In this document: piece by piece, positions 1-43,219 of the stretch
How the letters are laid out: every line of letters starts with the position of its first letter
Position numbering within the stretch: position 1 is the stretch's first letter
Virus record (IMG/VR): IMGVR_UViG_3300009034_000083
Location: 1 to 43,219 of that record
Origin: a virus
DNA length: 43,219 nt
Direction: 5' to 3' (one strand)
Made by a program: the position numbers and the translations under genes
Notes under the pieces: model-generated
Databases searched by the model: none
Told to the model about the DNA's origin: nothing
The model's input: only the letters and a program-made list of their open reading frames with translations

Positions 1-523
1 TACCACCTTTACCGGTGATTCTGTCTACCAACTGTGGTACGGTATCACCGTCTGCTATACCCTGTGTAAGCTGCCTGTTCATTTCTACACGGGAGTTAAT
101 ATCAAGGCTTTCCAACCAATTCTCCATAGGCGCACCACGCATAGGTTCGTTTACTACCAATTCCCGTAATATGCTTTGTGCAGGAGAAGTAAAGTCCAGT
201 ACTACAGGAGAAGATTCATTAAGTATTTTCAGTATATGCTTCATTTCCTGTATACCCAGATCACCCATATCCTTTTGCAATTTAGCGATCATACTCTTCA
301 TAGTCTTGCCTTTTAGTATCGCACGTTCCATTGCTTTCATATTAGTTTTAGTAGGATTCATCTGTGCAACAGTAATAGCATCACCTGCTGTTTTTAATAT
401 CTTTGGCAATATCTTCTCATTATATAATGCAATCAATTCTTTTACTTCATGTGACTTAAACCGCTCTACAAAATGAGCATGTCGTATGGCACGGTCAGTA
501 AGGAAGTCATTAGCGGAAGCCAC
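1..523 (-). CDS. Minor head protein, Mu gpF / SPP1 gp7 type (partial)
   Basis: Probable minor capsid protein that sits near the portal and enters the head with the DNA. Reading leftward, a GTG start at 523 follows GGAGGG (537-532). The TAG stop of the preceding 52-residue gene shares its G with this GTG. About 174 residues are visible before the window ends: a helical, charged N-terminus (MASANDFLTDRAIRHAHFVE), and a later stretch near residues 145-174 (GIADGDTVPQLVDRITGKGG) that resembles the segment of MuF proteins that precedes the conserved core. Its place directly downstream of the portal gene is where phages normally encode this protein. The C-terminal part lies outside the window. Confidence 0.75.
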   Translation of the reverse strand, partial: MASANDFLTDRAIRHAHFVERFKSHEVKELIALYNEKILPKILKTAGDAITVAQMNPTKTNMKAMERAILKGKTMKSMIAKLQKDMGDLGIQEMKHILKILNESSPVVLDFTSPAQSILRELVVNEPMRGAPMENWLESLDINSRVEMNRQLTQGIADGDTVPQLVDRITGKGG

Positions 524-681
524 TACACTAACCCTCCATAAGTTTCCCTGTCCTTCTCGATCTTCTTCATAGCCTTATTCTTCTTATCCCACGGAATATT
601 ATTATACTCTCGTTTCATATCTTTATAACTGCCCTGAATTCGAGTTAGTTTACGTAATTTTTTAGCGGCTTTTTTATTCAT
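523..681 (-). CDS. Small basic protein between portal and minor head genes
   Basis: A 52-residue, lysine-rich protein (starts MNKKAAKKLRKLTR) with no recognised domain. The ATG at 681 overlaps the end of the portal gene. Its ribosome site is formed by the GGAGAAGAAG that also encodes the portal's terminal acidic residues. A longer frame starting at 732 exists but would run 17 codons inside the portal gene, so the internal ATG is preferred. Function unknown; the position suggests a head accessory role only by association. Confidence 0.6.
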   Translation of the reverse strand: MNKKAAKKLRKLTRIQGSYKDMKREYNNIPWDKKNKAMKKIEKDRETYGGLV

Positions 682-2179
682 CTTCTTCTCCTGGAACCGG
701 TGGTATAGGCTCTCCCCCATTCGGTATCGCACCCACCGGCCTACTTAACGTAGGCATAGCCCCTTCTACATCATCCATTTCCACTTCTACATCTACATTC
801 TCAGATAATATACCCCTCATCTTAGCTTCTTTAAGGAATGTTTCCTGTGATATCTGAGGTGGTACGGTTTTACGCATCTCAAGCAGTATCTTTATATCTT
901 CATCCGCTTTCATACCCAAACTAAACTCACTGTATACATCTATACTAAAAGTTTCTTTAAACTCGGTTTCTTTCATTCCCATCCAGATTCCAGCTACTTT
1001 AAAGGCACGTTCTAATACAAACTCTAACTCCCGTATCCATGTCTGCACCGAACTTGTCATTTTAGCTTCGTTTAATATCTGTCCGGTAGCCTTGACATTA
1101 GCAAGATTAGATATCATAGGCTGCAATCCCAACACTTCCATCCGCTCTTCCAAGGACCGTAAGTCCTTCTCCCCAGCTTCGATAGCTTTACCACTATGCT
1201 CTATGAATTTACCATTTGCACTTTCATTTTCTGAGAACATCGCATTAGCAGGACCAAAAACACTATTCTTCCCGGCCTCCTCTTCGGTCATACCAGAGAA
1301 AAACAAAAACGCAAATCTCGAATATCTCAATATGTTCCTCTGATCCGATAAACTCTGCCAATGAGCAAGGTTCATATCTGCAAGCTTTTGTAACGGTGGG
1401 AATCCGATCATAAAACCTTCATGGTTTGTATAATAAGAAACCAATGGTATTCCACCCCCGTTTTTCTCATTAAATGTATGGGGGCCAGAACTCTCTAAAA
1501 CATACATATCCTGTTCTTTGTCAAATACATGTATCTCCCATGTATTTGTATTCCATACTTTTATTTTATCAATTACCTTTTCACCATATCGTCCATCCGG
1601 CACAGTATGTTTTTCTTGTATCCGTATCTGAGTTAGTTTTTCCCGACCATCTGCACCTCGTATGGACCGCCATCCGATAAGATTGTTTGGAGTGATTAAA
1701 GCGAAGTAAGGTAATTCCCCAGATTTATCCAATTCCCCGGAACTGCGCTGTATTACATTACCGTCATCATCAAGCTTCACCGAAAAGTCTATGAGTATAT
1801 GTGCAACACCATAGTTAATACCAGAATACATCACATCTCGGCTGAACTGAGATAAGTCCTGGTCTTTACCGTCTATATCCTTTATTATAGGCATCAGTTT
1901 TTCCGGTACATCTTCGGTTTTAACTTCTTTAGAAAATGGTTTTGATACTATTTTCCAAAGTGTATCTGCGTATGCGCTATATAAAAACGATCTTTCAAGT
2001 CGGTTCTTGTACTGCGTTTCGCTTTCCGCTTCTTCTTTAGGTAGCCATTTTTGCTTTGCTAATCGCATCGCAGAAGTACCACCAAGCAGATCATTAGGTA
2101 AATCCCAATGTGGTTTCATCGTATCGTATCCGATATTTGTGGTATTTACTTTGTCTTTATCTTCTGTTGGTGTTGGCAT
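674..2179 (-). CDS. Portal protein, DUF4055 family
   Basis: Forms the dodecameric ring at one head vertex through which DNA is packaged and ejected. The 501-residue length suits phage portals. Features recalled from DUF4055 proteins are present: a QYKNRLERSFLYSAYADTL segment at residues 57-75, a lipid- or core-like stretch SDQRNILRYSRFAFLFFSGM near residue 278, and an acidic C-terminus ending GEEDE. It lies between terminase and a MuF-type gene, the usual portal position. The ATG at 2179 overlaps the TAA of the upstream gene (TAATG), which suggests translational coupling. Confidence 0.85.
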   Translation of the reverse strand: MPTPTEDKDKVNTTNIGYDTMKPHWDLPNDLLGGTSAMRLAKQKWLPKEEAESETQYKNRLERSFLYSAYADTLWKIVSKPFSKEVKTEDVPEKLMPIIKDIDGKDQDLSQFSRDVMYSGINYGVAHILIDFSVKLDDDGNVIQRSSGELDKSGELPYFALITPNNLIGWRSIRGADGREKLTQIRIQEKHTVPDGRYGEKVIDKIKVWNTNTWEIHVFDKEQDMYVLESSGPHTFNEKNGGGIPLVSYYTNHEGFMIGFPPLQKLADMNLAHWQSLSDQRNILRYSRFAFLFFSGMTEEEAGKNSVFGPANAMFSENESANGKFIEHSGKAIEAGEKDLRSLEERMEVLGLQPMISNLANVKATGQILNEAKMTSSVQTWIRELEFVLERAFKVAGIWMGMKETEFKETFSIDVYSEFSLGMKADEDIKILLEMRKTVPPQISQETFLKEAKMRGILSENVDVEVEMDDVEGAMPTLSRPVGAIPNGGEPIPPVPGEEDE

Positions 2180-2586
2180 TATTTTTTTCCAATTCTTGGT
2201 TTAATTATAGTATACTTTACTATTTCCCATATAATATAACCTCCGATTAAGGTTCCGGCTAAAGGAAGCCATATTTGCCAAAAGGGTGTTTCGTGTTTGG
2301 AATTATCAATAGCTGTTTTAATTTCCATCTTAACCTGAGTTGATACTATTTCCGTTATCTCTGTACGTGATATAATATCACCCTGAATATCCTTATAATT
2401 TTGTTTTAGTTCGGCTACTGCTTCTGTATTAGCTTTGATTTTAGGTGAAGGTTTAACGGATACAGGAGTATTAGAACCAAAAAGAGTACAGCCATAAGCG
2501 TTTAAAATAAAAAACCATACAACAGCAGCAATAGCAACACCAATTAACCCTACCGATATATGATATGCGTATTCTTTTTTATTCAT
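2179..2586 (-). CDS. Two-helix membrane protein with coiled linker
   Basis: A 135-residue protein with a hydrophobic segment at about residues 9-30 (VGLIGVAIAAVVWFFILNAY), a charged helical middle (residues 50-95) and a second membrane segment at about 104-125. Both ends probably face the same side. It could be a holin-like or membrane-anchoring phage protein, but no family is recognised. A lipobox is not convincing although Cys33 follows the first helix. It is coupled to the portal gene by TAATG. Confidence 0.55.
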   Translation of the reverse strand: MNKKEYAYHISVGLIGVAIAAVVWFFILNAYGCTLFGSNTPVSVKPSPKIKANTEAVAELKQNYKDIQGDIISRTEITEIVSTQVKMEIKTAIDNSKHETPFWQIWLPLAGTLIGGYIIWEIVKYTIIKPRIGKK

Positions 2587-2886
2587 CTATTCCCTTAACC
2601 TATCAATCTCAGCTTGCAATTCAGTCTCAATCGGCCTATTATTCCACATTAGGTCATCTGTTATCGGTATACCATACAGAGAAAGAACACAACCCGATGC
2701 ATCTTTATGTAAAACATACGATCCGCTTCTTCTCATCTTTTTACCGCAAATAGGACAATCCTTTAAGTTCAACTCTTTCTCTTTTTCTTCTCTGGTTTTC
2801 TCGCACCAATAACATATCCATTCGCCCTTAAACTGCCAATGAGTAGGTAGTCCACATACAGTACAAACCCCAGGAGTATCGCTCAT
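2587..2886 (-). CDS. Small double zinc-ribbon protein
   Basis: A 99-residue protein with three CxxC-type pairs: CTVC (residues 8-11), CYWC (26-29) and CPICGKKM (44-51). The second half, CPICGKKM followed some 30 residues later by MWNNRP, has the layout of the zinc-ribbon proteins sometimes labelled Lar-like restriction alleviation. That resemblance is weak and no function is claimed. The start overlaps the upstream decarboxylase-like gene by ATGA. Confidence 0.55.
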   Translation of the reverse strand: MSDTPGVCTVCGLPTHWQFKGEWICYWCEKTREEKEKELNLKDCPICGKKMRRSGSYVLHKDASGCVLSLYGIPITDDLMWNNRPIETELQAEIDRLRE

Positions 2887-3254
2887 GTTCTTTCTACTTC
2901 TACTTCATTATCCAATAATCCACCCCAATACTCTAAGCAAAAATCCTTAACTACATTATTATCAAAATCTTTACACGAAAAAATATTAAGGTATATCCTT
3001 TTTCTAACATCTAATGTATGAATCGTTATGTTGCTTGTTCTTATAAATTGTATTGCGGTAATTCCCTTTAAATGGTCTGGGGCGTTTTTGTATTCTTCCG
3101 GATACCCGTCATAATCCCAATAATGCAAATCTTCTCTTTTCATATCAATTCTATGACATAATTCAATCATAAAACACCCAATATCATACCGATTAAACTT
3201 GGTTGCATTACATCCGTGCATATCAAGTATTAACTCTTTCCCGAAACCGTCCAT
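2883..3254 (-). CDS. AdoMet-decarboxylase-fold (SpeD-like) pyruvoyl enzyme, probably altered substrate
   Basis: A 123-residue single-domain SpeD-like protein. Compared from memory with the Thermotoga enzyme, the self-cleaving serine (Ser74, equivalent to Ser63), His79 (His68) and Cys94 (Cys83) are all present, with the exact 5- and 20-residue spacings. The segment is TSNITIHTLDV where SAM decarboxylases have ESHxxIHTWPE. The tryptophan that stacks on adenine (Trp70) is Leu81, and the glutamate that binds ribose (Glu72) is Val83. Processing and decarboxylation may therefore survive while SAM binding is lost. Ornithine or arginine is a possible substrate, by analogy with reported neofunctionalised homologues. 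GAGGG precedes the ATG. No other polyamine gene is nearby. Confidence 0.72.
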   Translation of the reverse strand: MDGFGKELILDMHGCNATKFNRYDIGCFMIELCHRIDMKREDLHYWDYDGYPEEYKNAPDHLKGITAIQFIRTSNITIHTLDVRKRIYLNIFSCKDFDNNVVKDFCLEYWGGLLDNEVEVERT

Positions 3255-3271
3255 CTATCCCTCAAATCGAA

Positions 3272-3326
3272 GGGCGGGTAAAGGAAGTAGCAAACCTAAC
3301 CCCGCCCCCCTGTCTGGCTATAGCCA
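3272..3326. repeat. Intergenic inverted repeats upstream of the SpeD-like gene
   Basis: The 78-base gap between two leftward genes holds a 7-base GC-rich inverted repeat (GGGCGGG 3272-3278, CCCGCCC 3301-3307) and a perfect 12-base palindrome TGGCTATAGCCA (3315-3326). The loop contains AAGGAAGTAGC on the plus strand, matching the initiation cassette found on the minus strand elsewhere. No T-run follows, so it is not a typical intrinsic terminator. An operator or processing site is possible. Confidence 0.35.
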
Positions 3327-3332
3327 AATATA

Positions 3333-3614
3333 TCATGTTAAATCTATCCAATCTGTATCACCATGAAAAGCAATCTGATTTTCTGTAGTCCCACCCGTAA
3401 AAGTAACGTCATCAGCAGTACTTCCACAAGTAATCGTATAAGGTGGCAACGGTTCTTGCTTAACATAAGTCCACCATGGAGGCCAACCGATATACACTGT
3501 TTCCATGGGATTGAATACACTATCTAGTATATCGTACAACTTCTTTGCTTCATCCAGGCTCAGTTCTACCTTACGCCCATCTATTTCGATTCCGATTGTT
3601 ATTTTGTGTGACAT
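3333..3614 (-). CDS. Small protein of unknown function
   Basis: 93 residues, beginning MSHKITIGIEIDGRKVELSL. The N-terminal third looks like a two-strand plus helix unit (DEAKKLYDILDSVF). It is followed by a proline- and tryptophan-rich stretch (GWPPWWTYVKQEPLPPYT) and a Thr/Gly-rich tail. No family recognised. The start is set by AAGGAGTAGCAATG, in which the TAG is the stop of the upstream gene. Confidence 0.5.
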   Translation of the reverse strand: MSHKITIGIEIDGRKVELSLDEAKKLYDILDSVFNPMETVYIGWPPWWTYVKQEPLPPYTITCGSTADDVTFTGGTTENQIAFHGDTDWIDLT

Positions 3615-3616
3615 TG

Positions 3617-3817
3617 CTACTCCTTTATATCTATCGCACTAAACATAATTCCCTGCCGTACTAAATTCATATGTCTATTAAAGTCAAATTCTGTTTCTAT
3701 ATCACATCCTTTTGGTAGCCATTCCCTAAACTTTACAGCTCCCGGTATAGTATCGCTTAATTTTACTTTACGTATCTTTCTCCATATACCGTCTTCACTT
3801 TTATATTTCATGTTCAT
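3617..3817 (-). CDS. Small protein of unknown function
   Basis: 66 residues (starts MNMKYKSEDGIWRKIRKVKL), mixed alpha/beta by composition, with no recognised motif. The junction GGAGAGTAGCATG places the ribosome site inside the last codons of the upstream gene and leaves one base between its TAG and this ATG. It belongs to the string of small genes between terminase and portal. Confidence 0.5.
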   Translation of the reverse strand: MNMKYKSEDGIWRKIRKVKLSDTIPGAVKFREWLPKGCDIETEFDFNRHMNLVRQGIMFSAIDIKE

Positions 3818-3818
3818 G

Positions 3819-4085
3819 CTACTCTCCCGTTATATCTTTAACTTCTAAAGCGTTTGGTATATGAATTAGACCATCCCTATCAACCTCAAGCATTTTTATT
3901 CTGTCTTCTAAGCCCTTTAATCTCATTTCGGTTGCGGTTTCTTCTTTTCGTTCTTCAATCTCTTCTTCTGTCCCTACATGTAAAGCCCTTACTTCCCATA
4001 AGTTTTTTACACGCTGTAAGTCTTCCCATGCATCAGATAAGGGTTTCGTTTTACCCCAAGTACCGTCTTTAAATTCTATTGCCAT
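3819..4085 (-). CDS. Small protein with C-terminal coiled coil
   Basis: 88 residues from the ATG at 4085, preceded by AAGGAAAGTAGC. A six-codon longer version would use a TTG with no ribosome site. Residues 40-75 are a charged heptad-like helix (EEEIEERKEETATEMRLKGL), probably a coiled coil for oligomerisation. No family recognised. Confidence 0.5.
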   Translation of the reverse strand: MAIEFKDGTWGKTKPLSDAWEDLQRVKNLWEVRALHVGTEEEIEERKEETATEMRLKGLEDRIKMLEVDRDGLIHIPNALEVKDITGE

Positions 4086-4086
4086 G

Positions 4087-4260
4087 CTACTTTCCTTTAT
4101 CAACCTTAAAATTACATCCTATAACCCAACTCGCTAAAGCCATAAGCTTTAATCCTATCCACATACGTAAACGAAATTCTTTCGTGACCTTAACCATTAC
4201 CGTTAAAGTCGTATCCTTACTTAATTTTCTTACATTTAAGTTAGAAAATGTACTCGCCAT
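4087..4260 (-). CDS. Short membrane-anchored conserved phage-type protein
   Basis: A 57-residue frame: MASTFSNLNVRKLSKDTTLT, then VMVKVTKEFRLRMWIGLKLM, then an alanine- and tryptophan-containing hydrophobic stretch ending in Cys49. GGGAGGGACTA precedes the ATG, and TAATG couples it to the upstream gene. The layout of a basic FRLRxWIGLKL segment followed by a short hydrophobic region and CxF recalls small phage proteins found in many head operons. Function unknown. Confidence 0.55.
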   Translation of the reverse strand: MASTFSNLNVRKLSKDTTLTVMVKVTKEFRLRMWIGLKLMALASWVIGCNFKVDKGK

Positions 4261-4508
4261 TAGTCCCTCCCCGTAGCAGCCTCAAACAATATCACATCAA
4301 TATCGTGATCCCGTAACCACTTACGGGCTTCAGCTGCCGTGAATTCCTTACGATCAAATCTATAGGCTTGAGCGGTAACTGTTGTCTTACCCTTCAGCCT
4401 ACCTACTATAAGCCTAATTCCTTTTTTTATATTTGTAGAGCGGAAAGACTCTTTCTGGAAGTCTCCGGGCCTACGCACCCTCCCACTATGCTCATTTTCA
4501 AACGGCAT
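4260..4508 (-). CDS. Small conserved phage protein next to terminase
   Basis: 82 residues. The block FQKESFRSTNIKKGIRLIVG, then LKGKTTVTAQAYRFDRKEFT and AAEARKWLRDHDI, matches a recurring phage pattern (SFR...GI..I.GRLKG....QAYRF....FTA.EA..WL) that occurs as short stand-alone genes and near head proteins. No reaction can be assigned. The start follows AAGGAAGTAAC, whose TAA is the stop of the preceding gene. Confidence 0.6.
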   Translation of the reverse strand: MPFENEHSGRVRRPGDFQKESFRSTNIKKGIRLIVGRLKGKTTVTAQAYRFDRKEFTAAEARKWLRDHDIDVILFEAATGRD

Positions 4509-4509
4509 G

Positions 4510-4731
4510 TTACTTCCTTTCTATTTTAATGCCACAAATTGGGCAGTAATTAAATATTTCATCTTCTGGTCCATTTAAAAGCGACTTACTTGCTTCGTGT
4601 ATAAGTTTATCATACTTCTGCCAATCGCCATCGCCTACAGATAACCCTACAACACAATCATCACATTTAGGCAATTTAACCCACTCACCATTAACAAGAT
4701 ACTTCCTTGGTAATTCAACCATATCTTCCAT
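4510..4731 (-). CDS. Small zinc-ribbon protein
   Basis: 73 residues from the ATG at 4731, which carries the initiation cassette GAAGGAAGTAGC. It has a CDDC pair near residue 23 and CPICGIKIERK at the C-terminus, probably one zinc site. The same frame opens further upstream, at an ATG (4782) that overlaps the TerL stop as TGATG, so a 17-codon N-terminal extension is possible. No function is claimed. Confidence 0.5.
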   Translation of the reverse strand: MEDMVELPRKYLVNGEWVKLPKCDDCVVGLSVGDGDWQKYDKLIHEASKSLLNGPEDEIFNYCPICGIKIERK

Positions 4732-4781
4732 GCTACTTCCTTCTAATATATCTTCTATCTTTTTCTGCGTACCACCCAACA

Positions 4782-6065
4782 TCACACCATCTCCACAACT
4801 CTAACCTTATGTATCTTCGTAACGGGATATAGAAATTGAAGAGCATAAGTAGCGGCATCGCTCGCATGAGTCCTCGATTCATCTGACTTGTCTATCTCCC
4901 CATACTTATCCCGTTCACACTTCTCTAAGTCCTCGGTCAATTCCGGGCATTTATCTGTATCTATCGTAGCCTTACCCTTACCGAACATCGTATTAGCACT
5001 ATTAAGCCTATCCCTTACAGGTGGATTTCCTGCATGAGCATACACACGAAAGCCGCTCTTCTCTAAAATAGCTATATCTGAATTAGTAGCAGAAGTCTCT
5101 CGATGTTTAGCTGAAGGATCGGGGTATACGTGAATCTTCTTACCGGGATATTGAGTTTTTATAATGTCGCACATTATTTGTGTTTGTGGCTTATCTGAAT
5201 AACCGGGATGCTTCAATATAATCTCATCAAAGTAATGCACCTTACCGTCACTTGGTACATGTATAAATACTTCAGCACACATTTTGTGTACGTTGAAGTC
5301 CATGCCAATACAATAAACAGGTTGTTCATCAATCTTGCCATAGCTTGATTCAAAACTATCGTTAGATACATGATTAACGCTACGTTTAAACCCATAATAT
5401 GCTTGCATTCCGTTGACGTTTACAAATTCAGCATCTAAATATTGCTTACGGAGTAAATCATCATACTGATTAAACATCGTCTGAATATAATCTTCTGGCA
5501 AAAAGTGATTGTCGGTTGTTTTTGCTCTGATAAGTGGACCAATCGGTTTCTTTTCAAACCACTCATACATCATGCGAAAACCCTCTGGGGTCGTCGCTAA
5601 TCCCGCTGTAGAGTCTTTACATCCCCTCATCCTAGCTATCATCTTAGTAAAGAAAATCTTTTGTTTATGGGGTTTTAATATATCAACCTCATCAGAAAGC
5701 GAATCTGTCGCATCGTATCCGATAATTCCTTCTGGATTAGACATAGACCGAAACCATATTTCACCGGTAAACACACCCTGTTTAACCGTCATTTTTCTAT
5801 TACTTGCAGACCATGCATATTTAATACCGTACATATCAAATAATTCGTGAAAATCGGGGATATTAATATCTGCCAAGTCTCTATATGTAGGAGCATAAAC
5901 AGGTATTACGGCCCATTTTCTTTTCTTTAGCCGTTCCATTGCCCGATATACTATTGATTGAGATTTACCTGAACCAAACCCCCCGACAATTCCAGTAAAC
6001 TTCTCATTTGAAGTCGCAAAGGCTTCTTGATGCTTTAAAACAGTGAATTCAGATTCAACTTTCAT
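4782..6065 (-). CDS. terL: Terminase large subunit
   Basis: ATP-driven DNA packaging motor and headful nuclease. 427 residues from ATG 6065. The ATPase domain has Walker A GGFGSGKS (residues 28-35), Walker B-like DSLSDEVD with Asp125-Glu126, and the coupling motif GLATTPEG. The nuclease half has GMDFNVHK, YPDPSAKHRET and a C-terminal DESRTHASDAATYAL, the acidic positions expected of the RNase H-fold nuclease. The frame stays open another 159 codons upstream, but that stretch is serine-rich nonsense overlapping TerS in another frame. ATG 6065 lies 11 bases inside the end of TerS, typical of a terS-terL pair. Confidence 0.9.
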   Translation of the reverse strand: MKVESEFTVLKHQEAFATSNEKFTGIVGGFGSGKSQSIVYRAMERLKKRKWAVIPVYAPTYRDLADINIPDFHELFDMYGIKYAWSASNRKMTVKQGVFTGEIWFRSMSNPEGIIGYDATDSLSDEVDILKPHKQKIFFTKMIARMRGCKDSTAGLATTPEGFRMMYEWFEKKPIGPLIRAKTTDNHFLPEDYIQTMFNQYDDLLRKQYLDAEFVNVNGMQAYYGFKRSVNHVSNDSFESSYGKIDEQPVYCIGMDFNVHKMCAEVFIHVPSDGKVHYFDEIILKHPGYSDKPQTQIMCDIIKTQYPGKKIHVYPDPSAKHRETSATNSDIAILEKSGFRVYAHAGNPPVRDRLNSANTMFGKGKATIDTDKCPELTEDLEKCERDKYGEIDKSDESRTHASDAATYALQFLYPVTKIHKVRVVEMV

Positions 6066-6553
6066 TCTTTTTAACAACCTTGAATTTAAAGTCATAAGTA
6101 TGAGGCACATTATCGCTACCATGATCAACATCAAGAGGGTCTTTACCGTTCTTTTTCCAGTCCTTGTGTTGTCTATTGACAAGCCAGAATATACACGCTG
6201 TAACATCCGGTGGATAGTGCTTAATAACAGCGGTTTTCGTAATAATGCCTTGGAAATTAGAGATATGGACTTCGGGATGTGAGTATCCTGTTGCTCTTTT
6301 AAATAATGCGACCTTAACCTTTTCGTCTGCGATTGCTTTACCGTTTCGGAGTGAGTCAAAAAACTGGGGATATCTTTTTTTCCAGTTATTGATGGTGCAT
6401 TCGGTAACGTGGAAGTGTTCTGCGATTTCCTTATCAATCCATCCAAGCTCTGCGAGGATTTCAGCTTCAGATTCGTACTTGTCTTTATATTTAGACTTTC
6501 GTCCGGGTTTGCCTTTGCTACGTGATTTTTTCTTAGGATCACTAATATGTCAT
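6055..6553 (-). CDS. terS: Terminase small subunit with disrupted or non-canonical start
   Basis: DNA-recognition subunit of the packaging terminase. The frame ending at TGA 6057-6055 reads DPKKKSRSKGKPGRKSKYKD, then a helix-turn-helix (IDKEIAEHFHVTECTINNWK), then a FDSLRNGKAIADEKVKVALF oligomerisation-like region and HDWKKN-type C-terminus, all typical of TerS. The frame has no ATG, GTG or TTG near its beginning. A well-placed ATG (6553, with GGAAAG six bases upstream) reads ATG ACA TAT TAG and is out of frame by two bases. Losing one TA from TATATT would explain this. An ATT start at 6546 is the alternative. Confidence 0.72.
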
Positions 6554-6577
6554 ATCAGTCTTTCCGCTACTAAAATT

Positions 6578-6587
6578 GTGGTACCAC
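6578..6587. promoter_or_regulatory. Perfect palindrome GTGGTACCAC, candidate operator
   Basis: A 10-base perfect dyad lies a few bases downstream of the -10 element of the promoter before TerS, about where transcription would start, and upstream of the TerS ribosome site. A repressor or activator bound here could control the packaging and head operon. Its short length means chance cannot be excluded. Confidence 0.4.
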
Positions 6588-6591
6588 TACT

Positions 6592-6622
6592 ATTATATAT
6601 ACACCAAAAATTGATTTTTCAA
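6592..6622 (-). promoter_or_regulatory. Candidate promoter of the packaging/head operon
   Basis: On the minus strand, TTGAAA (6622-6617) is followed after 17 bases by TATATA (6599-6594) or after 19 by TATAAT (6597-6592). It lies in an AT-rich gap of about 115 bases between the sigma-like gene and TerS, one of the few gaps in the tightly packed gene order. That supports a separate late transcription start. Confidence 0.5.
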
Positions 6623-6670
6623 GTATTTTTTAAAAGTAGTTACAAGGTGTTTAATTTAAAAGAGATAAAT

Positions 6671-6919
6671 TTATTTGTTATTCTCTGCTTTTTCTCTCTT
6701 TTGGTCTTGTTCTATTCTTCTATAAATTATACGCCGTAAAGTCTGCGCAAGGTATCCTCGTGCCGTTTTTGGGCGTATCTTTTTACCTCTGCTTATAATA
6801 TCAAAGACTTTTAGATACGTTTCCTGTACGTAATCATACGCATCTTCGGTATTACCGGATAGTCTTACAGCCATTTGATACAGGTAATTGTAGTGTTGGG
6901 TTATATCGTGGTTGGTTAT
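6671..6919 (-). CDS. Sigma-70 region 2-like small protein
   Basis: The frame reads HDITQHYNYLYQMAVRLSGN, then TEDAYDYVQETYLKVFDI, then ARGYLAQTLRRIIYRRI. This is the pattern of sigma-factor region 2 (AxDxVQExxLKxF). The protein is only about 82 residues and lacks a region 4, so it may be a sigma fragment, an anti-sigma partner or a promoter-recognition accessory. The first ATG (6874) has no ribosome site and would cut region 2. The frame is open back to 6919, where an ATA overlaps the previous stop (ATAA), as ATGA does elsewhere. GAGAG lies 6-10 bases upstream. The start is uncertain. Confidence 0.5.
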   Translation of the reverse strand: MTNHDITQHYNYLYQMAVRLSGNTEDAYDYVQETYLKVFDIISRGKKIRPKTARGYLAQTLRRIIYRRIEQDQKREKAENNK

Positions 6920-7305
6920 GGGTTATCTCTCAATACATCGTTGATAGAGGCGATGGCTTTAGTGATTCTACAATTAACACAAACCATACCATTATTGATA
7001 TGACATCCGCACAGTTCGGGCGCTTCTTCAACGCTTTCTAACGCATCCCGAGCGAGGGTGAGGGATTTCATGGCTTCTTTGTAATAACCAGACATCTCTA
7101 CATATTTATCTCCGTTAAATAATGCAGTCTCCTTCAACTCCGCAATCTCCTGCTTGAGTTGTTTTATAATATCTTCTGCCTCTATCAATGTTTGTCCTTC
7201 TATTTTTATCGGTTCCATTCCAGACCCACTGCAATGATAGCAATCTTTTAATGAATCTTCCCAATCATCTCCCCTTCCATTACATACATGACATTTTTTA
7301 CTCAT
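6916..7305 (-). CDS. DnaJ-type zinc finger and coiled-coil protein
   Basis: 129 residues. The N-terminus has CHVCNGRGD and CYHCSGSG (residues 5-12 and 22-29), which are CxxCxGxG repeats as in the DnaJ zinc domain. A long helix follows (AEDIIKQLKQEIAELKETAL), and CGCH...CVNC lies near the C-terminus. No J domain is present. Probably a small phage protein with one or two zinc sites and a coiled coil; function unknown. Confidence 0.5.
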   Translation of the reverse strand: MSKKCHVCNGRGDDWEDSLKDCYHCSGSGMEPIKIEGQTLIEAEDIIKQLKQEIAELKETALFNGDKYVEMSGYYKEAMKSLTLARDALESVEEAPELCGCHINNGMVCVNCRITKAIASINDVLRDNP

Positions 7306-7550
7306 TCACCCTCTCCTTCAAGTGCTTTGCAATTATCTATATCACATCGTTTACCGATTGGAACCTTTGCGTTATACTGACAGAACATATTTTTATCATC
7401 ACCGTATGGACAATGCTTTAAAAACGCATCCCGGTAGCGGTCCCGCTCGGTGCGGAGTTGATCTTCTTGGCAGGCATGACCAGAGATATTATCACAATGA
7501 AAACAAGTCCAATACGTAAGCATTATTCCTCCGCAATGGTTACATTTCAT
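7302..7550 (-). CDS. Small cysteine-rich zinc-ribbon protein
   Basis: 82 residues from ATG 7550 (MKCNHCGGIMLTYWTCFHCD). The GGGGAG ribosome site lies in the end of the upstream gene, so this ATG is preferred over one five codons earlier that has no spacing from a site. CxxC pairs at the N-terminus and four further cysteines later suggest two zinc sites. No function assigned. Confidence 0.5.
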   Translation of the reverse strand: MKCNHCGGIMLTYWTCFHCDNISGHACQEDQLRTERDRYRDAFLKHCPYGDDKNMFCQYNAKVPIGKRCDIDNCKALEGEGE

Positions 7551-7554
7551 TTTT

Positions 7555-7818
7555 TCACTCCCCATCGGTTCGCTCCTTTCTAATATCAGAACACTTTGCT
7601 ATGCAATGATAACCACTCCCATTCATTGCGGTTTTTACTGCATAATCAACACATTCTTGGGTATGGCAGTTCTTCAGCAATCCCATCAACCCCTCTACAA
7701 CGGCCTTGTGGTCTGAGTATAGGACGTAATCACCATCATCTTGAGGATACATAGAGCCGTTCATTGGCTCAACAGTACAATCAGCTTCTATATCCCACCG
7801 CTTCAGTTCTTCAGTCAT
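7555..7818 (-). CDS. Small phage protein, YVLYSDH type
   Basis: 87 residues. The DDGDYVLYSDHKAVVEGLMG block (residues 27-46) resembles small phage proteins in which VLYSDHxAxVExL leads into a helix. The C-terminal half has four cysteines (CHTQEC, CIAKC). No biochemical role is known to me. It overlaps its upstream neighbour by 8 bases. Confidence 0.45.
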   Translation of the reverse strand: MTEELKRWDIEADCTVEPMNGSMYPQDDGDYVLYSDHKAVVEGLMGLLKNCHTQECVDYAVKTAMNGSGYHCIAKCSDIRKERTDGE

Positions 7819-8113
7819 CGGTTGGCTCCTTTCTCGGAAAATAAGCCGTTAATCTTTCGGCAAGCTGGCTATACATTTGTATGTCCTTACCCTTACGATA
7901 CCCAAGTATCCAATACCTTACAAGCAATACGGCCTTTTTACGAATAAGCATATTTTTAAACATCGAAGTAAACGCCCAAAATATTTTGTCCTGGAATTCC
8001 TTTATAAGCTTATCGGTTTTCGATTGAGAATCTATCATAGATATTCTTGCAGCAGTTTCTGGGTAAGGACTAACTTTCATACCCCAGGCAATACGCACGT
8101 TAAAATCACTCAT
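7811..8113 (-). CDS. Hypothetical protein
   Basis: 100 residues from the second of two near ATGs (MSDFNVRIAWGMKVSPYPET). AGGAGGG lies six bases before it, while the first ATG abuts the site. Residues 45-75 are amphipathic and basic (FWAFTSMFKNMLIRKKAVLL). No recognised domain. The junction with the upstream gene reuses the GAAGATGAGTGA acidic-tail pattern. Confidence 0.4.
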   Translation of the reverse strand: MSDFNVRIAWGMKVSPYPETAARISMIDSQSKTDKLIKEFQDKIFWAFTSMFKNMLIRKKAVLLVRYWILGYRKGKDIQMYSQLAERLTAYFPRKEPTDD

Positions 8114-8375
8114 CTTCATCCCTCCTTCCCCCCGGGTCCTTTGGGGTTGTATTATTCATACAACAAGGACAATAGGCATCAGCATCAGAAATATATCTAC
8201 TACCAGAAAATCTCCATCCATTTACGCCCATTTCTTTAATTGAATAATAGTCCCTGATTGTATCATATCCATCACCCTCACAATATGGGTTTGAACATCT
8301 TATCAAATAAACTTTGTCAGATAATGGTTCGTGGTATCTTACCATTGTTTGATACTTGGTTATAATTGTCTCCAT
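8106..8375 (-). CDS. Small zinc-ribbon protein with acidic tail
   Basis: 89 residues from ATG 8375 (five bases after AAAGGAG). It contains CSNPYC and CPCC pairs flanking a tyrosine-rich middle, a probable zinc ribbon. A RRDEDE tail overlaps the next gene's ribosome site. No function assigned. Confidence 0.45.
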   Translation of the reverse strand: METIITKYQTMVRYHEPLSDKVYLIRCSNPYCEGDGYDTIRDYYSIKEMGVNGWRFSGSRYISDADAYCPCCMNNTTPKDPGGRRDEDE

Positions 8376-8384
8376 CTTCACTCC

Positions 8385-8419
8385 TTTCGGGTTAGTCCAC
8401 TATTGCTTATTGGTGGATT
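8385..8419 (-). repeat. Intergenic repeat with short hairpin (copy 1)
   Basis: The gap before the gene starting at 8375 carries CCTTTCGGGTTAG, then TCCAC (8396-8400), a 12-base loop with GCTTATTGG, then GTGGA (8413-8417). Related stretches lie at 8815-8878, 9191-9212 and 22575-22615, each ending in the ribosome site of the next gene. See the findings. Confidence 0.45.
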
Positions 8420-8805
8420 TATTTGTTCGTCCTATCTATTTCAGCGGCTATTAAAGCACCTGCCTTAACTAAAAGATCAAGCCGCTCTTTTTTGGTCAAT
8501 GTCTTAGGGTTCGGTAAAGAATTCCCCGGATTCTTTTTTCTTTCTCCATAGTCATATCGCTTGTCCCACTTAGTATCCCAAGGCCAAGGCTCTACAAATT
8601 TAATCATTCCAACATACTTATCATCCATTTCATATATTTTTGTGTAAGCGGCAAATGCCGCATAACAGCTCGCGGCAATAGCTAATTGACCCCAATTATT
8701 TTCTTCATCATGTTTTGCATCGAATTTTTCTCTGTGCTTCTGTCGTTCTCTTTCCATTTTTATGAGTTCTGCCCCAGACACCTTCTTGTTAATAAAAGTT
8801 CCCAT
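8419..8805 (-). CDS. Conserved phage protein with WPWD motif
   Basis: 128 residues. The pattern is VSGAELIKMERERQKHREKF, then HDEENNWGQLAIAASCYAAF, then a WPWDTKWDKR motif and a C-terminal LVKAGALIAAEIDR. It matches a widespread family of small phage proteins with the order ERxRQ, HD, AAxCYA, WPWD, LVKAGALIAAEIxR. The all-helical form with acidic pairs is reminiscent of MazG-like nucleotide pyrophosphohydrolases, but that is inference. The ATG follows AAAGGAGAGAT. Confidence 0.6.
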   Translation of the reverse strand: MGTFINKKVSGAELIKMERERQKHREKFDAKHDEENNWGQLAIAASCYAAFAAYTKIYEMDDKYVGMIKFVEPWPWDTKWDKRYDYGERKKNPGNSLPNPKTLTKKERLDLLVKAGALIAAEIDRTNK

Positions 8806-8827
8806 ATCTCTCCTTTCATAAGTCTAC

Positions 8828-9172
8828 TTATCCCTGTTCCTTTCGGGTTAGGGGGTTATTCTTGTTGGTGGACTTTTTGCCAAATTCTTCTACAGGCTTA
8901 CATCCACCATTAAAGCAGTTACCCCTCCAATGCTTTTTTGCTCTATCCGTAAGACACCGCACAAATATCTTGGATCTTATTTTTGGATTTATACTGGGGT
9001 CTTGATCATGTGGTTCCGTTTCCCATACAACACCATCACTCCTATCTTTAGGAAAATGAGTCGGACAATATACCTCTATTTCATCTATGGGGGTGAGAAA
9101 ATCAGCCAAATGCATCTCTATTTCTTGAGAGCAATGTTTGTTTTCGCATATCATTGTTGGACAATTACACAT
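8828..9172 (-). CDS. Cysteine-rich hypothetical protein
   Basis: 114 residues with CNC, CENKHC, CPTHF and CFNGGC, at least one likely zinc site (starts MCNCPTMICENKHC). The C-terminus NPLTRKEQG is encoded by the dispersed repeat AACCCGAAAGGAA, so the tail is probably a by-product of the junction sequence rather than a domain. No function assigned. Confidence 0.45.
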   Translation of the reverse strand: MCNCPTMICENKHCSQEIEMHLADFLTPIDEIEVYCPTHFPKDRSDGVVWETEPHDQDPSINPKIRSKIFVRCLTDRAKKHWRGNCFNGGCKPVEEFGKKSTNKNNPLTRKEQG

Positions 9173-9187
9173 AACTTTCCTTTCATC

Positions 9188-9997
9188 TCATTCCTTTCGG
9201 GTTAGGGGGTCAAATAATGTTGTTGTATCTAACGGTTTTGTATTGACGATACGCTCTACGGCCATTTTACAATATTCTAATTTCTTGTTATCAAGTTCAA
9301 TACCTATAAAATATCTTTTTAACTTCTTACATGCAACCCCAGTAGTGCCAGACCCCATGCAAAAATCTAAAACAATATCTCCCTCATTGCTATATGTTTT
9401 AATTAAATATTCCATTAACGCAACCGGTTTTTGGGTAGGGTGTTTTGTTTTTTCTTTACCACATGCCGTATTGAATTTTTGCCAACTGCTCGGCACTCGC
9501 ATTTTTTGCAAATCATTTCCTAACTTATTTGTAAATTTCCTATAATTTTCAGATGAGGTTACAAAATCACACTTGTATTTTGTTCGTTCAAGTCCTGCCC
9601 CAGTTCGTAGTTGCATCTGCTTATTATATGTCCAACCACCTTGGCTAAATACCAATATTGATTCATGTTCTTTCATTGGCTCACGAACCGTATTGGCAAA
9701 ATTACTTCCTCTATTTTTTATCCATATCCATTCATGCCTAAACATCTCAGGATTGCTCATAACAAGAGCAGAGGAAAATGGTTGGCTTGCCGTAAAAACT
9801 AAAGCTGCTGTTTTTTTTGTATGTCCCTTAATAAAACCCCACATATCAGAAAAAGGTAATACAGTATCCCATCTGCACGATGTGGTTCCGTATGGAGGGT
9901 CAACAGCAACCATATCGGAAATTCCAATATAGGGAGATACATCAAAGCAACTACCTTGCCATATTTCGCAATATTCTGATTTATAATAAGGGTTCAT
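9188..9997 (-). CDS. DNA methyltransferase, beta-class (N6-adenine type)
   Basis: Transfers methyl from SAM to DNA, probably adenine N6. In the 269 residues the catalytic motif DPPY (33-36) comes before the SAM-binding motif DFCMGSGTTG (211-220), the beta-class order. HPTQKP (186-191) precedes the SAM site as usual. No restriction endonuclease is adjacent, so this is an orphan phage enzyme that may shield the genome or mark its own DNA. The C-terminal DPLTRKE comes from the dispersed intergenic repeat. One of three such enzymes here. Confidence 0.85.
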   Translation of the reverse strand: MNPYYKSEYCEIWQGSCFDVSPYIGISDMVAVDPPYGTTSCRWDTVLPFSDMWGFIKGHTKKTAALVFTASQPFSSALVMSNPEMFRHEWIWIKNRGSNFANTVREPMKEHESILVFSQGGWTYNKQMQLRTGAGLERTKYKCDFVTSSENYRKFTNKLGNDLQKMRVPSSWQKFNTACGKEKTKHPTQKPVALMEYLIKTYSNEGDIVLDFCMGSGTTGVACKKLKRYFIGIELDNKKLEYCKMAVERIVNTKPLDTTTLFDPLTRKE

Positions 9998-10191
9998 GGT
10001 TCTAATACCTCAACATTTTGAGCACAATTTTCAATTGCTTCCACAATTTCATTTACACCATCACCATATGGGACGTCTATTTCGATGATTGAACCCATCT
10101 TTAAATTTTTTAAGCAAATCTTATAACGCTTGCAATCTAAGTTCTGTACTCCTTTAAACTTCTCGCATTCAACCCACATTTGTATTTCCAT
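9994..10191 (-). CDS. Small protein of unknown function
   Basis: 65 residues with four cysteines (CEKF, CKRYKIC, NCAQ) and an acidic amphipathic C-terminal half. It overlaps the methyltransferase start by ATGA, so the two are probably co-translated. No family recognised. Confidence 0.4.
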   Translation of the reverse strand: MEIQMWVECEKFKGVQNLDCKRYKICLKNLKMGSIIEIDVPYGDGVNEIVEAIENCAQNVEVLEP

Positions 10192-10192
10192 G

Positions 10193-10381
10193 TTATTCCT
10201 TTTTTTTTAAACCTGCACATTTATAAATGGGCATATCAAAATTTCCATATTGTGAAAAACATTTACCATTATCATTGCATTTATTGCATATACATTTAGG
10301 GTCTGATAACATTTTTTTTCTGGCCCTATCATCGTTTTCAGTTTCTTCATAAACATTCCATTTTCTCAATTCTTCATTCAT
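10193..10381 (-). CDS. Small cysteine-rich protein
   Basis: 62 residues from ATG 10381 (MNEELRKWNVYEETENDD), spaced five bases from AAAGGAG. CICNKCNDNGKC and a further Cys suggest a small zinc finger. The ATG lies in the repeated GGAGATGAAGATGAATGA junction that also encodes the GDEDE tail of the upstream protein. No function assigned. Confidence 0.4.
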   Translation of the reverse strand: MNEELRKWNVYEETENDDRARKKMLSDPKCICNKCNDNGKCFSQYGNFDMPIYKCAGLKKKE

Positions 10382-10805
10382 CTTCATCTCCTTTATCCAC
10401 CAACGGCTTTGCCTGGGTGATGGCTTTGTTTATACCATCTGTTACTTTATGGAATTCTGTAAACCTGACCCTATATGGCTTATCGTCAACACCATTTAAG
10501 CCTTTAGATACCAAACCCCATAATACTTTCTGTTGCTCTAACTCCTCCACGCAGGAGCGGAGGGCTTTGTCATATTCTTCAAGGAAATTCTCTGCGTTTT
10601 CATAATCCATAGGCAAAGAACATCCAATACAATACTTCCTCTCTGTTGGGGGTTTCGAGATGTCGCATTTTAACTCCCCCACCCGTTGCTTAAGCCTATC
10701 ACATTCATTCCACGCCTCGTCTATATCCTTGCAATATACAGAGCAATATCCCTTAATCCTGTTTTCATTCTCATTGCATCCTTTTCTGGCACATATATTT
10801 TTCAT
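10374..10805 (-). CDS. Zinc-finger coiled-coil protein
   Basis: 143 residues. The N-terminus CARKGCNENENRIKGYCSVYC looks like a plant-homeodomain-sized zinc site and is followed by a CIGC pair near residue 59. A helical half contains ALRSCVEELEQQ and YRVRFTEF. The last pattern recurs in the protein at 16281-16616 (ALKQC...IRVRFTK), so the two may be related. The first gene after the AT-rich region 10809-11156, with GGAGAAAAAGTG before the ATG. Confidence 0.45.
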   Translation of the reverse strand: MKNICARKGCNENENRIKGYCSVYCKDIDEAWNECDRLKQRVGELKCDISKPPTERKYCIGCSLPMDYENAENFLEEYDKALRSCVEELEQQKVLWGLVSKGLNGVDDKPYRVRFTEFHKVTDGINKAITQAKPLVDKGDEDE

Positions 10806-10808
10806 CAC

Positions 10809-11156
10809 TTTTTCTCCTTTTTTTTTATGGGCTATAGAATTATCATTATTAGTTAATTTTATTACTAACTTATTAAATATATTACACTATTTCTATAGTT
10901 ACTACAAATAATACACCTTTTTACTTAAAAAAGGTAGACTAAACAGACAATACATACCTCTAACCTACGCCAAATATATTAATAAGATATATATAATAAA
11001 AATTGGTATAGGTTAGAATAAAGTATGTAAAGTATACTAAGTATTCTAATTGGCTTATACTACTTGAATTTGCAACATTATTTTTTACCGAAAGTATACT
11101 TTCAGTTAAAAACGTCCCTAAACCCCCATGAAAGTCTGCCAATCCGTGTTTTTGTA
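10809..11156. promoter_or_regulatory. AT-rich intergenic region with dyads; candidate control region or origin
   Basis: About 350 bases with no convincing gene. It contains a perfect 14-base palindrome GAAAGTATACTTTC (11090-11103), further AGTAT-type units at 11021-11045 (AAGTATG, AAGTATAC, AAGTATTC), and an 8-bp hairpin ACCTTTTT/AAAAAGGT (10915-10935). A weak leftward promoter, TTGTAG then 17 bases then TAATAT, lies around 10900-10870. It sits just downstream of the helicase gene, so an origin or an operator cluster is plausible. Neither is proven. Confidence 0.4.
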
Positions 11157-12761
11157 TCAAAATGGTATCTCCGCCGATTTATTGTTCTTGAGATAATACT
11201 TGTTTTTTGAACCCTTCATTATCTGCCAATCCCCTACTGGAGCCTTTAGGTATTTATTAAGTACTTTTCTACCGAATACAGTCTGTTTACCTCTATCTGA
11301 TGTAGCAAAACTCAATAAATCATTAAATAGGTCATTATCTTCTGCAACTTTTAAAAGTTCTGTAGTTGTTTTTGCTGTTGTATAGTATTCTTTAGCCCAT
11401 TCATCAACAAATTCCCTAAGTTCATTAGTTTCTGGATCAGCCTCTTGTAGAAAATCATCCCAATTATCTAAAAATCCTTCTATTCCAACTACATCAAATA
11501 TACCGGATACGGATTCGATCCAGTCCTCAAATCCACCCATTTTTAATTTTCCACTAGGTTTACCTGCTATTTTCCACTTTTCTACCATACCGATAAGACA
11601 GCCGTATATTCGTCTGCGATTAGCAAAGATGTATTTTCGTAAGTCTGGATGTATAAAATCATCACGAAGTTCCGGTTTATCGGTTTTTGGCTGTAACGTA
11701 ATAGGCACAGTTCTTTTTATTATTTCACCCGTAGCTCTAGGGTTATTGCCAGTAGCAACAAGAGTTACCATATTAGGTACATTTATCATCTTACTCATAC
11801 CTAATACCCTATCTTGGATAGTTTTAGCTGTTATAAGCGAAGATAGTACAGCAGAATCAAGATAATCCGATATATTATCGAGATGACAAATAGTGTCTCC
11901 ACGAAGCAACATAGCAAAAATACACTTCTTTCGTTCCTCTTCAGTTCCTGCAAATTGCATAGCCGGAGCATCATCCCCGTAGTAGATAATTCCCAATACA
12001 TTCTCCGCAAGCTTGGTTTTACCAGTACGCGGGAGAGATGAACGAATTAAAAACATGGGAACGTTGCCCCGGAGTGCAGACCTGATAAGAGGAGTTATAA
12101 GTAACGATAAGAAATTAATCTTATCGAATTCTTCAGCAAATGGAAAATCTATAAGTAATTCATCTAATATTCTTTTATCGTATTTAGGTGGTACATCAAA
12201 TAGCGTAGGACAGGCATCATAATATGTGTTGTTATGATATCCTGGTGGTGATAGCTCCCATTGTGATGTATATACTGGATAATTCGTAAGAATATCAATA
12301 CGATTAATAGATTTAGAATGAGGAGCATACGATAAAACTAACTCAGCGTTATCCTTGTTGCAGTGTTTGTACGTTTTTACGATCTTTTTCTCTTTTGGAA
12401 TATAACTGCTTGATATTAAGTCTATTTTACTATCTACAATTATACGCATACGATTTTTTTGGATAGGACGAATGGATTTTTTACCATTAGATTCTATGAG
12501 TTCTACAGGTAAATCATCACGAGTATAAAATGTATTTCTAGGAAATGCGTTTAAAATCTTTCTAACAAAATCGTGAGTGTTAATTTTTAATGATTGACAA
12601 TCATTGTCATATTTTACAAAATGATTACCAGGGATATATATCTCTGGTTTTATGTTTGTTTCTTCTGGTATATAATCATCGGTAGAATGTGATAATTCTG
12701 AAATGAGTCTATTTTGTTGATTTTCGGTCATACCCGAAAGATCAATCGGTTTTTTTACCAT
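11157..12761 (-). CDS. AAA+ replication ATPase / helicase-like protein
   Basis: 534 residues. Residues 205-345 form an ATPase: Walker A-like SSLPRTGKTKLAENVL (241-256), Walker B HLDNISD (293-299), sensor 1 LVATGNNPRA (around 335) and a following arginine stretch KRTVPI. This order (PRTGKT, LIDN, ATGNN) is shared with a family of phage and mobile-element replication helicases that often accompany primases. The N-terminal 200 residues may be a primase-like or loading region but show no clear motif. The protein ends in AEIPF, like an SSB C-terminal tip. AGGAAAGGA precedes the start. Confidence 0.7.
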   Translation of the reverse strand: MVKKPIDLSGMTENQQNRLISELSHSTDDYIPEETNIKPEIYIPGNHFVKYDNDCQSLKINTHDFVRKILNAFPRNTFYTRDDLPVELIESNGKKSIRPIQKNRMRIIVDSKIDLISSSYIPKEKKIVKTYKHCNKDNAELVLSYAPHSKSINRIDILTNYPVYTSQWELSPPGYHNNTYYDACPTLFDVPPKYDKRILDELLIDFPFAEEFDKINFLSLLITPLIRSALRGNVPMFLIRSSLPRTGKTKLAENVLGIIYYGDDAPAMQFAGTEEERKKCIFAMLLRGDTICHLDNISDYLDSAVLSSLITAKTIQDRVLGMSKMINVPNMVTLVATGNNPRATGEIIKRTVPITLQPKTDKPELRDDFIHPDLRKYIFANRRRIYGCLIGMVEKWKIAGKPSGKLKMGGFEDWIESVSGIFDVVGIEGFLDNWDDFLQEADPETNELREFVDEWAKEYYTTAKTTTELLKVAEDNDLFNDLLSFATSDRGKQTVFGRKVLNKYLKAPVGDWQIMKGSKNKYYLKNNKSAEIPF

Positions 12762-12835
12762 ATATCCTTTCCTGGCTGCTACTTAGATCGTTGTGGGGTG
12801 GAAAAGTTATTATTGTAATTCCAGACATTAAGTGC

Positions 12836-13207
12836 CTATTGTATCCACGCTTCCCAACTACCATTTTGTCCTATAGAATCATACCATGATCCGCTTGCAT
12901 ATATACCATCACAAGTTCCATCACACACTACATAATAAGCTGGATTGCTTATGTCCTCGCAAGTTATTGATATATTGTTTTCCCATGCTATACCGACTAC
13001 ATCAAATACGAATCCGGCATCGTTATTTAAAGTACCGGATATATCATTGCCAACTTGAATACCTACTATAGTAAAATTAGTTGCTACAGTAGCTCCGGTT
13101 AAAGTTCCGTTCCATGTACCGGAAAAATTATAATCCGGTGGAGCCATATAGATTGTGGTTGATGTTCCGCAGCCTACTAGTAAAATAAGTATAAGTAAAT
13201 GTTTCAT
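12836..13207 (-). CDS. Small lipoprotein with lipocalin-like beta repeat
   Basis: 123 residues. MKHLLILILLVGC is a short signal peptide ending in the lipobox LVGC (Cys13), so the protein should be lipid-anchored outside the cytoplasm. The mature part starts with FSGTWNGTLTG and continues with alternating polar and hydrophobic strands (TIVGIQVGNDISGTLNNDAG), as in small beta-barrels. Three cysteines may form disulfides. Phage lipoproteins sometimes act in superinfection exclusion; that is only a possibility here. Confidence 0.55.
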   Translation of the reverse strand: MKHLLILILLVGCGTSTTIYMAPPDYNFSGTWNGTLTGATVATNFTIVGIQVGNDISGTLNNDAGFVFDVVGIAWENNISITCEDISNPAYYVVCDGTCDGIYASGSWYDSIGQNGSWEAWIQ

Positions 13208-13218
13208 TGGGTTCCTTT

Positions 13219-14376
13219 CTAAAAAAATGTTTGTGTTCCCGCTTCTATTTCAGCCTTAGTTAACCCTGTTCTATACTGTTCTATCCTGGTAACAGATATG
13301 TCACAGTATTCCGAATTTAATTCAATACCCACGAATTTTCTTTTGTTCATACCGGCAACTACGGCTGTGGTACCCGATCCAGAGAAGCAGTCTAATACCG
13401 TACCGCCCTCTGGACAACCTGCGAGTATGCACGGAGTGATAAGTTCCATTGGGTACACCGCGAAGTGGGCTTCTTTATATGGTTTAGTATTTACTGTCCA
13501 TACGGAGCGTTTGTTGCGGGTTTCGTAATCGTTTGTTTTTAATCCTGCCATCCGGGCCCGGCCAGGTGTATTGTTAAGTCTTGTGTTATCTCTATCTCTA
13601 TTACCGTCATCTCTTGTATGGGTTTTTTCACTTATCGCATCCGCATCATAGTAGTATTTCTTGCTTTTACTCAACAGAAATATATACTCATGCGCCTTAG
13701 TGCATCTGTCGGTCACGCTCTCCGGCATGGGGTTAGGTTTATGCCAGATAATGTCCTGCCTCAAATACCACCCGTCTGCCTGTAACGCAAAAGCCACTCG
13801 CCATGGAATGCCTACTAAATCCTTGGGTTTTAATCCCGTAACTTTTTGAAAACTTTTTGATTTTGAAGCATCTGAAAGGCTGCCCCTACTCGTAGCCTGC
13901 TTACTTCCATCGTCACAGTATGCGCCCCGTCCACCACCAACATAACTATCCCCCAAATTCAACCATAACGTGCCATCATCACGCAGGACCCGCTTAACAG
14001 CCTTAAACACCTCAACTATTTTCTCGGTATATTGTTCCGGAGTTTCTTCCAAACCAAGTTGGTTATCTATTCGTTTTGCACCGCATTTACCGCAAATATC
14101 CCTATATGGCTCCCTTAATGCATCTTGCTTGTTATTGTCTGTCGATTCCCTGCCAAAATATCGCTCATTAAAACCCGCCCTCATAGGCATGGGCTTGCCA
14201 AGATGGTCACACTCGCTATCACCATCTTCCCATTTCGCAGTACCATAATCCCTCAATCCCCAATAAGGCGGTGAAGTAACACAGCAATTTACGCTTTGTT
14301 CTGGTAGTTCTTTTAATATATCTAAGCAACTACCTTGGTATATTGATCCATATTCTGATTTGTAATATTCATTCAT
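13219..14376 (-). CDS. DNA methyltransferase, beta-class, TSPPY type (N4-cytosine or N6-adenine)
   Basis: 385 residues. Catalytic motif TSPPYWGLRDYG (residues 34-45) precedes the SAM motif DCFSGSGTTA near residue 335. SPPY suggests cytosine N4 methylation, although some adenine enzymes share it. Between them lies an inserted region with CDH and CGKCGAKR, possibly a zinc site, and a DGTLWLNLGDSY segment. The N-terminus (MNEYYKSEYGSIYQGSCLDI) is very similar to that of the enzyme at 9188-9997. It overlaps the next methyltransferase gene by 8 bases. Confidence 0.85.
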   Translation of the reverse strand: MNEYYKSEYGSIYQGSCLDILKELPEQSVNCCVTSPPYWGLRDYGTAKWEDGDSECDHLGKPMPMRAGFNERYFGRESTDNNKQDALREPYRDICGKCGAKRIDNQLGLEETPEQYTEKIVEVFKAVKRVLRDDGTLWLNLGDSYVGGGRGAYCDDGSKQATSRGSLSDASKSKSFQKVTGLKPKDLVGIPWRVAFALQADGWYLRQDIIWHKPNPMPESVTDRCTKAHEYIFLLSKSKKYYYDADAISEKTHTRDDGNRDRDNTRLNNTPGRARMAGLKTNDYETRNKRSVWTVNTKPYKEAHFAVYPMELITPCILAGCPEGGTVLDCFSGSGTTAVVAGMNKRKFVGIELNSEYCDISVTRIEQYRTGLTKAEIEAGTQTFF

Positions 14377-15061
14377 CGAATAGTGTCCTTACGCCAGCAT
14401 CCTGCTCCACGGGAGTTAAACCGGTTTTGTATTGCTCTAATCGCTTAGCTGCTATTTCGCAGTATTTTTCTTCTTTATCTATTCCTGTAAAATGTCGTTT
14501 TAATTTACAACAAGCAACAGCAACAGTTCCCGATCCCAAAAAAGGATCAATAACATGACCATTATCAGGACAAAATCTACTAATTAACCATTCGGCCCAC
14601 TCGAGTGGTTTAGGACAAGGATGTCCATAATTTCCAAGTTTTTCATTATTTCGTGCATAAAAATGATCATGTTGATTAACGCACACTTTTTCACCATAAA
14701 CCATTATCATTTCCCAATCATTAAATCCAACAGCAGAACAATTTGATGTCGCACCCTTATGCCAACAAAGCATCCATTTTGGTGGTTTTTTTTGATAAAG
14801 CTCTATTTCTGTTTGAAATTTTCCAGATGGAAATAATACTATTTTAGCCTTTTGTTCAGCTATTTCAAGCATTGAAAAAACAAGATCAGTAGTTTTTCTA
14901 TAATTACTATCATCGTAACTTTCATATTTCATTCCTGCTGTAGCATACGGCGGATCAGTCAACACCAGATCCACCTTCGGCAACTCCGGCAGTATCTCCA
15001 GACAATCCCCGTGATATATCACGCCGTATTTGTTGGTGTAATATGGTTCTGGTAGGCTCAT
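14369..15061 (-). CDS. DNA methyltransferase, beta-class (N6-adenine type)
   Basis: 230 residues, compact. YHGDCLEILPELPKVDLVLT leads into DPPY (around 36-39). The SAM motif VIDPFLGSGTVAVA is near residue 178, preceded by HPCPKP in place of HPxQKP. The start ATGA overlaps the radical SAM gene upstream. It forms a tandem pair with the TSPPY enzyme; the two share C-terminal sequence (YCEIAAKRLEQYKTGLT versus CDISVTRIEQYRTGLT), so one may be a divergent duplicate. Confidence 0.85.
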   Translation of the reverse strand: MSLPEPYYTNKYGVIYHGDCLEILPELPKVDLVLTDPPYATAGMKYESYDDSNYRKTTDLVFSMLEIAEQKAKIVLFPSGKFQTEIELYQKKPPKWMLCWHKGATSNCSAVGFNDWEMIMVYGEKVCVNQHDHFYARNNEKLGNYGHPCPKPLEWAEWLISRFCPDNGHVIDPFLGSGTVAVACCKLKRHFTGIDKEEKYCEIAAKRLEQYKTGLTPVEQDAGVRTLFDE

Positions 15062-15870
15062 GGTTTATCCTTACAAACATTTTTTGTTATAGCAGGCCGA
15101 CTCCATACCCGTTGAAGTTTCCACCAACCAGAATCCGATATCTTTTTACCTTGTTCGTCACGATATAACATAGCGAAAGGTAGACATCCTATATCCCACG
15201 TCTTTTTTAAACGTTCTTCTGCTTTATCTATTGTATCGTCTTTATATCCGACTAGCACATAACAGCGTAACTTATCCCTTTTAAAATAAGGCTTTAATTT
15301 TTCAATTGCTTTTATTAATGGTTTATCTGCGTTGTCACTATCATAGGCAAAGAACATTTGCTTTATTTTTAATCCACGCATATCTTCAACATGACGATCC
15401 GTAAGCCTTCTTGCTTCTAATCCTCCATTAAAATCAATTGCATGTTGCCCTTTAAGCATTTGAATTACTTTATCCCAATGATTCCAACTACACGCTAAGA
15501 TATTATTATCGTTTATTATGTGTCCTTCTTTTACTTCTAATTCTCTTAACTTACCTTCTCGTTTAGGAACAAAACAGAAATCACAATTATTAGGACATCC
15601 CCTTGATGTTATTACGCAACCTTTTTTCATATACATGCCAGATGTAAATTCACCACCTATATTATTAAACGCAGGACCGCCAATTTTAACCCCTCCATAA
15701 TCTTGCCATAATACAGCTAATCGTTCTGCTTCTGATATATCCCATGTAAATACAACTGATATATGTATTTCGTCATATTTAGGTGTAAACATATCTGGTT
15801 CCCCAATATACACATCTTTATCTATTGGAGTCATAGACGTTTGTTGTACAAAAACTCTAGCTATTTTCAT
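15058..15870 (-). CDS. Radical SAM protein, phage type
   Basis: 270 residues. The cluster motif CPNNCDFC (Cys92, Cys96, Cys99) should hold a 4Fe-4S cluster that cleaves SAM. The N-terminal 85 residues (VYIGEPDMF..., VKIGGPAF) look like a degenerate B12-binding-type domain, as in other radical SAM enzymes. The C-terminal half looks like the rest of the barrel (DFNGGLEARRLTD, MFFAYDSD, YVLVGYKDD). Substrate unknown. It is coupled by ATGA to a DNA methyltransferase, so a nucleic-acid substrate is one guess. Confidence 0.75.
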   Translation of the reverse strand: MKIARVFVQQTSMTPIDKDVYIGEPDMFTPKYDEIHISVVFTWDISEAERLAVLWQDYGGVKIGGPAFNNIGGEFTSGMYMKKGCVITSRGCPNNCDFCFVPKREGKLRELEVKEGHIINDNNILACSWNHWDKVIQMLKGQHAIDFNGGLEARRLTDRHVEDMRGLKIKQMFFAYDSDNADKPLIKAIEKLKPYFKRDKLRCYVLVGYKDDTIDKAEERLKKTWDIGCLPFAMLYRDEQGKKISDSGWWKLQRVWSRPAITKNVCKDKP

Positions 15871-16076
15871 TTATTCAAAACCAATCCACCCAATTTCCCC
15901 ATACATTTCTTGCATAACCGCTTCGGTTGTTCTTTAGAAGTAGGCCAATTAGGTGTCATAGTACCGCAAGCAGTCTGCACCCAATGTCCATTTTGGTTTA
16001 ATACGATATGTCCGTAGGTATGCTTGTATTTTTTTTCCAAGCCCCACATTTTTATGTCTGATATATTAATTGCCAT
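15867..16076 (-). CDS. Small protein with C-terminal zinc pair
   Basis: 69 residues from ATG 16076, which follows GGGGAATAATA. A longer frame begins 15 codons earlier inside the upstream gene. The protein has an N-terminal helical stretch, a HTYGHIVLNQNGHWVQTACG segment and CKKC near the end. It resembles small phage zinc-binding proteins; function unknown. Confidence 0.45.
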   Translation of the reverse strand: MAINISDIKMWGLEKKYKHTYGHIVLNQNGHWVQTACGTMTPNWPTSKEQPKRLCKKCMGKLGGLVLNK

Positions 16077-16281
16077 TATTATTCCCCATAAAATCCATAT
16101 CCAGCGTATAACTCTCATCATTTACCGAAAACTTAGCGTGAGGGCATTTTGTTTCAACCGTTGCCTTACCTTTTTTAAACACCGGCGTCATAGTAATAAA
16201 AATTAACTCTGCACATATCGGACAATGAATTGATATGTGTTGAAAAATACTATCATAATCGAATGATGTTTTCCAATCCAT
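16066..16281 (-). CDS. Small protein with CPIC motif
   Basis: 71 residues. CPICAELI at residues 20-27 and a later CPHAKFSV could bind one zinc. The ending GNNNGN overlaps the ribosome site and start of the next gene. Its ATG shares bases with the upstream stop. No family recognised. Confidence 0.4.
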   Translation of the reverse strand: MDWKTSFDYDSIFQHISIHCPICAELIFITMTPVFKKGKATVETKCPHAKFSVNDESYTLDMDFMGNNNGN

Positions 16282-16616
16282 TATTTATCCTTTCCTATAG
16301 TATCAGCAATATATTGAAGGGGGCTTTTGCATCTTCCTGCTATCGAAGCCAATCCAGACTTAACTAAATATTTCTTTGTTTTTGTAAACCTAACTCTTAT
16401 ATCTAAATTATCTCTTGTTTGCTCTGCTTGTCCTTTTATAAAATTTAACGCATTCTTGCATTGTTTAAGAGCGTTATTTTTAAGTTCATCTTTTATAGAC
16501 CAGACTTCTAATATACCGTGTATTCGTATTTTTTCATCTTGTAGTTCTTGCTTTAATTTATCTATCTCTTTTAATTTTTCTTCACAATATCGACATCTTT
16601 GTATATTGTTATTCAT
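16281..16616 (-). CDS. Coiled-coil protein with N-terminal CxxC
   Basis: 111 residues. CRYCEEKLKEIDKLKQELQD begins with a CxxC-like pair and continues as a heptad helix. Residues 50-90 (ALKQCKNALNF, IRVRFTKTKKYL) resemble part of the protein at 10374-10805. Probably an oligomer; no function known. Confidence 0.45.
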   Translation of the reverse strand: MNNNIQRCRYCEEKLKEIDKLKQELQDEKIRIHGILEVWSIKDELKNNALKQCKNALNFIKGQAEQTRDNLDIRVRFTKTKKYLVKSGLASIAGRCKSPLQYIADTIGKDK

Positions 16617-16900
16617 ACCTCCCCCTCCGGCTCCAACTTCTGCCCATAATCATCACACAGGCCCCATCCATCAACTTGCCTACCTTCAGCCCATTTTTTC
16701 CAAGCTTGAATCCCCTTATCCCATTCTTTAAATCCAGATTTAGGCTCACAGAATTGTTCTTCTCTATCTATACCCCCAGATGGTGGTCGTTTAGGAGCAT
16801 TATTAGTACAGAAATACGATCGTCCATCATCGTATTCGTCTAATTCAAATACGCTTCGGCAACTGTGGCAGCCTTCTTGTTCGTAATAGTTATTATTCAC
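16613..16900 (-). CDS. Small cysteine-rich protein
   Basis: 95 residues with CHSC, CTNN, CEPK and CDDY, plus tryptophan-rich GFKEWDKGIQAWKKWAEG. The pattern GCHSCR...FC.N....P....FC resembles small phage zinc proteins. Overlaps the next gene by ATGA. Function unknown. Confidence 0.45.
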   Translation of the reverse strand: MNNNYYEQEGCHSCRSVFELDEYDDGRSYFCTNNAPKRPPSGGIDREEQFCEPKSGFKEWDKGIQAWKKWAEGRQVDGWGLCDDYGQKLEPEGEV

Positions 16901-16923
16901 CTTTAACCCTTTCTTTGTTATAT

Positions 16924-17607
16924 TTATACATTAAGCAATCTCTTCAAATTATCCTTTAAATGTAATTTGATATACGGTGTAAGCTTTTCAATTAAAGCTA
17001 CTATCTTATTAGATGAAGGTTCTGGCAACTTAACAGTACTTGTATTTGCTCCGATAGCAATCCATTCTGGGGAGAGTTCTATAAGTTGTTCTGCGAAGTT
17101 ATTATCAAAATTCATTATAGGTTCTATAGTAACAGCAATACGCTTACCTTGTGCCTTGACTTCTTTTAATATATCTAAACGGTTCCGACAAATCTGCACG
17201 TAAGGCCAATTATCATAATGTGCAAGAATGTTTGTTTCTTGTGTTACGCAGAAAGTAAAATTAGGAGAGTTTTTAACATTAAGAAATTTACGTGGGTCTT
17301 TACTTTGGAACAGATATTCGTTATCAAATTGATTGCAATAGTTTAATACTTTTGTGATCCATTCATCCGGTATCCATTCCCCCCACATATCAGTAGACGA
17401 TCCTACGAATATTTTATTGCCATTACCAAGGTTAGTTTTTAATTCTGATTCTACTAAATGCGCTTCTTTTTCCCAGGCTTTGTTTAATGGGTATTTTTGC
17501 ATGAAACAGTAGCCACAATTATGTTGGCATCGGCCTCTAATTGGGTTCCAGGTCGCAGATATAAATCCGTACATATTGCTACCTTTTTTTAATTTATTTA
17601 ATCCCAT
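16924..17607 (-). CDS. Radical SAM-like DUF5131 (phage Gp37/Gp68) protein
   Basis: 227 residues. SATWNPIRGRCQHNCGYCFM (residues 17-36) carries a CxxxCxxC triad (Cys27, Cys31, Cys34) in the TWNPIRG context typical of the phage Gp37/Gp68 family. The rest keeps barrel features (IFVGSSTDMWGEWIP, VTIEPIMNFD). Substrate unknown. Two starts have ribosome sites: ATG 17607 after AAGGAAG, and an internal ATG 17574 after AAAGGTAGCAAT, so a short N-terminal tail is uncertain. Confidence 0.75.
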   Translation of the reverse strand: MGLNKLKKGSNMYGFISATWNPIRGRCQHNCGYCFMQKYPLNKAWEKEAHLVESELKTNLGNGNKIFVGSSTDMWGEWIPDEWITKVLNYCNQFDNEYLFQSKDPRKFLNVKNSPNFTFCVTQETNILAHYDNWPYVQICRNRLDILKEVKAQGKRIAVTIEPIMNFDNNFAEQLIELSPEWIAIGANTSTVKLPEPSSNKIVALIEKLTPYIKLHLKDNLKRLLNV

Positions 17608-17635
17608 TATAACTTCCTTGTTCTTAAAAATAACT

Positions 17636-17697
17636 GCGGTGAGTCAACATCAAAGGTTGAGCCTAAAACACCGTTGGTTGGTCTTAGTACTCACCGC
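17636..17697 (-). ncRNA. Hairpin-bounded intergenic element (1)
   Basis: GCGGTGAGT (17636-17644) and ACTCACCGC (17689-17697) form a perfect 9-bp stem around 44 bases. Smaller inner dyads (CAAC/GTTG, ACC/GGT) lie within. It fills the gap between an ASCH-like gene and the DUF5131 gene. It may be a structured leader, a processing site or a small RNA; nothing here fixes which. Confidence 0.4.
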
Positions 17698-17698
17698 G

Positions 17699-18040
17699 TT
17701 AAATTGCTAAATAACGAAATTCAATTCTATTCACAATCGTTTCTGGCGTACATTTCATTTCTTTACAAAACATATCTATAAAATCAAGAGGTGATAGATT
17801 AGGAAAACCCTCTAATATAACTTCTGTTAGAGTGATTTGTTTTAGCTCTTGAGGTTTTGTATCAAATATTTTTATTTCTTTTAATCTTTTTATTTTTTCA
17901 CCTTTTTTAAGCCCTTGACATTTTTCGCAAGCCATCACTATATCCCCTGCTTTTAAAAACCACCATCCAAGTCTACGAGTTACTATTTTAGTCTCGTTTA
18001 ATATTTGCTGAGTTGTTAGCATAAAGCTCATGTTTCTCAT
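17699..18040 (-). CDS. ASCH-like phage protein
   Basis: 113 residues from ATG 18040 (ATGA overlap, GGAAG seven bases upstream). The order MSFMLTTQQILNETKIVTRR, then FLKAGDIV, GLKKGEKIKRLKEI, EGFPNLSPLDFIDMFC and IEFRYL matches a family of phage proteins with an ASCH/PUA-like beta barrel, a fold linked to RNA binding. The KIVTRR and EGF blocks are the ones I recall as conserved. Ligand and role are unknown. Confidence 0.65.
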   Translation of the reverse strand: MRNMSFMLTTQQILNETKIVTRRLGWWFLKAGDIVMACEKCQGLKKGEKIKRLKEIKIFDTKPQELKQITLTEVILEGFPNLSPLDFIDMFCKEMKCTPETIVNRIEFRYLAI

Positions 18041-18210
18041 TTGTTTTCTTCCCATAAAGCTACAAAACATTTCGGTATATTTCCGAATTGACATATAGGT
18101 AATTTTACCTCTTGTGCCTCTTTTCGTATCTTCGAGATTAAAGCTCTATCACAAGGAGTTTGACATAGTAAGTAAAAAGAACAGAATGTCATATCTTTAT
18201 AATGTCTCAT
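18037..18210 (-). CDS. Small cysteine-rich phage protein
   Basis: 57 residues from ATG 18210 (MRHYKDMTFCSFYLLCQTPC). Cysteines at CSFYLLCQTPC, PICQF and CF suggest a zinc site. A GTG six codons earlier is possible but GGGAAAA fits the ATG. Overlaps both neighbours. Its partner ASCH-like gene is frequently adjacent to small Cys proteins, by my recollection. Confidence 0.45.
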   Translation of the reverse strand: MRHYKDMTFCSFYLLCQTPCDRALISKIRKEAQEVKLPICQFGNIPKCFVALWEENK

Positions 18211-18526
18211 TTTTCCCACACACTGCACATCGTCTAACAGTACTGCTTTGCCACCATCCGGGATGATCGCAGTCCTCCTCCTTGACTATTCCCTTGAGAT
18301 ATTCCGGATAATCTGCATCACAGAGTATATATCGAGCGAGTTCCGGATGCTTTGCAACGGCCTTTTCATAGGCTTTGCGGTACTGTTTGGGGTCCAGGCT
18401 AAATACATAGCATCTTACATGCCCGAATTTTTCCTTACAGTGACTATCCGGTAATGCTTCCTGTAGAATATCTACGCATTCCCATATACCATTCCAATCA
18501 TGATTCGGGTCTCCCCATTGTGGCAT
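18197..18526 (-). CDS. Hypothetical protein with zinc-binding C-terminus
   Basis: 109 residues. The N-terminal two thirds is aromatic and charged (WECVDILQEALPDSH). Residues 83-107 contain CDHPGWW and CAVCGKNETL, a likely zinc ribbon. The start shares a base with the upstream stop (TAATG). No function known. Confidence 0.45.
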   Translation of the reverse strand: MPQWGDPNHDWNGIWECVDILQEALPDSHCKEKFGHVRCYVFSLDPKQYRKAYEKAVAKHPELARYILCDADYPEYLKGIVKEEDCDHPGWWQSSTVRRCAVCGKNETL

Positions 18527-18714
18527 TATTCGCTCCCTTCATTTAGTTCCTGTTCAACTTTCTTTATTACATCACACAACACATGAATAAATCTTATAGC
18601 TTTATCTTTATATTTATCAAAATATTCTTCACGTTCTAAATCAGTCATATCTTCAATGCAAATATTTTGCCACTTATTATCGCGTTGCACTCTAATAAAT
18701 ATTCCTGTTATCAT
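18526..18714 (-). CDS. Small conserved phage protein (FIRVQRDNKWQN type)
   Basis: 62 residues. MITGIFIRVQRDNKWQNICI, then EDMTDLEREEYF, matches a common phage family in which a short beta sheet (xVRVQRxGxWQNVxIxELT) precedes two helices. No activity is known to me. AGGAAA precedes the ATG. First protein gene after the tRNAs. Confidence 0.55.
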   Translation of the reverse strand: MITGIFIRVQRDNKWQNICIEDMTDLEREEYFDKYKDKAIRFIHVLCDVIKKVEQELNEGSE

Positions 18715-18761
18715 TTATTTTCCTTTCTAATAAACTCAATAAAAACGTATATTATTGTTAA

Positions 18762-18834
18762 TCGGGGAGGGTAGATTCGAACTACCGGCCACCACCGTAT
18801 CAGAGTGGCACTCTGACCGCTGAGTTACTCCCCG
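18762..18834 (-). tRNA. tRNA-Ile (anticodon GAT)
   Basis: Cloverleaf: acceptor CGGGGAG/CTCCCCG, D stem ACTC/GAGT, anticodon stem CCACT/GGTGG with loop CTGATAC (anticodon GAT), T arm GGTAG-TTCGAAT-CTACC and discriminator A. No CCA is encoded. It may supply isoleucine codons during infection. Confidence 0.85.
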
Positions 18835-18845
18835 GTTTATATTAA

Positions 18846-18917
18846 CTGGCTCGGCAGGACTCGAACCTGCAATAACTCGGTTAACAGCCGAGGACATAAC
18901 CGTTATGCTACGAGCCA
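18846..18917 (-). tRNA. tRNA-Asn (anticodon GTT)
   Basis: Acceptor TGGCTCG/CGAGCCA, anticodon stem CTCGG/CCGAG with loop CTGTTAA (anticodon GTT), T arm GCAGG-TTCGAGT-CCTGC, and discriminator G as usual for asparagine. No encoded CCA. Separated from tRNA-Ile by 11 bases and ends one base before the phosphoesterase gene stop. Confidence 0.88.
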
Positions 18918-19538
18918 TTATTTATATTCCCAAACAATCGCCTCATTTATCTTCGTATTATAATCATCTACAATACCTGCGTTAATATACGTAGTGTCTT
19001 TTCTAATTCTTATCCCGTGATTCATGTGTATATGCCCGAAGATATGTAGTTTAGGTTTTATCTCTAATACTCTTTGTTGTAAGTCTACACAGCCCATAGG
19101 TAAATTGTTTACATTATCAAGTATAGTTGCTAGTGGGCCATGTGAAACAAGTATATCGGTATCGTCTGGTATTTTACTCCATTTTTTTTGCAGTTCTTTT
19201 CCTCGTGGCAGGTTAAATGCCCAGTCGTTAAACTCGGGTGTCCAGGGACTACCATATATCTTTATTCCTTCTATCTCTATACTTTCATCTTGTAAATAAA
19301 TAGAGTTCTGAAATAATCTTCTTCCAAAATCTCTATCTTCATAAAAAGGCCAATCATGATTACCTGCTATTAATATCTTATATTTATGAGGTAACTCTTC
19401 AAACCAATTACGAAATTTCAAAGCCTCAAAGCCTTTACCGTAATTACACATATCCCCTGCGAAGATAATCATATCGCCATCAGGTATAGTTAGATATGGA
19501 TGGCAGCCGTGGGTGTCGGAGAAGATTGTTAGGTTCAT
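18918..19538 (-). CDS. Calcineurin-like metallophosphoesterase
   Basis: 206 residues from ATG 19538 (ATGA with the release-factor-like gene). All five metallophosphoesterase motifs are present: SDTHG (7-11), AGDM, GNHDW, SHGP and GHIH near the C-terminus, which bind two metals. Family members cleave phosphomonoesters or diesters. The small size and compact motif order suit phage and bacterial MPP family proteins with unknown substrates. A second, unrelated copy lies at 20503-21405. Confidence 0.8.
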   Translation of the reverse strand: MNLTIFSDTHGCHPYLTIPDGDMIIFAGDMCNYGKGFEALKFRNWFEELPHKYKILIAGNHDWPFYEDRDFGRRLFQNSIYLQDESIEIEGIKIYGSPWTPEFNDWAFNLPRGKELQKKWSKIPDDTDILVSHGPLATILDNVNNLPMGCVDLQQRVLEIKPKLHIFGHIHMNHGIRIRKDTTYINAGIVDDYNTKINEAIVWEYK

Positions 19539-19885
19539 TCTTCTATTTTCCATTTTCCGTTTTTTCTTATTTCTATTTTTAAATTTTCTAATTTCATAGC
19601 TTTTTTTATTTTTTGTTCTAATGTTTCACCTGTAATACATTCATGTACTTTCCGATTATGCCATACTTTCCATTTGGGATGTTTTACAAGTCGATTCAAT
19701 GCTTCCTTTTTATTTTGAGATTGAGAACGATGATTTCTACATTCTCCTATAGCACCCGATTCTATATGAGTTATTCTTACAGCAGAAGATGTTTTGTTTT
19801 GTTTTTGTCCTCCAGGTCCACCCGCAGGGAATGTTTCTATTTTTAAGTCTTTTTTTGTTACGCTAAATAATAATTTTTTACTCAT
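19535..19885 (-). CDS. GGQ release-factor-domain protein
   Basis: 116 residues from ATG 19885 (MSKKLLFSVTKKDLKIETFP). AGGPGGQKQNKTSSAVRI carries the GGQ peptide-release motif (25-27), followed by the R/S-rich GECRNHRSQSQNKKEALNRL block of the class I release-factor catalytic domain. There is no codon-recognition domain, so it resembles ArfB/RF-H-type ribosome rescue factors or mitochondrial ICT1. It may release stalled ribosomes during infection. The basic tail is short, unlike ArfB. Confidence 0.78.
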   Translation of the reverse strand: MSKKLLFSVTKKDLKIETFPAGGPGGQKQNKTSSAVRITHIESGAIGECRNHRSQSQNKKEALNRLVKHPKWKVWHNRKVHECITGETLEQKIKKAMKLENLKIEIRKNGKWKIEE

Positions 19886-20061
19886 TTCAACTTCTCCCAC
19901 TCATCTTCCATTATTTCATACCCACATCCTTTACAGCAATGATATCGCGTTGGTTCCGGTTCTGTATGTAATACTATAGCCACTTGTATTTCCCTGCATT
20001 TCGGGCATTTTATAACCTCTTTAGATCGAGGCGGTATGTGTTCATCGAAATCGTATCTCAT
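19882..20061 (-). CDS. Small zinc-ribbon protein
   Basis: 59 residues from ATG 20061 (GGAGG five bases upstream). CPKCREIQVAIV, then HCCKGCGYEIMEDEW, form a CxxC...CxxC ribbon. Ends at the ATGA start of the GGQ gene. Function unknown. Confidence 0.5.
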   Translation of the reverse strand: MRYDFDEHIPPRSKEVIKCPKCREIQVAIVLHTEPEPTRYHCCKGCGYEIMEDEWEKLK

Positions 20062-20210
20062 TTTTTCCTCCCAAATCTCCATACCGTTTTCACAATAGGC
20101 CTAATACATGCAAGACATAAGTATTCTTTTTCATTGACTTTCATAAGTCTTTTTCTGTAGGTTTCTTTTTTACACTTAGCGCATCGGTGGGTTTCGTGAT
20201 AGTAAGCCAT
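20058..20210 (-). CDS. Very small zinc-ribbon protein
   Basis: A 50-residue frame: MAYYHETHRCAKCKKETYRK, then RLMKVNEKEYLCLACIRP. CAKC and CLAC form one zinc ribbon. TAATG couples it to the metallopeptidase-like gene upstream, and ATGA to the next gene. It fills what would otherwise be a 150-base gap. Confidence 0.55.
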   Translation of the reverse strand: MAYYHETHRCAKCKKETYRKRLMKVNEKEYLCLACIRPIVKTVWRFGRKK

Positions 20211-20506
20211 TATTCGGGCCATTTTAACATTTTATTTTTCCATAAAAATTCAAACACCATCAAGCTATGAATATCCACATTTTCTTCTGTTTGATTGGGA
20301 TAGAGAGCGTGCCAACATTCATGGAAAAGGGTTTGAAGCTGTACACGTCCCGGTAAATTTTCCTGTATTACTATATGATTTTTCTTTAAATCACAATAGC
20401 CAATACAATCGGAAAGATCAGCTTCATTTCCCGGTTTTAATTCCAGTTTAAATTTTCTGCCAAATACGTCTATTGATTTTCTTGGTTGCTTTTTCTTTTT
20501 TCTCAT
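20210..20506 (-). CDS. Small HExxH metallopeptidase-like protein
   Basis: 98 residues. LQTLFHECWHALYP (58-71) holds an HExxH zinc-protease signature (His62, Glu63, His66), preceded by a beta-rich segment (SIDVFGRKFKLELKPGNEAD). This resembles SprT/ImmA-type small phage peptidases. A third zinc ligand could be Glu75 or a later His. The target is unknown. ATGA overlap with the phosphoesterase gene. Confidence 0.55.
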   Translation of the reverse strand: MRKKKKQPRKSIDVFGRKFKLELKPGNEADLSDCIGYCDLKKNHIVIQENLPGRVQLQTLFHECWHALYPNQTEENVDIHSLMVFEFLWKNKMLKWPE

Positions 20507-21405
20507 AATGTTATCTTCTCCACATTAACCGGCCTACCCCCATCAACAGTGATTACGATAAACCCCATTTCAGTTTTTGCATACATAAATTTTTCAGAAT
20601 AAGTAAGTACATCTTCCGTACCGTATGATTCCACATCACCATCTTCATCCAATATCTTTTCATTTGGATCATATACCTGTGCTTCAGTAGTTTTCATGAA
20701 CGACCCAGTGGAGCAGTACCATTTAGAATCACGAGACAATGAATGTCCCGCCTTATATTCAGAGTTGATCTCTTGATGTAATCCGTCTATTCCCCAAATA
20801 TCCAATTCTTCTACGGGATCAGCTATACGTAGCTTGTGGATATGCGCTACTGCGACTATATTAGCGTCCGATACTCCTGGTAGTCTCCATAGTTTACGCT
20901 TGATACGTTCCGCTTCATTAAGTTCTATTTGAGCTGGAGAACCCACACCGGAATTTACTCTAAGCCTACCATGTGTATAAAAGAATATATAATCTTCTGC
21001 GAGTTTCATCTTTACCGTCCATGCTACTGGAACTCTAATACCTAATTTTTCAGTCATATATCGTCCGGGATTCATTATAGGTATAATACCTTTATTGTCT
21101 TCGTGGTTCCCTATGTTCCATGATACGCATCTATTTTTTATAGGACGTACTTTTTTTATAGCGTACTTACATTGTGCTTCCACAAGTGCATTTTTTCCTT
21201 CGTGTAACGCAGCATTGAAGTGCGGATGTCCGACATACTTAGCTTCAATTACATCACCACCGAAAGACCAGTACCAATTATTAGTACCTATCATTTCTAC
21301 GGCTTCATTAAACGCATCATGTGAAGCCTGTTGAGTCCCAAAGTGGGGATCGCTTATTAATGCGTGCTTGAAACGTTTGCCAATAATGTTCTCATGTAAA
21401 AGCAT
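20503..21405 (-). CDS. Metallophosphoesterase of phage type
   Basis: 300 residues. ALISDPHFG (15-23), FGGDVIEA, WNIGNHED, YTHGR and VAVAHIHK match the dinuclear metal motifs of the calcineurin-like superfamily. A family of about 300 residues with this motif set is common in phages with unknown substrate. A nuclease or nucleotide phosphatase is possible. AAGGAGAAAAA precedes the start. Confidence 0.75.
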   Translation of the reverse strand: MLLHENIIGKRFKHALISDPHFGTQQASHDAFNEAVEMIGTNNWYWSFGGDVIEAKYVGHPHFNAALHEGKNALVEAQCKYAIKKVRPIKNRCVSWNIGNHEDNKGIIPIMNPGRYMTEKLGIRVPVAWTVKMKLAEDYIFFYTHGRLRVNSGVGSPAQIELNEAERIKRKLWRLPGVSDANIVAVAHIHKLRIADPVEELDIWGIDGLHQEINSEYKAGHSLSRDSKWYCSTGSFMKTTEAQVYDPNEKILDEDGDVESYGTEDVLTYSEKFMYAKTEMGFIVITVDGGRPVNVEKITL

Positions 21406-21418
21406 TTTTTCTCCTTAA

Positions 21419-21721
21419 TTAAATTATTAGGACATAACCATCTAAACAATCACTACATGTTACATATTCACTATTTTCTTTGAGATGTCCACACTTCATG
21501 CAACGTCCTGTAGCTTTATATTCTAATCGTTTTGCTTTATAATAATCTCTTCTATCTCGTTTCTTTTTTCTCATATTTTGAGCGGCTGATGCACATGCGC
21601 TTATCGTTCTTTTTCCGCCCTTTTTCACTCTTCTTTTTTGGCAATATATTTGCCCTTTTTGTATTGGTATAAACTCATTTCCGCATTGAGGGCAGATTTG
21701 AGGTAGAAAGGGTTTACTCAT
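21419..21721 (-). CDS. Basic zinc-finger protein
   Basis: 100 residues with two zinc-type pairs at each end (CPQCGNEFIPIQ, then CMKCGHLKENSEYVTCSDC) joined by a very basic middle (AAQNMRKKKRDRRDYYKAKR). This suggests a nucleic-acid binding protein. It could be a minimal HNH-like protein but has no clear HNH core. Overlaps the HD gene by 8 bases. Confidence 0.5.
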   Translation of the reverse strand: MSKPFLPQICPQCGNEFIPIQKGQIYCQKRRVKKGGKRTISACASAAQNMRKKKRDRRDYYKAKRLEYKATGRCMKCGHLKENSEYVTCSDCLDGYVLII

Positions 21722-22289
21722 TCTCTGTATATGCTTTCAAATATTCATAAAATTTTTTAATATATTCTTTTTCCGCTTCATCTGGGTTCAATGCTTTTTC
21801 CATAGTTATATCTTTTATATCATCTAACATTATATACTTTTCAGTCCAATTGTCAACTATAGAATCAAACATATTTAAAGCTTCTAATACTAACCATATA
21901 TTGTCCTGTTTTTTTACTTTTGCCTGTAATGGTAAATCCGGGCATTTAAGATTGAATTTATAATAAATGGCTTCCAGTATGTTTTCCTCTAAATCGTAAA
22001 TTAAATCGCTATTGTTTTTTAGTAAGTATTGCTTTACGGGCATTGTGATATCGCCTATATATGCTTCTGCGGCATCGTGGAGTAAGCCGTATATGGATAA
22101 TTGGGGCAATAATCCTTCTGCTACGCATATACAATGCTGTGCAATAGAGTAGAACCGGTCTATATGCCCGTTATATCTGCATTGCTTGCTGAGTGCTGAT
22201 GCTATGTCTTCTATGCATACATTATCTGGGTTTATATTGTTAAGAGAGAACTTCTTATCGGTTCTGGTTTGGGTCCAGATATCTTCCAT
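21714..22289 (-). CDS. HD-domain phosphohydrolase
   Basis: 191 residues. FYSIAQHCICVAEGL, then YGLLHDAAEAYIGDITMPVK, carry the His52 and His71-Asp72 metal ligands of HD phosphohydrolases, with a later Asp (around 150) in an ALNMFDSIVD helix. It resembles the YfbR-like or phage HD proteins (LLHDAAEAYxGD) that dephosphorylate deoxynucleotides. It may adjust the dNTP pool alongside the diphosphohydrolase-like gene at 24200-24628. Confidence 0.75.
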   Translation of the reverse strand: MEDIWTQTRTDKKFSLNNINPDNVCIEDIASALSKQCRYNGHIDRFYSIAQHCICVAEGLLPQLSIYGLLHDAAEAYIGDITMPVKQYLLKNNSDLIYDLEENILEAIYYKFNLKCPDLPLQAKVKKQDNIWLVLEALNMFDSIVDNWTEKYIMLDDIKDITMEKALNPDEAEKEYIKKFYEYLKAYTENE

Positions 22290-22314
22290 TTGGGTTCCTT
22301 AAAGAGAGTAAATA

Positions 22315-22566
22315 TTATTGCTTAGAAGCGGACTTAATCCAACTATCTATTTCCTTTAAACTTTTAACAACTCCTTCCGGAAGTACTTTCTCGGCAGGAA
22401 ATGTATGAATTTGTATATGATGCATTTCATGATGAATACAAGCCAAGATACAAGCTTCTCTTATTTCTGATGGAGTATATTTTGCTGAATGAACATAGCT
22501 TTCTAAAATATCAACTAAAGACCTAAACTCAACATCGTTTCTATATTTTTCTTCTTTTGTTATCAT
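22315..22566 (-). CDS. Small conserved phage protein (EKYRNDVEF type)
   Basis: 83 residues from ATG 22566 (AAAGGAATAA upstream); a frame extending 45 codons further is the end of the preceding gene. MITKEEKYRNDVEFRSLVDI, then YTPSEIREACILACIHHEM, matches a helical phage family of unknown function (EKYRxDxEFxxLVDxLExxIxxxxxTPTEIREAxxLA). The HHEMHHIQIH run is histidine-rich and could bind metal. Confidence 0.5.
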   Translation of the reverse strand: MITKEEKYRNDVEFRSLVDILESYVHSAKYTPSEIREACILACIHHEMHHIQIHTFPAEKVLPEGVVKSLKEIDSWIKSASKQ

Positions 22567-22574
22567 ATTTATTC

Positions 22575-22615
22575 CTTTCGTAAGTCTATTAATGCTTATT
22601 GGTAGGCTTATTCTT
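22575..22615 (-). repeat. Intergenic repeat with short hairpin (copy 2)
   Basis: CCTTTCGTAAGTCTATTAAT, then GCTTATTGGTAGGCTTATT. TAAGTCTA (22581-22588) pairs with TAGGCTTA (22603-22610), with one wobble. The loop GCTTATTGG matches the copy at 8385-8419. It ends in the ribosome site for ATG 22566 and overlaps the last codons of the upstream gene. Confidence 0.45.
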
Positions 22616-23275
22616 GTATTTTTCATTGACTTCATAAATATTTTGTATTTTAGCGATAATTCCTGCTGTAGGTTTCCAATTAGTCCAGATTTTAATTCCA
22701 TATGAAGCTACTCTATTACATCCTTTTATATCACAAGTTCCGTTCCAATATGCAGGGGCAATTCTGATGCAGTCTTTATGCTTATGGGTAGCACAGTATC
22801 TTTCTGTAAATATTTCTGTACGCTTAAATCCTGTTTTAGTTTTTATTTTACTCATATTATTCCTTTGTAGACAATAATTTTCACTTCTAATTTTACATCT
22901 CCAATGCTTTAACATAAAACCACCCTTTAAAGAACAGCAAAGATGATTTCGTATTCCATTATTTATTTTTAGATAACATCTATATTTACATTTTGATAGT
23001 TCTCTTTCATGTCTTTTGTTTAAATTTTTGCTTACTTTCATTTTATCCCATTCTATCATACTTACTTCGTTACTTTCGTTTATACTTACCTCATCTCTAA
23101 ATTCCTTCGTGTTCATAACATAATCTAAAAATTCTGCCAGTTCTCCGCAGTTTAAGTCTACATTTAATTCAAGATCGTAATGCTTTACCGTTCCAACCCC
23201 AACAGACCAAGTCTTTTGGGCCTCTAATATAGATGGTCTTGCCATTAGTGCGGTCACTTTATATTTATTACGCAT
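22589..23275 (-). CDS. Hypothetical protein with cysteine-rich middle
   Basis: 228 residues with no recognised domain. Residues 95-140 (KCKYRCYLKINNGIRNHLCC, then WRCKIRSENYC) are rich in cysteine, and a second cluster lies near 158-185 (CATHKHKDC, CDIKGC). An internal ATG (MSKIKTKTGFKRTE) has its own AAAGGAATAAT site, so a shorter product may also be made. Alternatively two small genes are fused here. Composition differs between the first 90 residues and the rest. Confidence 0.4.
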   Translation of the reverse strand: MRNKYKVTALMARPSILEAQKTWSVGVGTVKHYDLELNVDLNCGELAEFLDYVMNTKEFRDEVSINESNEVSMIEWDKMKVSKNLNKRHERELSKCKYRCYLKINNGIRNHLCCSLKGGFMLKHWRCKIRSENYCLQRNNMSKIKTKTGFKRTEIFTERYCATHKHKDCIRIAPAYWNGTCDIKGCNRVASYGIKIWTNWKPTAGIIAKIQNIYEVNEKYKNKPTNKH

Positions 23276-23606
23276 CTTTTTCCTTTCTTATCCTTTCTTT
23301 TTTGTGCATTTCTGTAATAGAATATCCCTTAATTAACATTTCAAATTCAATTCTTCTATCTTCTTGAAATGGCTGACTCGGACATCTTCCGGCATACCAA
23401 TGACAAGATTTACACAATACCATAAAATAATAAGGATCATCAGAAATAATTGGATTTTGCTCTCTTTCAAATGGCAATGCTATATGATGAATGGTATTAG
23501 CAGGTTCCTTGCAATATTCACATTCAAAATATTGCTTATTCTTCTTAAAATAATTATTTAACATTCTCCAGTTTTTGCCATATAATATTTTAGTGCTTAT
23601 TTTCAT
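23268..23606 (-). CDS. HNH-type nuclease-like protein
   Basis: 112 residues. CEYCKEPANTIHHI (29-42) and LCKSCHWYAGRC (64-75) give CxxC...HH...CxxCH, the layout of HNH endonucleases with structural zinc. HNH proteins are common in phages as packaging nucleases, homing enzymes or modification partners. It lacks a clear DNA-recognition region, so specificity is unknown. Overlaps the next gene by 8 bases. Confidence 0.6.
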   Translation of the reverse strand: MKISTKILYGKNWRMLNNYFKKNKQYFECEYCKEPANTIHHIALPFEREQNPIISDDPYYFMVLCKSCHWYAGRCPSQPFQEDRRIEFEMLIKGYSITEMHKKERIRKEKDA

Positions 23607-23612
23607 GTTATA

Positions 23613-23753
23613 TTATTTCTTTACTTTTTTTAAAAGTATCCCAAAATCTGCATTTTTATATTTAGTTTCGTCATGCCCTATATAAAAACTACGAGGAAAA
23701 TATCTACCGACCAAAAAAGCAATAACCATAAAAAACCAGAATTTATAATCCAT
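23613..23753 (-). CDS. Short membrane peptide
   Basis: A 46-residue frame: MDYKFWFFMVIAFLVGRYFP (one membrane helix), then RSFYIGHDETKYKNADFG and a basic tail. TAGGAAATAAAT precedes the ATG. It lies directly downstream of a PQ-loop-like membrane gene and may act with it. Function unknown. Confidence 0.5.
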   Translation of the reverse strand: MDYKFWFFMVIAFLVGRYFPRSFYIGHDETKYKNADFGILLKKVKK

Positions 23754-23755
23754 AT

Positions 23756-24046
23756 TTATTTCCTAATAATAACATCCGTCTTATTCTCTTTCCTAATATA
23801 CCACCCCATCTGTCCCAACCAGATCGTATTCATAGTTACAACCCCGATACCACCCCAGAACGAAACGGTCTGTCCAAGATGGGGATAATAATATAGATTC
23901 CAGTATCCCCACAAGGTAAAGAATACTACTGCAAGCCAACTTATTCCCTTTACCTTTTTGTCTTTATGTAGCTTAATTATAGACAATAATATAAAAAGTC
24001 CACCAAAAAGTTCAAATATTCCGTTGATTGTGTCGGGGAGGGTCAT
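23756..24046 (-). CDS. Small multispan membrane protein, PQ-loop-like
   Basis: 96 residues with three or four hydrophobic segments (NGIFELFGGLFILLSII, WLAVVFFTLWGYWNLYYY, FWGGIGVVTMNTIWLG). The YYYPHLGQTVSFWGG stretch recalls a phage membrane-protein family. Transport is not established. ATGA overlap with a small zinc protein gene upstream. Confidence 0.55.
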   Translation of the reverse strand: MTLPDTINGIFELFGGLFILLSIIKLHKDKKVKGISWLAVVFFTLWGYWNLYYYPHLGQTVSFWGGIGVVTMNTIWLGQMGWYIRKENKTDVIIRK

Positions 24047-24207
24047 TTATTATTTCTTAACATATAACCCCAATTAGATATTTCTGTATGCCCACATCTT
24101 TTACAAATAACACCACAATCTTTTTCACCCGTAATAGGATCATAAAAAGTAGCTATATCATAATGACCTATTAAGAAACAAATAAAAGCTCTATATAGAT
24201 TACTCAT
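24043..24207 (-). CDS. Small zinc-binding phage protein
   Basis: A 54-residue frame: MSNLYRAFICFLIGHYDIAT, then FYDPITGEKDCGVICKRCGH. The pattern of an RxxxCFLIGH start, then C...CKRCGH, resembles very small phage zinc proteins. AGGAG AAAAA ATG sets the start, eight bases inside the upstream gene. It ends at the ATGA of the membrane gene. Confidence 0.55.
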   Translation of the reverse strand: MSNLYRAFICFLIGHYDIATFYDPITGEKDCGVICKRCGHTEISNWGYMLRNNK

Positions 24208-24628
24208 TTTTTCTCCTCTTCATCTCTTCCTCTTCCCATATTATAAATAGACAATCACAAATAACATGTGCTAAAGGATGAAATCCATCATCCTTATCCT
24301 TACGAATCCCCATAGCATATTCTATGGCATGACCCAAAACCGGACGAGTATAGAATTTAGATATCTCACCCAGAAAACCTTTCCAGTTATCACGAGGGTA
24401 TTTCCCCCCATTGATATCAAGATTTTTAGTCATAATCATAGCTGCTTCTTTTATACCCTCCCAAGGTAAAAGAGAATAATCCGGTTTTTCTTTACCGTAT
24501 TTTATTGCTCCGGTTTTGGTTGTTACACGGTTTGATTCTGCTACTGGTAACTTCCCCGAACATTCCGGATTACTACAAGCGTGTTTTGTGATGGCACTAC
24601 CGCATTTTGTACAGAACAGATCACTCAC
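24200..24628 (-). CDS. dATP/dGTP diphosphohydrolase-like (DUF5664) protein
   Basis: 142 residues. An N-terminal zinc ribbon (CTKC...CSNPEC) precedes GAIKYGKEKPDYSLLPWEGI (around 40-59), KYPRDNWKGFLGEISKFYTR and HPLAHVICDCLFIIWEEEE. The order KPxYxLLPWE, NW, AxRHxxA, HLAHxxC is the one I recall for the DUF5664 dATP/dGTP diphosphohydrolase N-terminal family, related to MazG. It would lower dATP and dGTP or their modified forms. No PurZ-like gene is nearby, so 2-aminoadenine DNA is not indicated. Confidence 0.65.
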   Translation of the reverse strand: MSDLFCTKCGSAITKHACSNPECSGKLPVAESNRVTTKTGAIKYGKEKPDYSLLPWEGIKEAAMIMTKNLDINGGKYPRDNWKGFLGEISKFYTRPVLGHAIEYAMGIRKDKDDGFHPLAHVICDCLFIIWEEEEMKRRKNE

Positions 24629-24876
24629 TTGGATTCTTCCTTTTTACCAAAAACCTCACCCAAATCAATATTACAATATCCTTTATCTCTATCAGTGCAA
24701 TACGCCCCTCCATATATTCCCCAAAAAGCATCTTTACCGTAACAATTATTAGGGCATTTATAAGTCGCTCTTTTTGTCATATCTTGTGAGTTAGGATCGC
24801 TGACATGTTCCATTAATGTTTCGTAGGCTTTTGCTTCACCTTTTATTAGTTCTGTTTTACATTTTGGGCATTTCAT
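24625..24876 (-). CDS. Cysteine-rich zinc protein
   Basis: 83 residues: CPKCKTELIKGEAKAYETLM, then KCPNNCYGKDAFWGIYGGAY and CTDRDKGYC. Two zinc pairs and a tyrosine-glycine stretch. It overlaps the diphosphohydrolase-like gene by ATGA. Function unknown. Confidence 0.45.
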   Translation of the reverse strand: MKCPKCKTELIKGEAKAYETLMEHVSDPNSQDMTKRATYKCPNNCYGKDAFWGIYGGAYCTDRDKGYCNIDLGEVFGKKEESK

Positions 24877-24962
24877 TTATTTTTCCTAAAAATAACAACA
24901 GGACAACCGGAGATTAGGGTTAGAGATGGTAAGAAGGTTTTGATTGCCCTGCTGTATTTCAT
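24873..24962 (-). CDS. Possible 29-residue hydrophobic peptide inside a hairpin element
   Basis: MKYSRAIKTFLPSLTLISGC, then PVVIFRKNK. The start overlaps the upstream stop (ATGA) and the stop overlaps the next start, exactly as real genes do here. The peptide has a positively charged start and a hydrophobic core. It is encoded across the hairpin arms at 24895-24955, so it may be a leader that couples translation to the structure, or simply open by chance. Confidence 0.35.
   Translation of the reverse strand: MKYSRAIKTFLPSLTLISGCPVVIFRKNK
24895..24955 (-). ncRNA. Hairpin-bounded intergenic element (2)
   Basis: On the minus strand ACAGCAGGGCAA (24955-24944) can pair with TTGTCCTGTTGT (24906-24895) over 12 bp, including two G.T wobbles. 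On the plus strand the same positions would be mismatches, so pairing is favoured in the transcript. The CAGCAGGG arm matches the element at 35357-35447. Confidence 0.45.
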
Positions 24963-25234
24963 TTGTTTTGTTCCAGTTTGTATAAATGTTCATTTAAAAT
25001 ATGGATTAGTTTATTGTTTTGTTGAATATCTACCATATTATTTTTCACTATTTTTATAAGATTATCAATGGAATTACTTAATGTTATTATATCTTTATTT
25101 ATACCATATATCTGATTACGTTTTTGATCTATTTGATTTTTTAATTCATCTACTATTTCATTAAACCCACCCGAAAGTCTATTATCCAACTCATCTAATG
25201 CAGCAGATATTTCGTTTTTTTCTGTATCATTCAT
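24959..25234 (-). CDS. Coiled-coil protein
   Basis: 91 residues, nearly all heptad-like helix (ALDELDNRLSGGFNEIVDEL, then TLSNSIDNLIKIVKNNM). Probably a dimer or trimer with structural or adaptor role. No family assigned. The start lies within the small Cys gene upstream. Confidence 0.5.
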   Translation of the reverse strand: MNDTEKNEISAALDELDNRLSGGFNEIVDELKNQIDQKRNQIYGINKDIITLSNSIDNLIKIVKNNMVDIQQNNKLIHILNEHLYKLEQNK

Positions 25235-25382
25235 CTATTTCCATCCTTACACAAGCCCGGCACATTGTAGTATTGAATTTACACCACTTACGCCTTTTAT
25301 GTAGATACTTATGTTCACAATCCTTGGACCGGCATCGTTCGGCATCAAGGCACTTCATTAAGGTTAGAGTTTTTGTTTTCAT
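25227..25382 (-). CDS. Small cysteine-rich basic protein
   Basis: A 51-residue frame: MKTKTLTLMKCLDAERCRSK, then DCEHKYLHKRRKWCKFNTTM, then CRACVRMEIDE. Six cysteines and many basic residues suggest a compact zinc module, possibly nucleic-acid binding. ATGA links it to the previous gene; AAGGATAAAGA is the ribosome site. Confidence 0.5.
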   Translation of the reverse strand: MKTKTLTLMKCLDAERCRSKDCEHKYLHKRRKWCKFNTTMCRACVRMEIDE

Positions 25383-25567
25383 TCTTTATCCTTATCAATA
25401 ACCGCCACATTTTCTATCTTACCTTTTATCTCAAACGCAAATTTACTTCTATCCCCGAATATTCCCATAAAATGCTCACATGAATCCAACGGGAATATAA
25501 ACTCTGCTATTATAGTAACTCTGTTATATGTCTTGCATTGAGGGCATCTGGATAGGAGAGTTTTCAT
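25379..25567 (-). CDS. Small zinc-type protein
   Basis: 62 residues beginning MKTLLSRCPQCKTYNRVTII, with a further CEHFMGIFGDRSKFAFEI stretch. CPQC near the start could bind zinc together with Cys30. ATGA overlap with both neighbours. Function unknown. Confidence 0.45.
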   Translation of the reverse strand: MKTLLSRCPQCKTYNRVTIIAEFIFPLDSCEHFMGIFGDRSKFAFEIKGKIENVAVIDKDKE

Positions 25568-25815
25568 TCTATTTCTTCTTGCGACATACTATTTGCACTA
25601 TTCAATATTTCTATAGCCAATACTTCTCCATGTGCAGCACCAATTGCAATTGCTAATGCGGTTAATATAGATTCAATACTTTTATCTTTTACAAAAACCA
25701 TCATTTTTTTTACAACTTCGGTACGTATAGATTCTCCGACATCATCCAATCCATTATTGATATTATAAAATTCTGTTAGTATTTCGACTACTTCTTTTCC
25801 GCTATATTCGGGCAT
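25564..25815 (-). CDS. Small helical protein
   Basis: 83 residues from ATG 25815 (MPEYSGKEVVEILTEFYNIN), preceded by AGGAAAAAT. A longer frame overlaps the radical SAM gene out of register and is rejected. The C-terminal half has ALAIAIGAAHGEVLAIEILN. No function known. Confidence 0.45.
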   Translation of the reverse strand: MPEYSGKEVVEILTEFYNINNGLDDVGESIRTEVVKKMMVFVKDKSIESILTALAIAIGAAHGEVLAIEILNSANSMSQEEIE

Positions 25816-25822
25816 ATTTTTC

Positions 25823-26659
25823 CTAAAATAGTATACTTGCATTGCTATCCCAACTGGTATAGCAATGCCCATTTTCTTTATAGATAAGACTACGTATATC
25901 ATCATTATTATTTTCACTCTGAATACATCTATCAAATGTAGTAACCGCTAATCTATCTATATCCCATACAGTAGCACCGAAAGGCAAATGCCTAACAGCA
26001 TCACAAAAAGGCATATTTCTTTTTATGTCATTAAATTCATTTATAATTCTATCATATTGCTCTTGACATTTATGTTTTATTATCCACTCCATAGATTTTT
26101 TTGCTTCATTAGTATCTGTTATTCGCCGAGGACAATCTATATTTCTAAACGATAATTGTCTTATCCCATATTCTTGAGCCTTAACAATCATATCACTACA
26201 AGCATAGCCTCTTATTTTATCTGTTACATTAAATGTAGCTCTAACGACAAAACCATTATCATTAAGAATACTTATAAGCATAGAATATTTATCAAATGTT
26301 TCAAAATTATCTATAGATAAGGCAATGATATTATATTTTTCTATTGCTCTTGCCATTGATGTCTTACTTATTTCTTTATTAAGCCGTATGCCATTAGTTT
26401 GAATTTCAAGAGGATAGTCTTTAAATATATCACCTATTTTTGAAATTGCATCGGTATTTAAGAATGGTTCTGATTTTCCTGTAATCAGTACTGATGTTAC
26501 ACTTGATGCTCTGGCTATAGTTTTTATTTTATTTATGTTTCGCCAAAACAAATCAGCATTAGATTTTACATATCCTGTCATTTTGCTAATACAATAAGGG
26601 CAGTCTTTATCGCATTTTTTATCTATGGGAATACTAATTGTTAGGTCGTTGGCTTTCAT
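25823..26659 (-). CDS. Radical SAM enzyme
   Basis: 278 residues. KKCDKDCPYCIS gives the CxxxCxxC cluster (Cys16, Cys20, Cys23). VLITGKSEPFLN (57-68) replaces the usual GGEP segment, and LEIQTNGIRLNKEI follows as the next strand. NVTDKIRGYACSD and LSFRNIDCPRR fit the rest of the barrel. Substrate unknown. It follows nicotinate phosphoribosyltransferase by ATGA, so it may be translated with the NAD genes, but a link to NAD chemistry is unproven. Confidence 0.75.
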   Translation of the reverse strand: MKANDLTISIPIDKKCDKDCPYCISKMTGYVKSNADLFWRNINKIKTIARASSVTSVLITGKSEPFLNTDAISKIGDIFKDYPLEIQTNGIRLNKEISKTSMARAIEKYNIIALSIDNFETFDKYSMLISILNDNGFVVRATFNVTDKIRGYACSDMIVKAQEYGIRQLSFRNIDCPRRITDTNEAKKSMEWIIKHKCQEQYDRIINEFNDIKRNMPFCDAVRHLPFGATVWDIDRLAVTTFDRCIQSENNNDDIRSLIYKENGHCYTSWDSNASILF

Positions 26660-27807
26660 TTTTTTATTATCTCCCTTACGTATTTCTCGTAACTTTCATC
26701 TTCACACATAGCCTTTCCAGGACTGTCACTCAGTTTTATTACAGGTTGTCCATTAGCCTCAATTACTTTTATTACAATTTGAAGTGCTTTCGGTCCAAGA
26801 TCATTAGTTAAGTCTGTACCCCAACCAAAAGCGCATTTTATTCTTTTATCTGTAGCTAATTCTATCGCAAGCATAGATTCTACAGTAAGCCCATCACTAT
26901 AAACCGCTGTCTTGGTAGTCGGGTCTATTCCCATTTTCTCGTAATGTTCCACTATTTTATTGGTCCATATATAGGGATTACCACTGTCATGTCTGAGACC
27001 TTGGAATAAAAGGCTGAAGTACTTATCGAAATCATGGCGAAGTAGATAATCTATACCAAGCGTATCGCTCAACGCAATCCCCAAATCCCCCCTATACTCG
27101 TCTGCCCATTTTTGTAAAGCAAACTTCTGGCTATCAGCTATTCTCGTTAATGACTGACATACCTGGAATATTTCGTGAGCCATAGTACCGATACACTTAC
27201 AACCGTATCTGGATGCTAACATAATATTACTTGTACCTATAAAGTTGGGAAAATTATTAGTAGATACTATATAGTTTATAATCTTATCGTGCCAACTCCC
27301 GGAATATGCTCTACGTGTACCGAAGTCTGCAAACTTAATATCAGTACCTTTTAAGTCTTCTATTTTTCCTCGTAGTCTCCGTGATCCCTCTTCTGCCATT
27401 TCTTTAGTAAGAGGATAAAACATATCAAAGTAAACTTCGTTAACTATTTTTAATATATAGATTTCATATAGTATAGTATGCAGCCACGGTCCCTCTATGG
27501 TTATATCACCTGCTTCAGTAACCGTAACGTATTTACTGTTAAGCCTAAAGATACCTAAAAAGTCAATGTAATCTTGTGTGAGAAATCCTAATTGCCCTAA
27601 ATACCAAAGCTCTTCGTCTTTAAAGCGTAGTTGATCTAAACAATTTATCTCGTCTTGGATACGTTTTACACACGAAGATAGATCAATGTTGAGGGTACGA
27701 CATTTAAACTTATAACGCACGGTTACTGCGGGAAATTGGTGGAGGACAAATTGTTGCATAGAAAATTTGTAACTGTCGGAATCAAGTAAACTATTTATTA
27801 TTGGCAT
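26656..27807 (-). CDS. pncB: Nicotinate phosphoribosyltransferase
   Basis: Makes nicotinate mononucleotide from nicotinate and PRPP, with optional ATP hydrolysis, in NAD salvage. 383 residues, close to bacterial PncB. LLDSDSYKFSMQQFVLHQFP starts the protein as in the family; FADFGTRRAYSGSWHD (159-174) and GTMAHEIFQ (207-215) contain the binding and phosphorylated-histidine sites (His211), and LRHDSGNPY (271-279) forms the PRPP region. It shares an operon with PncA, which supplies nicotinate from nicotinamide. No later gene (NadD or NadE) is seen, so the host would finish NAD. Confidence 0.88.
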   Translation of the reverse strand: MPIINSLLDSDSYKFSMQQFVLHQFPAVTVRYKFKCRTLNIDLSSCVKRIQDEINCLDQLRFKDEELWYLGQLGFLTQDYIDFLGIFRLNSKYVTVTEAGDITIEGPWLHTILYEIYILKIVNEVYFDMFYPLTKEMAEEGSRRLRGKIEDLKGTDIKFADFGTRRAYSGSWHDKIINYIVSTNNFPNFIGTSNIMLASRYGCKCIGTMAHEIFQVCQSLTRIADSQKFALQKWADEYRGDLGIALSDTLGIDYLLRHDFDKYFSLLFQGLRHDSGNPYIWTNKIVEHYEKMGIDPTTKTAVYSDGLTVESMLAIELATDKRIKCAFGWGTDLTNDLGPKALQIVIKVIEANGQPVIKLSDSPGKAMCEDESYEKYVREIIKK

Positions 27808-28006
27808 CTTTAGATTCTTCTAACCGCTTAACTTCCTCCTGCAATCCCGAAAGTTCTTTAAGTAATCTATCGTTTTCCTCGCGTATAACTAATATCATTT
27901 TCTTCAATTCCTCATTCTCAATCTCAAATTCATAGAGTTTTCTGCGAAGAAGTATTGATTCATCTATAAAGGCAGCGGATTTTTCTTTATTTATTTCATA
28001 AGTCAT
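27791..28006 (-). CDS. Coiled-coil small protein
   Basis: 71 residues, mostly charged heptads (EIENEELKKMILVIREENDR, then LLKELSGLQEEVKRLEES). It sits between pncA and pncB and overlaps pncB by 17 bases, so it is probably co-translated. It could join the two enzymes in a complex, but this is only inferred from position. Confidence 0.5.
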   Translation of the reverse strand: MTYEINKEKSAAFIDESILLRRKLYEFEIENEELKKMILVIREENDRLLKELSGLQEEVKRLEESKDANNK

Positions 28007-28021
28007 AGATGCACCTTTCTT

Positions 28022-28573
28022 TTATAAAGGATTAACCAATTGTTTTATATTATTTACAAACACAAAACTTGCCCCGGCATCAAGCATTTCTATTATAGCA
28101 TCTTTGGTGGTATTTTCTTCTACTCCTTTTATCGCATCATATACAACTAAAGTTTCTATGTCAAGCTTACGGATACCGACAATCGCCGCTTTGACACAAT
28201 AATCCGTTGCTATTCCATATACTATAGCGTAGATAACGTTATCCTCTTTTAATTGTTTTTTAAATTTAGGATTAGTGAAAATGTCATAAGAATCCTTGCG
28301 AAACACTACATCGGAATGTTTGGTTTCTTTTATTGATTGCCATCCTTTTGTATTTGCCATACAATGTTCTGGGAAAGGACCGCCATTAGATTCTAGTTCT
28401 GCGGATTCTGCAGTGTGAGTATCAAATGTCTTATAAATCTTTATCTTCTTTATGGCTGCTACTTCTGCGAGATGCTTTAATTGCGGTTTTATGCTTGTCG
28501 CGTTAGGTACATATAAGGCTCCGTCTGGGTTGATGAAGTCTCGTTGAGTATCTATATCTACGAATATTAGCAT
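28022..28573 (-). CDS. pncA: Nicotinamidase
   Basis: Hydrolyses nicotinamide to nicotinate and ammonia. 183 residues in the isochorismatase-like fold. FVDIDTQRDF (4-13) gives the catalytic Asp; FRKDSYDIF (91-99) gives Lys93; GIATDYCVKAA (120-130) gives Cys126. TFDTHTAES (49-57) and PFPEHC (66-71) supply the metal ligands Asp51, His53 and His70. The Asp motif has two extra residues relative to many PncA proteins, a variant I recall in others. It feeds PncB downstream. A hydrolase on another amide is less likely. Confidence 0.85.
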   Translation of the reverse strand: MLIFVDIDTQRDFINPDGALYVPNATSIKPQLKHLAEVAAIKKIKIYKTFDTHTAESAELESNGGPFPEHCMANTKGWQSIKETKHSDVVFRKDSYDIFTNPKFKKQLKEDNVIYAIVYGIATDYCVKAAIVGIRKLDIETLVVYDAIKGVEENTTKDAIIEMLDAGASFVFVNNIKQLVNPL

Positions 28574-28584
28574 TTGCTTTTCCT

Positions 28585-28782
28585 TTAATCACAATATCCA
28601 AAAATATTTAAAAATATCCTATTCGCCCAATTCAGCACATTTTCATCAGGATTATCTTCACTATATATTCTCCACTCCGTTATCATCTTTCTATCATTCA
28701 AAATAAACCATATAGATTTATCTAATTTTTTTACTAAATCTATTCCCATTCCTAATGATGCTTTTACTATATGTTTATTCAT
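28585..28782 (-). CDS. Small protein of unknown function
   Basis: 65 residues (starts MNKHIVKASLGMGIDLVKKL), with a charged helix and a hydrophobic C-terminus (WANRIFLNIFGYC). ATGA couples it to the metallopeptidase-like gene. No family recognised. Confidence 0.4.
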   Translation of the reverse strand: MNKHIVKASLGMGIDLVKKLDKSIWFILNDRKMITEWRIYSEDNPDENVLNWANRIFLNIFGYCD

Positions 28783-29129
28783 ATTATCACCTTCTCCAAC
28801 CGCCTGACTAAAGCTTCCTGCTCTTCATATATATCATCTGGTGTAACATAACGTCTTCTTGCATATTCAGCAAATTTACCATGTAGGAGATGAAGAGCCT
28901 CATGTTTACCACTTGCCTTTGGAGAAAATTCTTTTTTAGAATCCTCATCTAATCTTAATGTCATAGCTACAGTAGCAGCCATACCTTCAACATCCATATT
29001 GATTGAAGCAAATAAACCATCTAATTCTGTATGTCTAAAATATACTTTCCATTCTGTAAGACCAAGCAATTTTTGAATTCTTTTAAATTCTTTTTTAAAA
29101 ATCTCAAACTGCTTCTTGGTGGTTCTCAT
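28779..29129 (-). CDS. HExxH metallopeptidase-like protein
   Basis: 116 residues. KHEALHLLHGKF (75-86) has HExxH (His76, Glu77, His80). The segment before it (MTLRLDEDSKKEFSPKASGK) and the C-terminal helix EEQEALVRRLEKV resemble a small phage protease group. A third zinc ligand may be Glu103, where the C-terminal helix faces the site. Target unknown. AAGGATACAAA precedes the ATG, which lies inside the upstream gene. Confidence 0.55.
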   Translation of the reverse strand: MRTTKKQFEIFKKEFKRIQKLLGLTEWKVYFRHTELDGLFASINMDVEGMAATVAMTLRLDEDSKKEFSPKASGKHEALHLLHGKFAEYARRRYVTPDDIYEEQEALVRRLEKVII

Positions 29130-29466
29130 TTTGTATCCTTGTTGCTATTTTATTCCATACACGTTCGCAGTAGTCCCAATCTATATTTTGTTTCTCTGCA
29201 TGAATAAATAATCCGAAATGCATCATATACGATATTAGATCACAAAAACCTACGTTATCAAATAATTCATCATCTTTTCTTATAACAATCTTTTTCCTAT
29301 TCTTACCAAAAATCTTTCTTGCTATCTTTGAACTGAAATTATCACTAACACTGCACACTGAACCTGTTACTACAATTACTTCCGGATATTCATTTATACC
29401 AAAAATCCCTATTCTATGTATATGCCCCTCCTTGGTCGGTTTTGCTTTTAGGTAAAAGTATTCCAT
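29104..29466 (-). CDS. Hypothetical protein
   Basis: 120 residues. MEYFYLKAKPTKEGHIHRIG, then FGINEYPEVIVVTGSVCSVS, look beta-rich; the C-terminal half is helical (NIDWDYCERVWNKIATRIQN). No domain recognised. It overlaps the metallopeptidase-like gene by 26 bases. Confidence 0.4.
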   Translation of the reverse strand: MEYFYLKAKPTKEGHIHRIGIFGINEYPEVIVVTGSVCSVSDNFSSKIARKIFGKNRKKIVIRKDDELFDNVGFCDLISYMMHFGLFIHAEKQNIDWDYCERVWNKIATRIQNENHQEAV

Positions 29467-29467
29467 A

Positions 29468-30322
29468 TCATACTACTTTCTTTAAAGGTTGATCCGTGGC
29501 AAATGAACTTGGATATAAAGTCATACTATCCATGTCTAAAAATTTTGACATAATTTCTGGTTCGTACAAACTTAAATCTAACCAAGGATGCTTCTTTAGA
29601 TAGGGATAAAATAAAGCACCAAAAGCTATACCGCTTATATCGTCAAATTTTTTTAACTCACTAAACATATAATCGAAATCGGTATCTTTACTTTTTGCTC
29701 TACCGGCCTTTTCGTAAGGTAATAATACGAAATAAAAAGCACGACCATTATATGCTTGATATATGTCTTTGAAGTATTCTATACTATCTCTATCTGATAT
29801 GATTATATGAAAGTTGGTTTTTATATCTCTATCGGTAAGAGCAAAAAACGCATCATTCCAAATACTTTCTAAATGCGGATGAGCAGATACAGCTACACCC
29901 TCGCAATACTTCTCGGTAGCATCCAGAATATCAGAAGTCATGTTCATCCCGTTAGTAGTATAGTTCGGTGATATACCTAACTCACGAAGTTTCTTTAACA
30001 ACGGTATAAAATCCGGATGCATGGTCGGTTCACCGCCACCTATAGCAACCTGGAACGGTCTTTCATTTTCGCTCATACCGCCAAAGAATTTATCTACCTT
30101 GCCTAGTATATCATCAAAGTGATGCCCTTTACAGGTAGAGTTCATATAACACCACGGACAGTTACCCTCACAATACGATGTTATCTTTATATCATAGAAC
30201 TCTGGATAATTTAAGTCGGCAATAGGCTTGTTGCGATCATACTGCATTCGTAATGTTTTGCCGTTATGGTATATCGCTCTATAGTTCTCGTTTGGAAACT
30301 TTCTAGTTTTTATATCTTTCAT
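29468..30322 (-). CDS. Radical SAM enzyme next to TNSS-motif proteins
   Basis: 284 residues. DIKITSYCEGNCPWCYMNST carries CxxxCxxC (Cys51, Cys55, Cys58); VAIGGGEPTMHPDF (92-105) is the GGEP strand that holds SAM; YTTNGMNMT follows. This is the clearest radical SAM protein here. It is the gene immediately after three tandem proteins that share an N-terminal TNSS motif (31450-30333), so those are candidate substrates or partners. Some SPASM-like enzymes carry extra cysteines; few are seen in the C-terminal part, so a second cluster is not evident. Confidence 0.78.
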   Translation of the reverse strand: MKDIKTRKFPNENYRAIYHNGKTLRMQYDRNKPIADLNYPEFYDIKITSYCEGNCPWCYMNSTCKGHHFDDILGKVDKFFGGMSENERPFQVAIGGGEPTMHPDFIPLLKKLRELGISPNYTTNGMNMTSDILDATEKYCEGVAVSAHPHLESIWNDAFFALTDRDIKTNFHIIISDRDSIEYFKDIYQAYNGRAFYFVLLPYEKAGRAKSKDTDFDYMFSELKKFDDISGIAFGALFYPYLKKHPWLDLSLYEPEIMSKFLDMDSMTLYPSSFATDQPLKKVV

Positions 30323-30332
30323 AGCTATTTTC

Positions 30333-30686
30333 TTATCCTAAATGATGTCTGGTTGCGCAGAACATATCTTCAATTATATCTTGAATGCCCCAAGGAATAG
30401 TATTATCTGATTCTGATGTTATAATTAAATCGCCTTTATGTATATCAAATCCCCACCCATGCCAATCCAATTCATTATGATCTGCAATTTTTATATCACC
30501 AAATACTTCACTAAAACAATAGTCATGCCCTTTACCTTCTCCGTATGCTGTCAAAATAGCACCTAACAATGCTCTAACTTCACTCGTTGATTTGTCAGTA
30601 TTACAAACAAAAAGTTCACTGGAACTATTTGTGATAATGTCTATTATGCTATGAATTGGAATTATAATTATTGTTTTATCCATCAT
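30333..30686 (-). CDS. TNSS-motif protein 3
   Basis: About 117 residues from ATG 30686, six bases after GAGG; a second ATG follows at once. IHSIIDIITNSSSELF near the N-terminus is shared with the two genes upstream. After the motif comes a different body (STSEVRALLGAILTAYG, GWGFDIHKGDLIITSESD). Function unknown. The shared motif followed by divergent bodies is reminiscent of a leader or recognition tag. It lies 10 bases upstream of the radical SAM gene. Confidence 0.5.
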   Translation of the reverse strand: MMDKTIIIIPIHSIIDIITNSSSELFVCNTDKSTSEVRALLGAILTAYGEGKGHDYCFSEVFGDIKIADHNELDWHGWGFDIHKGDLIITSESDNTIPWGIQDIIEDMFCATRHHLG

Positions 30687-31134
30687 AACTTCCCTCATGA
30701 CTAAAAAGACTATAAATATTCTTTATAAAATCTTCCCCTTCTGGTGTTTTACATTTCATAACAAGAGCATCAGTATAAAAATTATCGTAGTCAAAAACTG
30801 AATTATCGTCAATGAATTTTTTTAGCGTATCTTTTTCCATCATATCATCAACGTATTTTTCGGCTTCTTTCCAACTGTTGATTTTTTTTGCTCCTACAGA
30901 TTCTGGATGACTATCTATATAATTCATAGCTCGTTCTTGTGCGTTTTCAGATGGCACTATCTTAAATTTATATAAATCATCTGCTACCTTATCGCTTCCT
31001 CCTGCCTTTAAAATTGAATTAACAATTTCCTTCATATGCTCAATCGTACTACTTGTACAGCTAGTATAAACAACAGATGAACTATTAGTAATAACATCCA
31101 CAATACTATGAAAACTTAATCTCAATTCTTTCAT
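30676..31134 (-). CDS. TNSS-motif protein 2
   Basis: 152 residues. FHSIVDVITNSSSVVYTSCT (8-27) contains the motif shared with its neighbours. The body is helical and charged (EIVNSILKAGGSDKVADDLY, KINSWKEAEKYVDDMMEKDT). No known domain. The start uses the GGAGAAGTAGCATG cassette, and it overlaps the third copy by 11 bases. Confidence 0.5.
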   Translation of the reverse strand: MKELRLSFHSIVDVITNSSSVVYTSCTSSTIEHMKEIVNSILKAGGSDKVADDLYKFKIVPSENAQERAMNYIDSHPESVGAKKINSWKEAEKYVDDMMEKDTLKKFIDDNSVFDYDNFYTDALVMKCKTPEGEDFIKNIYSLFSHEGSYDG

Positions 31135-31135
31135 G

Positions 31136-31450
31136 CTACTTCTCCTTAATAATAATAATTTTAAAAACTTCTTTGATTTTGTCCAGTATAAGCTTGCAAG
31201 GTTCCGAACTTTGTTCGTAAGAAATACTAAATATACCCTCGGGTTCTGTTTCTTCGCCTGTTTCTTCGTTATAAAAATATGCTTGATCTACATCTAACTC
31301 AACACACGAACACCCAATATCATCTGTTATTTTATCGAGTATTTCCTGTACAGCATCCTCGCTCTTCCCTTTTACATTACAAAACATCTCTGTTGAGCTA
31401 TTCGTAATGATGTCTGTAACGCTGTGAATTCCTATAATCAATTTCTTCAT
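31136..31450 (-). CDS. TNSS-motif protein 1
   Basis: 104 residues. IHSVTDIITNSSTEMFCNVK (8-27) is the first copy in the operon. The body contains ILDKITDDIGCSCVELDVDQ and an acidic YNEETGEETEPEG loop; residues CSC could bind metal. AAGGAATAG precedes ATG 31450. Function unknown; see the TNSS finding. Confidence 0.5.
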   Translation of the reverse strand: MKKLIIGIHSVTDIITNSSTEMFCNVKGKSEDAVQEILDKITDDIGCSCVELDVDQAYFYNEETGEETEPEGIFSISYEQSSEPCKLILDKIKEVFKIIIIKEK

Positions 31451-31469
31451 CTATTCCTTTTCAAAAACC

Positions 31470-31523
31470 AAGACAGCACGGTTGGGAACATTCCCATACG
31501 GCCAGTACAATCCGTGCTGTCTT
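31470..31523 (-). ncRNA. Hairpin-bounded intergenic element (3)
   Basis: AAGACAGCACGG (31470-31481) and CCGTGCTGTCTT (31512-31523) form a perfect 12-bp stem, with an inner TGGGA/TCCCA hairpin. It lies just upstream of the TNSS genes. An AAGGAG site followed by ATG TAA (31537-31532) lies before it. It is followed on the minus strand by GGTTTTTG, so a weak terminator or attenuator is also possible. Confidence 0.5.
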
Positions 31524-31555
31524 AAAAAAAATTACATTTACTCCTTACAATAGGA

Positions 31556-31867
31556 TTATTTCTTTTCATCCGACTTCCCTTTACCGAATTGTATGGATTT
31601 TATAAAATCCCCATCAAGTATCTGCACTTTAATCTTACGTAGGTCAAGGATTATACTTTCGGTATTATCTTGAAATCTCTGCACATTTATAAGAGGTTCG
31701 TTTACTGCTAATACTTCTAATGGTATACCGTTTAAAGAAGTATCTTCAAAGTCTTCAAAATGGGTTACACCGATACCGAAACCCATTTTTGATGTCATTC
31801 CCACCTTTCTCGTTTCGCCTTTTACTATTAAAATAATATTGCCGACTTTGATGTTATTCGTAGTCAC
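31556..31867 (-). CDS. Hypothetical beta-rich protein
   Basis: 103 residues: IKVGNIILIVKGETRKVGMT, then VTHFEDFEDTSLNGIPLEVL, suggest a small beta barrel with acidic loop. No family recognised. Overlaps the upstream gene by 14 bases. Confidence 0.4.
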   Translation of the reverse strand: MTTNNIKVGNIILIVKGETRKVGMTSKMGFGIGVTHFEDFEDTSLNGIPLEVLAVNEPLINVQRFQDNTESIILDLRKIKVQILDGDFIKSIQFGKGKSDEKK

Positions 31868-32081
31868 TAAAACTAATACCCCTATTATCCATTTGTTTAA
31901 ATATATATGCGCTTATATCTTCGTATATATCCACTACATCGCCCTCCAGGTGTTTTGTGCGTAATTTAGCGTGAATTAAATCCCACAATACAGCATAACA
32001 ATCATCTGCACTCTGCGCTCGTTTGGCACGTTTACGTTCATCGTAATCTTTACTATCATCGAATTCGAGAATTATTTTCAT
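31854..32081 (-). CDS. Small conserved phage protein (ALWD type)
   Basis: 75 residues. AKRAQSADDCYAVLWDLIHA (19-38), then KLRTKHLEG, resembles a recurring phage pattern (RAxxADxxYxALWDxxxxLR) of unknown function. ATG shares a base with the previous stop. Confidence 0.5.
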   Translation of the reverse strand: MKIILEFDDSKDYDERKRAKRAQSADDCYAVLWDLIHAKLRTKHLEGDVVDIYEDISAYIFKQMDNRGISFSDYE

Positions 32082-32284
32082 TATAGTTCTCCATGTTTCG
32101 TATCATAATCAATAGTCTGCATACAGTTTTTCATTCCTATAGGTACCCGGAATCGTGCTTCAGCTTTTGCGCATTGTACACTTGAAGAATATAATGTAAC
32201 TTTACGTTTATGCGGAAAAGGCAAACCCAAAAGACCTTCGATTTTATTATAATGAAATATTATGGTATATTTTTTTAGTTTCAT
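32081..32284 (-). CDS. Small protein of unknown function
   Basis: 67 residues starting MKLKKYTIIFHYNKIEGLLG, with a beta-hairpin-like start and a SSSVQCAKAEARFRVPIGMK helix. It shares features of small phage proteins that begin with a short sheet and a helix containing an A.AEAR pattern. No function known. Confidence 0.4.
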   Translation of the reverse strand: MKLKKYTIIFHYNKIEGLLGLPFPHKRKVTLYSSSVQCAKAEARFRVPIGMKNCMQTIDYDTKHGEL

Positions 32285-32523
32285 ATAACATCCTGTATGG
32301 TATGATCATTACATTCTCTAACCCGTCCTTGTTCTTGGAAATCTTCTATAGTTTTAAGCATACCTTTTATGTCATCATTTAAATCATCTAACCGCTCCGA
32401 TAAATCATCATTTTCTTTTTGCAGTTCATCATTCTTTTTCTCTAATTTTTCATAGCAACTTTCACAATAAACCATCTGCTCATTCATCATATTTCCACAA
32501 TTATCACATTCGCAATTAATCAT
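32281..32523 (-). CDS. Zinc-finger and coiled-coil small protein
   Basis: 80 residues. CECDNCGNMMNEQMVYCESC (4-23) is a zinc ribbon; KKNDELQKENDDLSERLDDL is a coiled coil. Probable oligomer with a metal site. ATGA overlap. Function unknown. Confidence 0.45.
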   Translation of the reverse strand: MINCECDNCGNMMNEQMVYCESCYEKLEKKNDELQKENDDLSERLDDLNDDIKGMLKTIEDFQEQGRVRECNDHTIQDVI

Positions 32524-32532
32524 TATATACTC

Positions 32533-32721
32533 CTAAATAGTCTCCACAAACTTTTTAATTTTACCGCATTTGATACAAGTTACTATACAGATGTATTTAC
32601 CATATTCTATATCTTCAAAACCTCTATATCTAAATACTCCCACTTCAACCATTTTTTCTATAGGACTTTTCTCTTTTGTTTCAGTAAGCACTTTCCAATT
32701 ATGTTTACATCTTTTAAGCAT
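32533..32721 (-). CDS. Small zinc-ribbon protein
   Basis: 62 residues. CKHNWKVLTETKEKSP, then ICIVTCIKCGKIKKF, form a CxH...CxxC-like zinc site typical of small phage proteins. Function unknown. Confidence 0.45.
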   Translation of the reverse strand: MLKRCKHNWKVLTETKEKSPIEKMVEVGVFRYRGFEDIEYGKYICIVTCIKCGKIKKFVETI

Positions 32722-32733
32722 TTTTATTGCCCT

Positions 32734-33687
32734 CTATCCAAATATTTTATCTACTATACTTGCTACATATTCTTGTGTAGGTTTAAATTCTGGATTCTTT
32801 TCTTGTTTTTTCTTTAAAGCATCAATTAACTTAATAAAATATGCCGTATCTACCCCTGTAAGCTGATCTTCAAGTGTAGGAATATCCGTTAAATCTAGTT
32901 CGCTTACTTGCATTAATACTTTTAATATCTGTCCTGCATTTATATACCATCCACGATTTATAAACTTTCGCATTCTTATAACAGAACAGACTGGATATTT
33001 GCTCCCAACATATTGAAGTTGTTTTGATAAAATACTTTCAAGAGCACCTTGCCTTAAAACCAACTTATCGTCTTTTGAAGTCCAATAACTTGTGCAGTGC
33101 ATGAAATCATAATTTTCATGGATTTTATCAGGATCGCCATAAAATCTTATGATTATTTGAATTTTATTCGCTAATGTTATAGCGTTATCGGTTAAAAACA
33201 CAGGTCTATATTTTTCTTTCTTTTTATCTTCTAATAGTTTTCCGTCAACTTCATCTGCTTCGGTAAGGGTTTCTTGAATTGCTTGTTCAATATATTCTTC
33301 ACCTTCTTCAATAGGGTGATTCTCAAAGTATCTATATTGAGATTCGTCTGTTTGTTCACCAACAATACCGGCTGATTGAATTCTTATACGAACTCTATCA
33401 TCTTCGCTCATATCAAGTTTTGCTTGAGTGGTCATGTCATTTTTCTCTGTCTTGTGCAACTCATTAAATTCATTTACATAATATTTTGCCACAGCTTTTA
33501 CGGTTTCAAAATCAGTAAAATAATAATCAAAATCATTTATTGATTCGTTCATAAGCATTGAAACAATAGCACCACCAGTAACTATTGAATTCTTCTCAAT
33601 GAGTTTTCTTACGTTTTCATCTTTTATGCTTTTTAAAAACTCATTATGCTTTCTTTTGATAACTGATTTTATGTTTCTTTTATTCAT
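32734..33687 (-). CDS. Nucleotidyltransferase-like phage protein
   Basis: 317 residues from ATG 33687 (GAGG nine bases upstream); a longer frame overlaps the nuclease gene. IVTGGAIVSMLMNESINDFD (36-54) carries a GG-containing strand-helix and D52-x-D54, the layout of the polymerase-beta nucleotidyltransferase superfamily (GG/S...DxD). The third Asp is not identified with certainty. RKHNEFLKSIKDENV and VYDFMHCTSYW-like segments support a conserved phage family. Substrate unknown; tRNA or nucleotide are possibilities. Confidence 0.55.
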   Translation of the reverse strand: MNKRNIKSVIKRKHNEFLKSIKDENVRKLIEKNSIVTGGAIVSMLMNESINDFDYYFTDFETVKAVAKYYVNEFNELHKTEKNDMTTQAKLDMSEDDRVRIRIQSAGIVGEQTDESQYRYFENHPIEEGEEYIEQAIQETLTEADEVDGKLLEDKKKEKYRPVFLTDNAITLANKIQIIIRFYGDPDKIHENYDFMHCTSYWTSKDDKLVLRQGALESILSKQLQYVGSKYPVCSVIRMRKFINRGWYINAGQILKVLMQVSELDLTDIPTLEDQLTGVDTAYFIKLIDALKKKQEKNPEFKPTQEYVASIVDKIFG

Positions 33688-34141
33688 TACTATATACCTC
33701 CTCAAGCAAATTATATAACTGATCAACATCCTCAATTATAGCCAACTTCGGCAAAAGTACAGAACTTTTCAAAAAATCGCTCATTGTAGTAATACACCAG
33801 TAAATATAATCTTCGGGTTTCCAGAATATTATCTTAAAAGGCCAGAACCCTTTTTGATAGGCATTCTGAAGGGCAAGAAACTGATGCTCTTGCTTACGCC
33901 TCCACGCTTCCATAGAGTAGGTTTTCTTATTTTCAGTATACTTAGCCTCGTAAGGTAAATAAAGCCCCCTATGGGCTACATAGCCATCGTAGGGCATAGT
34001 AGAATACCCCTCATTAAGATGATAGGCTATAGCACCTGTTTTTCTCATAGCTAGTATAAATTCACTCTCGTTATCGGCTTCGGGGGTGGTATAGTCACGC
34101 TTCTTAACTGGGCCTTCGGTTTCGTAGAAGTAATCAGACAT
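33680..34141 (-). CDS. RecU-like (PD-(D/E)XK) nuclease
   Basis: 153 residues. ESEFILAMRKTGAIAYHLNE (25-44), PYDGYVAHRGLYLPYEAKYT (50-69) with Asp52 and Glu65-Ala-Lys67, and MEAWRRKQEHQFLALQNAYQ (74-93) follow the order of RecU-type Holliday junction resolvases. It is short and lacks the RecU stalk, so it may be a resolvase or a repair nuclease. The recombination ATPase and SSB-like genes at 35596-37076 are close in the operon. Confidence 0.65.
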   Translation of the reverse strand: MSDYFYETEGPVKKRDYTTPEADNESEFILAMRKTGAIAYHLNEGYSTMPYDGYVAHRGLYLPYEAKYTENKKTYSMEAWRRKQEHQFLALQNAYQKGFWPFKIIFWKPEDYIYWCITTMSDFLKSSVLLPKLAIIEDVDQLYNLLEEVYSNE

Positions 34142-34487
34142 TATTGTTCTTATTAAAATCTATTACAACAGTATCGGGGTTTCCTGTTAAGCCTATCAAT
34201 GATTGTCCTTCTGTTAAAATCAAATCCTCTTTCTGTTCATATCTCCCATAATCAATAAATATTCTTGAACCCATAGGATTATTCCTAATAGCATCACCTA
34301 TTGTTTTGTAATCAGCTTTTCTCCAGCTACTAACTACAACTTGAGGTCTTTTGTTTGCAATCCATAACCATAATTTTGTAGGTGGGAACCTACCACACAT
34401 TCTCTCTGCAAAATCCCACAACTTACAATTAAATCTCTGCTTTAATTCATCTAATAAAAATAATAAAAACTTAAACCAAAATTTCAT
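34134..34487 (-). CDS. Membrane-anchored beta-helix cap-like protein
   Basis: 117 residues. A hydrophobic N-terminus (MKFWFKFLLFLLDEL) is followed by a basic stretch and then DYKTIGDAIRNNPMGSRIFI, GQSLIGLTGNPDTVVIDF. The second half strikingly resembles the start of the tail-spike beta-helix near 42781-42928. It contains only about one turn of helix, so it is probably a truncated relative with another role. Placed between small genes and the nuclease gene. Overlaps its upstream neighbour by ATGA. Confidence 0.5.
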   Translation of the reverse strand: MKFWFKFLLFLLDELKQRFNCKLWDFAERMCGRFPPTKLWLWIANKRPQVVVSSWRKADYKTIGDAIRNNPMGSRIFIDYGRYEQKEDLILTEGQSLIGLTGNPDTVVIDFNKNNNV

Positions 34488-34663
34488 TTATTTTCCTTTT
34501 TTTCCTCTTCCTCATCCTTAAAATATTCCCTCGCAAATTCAGCATTTTCTTTCATTATTTCCAGATACGCTTTGTTTTTATCTTTGTTTTTTTTAACTCG
34601 ATCACGAATTGCTTTACGTTTCCGCGCTTCTTCTATCATACGTTTTTTGGCCCAAGGGTTCAT
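34484..34663 (-). CDS. Very small charged helical protein
   Basis: A 59-residue frame: MNPWAKKRMIEEARKRKAIR, then DRVKKNKDKNKAYLEIMKEN, then an acidic-basic tail. The TAA of the upstream gene immediately precedes the ATG, and GAAGGTG is the ribosome site. Almost certainly a coiled or nucleic-acid-contacting helix; function unknown. Confidence 0.55.
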   Translation of the reverse strand: MNPWAKKRMIEEARKRKAIRDRVKKNKDKNKAYLEIMKENAEFAREYFKDEEEEKKENK

Positions 34664-35338
34664 TTATTCACCTTCAAACAACTGCTCCATTTCCTCTTTA
34701 GTTACGCCGAGTTTTTCTTTGAGTTCGTCTGCTGTTTTACGAAGTTCTCGGGCGCGAGTTTCCTTATCAATAAACTCATTCATAACAGCTTTGTAAATCC
34801 TCTTTTTCGCATCAATGACCCCTTCAATAGTCTCTTCCCTCGCCTCACCACAAGCCTGTACTTCCAATTTCGTAACTGGTGCTTCCATTTGTACTTCCTT
34901 TATTTTATCTGGTTTTGAATAATAAACTTTACCCGGAATAGATGAATAAACATTTTCTTCGACATACCTTAACATAGGATATGCCCTACTATAAGAATTA
35001 AAATCAACATTCACAACTACCGCCCCACACTGCGTACATGTTCCGTGGTCTTTCCTGTCTGGGAATTGATGTACGCATTTGAGTTCTGATTCAAAAAAAT
35101 ACCCTAATGCTCCAAATACTTCATATTTAATTTGTTGCCCTTCTTGTGTTATGCTGTATATTCTATATATATGGCCGCTATCTATTTGTACCTTATCTTT
35201 TAATTTGAATTTTGGTTTAGTTTTAAGTTGCCAATTACTATATTTAAAAGGAATCCCACCCCCGACATTACAACTATTACGATATTTAGATCGGCATACG
35301 TTACCTTGATACTTACAATTACTACACATTTTTTCCAT
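34664..35338 (-). CDS. Zinc-binding hypothetical protein with KOW-like strand
   Basis: 224 residues from ATG 35338 (AGAAGGTAGTATG). CSNCKYQGNVCRSKYRNSC (5-23) is a Cys-rich N-terminus. FKLKDKVQIDSGHIYRIYSI resembles a small SH3-like strand pair, and CVHQFPDRKDHGTCTQCGAV is a second zinc module. The C-terminal 60 residues are a charged coil (ETRARELRKTADELKEKLGV). Function unknown; the multi-part layout suggests an adaptor. It is preceded by two structured intergenic elements. Confidence 0.5.
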   Translation of the reverse strand: MEKMCSNCKYQGNVCRSKYRNSCNVGGGIPFKYSNWQLKTKPKFKLKDKVQIDSGHIYRIYSITQEGQQIKYEVFGALGYFFESELKCVHQFPDRKDHGTCTQCGAVVVNVDFNSYSRAYPMLRYVEENVYSSIPGKVYYSKPDKIKEVQMEAPVTKLEVQACGEAREETIEGVIDAKKRIYKAVMNEFIDKETRARELRKTADELKEKLGVTKEEMEQLFEGE

Positions 35339-35356
35339 ACTACCTTCTTTCAAACA

Positions 35357-35447
35357 TCAGCAGGGCAAGGTTGTGGTCCTTGTGCGCTCCAAGGCAACAG
35401 ATGCCGAGGGATAAGGGGAACGACCCCTGCACGACTGACCCTGCTGA
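35357..35447 (-). ncRNA. Multi-branched structured element (A)
   Basis: TCAGCAGGG (35357-35365) pairs with CCCTGCTGA (35439-35447) over 9 bp. Inside lie CAAGG/CCTTG (35366-35370, 35378-35382), GGCA/TGCC (35393-35396, 35402-35405) and GGGG/CCCC (35415-35418, 35424-35427), giving a stem with three side hairpins. It is unusually GC-rich for this genome and sits in the leader of the 34664-35338 gene. It resembles no RNA family I recognise. Confidence 0.55.
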
Positions 35448-35453
35448 AAAAGA

Positions 35454-35580
35454 GTGGTGGGGTAGAGTATTTGATTTTTGCATGCATCCGTCCTTACTTT
35501 TTTAGCTTTCAGTAACGGCGTTCCGGTACTCATGTAACTCTGGCTTTCACCGGTATCAGCACCACTTAAGATCCCACCAC
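35454..35580 (-). ncRNA. Multi-branched structured element (B)
   Basis: GTGGTGGG (35454-35461) pairs with CCCACCAC (35573-35580). The interior holds ACCGGT and ACCGG/CCGGT dyads and two ACNGNNAAAGC-like stretches. It abuts element A on its upstream side. Together they fill the 257-base gap after the SSB-like gene, which is large for this window. Confidence 0.45.
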
Positions 35581-35595
35581 AAAATCTACTATCCA

Positions 35596-36024
35596 TTAAA
35601 ACGGTACACTTTCAGCGCTATCATCTTCTTCTGATTCATCTTTACCCTTATTAAACTTCTCCCACCCATCCTCAATTTTTTTTACTTTTTCTTTTGTCAA
35701 CTTTGCTGTAAAATGTGCCAAGTTCCATGATTCTTTAGTCACATCCCCATCTGGCGAAGTCCAATGTTCACATATTAAACCTTGGCTACTCTCGGTTATT
35801 TCCGGTTCCGTCATCGAGCCATTCCAACCAAGATGTTTTAATACAGCATAACTGTATCTTTTAGCCTTTTCAGAATGCAACCAGATTTTCATTACCGCAT
35901 TCCCGGCACCTTCTACGGTCCAGAACGTAGTTAAAAACTCACGTCCGTCATAGGCATCCACTCCAGGTTCTATGCGTGTACAAAATCCTTCATATTCACC
36001 TACAGGTATAAGGTCTTCACTCAT
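35596..36024 (-). CDS. SSB-like DNA-binding protein
   Basis: 142 residues. A beta-rich N-terminal half (GEYEGFCTRIEPGVDAYDGR, FLTTFWTVEGAGNAVMKIWL) is followed by KFNKGKDESEEDDSAESVPF. The acidic tail ending in PF is the signature of single-stranded DNA-binding proteins, which use it to recruit partners. The fold is more like phage DUF669 or single-strand binding proteins than bacterial SSB. It overlaps the recombination ATPase gene (ATGA), with which it should act. Confidence 0.6.
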   Translation of the reverse strand: MSEDLIPVGEYEGFCTRIEPGVDAYDGREFLTTFWTVEGAGNAVMKIWLHSEKAKRYSYAVLKHLGWNGSMTEPEITESSQGLICEHWTSPDGDVTKESWNLAHFTAKLTKEKVKKIEDGWEKFNKGKDESEEDDSAESVPF

Positions 36025-37076
36025 TTTTTCTTTCCTTTCTTTTCCAATTCCTTAACTTTATTTTTGAGGGCCTTTTCCAACGTTCCCTCTTTTAATACAT
36101 ATTCCAATTCTTCTACAGACATTTGTTCAATGGCATCCCAAGAACGATTATCAAAAATTTCTTTCAATACTTTTACCTTGGCCTGCTTTTCGTCTTTTCC
36201 TGTTCCAGGAATATACTCAACACACATTGCCTGTATTTCACCAATAGCCTTTTTATATCTCTTTCTGCGATGCTCAGAACTATTATCATCTTTCAATGCA
36301 TCATCTGAATTCCGTTCTGGATCAAACAACCGATGTGTGCCACCGAGATTCAGCTTTTCAATATGCGGTAATATATTCTCAAATGTAGGATTCTCAAAAC
36401 GCTTTCCATCTATCACATCAAATCTGTCACCTTCAACGTGAGCAACTCGTTTAAATTCCTGCTTGCCATCATTCTCAAATATCTTTTCTCGCTCCATACG
36501 GACAATTAGGGCTGGCTCGTATCCCATTTCGTTTTCAACTTTCATTTTGATACCCGTTTTTTCCAGTTGCTTCTTTCCATCCTCATCCTCAAAAAAGTCA
36601 TATTCATATCCTGCACGTCCACACATTATAATATGAACCTTAGATATAAGAAACGCATCTGTTAACTTTGCCCATTCTGATTTCAATACGGTCCAATCTT
36701 GAAAAAATAATCGTTTCCGGTTGTGGGTTCTCATATATGACTCCGTGAGTTCCCGCCAAACATGAGTGACAGAATCAATAATCAGAATGGGTATCTTTGA
36801 ATCTTCGCATTCCTTAATAACTCCAATACAATCCACAAAGGCTCGCGACTTTACCCCAACAAGTTCCACGCCTGCCGGATCAAACAATATCGGCTTGACA
36901 TAATCAGAACCGGTTTCGGTTTCAAAAAAACATACCTGTTTGGTCTTGGATTTGATATATTCCGAAAGACCAATTGCGAATTTACTCGCACTAAAAGATT
37001 TTCCACTTTTTGAAAACCCGTACAGACCCATCTTCAAAAAAGCCTGTTCGTTTTCCATTGGGCGTATAATTCCCAT
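36021..37076 (-). CDS. Sak4-type RecA-fold recombination ATPase
   Basis: 351 residues. GLYGFSKSGKSFSASKFA (17-34) is the Walker A, and KIPILIIDSVTHVWRE (around 93-108) the Walker B. This matches phage single-strand annealing/Sak4 or AAA_24 ATPases, which are RecA-fold core proteins. A long charged C-terminus (KVKVLKEIFDNRSWDAIEQM, then EKALKNKVKELEKK) is extra. The neighbouring SSB-like and RecU-like genes make recombination or replication restart likely. Confidence 0.72.
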   Translation of the reverse strand: MGIIRPMENEQAFLKMGLYGFSKSGKSFSASKFAIGLSEYIKSKTKQVCFFETETGSDYVKPILFDPAGVELVGVKSRAFVDCIGVIKECEDSKIPILIIDSVTHVWRELTESYMRTHNRKRLFFQDWTVLKSEWAKLTDAFLISKVHIIMCGRAGYEYDFFEDEDGKKQLEKTGIKMKVENEMGYEPALIVRMEREKIFENDGKQEFKRVAHVEGDRFDVIDGKRFENPTFENILPHIEKLNLGGTHRLFDPERNSDDALKDDNSSEHRRKRYKKAIGEIQAMCVEYIPGTGKDEKQAKVKVLKEIFDNRSWDAIEQMSVEELEYVLKEGTLEKALKNKVKELEKKGKKK

Positions 37077-37088
37077 GCTATTCTCCTT

Positions 37089-37628
37089 TTACAAATATGT
37101 ATTCGATTTAGGTCTACCGTTACATTCATCTCTATTATAATTACAACCCGCACAAGGGTCTTCTCCTGTCTTTGCTAATAAAGCAGTTAGCATACCATCC
37201 AACTTACATTTTCCAGATACAACACCTGCTGTTTTCATAAGATCACCCATTGCATCTTGTGGTTCTTTTCCAATCTTTGCCCTACATTCATCACAATTGC
37301 AACTTGGATTATGATCACCCTCTGGTTCATAAGAAATATTAAAGTGTTCCAAGAGACTCTTCAGCTGTCCCTCTGTATGATCATGCCACGGTGTTCCGAT
37401 AAAAAGCTTATCATCTTCTTTAAACACATTCATTTTACAAGCACGTCCATGTACATAATCCATATGTACACCACCTTTACCATATTCTACAATCTTTTTT
37501 GCATCCTCATCAGAAAGATACCCCATTTGAAAATGAAGCGCCCCAAGACCTTGAGGGTTTGAAAGTTCATATACTTTCTTTACAAATTCCACTAAATCAA
37601 CATCCGTTATTTCGACCTTCGATTCCAC
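37089..37628 (-). CDS. Conserved phage protein with HMDYVHGRACK motif
   Basis: 179 residues from GTG 37628 (AAGGAAGTAGC upstream); an earlier TTG would lie in the previous gene. VEFVKKVYELSNPQGLGALH (13-32), VHMDYVHGRACKMNVF and TPWHDHTEGQLKSLL form a family I recall only as conserved in phages. The C-terminal half has a Cys cluster (CNCDECRAK, CAGCNYNRDEC). A metal-dependent enzyme is possible given the conserved His and Cys. Confidence 0.5.
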   Translation of the reverse strand: MESKVEITDVDLVEFVKKVYELSNPQGLGALHFQMGYLSDEDAKKIVEYGKGGVHMDYVHGRACKMNVFKEDDKLFIGTPWHDHTEGQLKSLLEHFNISYEPEGDHNPSCNCDECRAKIGKEPQDAMGDLMKTAGVVSGKCKLDGMLTALLAKTGEDPCAGCNYNRDECNGRPKSNTYL

Positions 37629-37639
37629 GCTACTTCCTT

Positions 37640-37888
37640 TCAATAATCTTCAAGAATTACTTGAATTAATGCTATACCCATCATACATATTATAATACCT
37701 GCAAAAATACCAAATTCAAAAAATACAGCTTTTATAATGCCCCATACAACATCTGAATTGTTTATACCCCAACAATTTACAGCTTGCGTAATTCCACCAT
37801 ATAGCATTTTGTATATACCTAACCATCCCGCCAAGTAAATACCACCGAAAAACATGATTACACCTACTAATATAAAAAAATATTTCAT
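37640..37888 (-). CDS. Small membrane protein
   Basis: 82 residues with two membrane segments (FFILVGVIMFFGGIYLAGWL and AGIIICMMGIALIQVIL). AAGGGAGTAGTATG is the start cassette. Function unknown. Confidence 0.5.
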   Translation of the reverse strand: MKYFFILVGVIMFFGGIYLAGWLGIYKMLYGGITQAVNCWGINNSDVVWGIIKAVFFEFGIFAGIIICMMGIALIQVILEDY

Positions 37889-37889
37889 A

Positions 37890-38132
37890 CTACTCCCTTT
37901 CTAAAACCCAATCTTTCACAAAGTCATGCATCTCTTCTTCAATCTCTTTGGTGATTATGCATTCCGGCTCAATCTTTACGATAAAAACTTCGAGGTCTGG
38001 CCACATATAATGCGGCACGGATCGGTCTGCCTGTGGCGGTGTAATATCAAGTGTGACTTCTCTGGTAAATCCCGTTTCATAATCTTCGGGGGTTACGTGC
38101 ATAGTGAAGGTTTCTTCAAAACTATAGTTCAT
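37890..38132 (-). CDS. Small beta-rich protein
   Basis: 80 residues from ATG 38132 (MNYSFEETFTMHVTPEDYET). GGAGGG lies nine bases before; a longer frame extends into the upstream gene. FTREVTLDITPPQADRSVPH and MWPDLEVFIVKIEPECIITK look like a beta sheet. No known family. Confidence 0.45.
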   Translation of the reverse strand: MNYSFEETFTMHVTPEDYETGFTREVTLDITPPQADRSVPHYMWPDLEVFIVKIEPECIITKEIEEEMHDFVKDWVLERE

Positions 38133-38479
38133 ACTCTTATCCCTCCTGCTTTGGCTATGGCAATTGATGCGTTTCCCGTAATATCTCTGGTGCTGCAATT
38201 GCAAATAGCTGCCTCATGGTCAAACCCCACTAAGTCGTTATCCCAAAAATATTGCAATAATCCTTTGCAAGCCTCCAACAGGTCCGGTGCTGCTGCTATC
38301 AGCCGGGCGTTGGCTTTGGCTTCAATCGTTGGCAATTTAATTATTTTATTAGAATTATGATATTTAGCTTCTTGCATTGTAATAACCGCAATTCTCCAAT
38401 TAGAACCAGAATAACTAATATATTGTTTTCCCCTATTTGGTTCTTGCCGTACTTCCCACGGCCCCGGTGTGTATTTCAT
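38129..38479 (-). CDS. Conserved phage protein (ANARLIAAAPDLLEACK)
   Basis: 116 residues. YTPGPWEVRQE at the start and ANARLIAAAPDLLEACKGLL (around 56-75) are the hallmark blocks of a family present in very many phages, with no assigned function. Cys clusters follow (CNC). ATGA overlap on both sides. Confidence 0.65.
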   Translation of the reverse strand: MKYTPGPWEVRQEPNRGKQYISYSGSNWRIAVITMQEAKYHNSNKIIKLPTIEAKANARLIAAAPDLLEACKGLLQYFWDNDLVGFDHEAAICNCSTRDITGNASIAIAKAGGIRV

Positions 38480-38694
38480 ACCTCTACCCTTTCCTTTATT
38501 ACCACTTCCGCACTATAATAATCTTCGCCACCAACTACTTCCTCACCATCAAAGGTTTCTAACTTCAATATATAGTTCTTATATCCCTCCGGTTTTGCTA
38601 TTGTAATAACATGGCGTACATCATCACCTTTTTCCTCTGTGGACCAGAGTTGGTGTAGTATTGTTTCGGGGACTTGGATTTTAATATCGGTCAT
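38476..38694 (-). CDS. Small protein of unknown function
   Basis: 72 residues from ATG 38694 (MTDIKIQVPETILHQLWSTE), set by AAAGGAGAACAAA. An earlier frame overlaps the previous gene. It is a mixed strand-helix protein, with no function known. Confidence 0.45.
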   Translation of the reverse strand: MTDIKIQVPETILHQLWSTEEKGDDVRHVITIAKPEGYKNYILKLETFDGEEVVGGEDYYSAEVVIKERVEV

Positions 38695-38849
38695 TTTGTT
38701 CTCCTTTTTTCTATAGTTACAGGAGTAAACAAAATACCTGCACAACACTTATAACAATAAACATTTAATCGTTCATCAGTTCTCATCCAATAAGCATCAC
38801 TTAATTCAAACCTTTTTTTACATATTTTACAGCTATATCTTCCATCCAT
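38691..38849 (-). CDS. Very small zinc-ribbon protein
   Basis: A 52-residue frame: MDGRYSCKICKKRFELSDAY, then WMRTDERLNVYCYKCCAGIL. CKIC and CYKC form one zinc ribbon. AAGGAATAAATT precedes ATG, and ATGA links it to the next gene. Function unknown. Confidence 0.55.
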   Translation of the reverse strand: MDGRYSCKICKKRFELSDAYWMRTDERLNVYCYKCCAGILFTPVTIEKRRTK

Positions 38850-38859
38850 AATTTATTCC

Positions 38860-39048
38860 TTAAACTTTAAACCCTATAAACCTAGCTACATCACCATCCA
38901 ACGTTATCTTCCCACCGTTCTTTATCTCGCAAGCTTTGTTTAGGCGATCCTGTATAAACGCATTCAAAGCAAATGTAAAATCAGCACCCACTCTTCTATT
39001 TTTAGTTTTGCAGAATTGTTTTACTTTTGATATGTTGATATATTTCAT
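38860..39048 (-). CDS. Histone-fold-like small protein
   Basis: 62 residues. ISKVKQFCKTKNRRVGADFT, then FALNAFIQDRLNKACEIKNG, then GKITLDGDVARFI fit the helix-strand-helix-strand-helix order of archaeal-type histone singlets and phage relatives (RRV...ALN..IxxxxxKAxxxxxxxG-K-T...DV...I). It may coat or bend DNA. The match is by pattern only and has not been tested by search. Confidence 0.5.
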   Translation of the reverse strand: MKYINISKVKQFCKTKNRRVGADFTFALNAFIQDRLNKACEIKNGGKITLDGDVARFIGFKV

Positions 39049-39060
39049 TTGTGTGTTCCT

Positions 39061-39426
39061 TCAAATATCACAAACAACGGTTTTCTCTATTATTCCCTGC
39101 GACTCAATCCTACATTTACCTTCACTCACTTGATCAATAACAGAAAGCGGAACAAATAAAATTACCGTTACATCATAATTCCCAAAACGATAATTAATAG
39201 CAAGACTCTCTTCTGATACATAATAATGATTCAGTTTGTATTTGCCAAGTTTATCAGCGAAAAACCTCAGTGCATTTGGAAAGCTTGAACTGTAATTGGT
39301 AAATATATTTGAACCATCACAAAAAGATACTTCTTTTTCAAGTTCCATTTCATCAATCAGATCAAATGTTCTCATACAATTCTCATGTCTCTTGACTTCC
39401 TTTTCTCTTGCCTTAATTAAATTCAT
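39061..39426 (-). CDS. Hypothetical protein
   Basis: 121 residues from ATG 39426 (MNLIKAREKEVKRHENCMRT), spaced from AAAGGATACGCAG. FDLIDEMELEKEVSFCDGSN, then YSSSFPNALRFFADKLGKYK, then INYRFGNYDVTVILFVPLSV. No family recognised. Confidence 0.4.
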   Translation of the reverse strand: MNLIKAREKEVKRHENCMRTFDLIDEMELEKEVSFCDGSNIFTNYSSSFPNALRFFADKLGKYKLNHYYVSEESLAINYRFGNYDVTVILFVPLSVIDQVSEGKCRIESQGIIEKTVVCDI

Positions 39427-39446
39427 CTGCGTATCCTTTTTACATA

Positions 39447-39629
39447 TTAACAAACAGCAGTAACATTAAATTTATACCCACAATCGCATTCTATTATATC
39501 TTCAGCATCAATTTCAAGCTGATAAGCTTCATCACATTTTGGGCAGTAGCCGTAATAAAACCCATACTCATTAAATTCCTCCATTACACATAAATCGGTA
39601 CCCCTAATAACTTCTAGCATCTTTTCCAT
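39447..39629 (-). CDS. Small zinc-ribbon protein
   Basis: 60 residues from ATG 39629 (MEKMLEVIRGTDLCVMEEFN). GYCPKCDEAYQLEIDAEDII, then ECDCGYKFNVTAVC, is a zinc ribbon. The GAAGGGATGTGCAG leader is one of four similar initiation sequences in this part of the operon. Confidence 0.5.
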   Translation of the reverse strand: MEKMLEVIRGTDLCVMEEFNEYGFYYGYCPKCDEAYQLEIDAEDIIECDCGYKFNVTAVC

Positions 39630-39641
39630 CTGCACATCCCT

Positions 39642-39725
39642 TCAACACAATAAACCCCACAGGAGAGGCAGGACGTGCATGTGCAAAACCTCTCCTGTTT
39701 TATCGGGGTTAGTAAATTTTTTCAT
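39642..39725 (-). CDS. Possible 27-residue peptide inside a hairpin element
   Basis: MKKFTNPDKTGEVLHMHVLP, then LLWGLLC. TAGGACGTGCCAATG initiates it, and the TGA lies before the next gene's site. It crosses both arms of the hairpin at 39653-39710. It may be a leader peptide whose translation opens the structure, or chance. Confidence 0.35.
   Translation of the reverse strand: MKKFTNPDKTGEVLHMHVLPLLWGLLC
39653..39710 (-). ncRNA. Hairpin-bounded intergenic element (4)
   Basis: AACCCC (39653-39658) pairs with GGGGTT (39705-39710), and ACAGGAGAGG (39659-39668) pairs with CCTCTCCTGT (39689-39698) over 10 bp. A six-base bulge lies on one side. The loop contains AGGACGTGC. It overlaps the 27-codon frame above. 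Confidence 0.5.
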
Positions 39726-39734
39726 TGGCACGTC

Positions 39735-40559
39735 CTATTTTACTTCCACAAATTTTTTATTTTCAAGCTTATACCATGTATCTGCTTTGATTTTGTTTCC
39801 TGTTATTTTGGCAGTTTTTACACATATCGGAATATACTTATCGTTTTTATCATCATATTTCCATTCTGCAAGAGTGATCCAACTGCCGATTTTACCTTTA
39901 ATCATTGATCCGTGTGCCGCATTCATACCAACGCTATATTTGCCGGTCATATCTATCCGAGCGGAGTCCCCGGACGAACCTATCTGAGCGGAGTCCCCGG
40001 ACGAACCTATCTTAGCGTAGTCCCCGGACGAACCTATCCGAGCGGAGTCCCCGGACGAACCTATCTTAGCGTAGTCCCCGGACGAACCTATCTTAGCGTA
40101 GTCCCCGGACGAACCTATCTGAGCGGAGTCCCCGGACGAACCTATCTTAGCGGAGTGTTTACCATTATCATTTTTATTCTTTGTTGATTTGGTTACTTTT
40201 ACATCACAACATAACTTCACCAAATAATCAACTGCTGCTTTTACAAATCCCCCCAATCCCAATTTAACTCCAATTTTTATTTCCGTTGTCGATATTTTTG
40301 AATCTTCATCGTGAATGTCGTTTTTGCCTAAAGCTTCAACTTCGTGATATTCACTATCAACAGGATAATAAGACCATATATCCATAGGATTAGTGCAAAA
40401 GTGAAATCCTCCCCTTCCGTTTTTTAAATCATTACTATTAGGGCAACATTTTACTTCACCTTTATGCTTATATATTTTACCCTCCTTATATTGAAATCCC
40501 TGACATTTCATATTTTTATCAAATGCCTTGTAACCTTTTATTATTTTTTTCTTTGCCAT
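39735..40559 (-). CDS. DUF7666-like protein with nine-residue tandem repeats
   Basis: 274 residues from ATG 40559 (AAGGGACGTGCTAATG). The N-terminal part KGYKAFDKNMKCQGFQYKEG, then FHFCTNPMDIWSYYP, resembles a phage domain I recall as DUF7666. Residues from about 136 contain seven copies of a nine-residue unit (IGSSGDxAx), likely a short solenoid or a linker. The C-terminus is IKADTWYKLENKKFVEVK. Function unknown; the near-identical repeats suggest recent copy-number change. Confidence 0.55.
   Translation of the reverse strand: MAKKKIIKGYKAFDKNMKCQGFQYKEGKIYKHKGEVKCCPNSNDLKNGRGGFHFCTNPMDIWSYYPVDSEYHEVEALGKNDIHDEDSKISTTEIKIGVKLGLGGFVKAAVDYLVKLCCDVKVTKSTKNKNDNGKHSAKIGSSGDSAQIGSSGDYAKIGSSGDYAKIGSSGDSARIGSSGDYAKIGSSGDSAQIGSSGDSARIDMTGKYSVGMNAAHGSMIKGKIGSWITLAEWKYDDKNDKYIPICVKTAKITGNKIKADTWYKLENKKFVEVK
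39954..40142 (-). repeat. Seven 27-base tandem repeats within the DUF7666-like gene
   Basis: The unit runs TATC, then two variable bases, AGCG, then GAG or TAG and TCCCCGGACGAACC. Seven full copies lie at 39954-40142 and a partial copy follows. Copies differ only at a few positions. The 27-base length keeps the frame open, so gain or loss of units would alter the protein length without a frameshift. Confidence 0.85.
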
Positions 40560-40581
40560 TAGCACGTCCCTTTCTAAAAAA

Positions 40582-40794
40582 CTAATCTTCAATTAATATA
40601 TCTTCAAGACATACCATAAAAGAACGTCTTGACCAATCTTTACCAGTAGTTGCCCAACCAGTATCAAAATTATAACCGTTTACATACTTCTTATCAAAGG
40701 CAGTATCAAGATATGCCTTGCCTTTAGCAATTGCCCTATGAACCCTTGCAAGTTCATCCGCTCTTTTGTTTTTGATTTCTGTTAAATAATCCAT
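40582..40794 (-). CDS. First gene of the early/middle operon, unknown function
   Basis: 70 residues starting MDYLTEIKNKRADELARVHR, an alpha-helical, charged protein, with WATTGKDWSRRSFMVCLEDI near the end. It is the first gene after the promoter at 40833-40861, with AAGGGCGTGCG before ATG 40794. No family recognised. Confidence 0.45.
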   Translation of the reverse strand: MDYLTEIKNKRADELARVHRAIAKGKAYLDTAFDKKYVNGYNFDTGWATTGKDWSRRSFMVCLEDILIED

Positions 40795-40832
40795 CGCACG
40801 CCCTTAAAAAAGTAAATTGTCAAGTTGTAAAG

Positions 40833-40861
40833 ATTATATACCATAGAAGTTGATTTGTAAA
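40833..40861 (-). promoter_or_regulatory. Strong candidate promoter of the leftward operon
   Basis: TTTACA (40861-40856), 17 bases, then TATAAT (40838-40833), with TGGTA just before the -10 element. It is close to the bacterial sigma-70 consensus. It lies about 40 bases upstream of ATG 40794 and follows a long gap after the lysis-like genes. It is the best promoter in the window. Confidence 0.8.
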
Positions 40862-40905
40862 GAAAAAACTATAATTATTTTTGATATTAAGGCTTGGAAA
40901 ACACT

Positions 40906-40928
40906 AAGTTATTGATAACAATAGACTT
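40906..40928. terminator. Dyad in the gap before the main promoter
   Basis: AAGT/ACTT and TATTG/CAATA form a 9-bp bulged hairpin with ATAA loop, between the end of the 94-residue gene (40949) and the promoter. No long T-run follows, so it may be an operator, or a weak terminator. Kept at low confidence. Confidence 0.35.
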
Positions 40929-40948
40929 ATAACCGAAAGTTTTTTAGC

Positions 40949-41233
40949 TTATTTTCCGAATTTACTCCCGATCCATATCATTAAACCGTTAGTAATAGCC
41001 AGAAGCCCGTTAGCAATCCGCGCATAAAACTTTACCCTACCTACTTCTCCTCGTACTTTTTCTACGGATTCTATTCGCTCTTTTCGTTCTGTTTCCATTG
41101 CATCCCACTGCCGCTGATCCTCATCATCTTTTTTTTCTAACTTATCTTCTATACCTTCAAGTTTTGTTAGCACGGTTCCCCGAAAAAGACCCTCATCCAG
41201 AACCTCTTTCCGTGTGTTTTTATCTGGTGCCAT
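40949..41233 (-). CDS. Coiled-coil protein with C-terminal membrane anchor (possible lysis protein)
   Basis: 94 residues. A charged coil (GIEDKLEKKDDEDQRQWDAM, then VEKVRGEVGRVKFYARIANG) leads to a hydrophobic C-terminus (LLAITNGLMIWIGSKFGK). This layout matches small phage proteins found near lysis genes, in the class of unusual holins or spanin partners. No endolysin gene is visible next to it. Two bases lie between the previous stop and this ATG. Confidence 0.5.
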   Translation of the reverse strand: MAPDKNTRKEVLDEGLFRGTVLTKLEGIEDKLEKKDDEDQRQWDAMETERKERIESVEKVRGEVGRVKFYARIANGLLAITNGLMIWIGSKFGK

Positions 41234-41235
41234 AT

Positions 41236-41328
41236 CTAATTCCTACAATCAAACATAAAAAGTAATATCACCAAAGCCAATGCGATAAATGCGAATGCTA
41301 TATATTTATAATCTTCTTTTTCTTTCAT
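41236..41328 (-). CDS. Short membrane peptide after the tail-spike gene
   Basis: A 30-residue frame: MKEKEDYKYIAFAFIALALV, then ILLFMFDCRN. It is one membrane helix with a charged start. TAATG couples it to the tail-spike stop. It could be a holin-like or regulatory peptide; GGGG eight bases upstream is a weak site. Confidence 0.45.
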   Translation of the reverse strand: MKEKEDYKYIAFAFIALALVILLFMFDCRN

Positions 41329-42026
41329 TAGTGTGGCCCCGAAGAAAACCAATGAGTCCCATTGCAAATCAATCGCCATCCACCGTATTCTGTGGTTAGG
41401 GTTTCATCTCCTGCCGAGTGAAGAAAAATATCCTGGTTTCCTGTCCCCTCGTTATGTTCCAATACGGCATTATTGGTAATATCCACAACCACAATATCCA
41501 AAGTCTGTCCCGCTGTGCCGTTTACGAATCCACCTATAGTAACGTGGTTTCCAGAGGTGTCGATCAGTAACACATTAATATTATCCACATCATAATTATC
41601 TGTGGGTCCAACATCCGTAAGCGTTGCATAGTCATACTGCACAGCACCATATCGCACCATTTTAGTATTAGTCCAATCCCAGTTACTCCCGAATGGACCA
41701 ACAGTCACACCGCCATCAACGTTTATTTCTCCGGTATGATCTGAACCATAAGTATGATTGCCTTCTAAAAAAGTATTATCAGCGAGTATATTTATCTCGT
41801 ATCTATCATTATTATAGCAATAATTAGTATTAAGGCTATTATATGTAGCAGCTGCAACAATATGAATCCCGTCAAAACCTGCGGTATTCCCTATATCATT
41901 ACTATATATCATATTTTCGGATATTTCATTATATTGCCCCGAATTCAGATATAGCCCATGTGCGATATTGCTATTTATAATATTTCCGGCAACAGTATTA
42001 CGATCTGTACCATTGCCTAATTCCAT
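41328..42026 (-). CDS. Tail spike / fibre beta-helix, downstream part (after frameshift)
   Basis: 232 residues from ATG 42026. TDRNTVAGNIINSNIAHGLY, then GQYNEISENMIYSNDIGNT, are parallel beta-helix repeats (N.I..N.I..S....G) that continue those of the preceding frame. The C-terminal part has VRYGAVQYDYATLTDVGPTD, then a strand-rich ending (GGWRLICNGTHWFSSGPH), like the trimerisation region of tail fibres. The join to the upstream frame is one base out of register. Either this is two genes or one frameshifted gene. Confidence 0.6.
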   Translation of the reverse strand: MELGNGTDRNTVAGNIINSNIAHGLYLNSGQYNEISENMIYSNDIGNTAGFDGIHIVAAATYNSLNTNYCYNNDRYEINILADNTFLEGNHTYGSDHTGEINVDGGVTVGPFGSNWDWTNTKMVRYGAVQYDYATLTDVGPTDNYDVDNINVLLIDTSGNHVTIGGFVNGTAGQTLDIVVVDITNNAVLEHNEGTGNQDIFLHSAGDETLTTEYGGWRLICNGTHWFSSGPH

Positions 42027-43219
42027 CCCATCACACCATTATTACTCGATCTATTTCCGACTATAATATTTTCAAAGTTATTTCCTGCAAACTGAAAACC
42101 ATCACTACCATTATATTCTGATTTATTTCCTATAATACGATTATATGCTGTATTCTGAAAGAAAAAACCTTGTTGTGCGTTTCCGCAAGTTTCATTATTT
42201 GCAATTAAACTCCGCTCCGTCTGCGTTATTTGAAAACCACGATTACCATTGCATCCTCTATTGTTTATCATTTTTAAATCACGACAATAATTAGCTAATA
42301 TCATCCTGTAGTTATCTCTTTGAAATATATTATCTTTTATTGTAGATGAAAAACAATATTGAAATTCTACCCCATAAGTATCACTCGAATCATTATCATA
42401 GATATAGCAATTTTCAACTTTACAAAACAAACCACCATAAATATCAATAAGACCCTTATCCACTCCTGCCGGATTCTGGCTATGACAAGATATATTATGT
42501 ACTTCACATCCTATTACAAATGTACCGCCAAAAAACTCTAATCCTGCTGCGGTAACTCCTGGATAATTATCTACAAGTTCTAAATTAGTATTATCTGTAA
42601 TCGTATCTATCTCATACGGTATGCCCTCAATTACAATCCAATCTCCATTAGCCATATTTGTAAATGTCGTTCCTGCACCTGCTACTGTAGCATCGTTATT
42701 TGTTACGGTAACTGTACCCGCTGTTTCCGGGGTATCTCCCGTGAAATTTATCTGATAATCACCTCCATCAAAATCAAATATTACCGTATCTCTATTTTCA
42801 CCTATTATTTTCTGCCCTGTTTTTCCGGTAATACTTGCTGCTAATGTATATGTTCCATTACGAATATATATAGTACAATCCGTAGGCGCACCTTCTATCG
42901 CAGCTTTCGGGGTAAGATAATTACCAAAGCCATTCGGGTCAACTACTACAGCTTCATGGGGTGATATAATAACAGTATCATCATTTGTTGATGAATCAGT
43001 AAATGCCCCCACTAAAGTACATCCGCTAAAAAGATTTTTCGTAGCAGTTCCTGTAACCGATGTTGCTCCGGCTACAGTAATATTAGAAAACTTATTATTA
43101 GGAGAATCCGGTAGACTTAACGCCCCCCCAATATACGAATTACTTATCAGACAATCTCCGATATCTTCTATTGTAAAATCATGGTCTGTTACTACATTGG
43201 AAACGGATATATTATTATC
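42017..43219 (-). CDS. Tail spike / fibre beta-helix, upstream part (partial at window edge)
   Basis: The frame is open to the right edge of the window; there is no start, so the N-terminus and its virion-binding region are missing. It reads DHDFTIEDIGDCLISNSYIG, then a capping segment NYLTPKAAIEGAPTDCTIYI, GQKIIGENRDTVIFDF, then repeats such as NIFQRDNYRMILANYCRDLK. Parallel beta-helix spikes bind or degrade host surface glycans, though no catalytic site is identified here. It ends in NNGVMGWN, with TAG overlapping the next ATG by ten bases. See the frameshift finding. Confidence 0.65.
   Translation of the reverse strand, partial: DNNISVSNVVTDHDFTIEDIGDCLISNSYIGGALSLPDSPNNKFSNITVAGATSVTGTATKNLFSGCTLVGAFTDSSTNDDTVIISPHEAVVVDPNGFGNYLTPKAAIEGAPTDCTIYIRNGTYTLAASITGKTGQKIIGENRDTVIFDFDGGDYQINFTGDTPETAGTVTVTNNDATVAGAGTTFTNMANGDWIVIEGIPYEIDTITDNTNLELVDNYPGVTAAGLEFFGGTFVIGCEVHNISCHSQNPAGVDKGLIDIYGGLFCKVENCYIYDNDSSDTYGVEFQYCFSSTIKDNIFQRDNYRMILANYCRDLKMINNRGCNGNRGFQITQTERSLIANNETCGNAQQGFFFQNTAYNRIIGNKSEYNGSDGFQFAGNNFENIIVGNRSSNNGVMGWN

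Follow-up and report, generated by a model that had tools for sequence, protein, structure and literature searches.

A radical SAM enzyme family paired with small proteins that share an N-terminal TNSS head: a candidate tag-directed modification system in phages, bacteria and archaea

Three head proteins precede a radical SAM gene in the window

The window, by which we mean the whole stretch of DNA analysed, is one IMG/VR virus record of 43.2 kb. Four genes on its minus strand are nearly contiguous: a 1-bp gap separates the first motif protein (P1) from the second (P2), P2 and the third (P3) overlap by 23 bp, and 10 bp lie between P3 and a radical SAM (rSAM) gene. The features of this locus are as follows.

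31136..31450, minus strand: motif protein 1 (P1), 104 aa; sequence IHSVTDIITNSST; head MKKLIIGIHSVTDIITNSSTEMF, also given as GIHSVTDIITNSSTEMF
31391..31426, minus strand: head motif of P1, HSVTDIITNSST
30676..31134, minus strand: motif protein 2 (P2), 152 aa; sequence FHSIVDVITNSSS; head MKELRLSFHSIVDVITNSSSVVY, also given as SFHSIVDVITNSSSVVY
31075..31110, minus strand: head motif of P2, HSIVDVITNSSS
30333..30698, minus strand: motif protein 3 (P3), 121 aa; sequence IHSIIDIITNSSS; head IPIHSIIDIITNSSSELFV, also given as PIHSIIDIITNSSSELF
30618..30653, minus strand: head motif of P3, HSIIDIITNSSS
30336..30350, minus strand: conserved C-terminal tail RHHLG of P3, with H119 and G121 invariant
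29468..30322, minus strand: rSAM enzyme, 284 aa, with CxxxCxxC, GGGEP and PNYTTNG

The ORFs, coordinates and motifs all agreed with the earlier note, which had described three tandem HS..D[IV]ITNSS genes ahead of an rSAM gene with CxxxCxxC and GGEP. The enzyme carries these motifs as CEGNCPWCY and GGGEP and passed the Pfam Radical_SAM model (39.1 bits against a gathering threshold of 29.5; 1.1e-9), and C51, C55 and C58 of the window-type enzyme were invariant in 21 relatives. Searching the DNA of the window with a degenerate pattern for D.[IV]TNSS gave exactly three matches, compared with 0.01 expected from shuffles. Searches of Pfam, PHROGs and NCBIfam with P1–P3 gave no family match above noise, and a PADLOC look-up returned nothing meaningful.

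The description of the three bodies as unlike held only in part: full body identity among P1–P3 is 20–27%, near the shuffled baseline of 21%, but some of the bodies are distant relatives. By profile search the three belong to a single broad set that spans roughly 65–150 residues from the motif onward, so the conserved part of this HS-type head is longer than 16 residues. P2 and P3 share one BLAST-linked body group; homologues of P2 were present in other rSAM loci by profile search, and P3 belongs to a class with an R[FYH]H[LMI]G C-terminal end, in which residues D20, T23, N24, S25, S26, E28 and F30 were invariant across 34 homologues.

Several other genes of the window were recorded. Downstream of the rSAM gene, a nicotinamidase-like gene (28022-28573, minus strand) and a full nicotinate phosphoribosyltransferase gene (26656-27807, minus strand) form an NAD-salvage pair on a phage. 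The small protein encoded at 28779-29129 (minus strand) has no Pfam match and contains HEALHLLHGKF, which may be a zinc-protease-like motif; adjacent tRNA-Ile (GAT) and tRNA-Asn (GTT) genes occupy 18762-18917 (minus strand).

Head proteins and the enzyme are linked in viral loci

We measured the association starting from the motif and from the enzyme. A strict HS pattern with AGY for the first Ser gave zero matches, and we therefore used the looser pattern D..[IV]TNSS...[FY], which matched 46 stretches. By hand tally, a relative of the enzyme was found in 37 of the 39 viral contigs with a genuine N-terminal HS-type head, the two remaining being records of 22 kb and 52 kb, and in 0 of the 5 contigs with chance matches to the pattern. 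A tblastn search of phages with the head alone gave no match, as expected for so short a query. A variant head, VFETNSSS.HS, was searched without reference to the enzyme; in 54 of the 80 loci listed the window-type profile recognised an enzyme, and many of the others are short stretches.

The enzyme-side scan of IMG/VR used enzyme sequence only, from 21 window-type enzymes that are 34–56% identical to the window's; a single-sequence scan with the window rSAM had found no confirmed relative, whereas this alignment-based scan did find relatives. A strict D.[VIL]TNSS[ST] head near an ORF start was present in 63 of the 75 loci recovered, and any [TS]NSS[STA] head in 73. After removal of redundancy, a protein with N-terminal [TS]NSS[STA] lay within 3 kb of the enzyme in 62 of 64 viral loci, while residue-shuffled neighbours gave a mean of 1.2 and a maximum of 4 in 200 trials. 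The exceptions were L074, where the head protein lies several kb off on the same contig (L005), and L109, whose neighbours keep the head with the degenerate, decayed cores TSSS and MNSS. Since the 21 seeds came from motif-fetched loci and were not drawn blind, the test shows that the link is kept across the whole enzyme family.

The arrangement is equally regular. ORFs with the head motif made up 77 of 373 within 500 bp of the enzyme versus 6 of 953 beyond 3 kb, and the motif string occurred past residue 70 in only four ORFs, which makes it an N-terminal feature. When every enzyme ORF was paired with its closest head gene, the two shared a strand in 198 of 199 cases; the median gap between them was 7 bp, and the head gene lay upstream in 169. 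From both sides, the question posed in the earlier note, whether rSAM genes stand beside the motif more often than by chance, received a decisive yes. The functional pairing of enzyme and head has as much support as sequence data can give.

The pair recurs in cells, plasmids and isolate phages

We searched 84,980 prokaryote genomes for a third variant of the head, DFVTNSSS. The enzyme was found in 29 of 43 such loci (1e-12 to 1e-45), nearly always adjoining, and the enzyme–head pairs came from Bacteroidota, Bacillota, an Acidobacteriaceae MAG, Aminicenantes, Kaiserbacteria and one archaeon. With an enzyme profile (A5) built from motif-fetched loci, five genomes matched in a 291-genome sample of one class, the seed included; the head protein adjoins in four, and the 4-kb locus of the fifth (L293) contained no motif protein. 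The strict head pattern matched two genomes of the same sample, with the enzyme adjacent in both. Among 395 Bacteroidota genomes the seed alone was positive, and the cellular system is therefore rare and patchy.

The pair was also present in all three alphaproteobacterial plasmids examined (from Agrobacterium, Rhodobacter and Rhizobium), where a gene with an MK[IL]KMDFVSNSSSTSF head directly precedes the enzyme. Among named phages, the Lak-A2 megaphage has five FETNSSS genes immediately after the enzyme, Rhodothermus phage RM378 encodes an STNSSSSHS protein downstream of it, one gene away, and head proteins lie near the enzyme in Thermus phage YS40, Microcystis phage LMM01 and Vibrio phage D479. 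In Salmonella phage Arash a TNSSSSHS head domain and the rSAM enzyme are naturally fused in one protein (L050:4431-5861) annotated 'methyltransferase'; homologues of this fusion were sought in IMG/VR and none was found.

No conserved third gene family, peptidase or exporter stood beside the pair in 51 HS-type and 66 FET-type phage loci. In cells and plasmids, an NTPase gene of the Avs2-like or SMEK kind recurs next to the pair, its family being common to 7 of the 29 genome loci and present on all three plasmids; the Avs2-like gene of L253 matched PADLOC Avs2 at 5e-82. In L253, L282 and L301-L303 the NTPase, Avs2-like or SMEK, shares an operon with the head protein and an enzyme of the rSAM/SPASM type; the three could form a defence module, and as a unit they have no PADLOC match. 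In L260, L271 and L275 the pair is near nitrogenase genes (NifH, nitrogenase component 1, AnfO, NifB and homocitrate synthase), a setting seen in Firmicutes and one acidobacterial MAG, and FecCD-type metal transporters lie near the pair in Firmicutes loci. The Avs2-like and the nitrogenase/FecCD settings suggest more than one role.

Head type follows the enzyme, and bodies vary beneath it

Three head types were distinguished: HS..D.ITNSS, IR..VFETNSSS.HS (FET) and MKIR.DFVTNSSS (DFV). Mapped on a tree of 152 enzymes, head type required two changes, the minimum for three states, compared with a mean of 68 after shuffling. Head subtypes were mixed in only 2 of 110 multi-head loci, both being mixtures of closely similar DFV variants. 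Within a locus, heads are 77% identical over 17 residues versus 25% for bodies, against a shuffled baseline of 21%. The heads read TNSS[ST] and then mostly E, V or T; among linked neighbours (at most one mismatch), 116 had TNSS and 7 had SNSS as the core, and the isolated others were mostly not true heads. The longest array, in a Gastranaerophilales locus (L273:319-5080), comprises ten consecutive genes with MK[IVFL]R.DFVTNSSSSS[FY] and near-identical MKIRTDFVTNSSSSSF heads on different bodies, one of them Cys-rich; no rSAM gene was found in this 8-kb locus.

Partner proteins range from 60 to 490 aa, and some end in conserved C-terminal tails (HLG, GYYGHD or DNDN), which suggests that they are functional proteins and not merely substrates. 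In Kaiserbacteria the DHQS...DNDN body of FET-type phage proteins also occurs beneath a DFV head, as does the H[LM]G-ending body of P3 in Clostridia and Gastranaerophilales. These comparisons draw on brief C-terminal similarities and are suggestive. A constant core with clade-specific flanks is the pattern that would be expected of a reaction site plus a recognition site.

A chance motif, or neutral hitch-hiking of the genes, is refuted by these data. Apart from the shortness of the motif nothing speaks for it, and the DNA-pattern count, the strand and gap data, the enzyme-side test, the fit to the tree and the recurrence in phages, bacteria, archaea and plasmids all go against it.

Predicted structures place the motif outside the fold

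AlphaFold2 models were available for P3 and for a bacterial partner, each with pLDDT 86. The P3 model is coil through residue 26, followed by a beta-alpha-beta-beta-alpha-beta (ferredoxin-like) arrangement whose first strand starts inside the conserved segment and whose last strand is RHHLG. In the bacterial model, residues 1–11, the invariant part, have pLDDT below 50 and the remainder is folded. Because the first and last strands of a ferredoxin-like sheet are adjacent, the HLG tail of P3 may meet the TNSS end in the predicted fold.

Foldseek and VIA searches with these two motif proteins found no specific or solved homologue, only a ferredoxin-like likeness (prodomain, ACT and SAM lyase), with general matches at best Z 6.9 for P3 and 3.6 for the bacterial protein. 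For P3, nearly all fold matches begin within the TNSS end of its motif or after it. We do not propose a SAM-lyase-like role for this protein, as that match (Z about 5.9) is one among many ties. The possibility raised in the earlier note, that the motif is a buried strand–helix of a known fold, finds no support in either model or in the search for a solved homologue.

A related account, in which the motif is a structural element of one superfamily that travels by chance with an rSAM gene, is already disfavoured, and we consider it very improbable. It could draw on the profile searches, which join many HS-type bodies from the motif onward, and on the position of the first strand of P3; it does not explain why some body classes occur under different heads and one head type on unrelated bodies, why the motif is disordered or coil in both models, or why head type fits the enzyme tree with minimum change.

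Phage enzymes of the two main clades lack the SPASM cysteines of their cellular relatives

The cellular enzymes end in a SPASM-like set, PCSF...C...C....C.G.C...C, and one of them (L251) passed Pfam SPASM at 22.2 against a cut-off of 21.5. At least five tail cysteines were present in 97% of DFV-type enzymes versus 0% in the HS and FET phage clades; the window enzyme and all 51 HS-type enzymes have fewer than five in the C-terminal tail (median 0). In these phage clades PCSF has become PSSF or is lost, and the window enzyme has YPSSF in place of the cellular KPCSF, without the SPASM cysteines. Since cellular enzymes keep SPASM and neither of the main phage clades has it, a single chemistry for all is not assured. 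In three loci (L254:107-1192, L263:869-1969 and L287:611-1729) a CX8CX5C cluster motif replaces CxxxCxxC, paired with DFVTNSSSSSF arrays, and in two others (L007:4766-5890 and L012:3232-4356) a second, different rSAM protein (374 aa, CENGCSYC, SGGDP) lies directly beside a head-protein array.

The window-type enzymes have neither auxiliary clusters nor an invariant non-cluster Cys, which speaks against two chemistries, a Cys-donor epimerase and an oxidation dependent on auxiliary clusters. The Cys-donor epimerase (epipeptide/proteusin type) was accordingly dropped as favourite, no non-cluster Cys being invariant in 21 window-type relatives. A Ser-, Asn- or Thr-centred radical oxidation, rearrangement or crosslink remains a candidate chemistry.

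Among known families, the rSAM/SPASM maturases (PqqE, mycofactocin MftC, GeoRSP, WgkB and NirJ2-like; NCBIfam) share with the cellular enzymes the rSAM core, the SPASM-type cysteines and a small protein with a conserved head encoded alongside. However, scores here are far below the family cut-offs (for example 61.6 versus 500 bits), the SPASM cysteines are missing from the phage enzymes of both the window type and the FET type, and the proposed substrates are a set of unlike proteins with a common TNSS head. The best-scoring rSAM family for the window enzyme was that of the viperin-like antiviral enzymes (NF038283 / PADLOC pVip), which are single-cluster proteins of about 280 aa, but it reached only 40.3 bits against a cut-off of 180 and aligned in the N-terminal core only; the match to PDB relatives was likewise confined to the core. 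PHROG 16999, 'Fe-S oxidoreductase' from Microcystis phage LMM01 and relatives, belongs to the same enzyme superfamily, with the window enzyme as a distant member only (2e-14). It is annotated in isolation, and the records seen do not mention a link to head proteins, although in LMM01 a VFETNSSSTHS protein, itself phrog_28997, lies two genes upstream of the PHROG 16999 enzyme.

Anaerobic sulfatase maturase is an rSAM/SPASM enzyme that oxidises Ser or Cys in a short conserved motif of a folded protein. Such maturase/formylglycine systems would be the closest conceptual precedent, but the heads lack the C/S-x-P/A-x-R motif, no sulfatase domain was found, and the window enzyme has no SPASM.

A tag-directed modification system as the favoured reading

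The rSAM enzyme very likely recognises the head. On balance we think it probable, although with considerable room for doubt, that the two form a tag-directed system and that the enzyme makes a covalent change to the head, most likely at TNSS. The enzyme would recognise the short N-terminal head on several unlike partners encoded beside it, with the clade-specific flanks (HS..D, IR..VFE or KIR.DFV) as the recognition element and the T-N-S-S-[ST] core common to all clades as the likely reaction site, presumably at Asn-Ser-Ser; the modified head might then serve the function of each folded body. The observations behind this reading are the linkage, the operon-like order, the fit of head type to the enzyme tree, the uniform head type per locus on diverse bodies, the long arrays, the few bodies that occur under other heads, the near-invariance of TNSS, the predicted flexibility of the head and the Arash fusion.

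Alternatively, the head could be a docking site without chemistry on the head, that is, a binding module between the partners and an enzyme that acts on a small molecule, a nucleotide or another protein. Head type tracks the enzyme clade, as a docking site would; the partner bodies have conserved features, the Arash fusion fits a permanently attached partner, and the rSAM core resembles, at low score, the small-molecule enzymes viperin, MoaA and Tes. A carrier, however, needs no near-invariant T-N-S-S across clades with wholly different flanks, and up to about ten unlike-bodied partners per locus suit substrates better than carriers. We regard this docking account as unlikely, while giving it some weight.

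The suggestion of leader-directed modification in the earlier note is supported in part; a classical leader-plus-core RiPP, with the head as leader, the variable body as core and a modified peptide released, fits poorly and seems improbable to us. The loci do resemble RiPP systems in that a maturase gene, of the SPASM kind in cells, adjoins a protein with a conserved leader-like N-terminal segment and a variable C-terminal part. However, RiPP precursors are short, with an unstructured variable core, whereas the partners here reach from 60 to 490 aa, have conserved body features and, in the two bodies modelled (P3 among them), are predicted with high confidence to be folded, and invariance is confined to the head. 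No conserved leader peptidase or exporter stood beside the pair in the phage loci, although a peptidase may be encoded elsewhere in the genome. As core peptide, accessory genes and, in the window enzyme, SPASM are all missing, we do not class the system as a RiPP, though it would work like leader-directed rSAM maturation.

Within the limits of our searches the word 'undescribed' in the earlier note stands: the motif proteins fall under no family model, and none of the open-access papers searched mentions them. Literature searches on the motif strings, rSAM with phage or RiPP, AnfO and Avs2 returned nothing relevant within open-access papers. Our judgement is evenly balanced on whether phages, bacteria and archaea share a class of protein post-translational modification not described before, in which a short, interchangeable N-terminal tag carried by many unlike small proteins is recognised by a dedicated rSAM enzyme and undergoes radical modification at T-N-S-S. 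On that reading the enzyme of the two main phage clades would have been reduced to a single-cluster form, and, with some cellular versions in operons with Avs2-like defence NTPases, modified tags may matter in phage–host conflict.

The tag-directed reading would unite scattered 'hypothetical protein' and 'Fe-S oxidoreductase' entries of phage and bacterial genomes as a defined enzyme–substrate system. Questions about its role in immunity and in metalloenzyme biology arise from where the pair is found: beside Avs2-like immune NTPases in Bacteroidota and on alphaproteobacterial plasmids, and within nitrogenase loci. If the head is modified, the system would add a new kind of protein chemistry to the radical-SAM enzymes, one whose recognition tag is portable and could serve enzymology.
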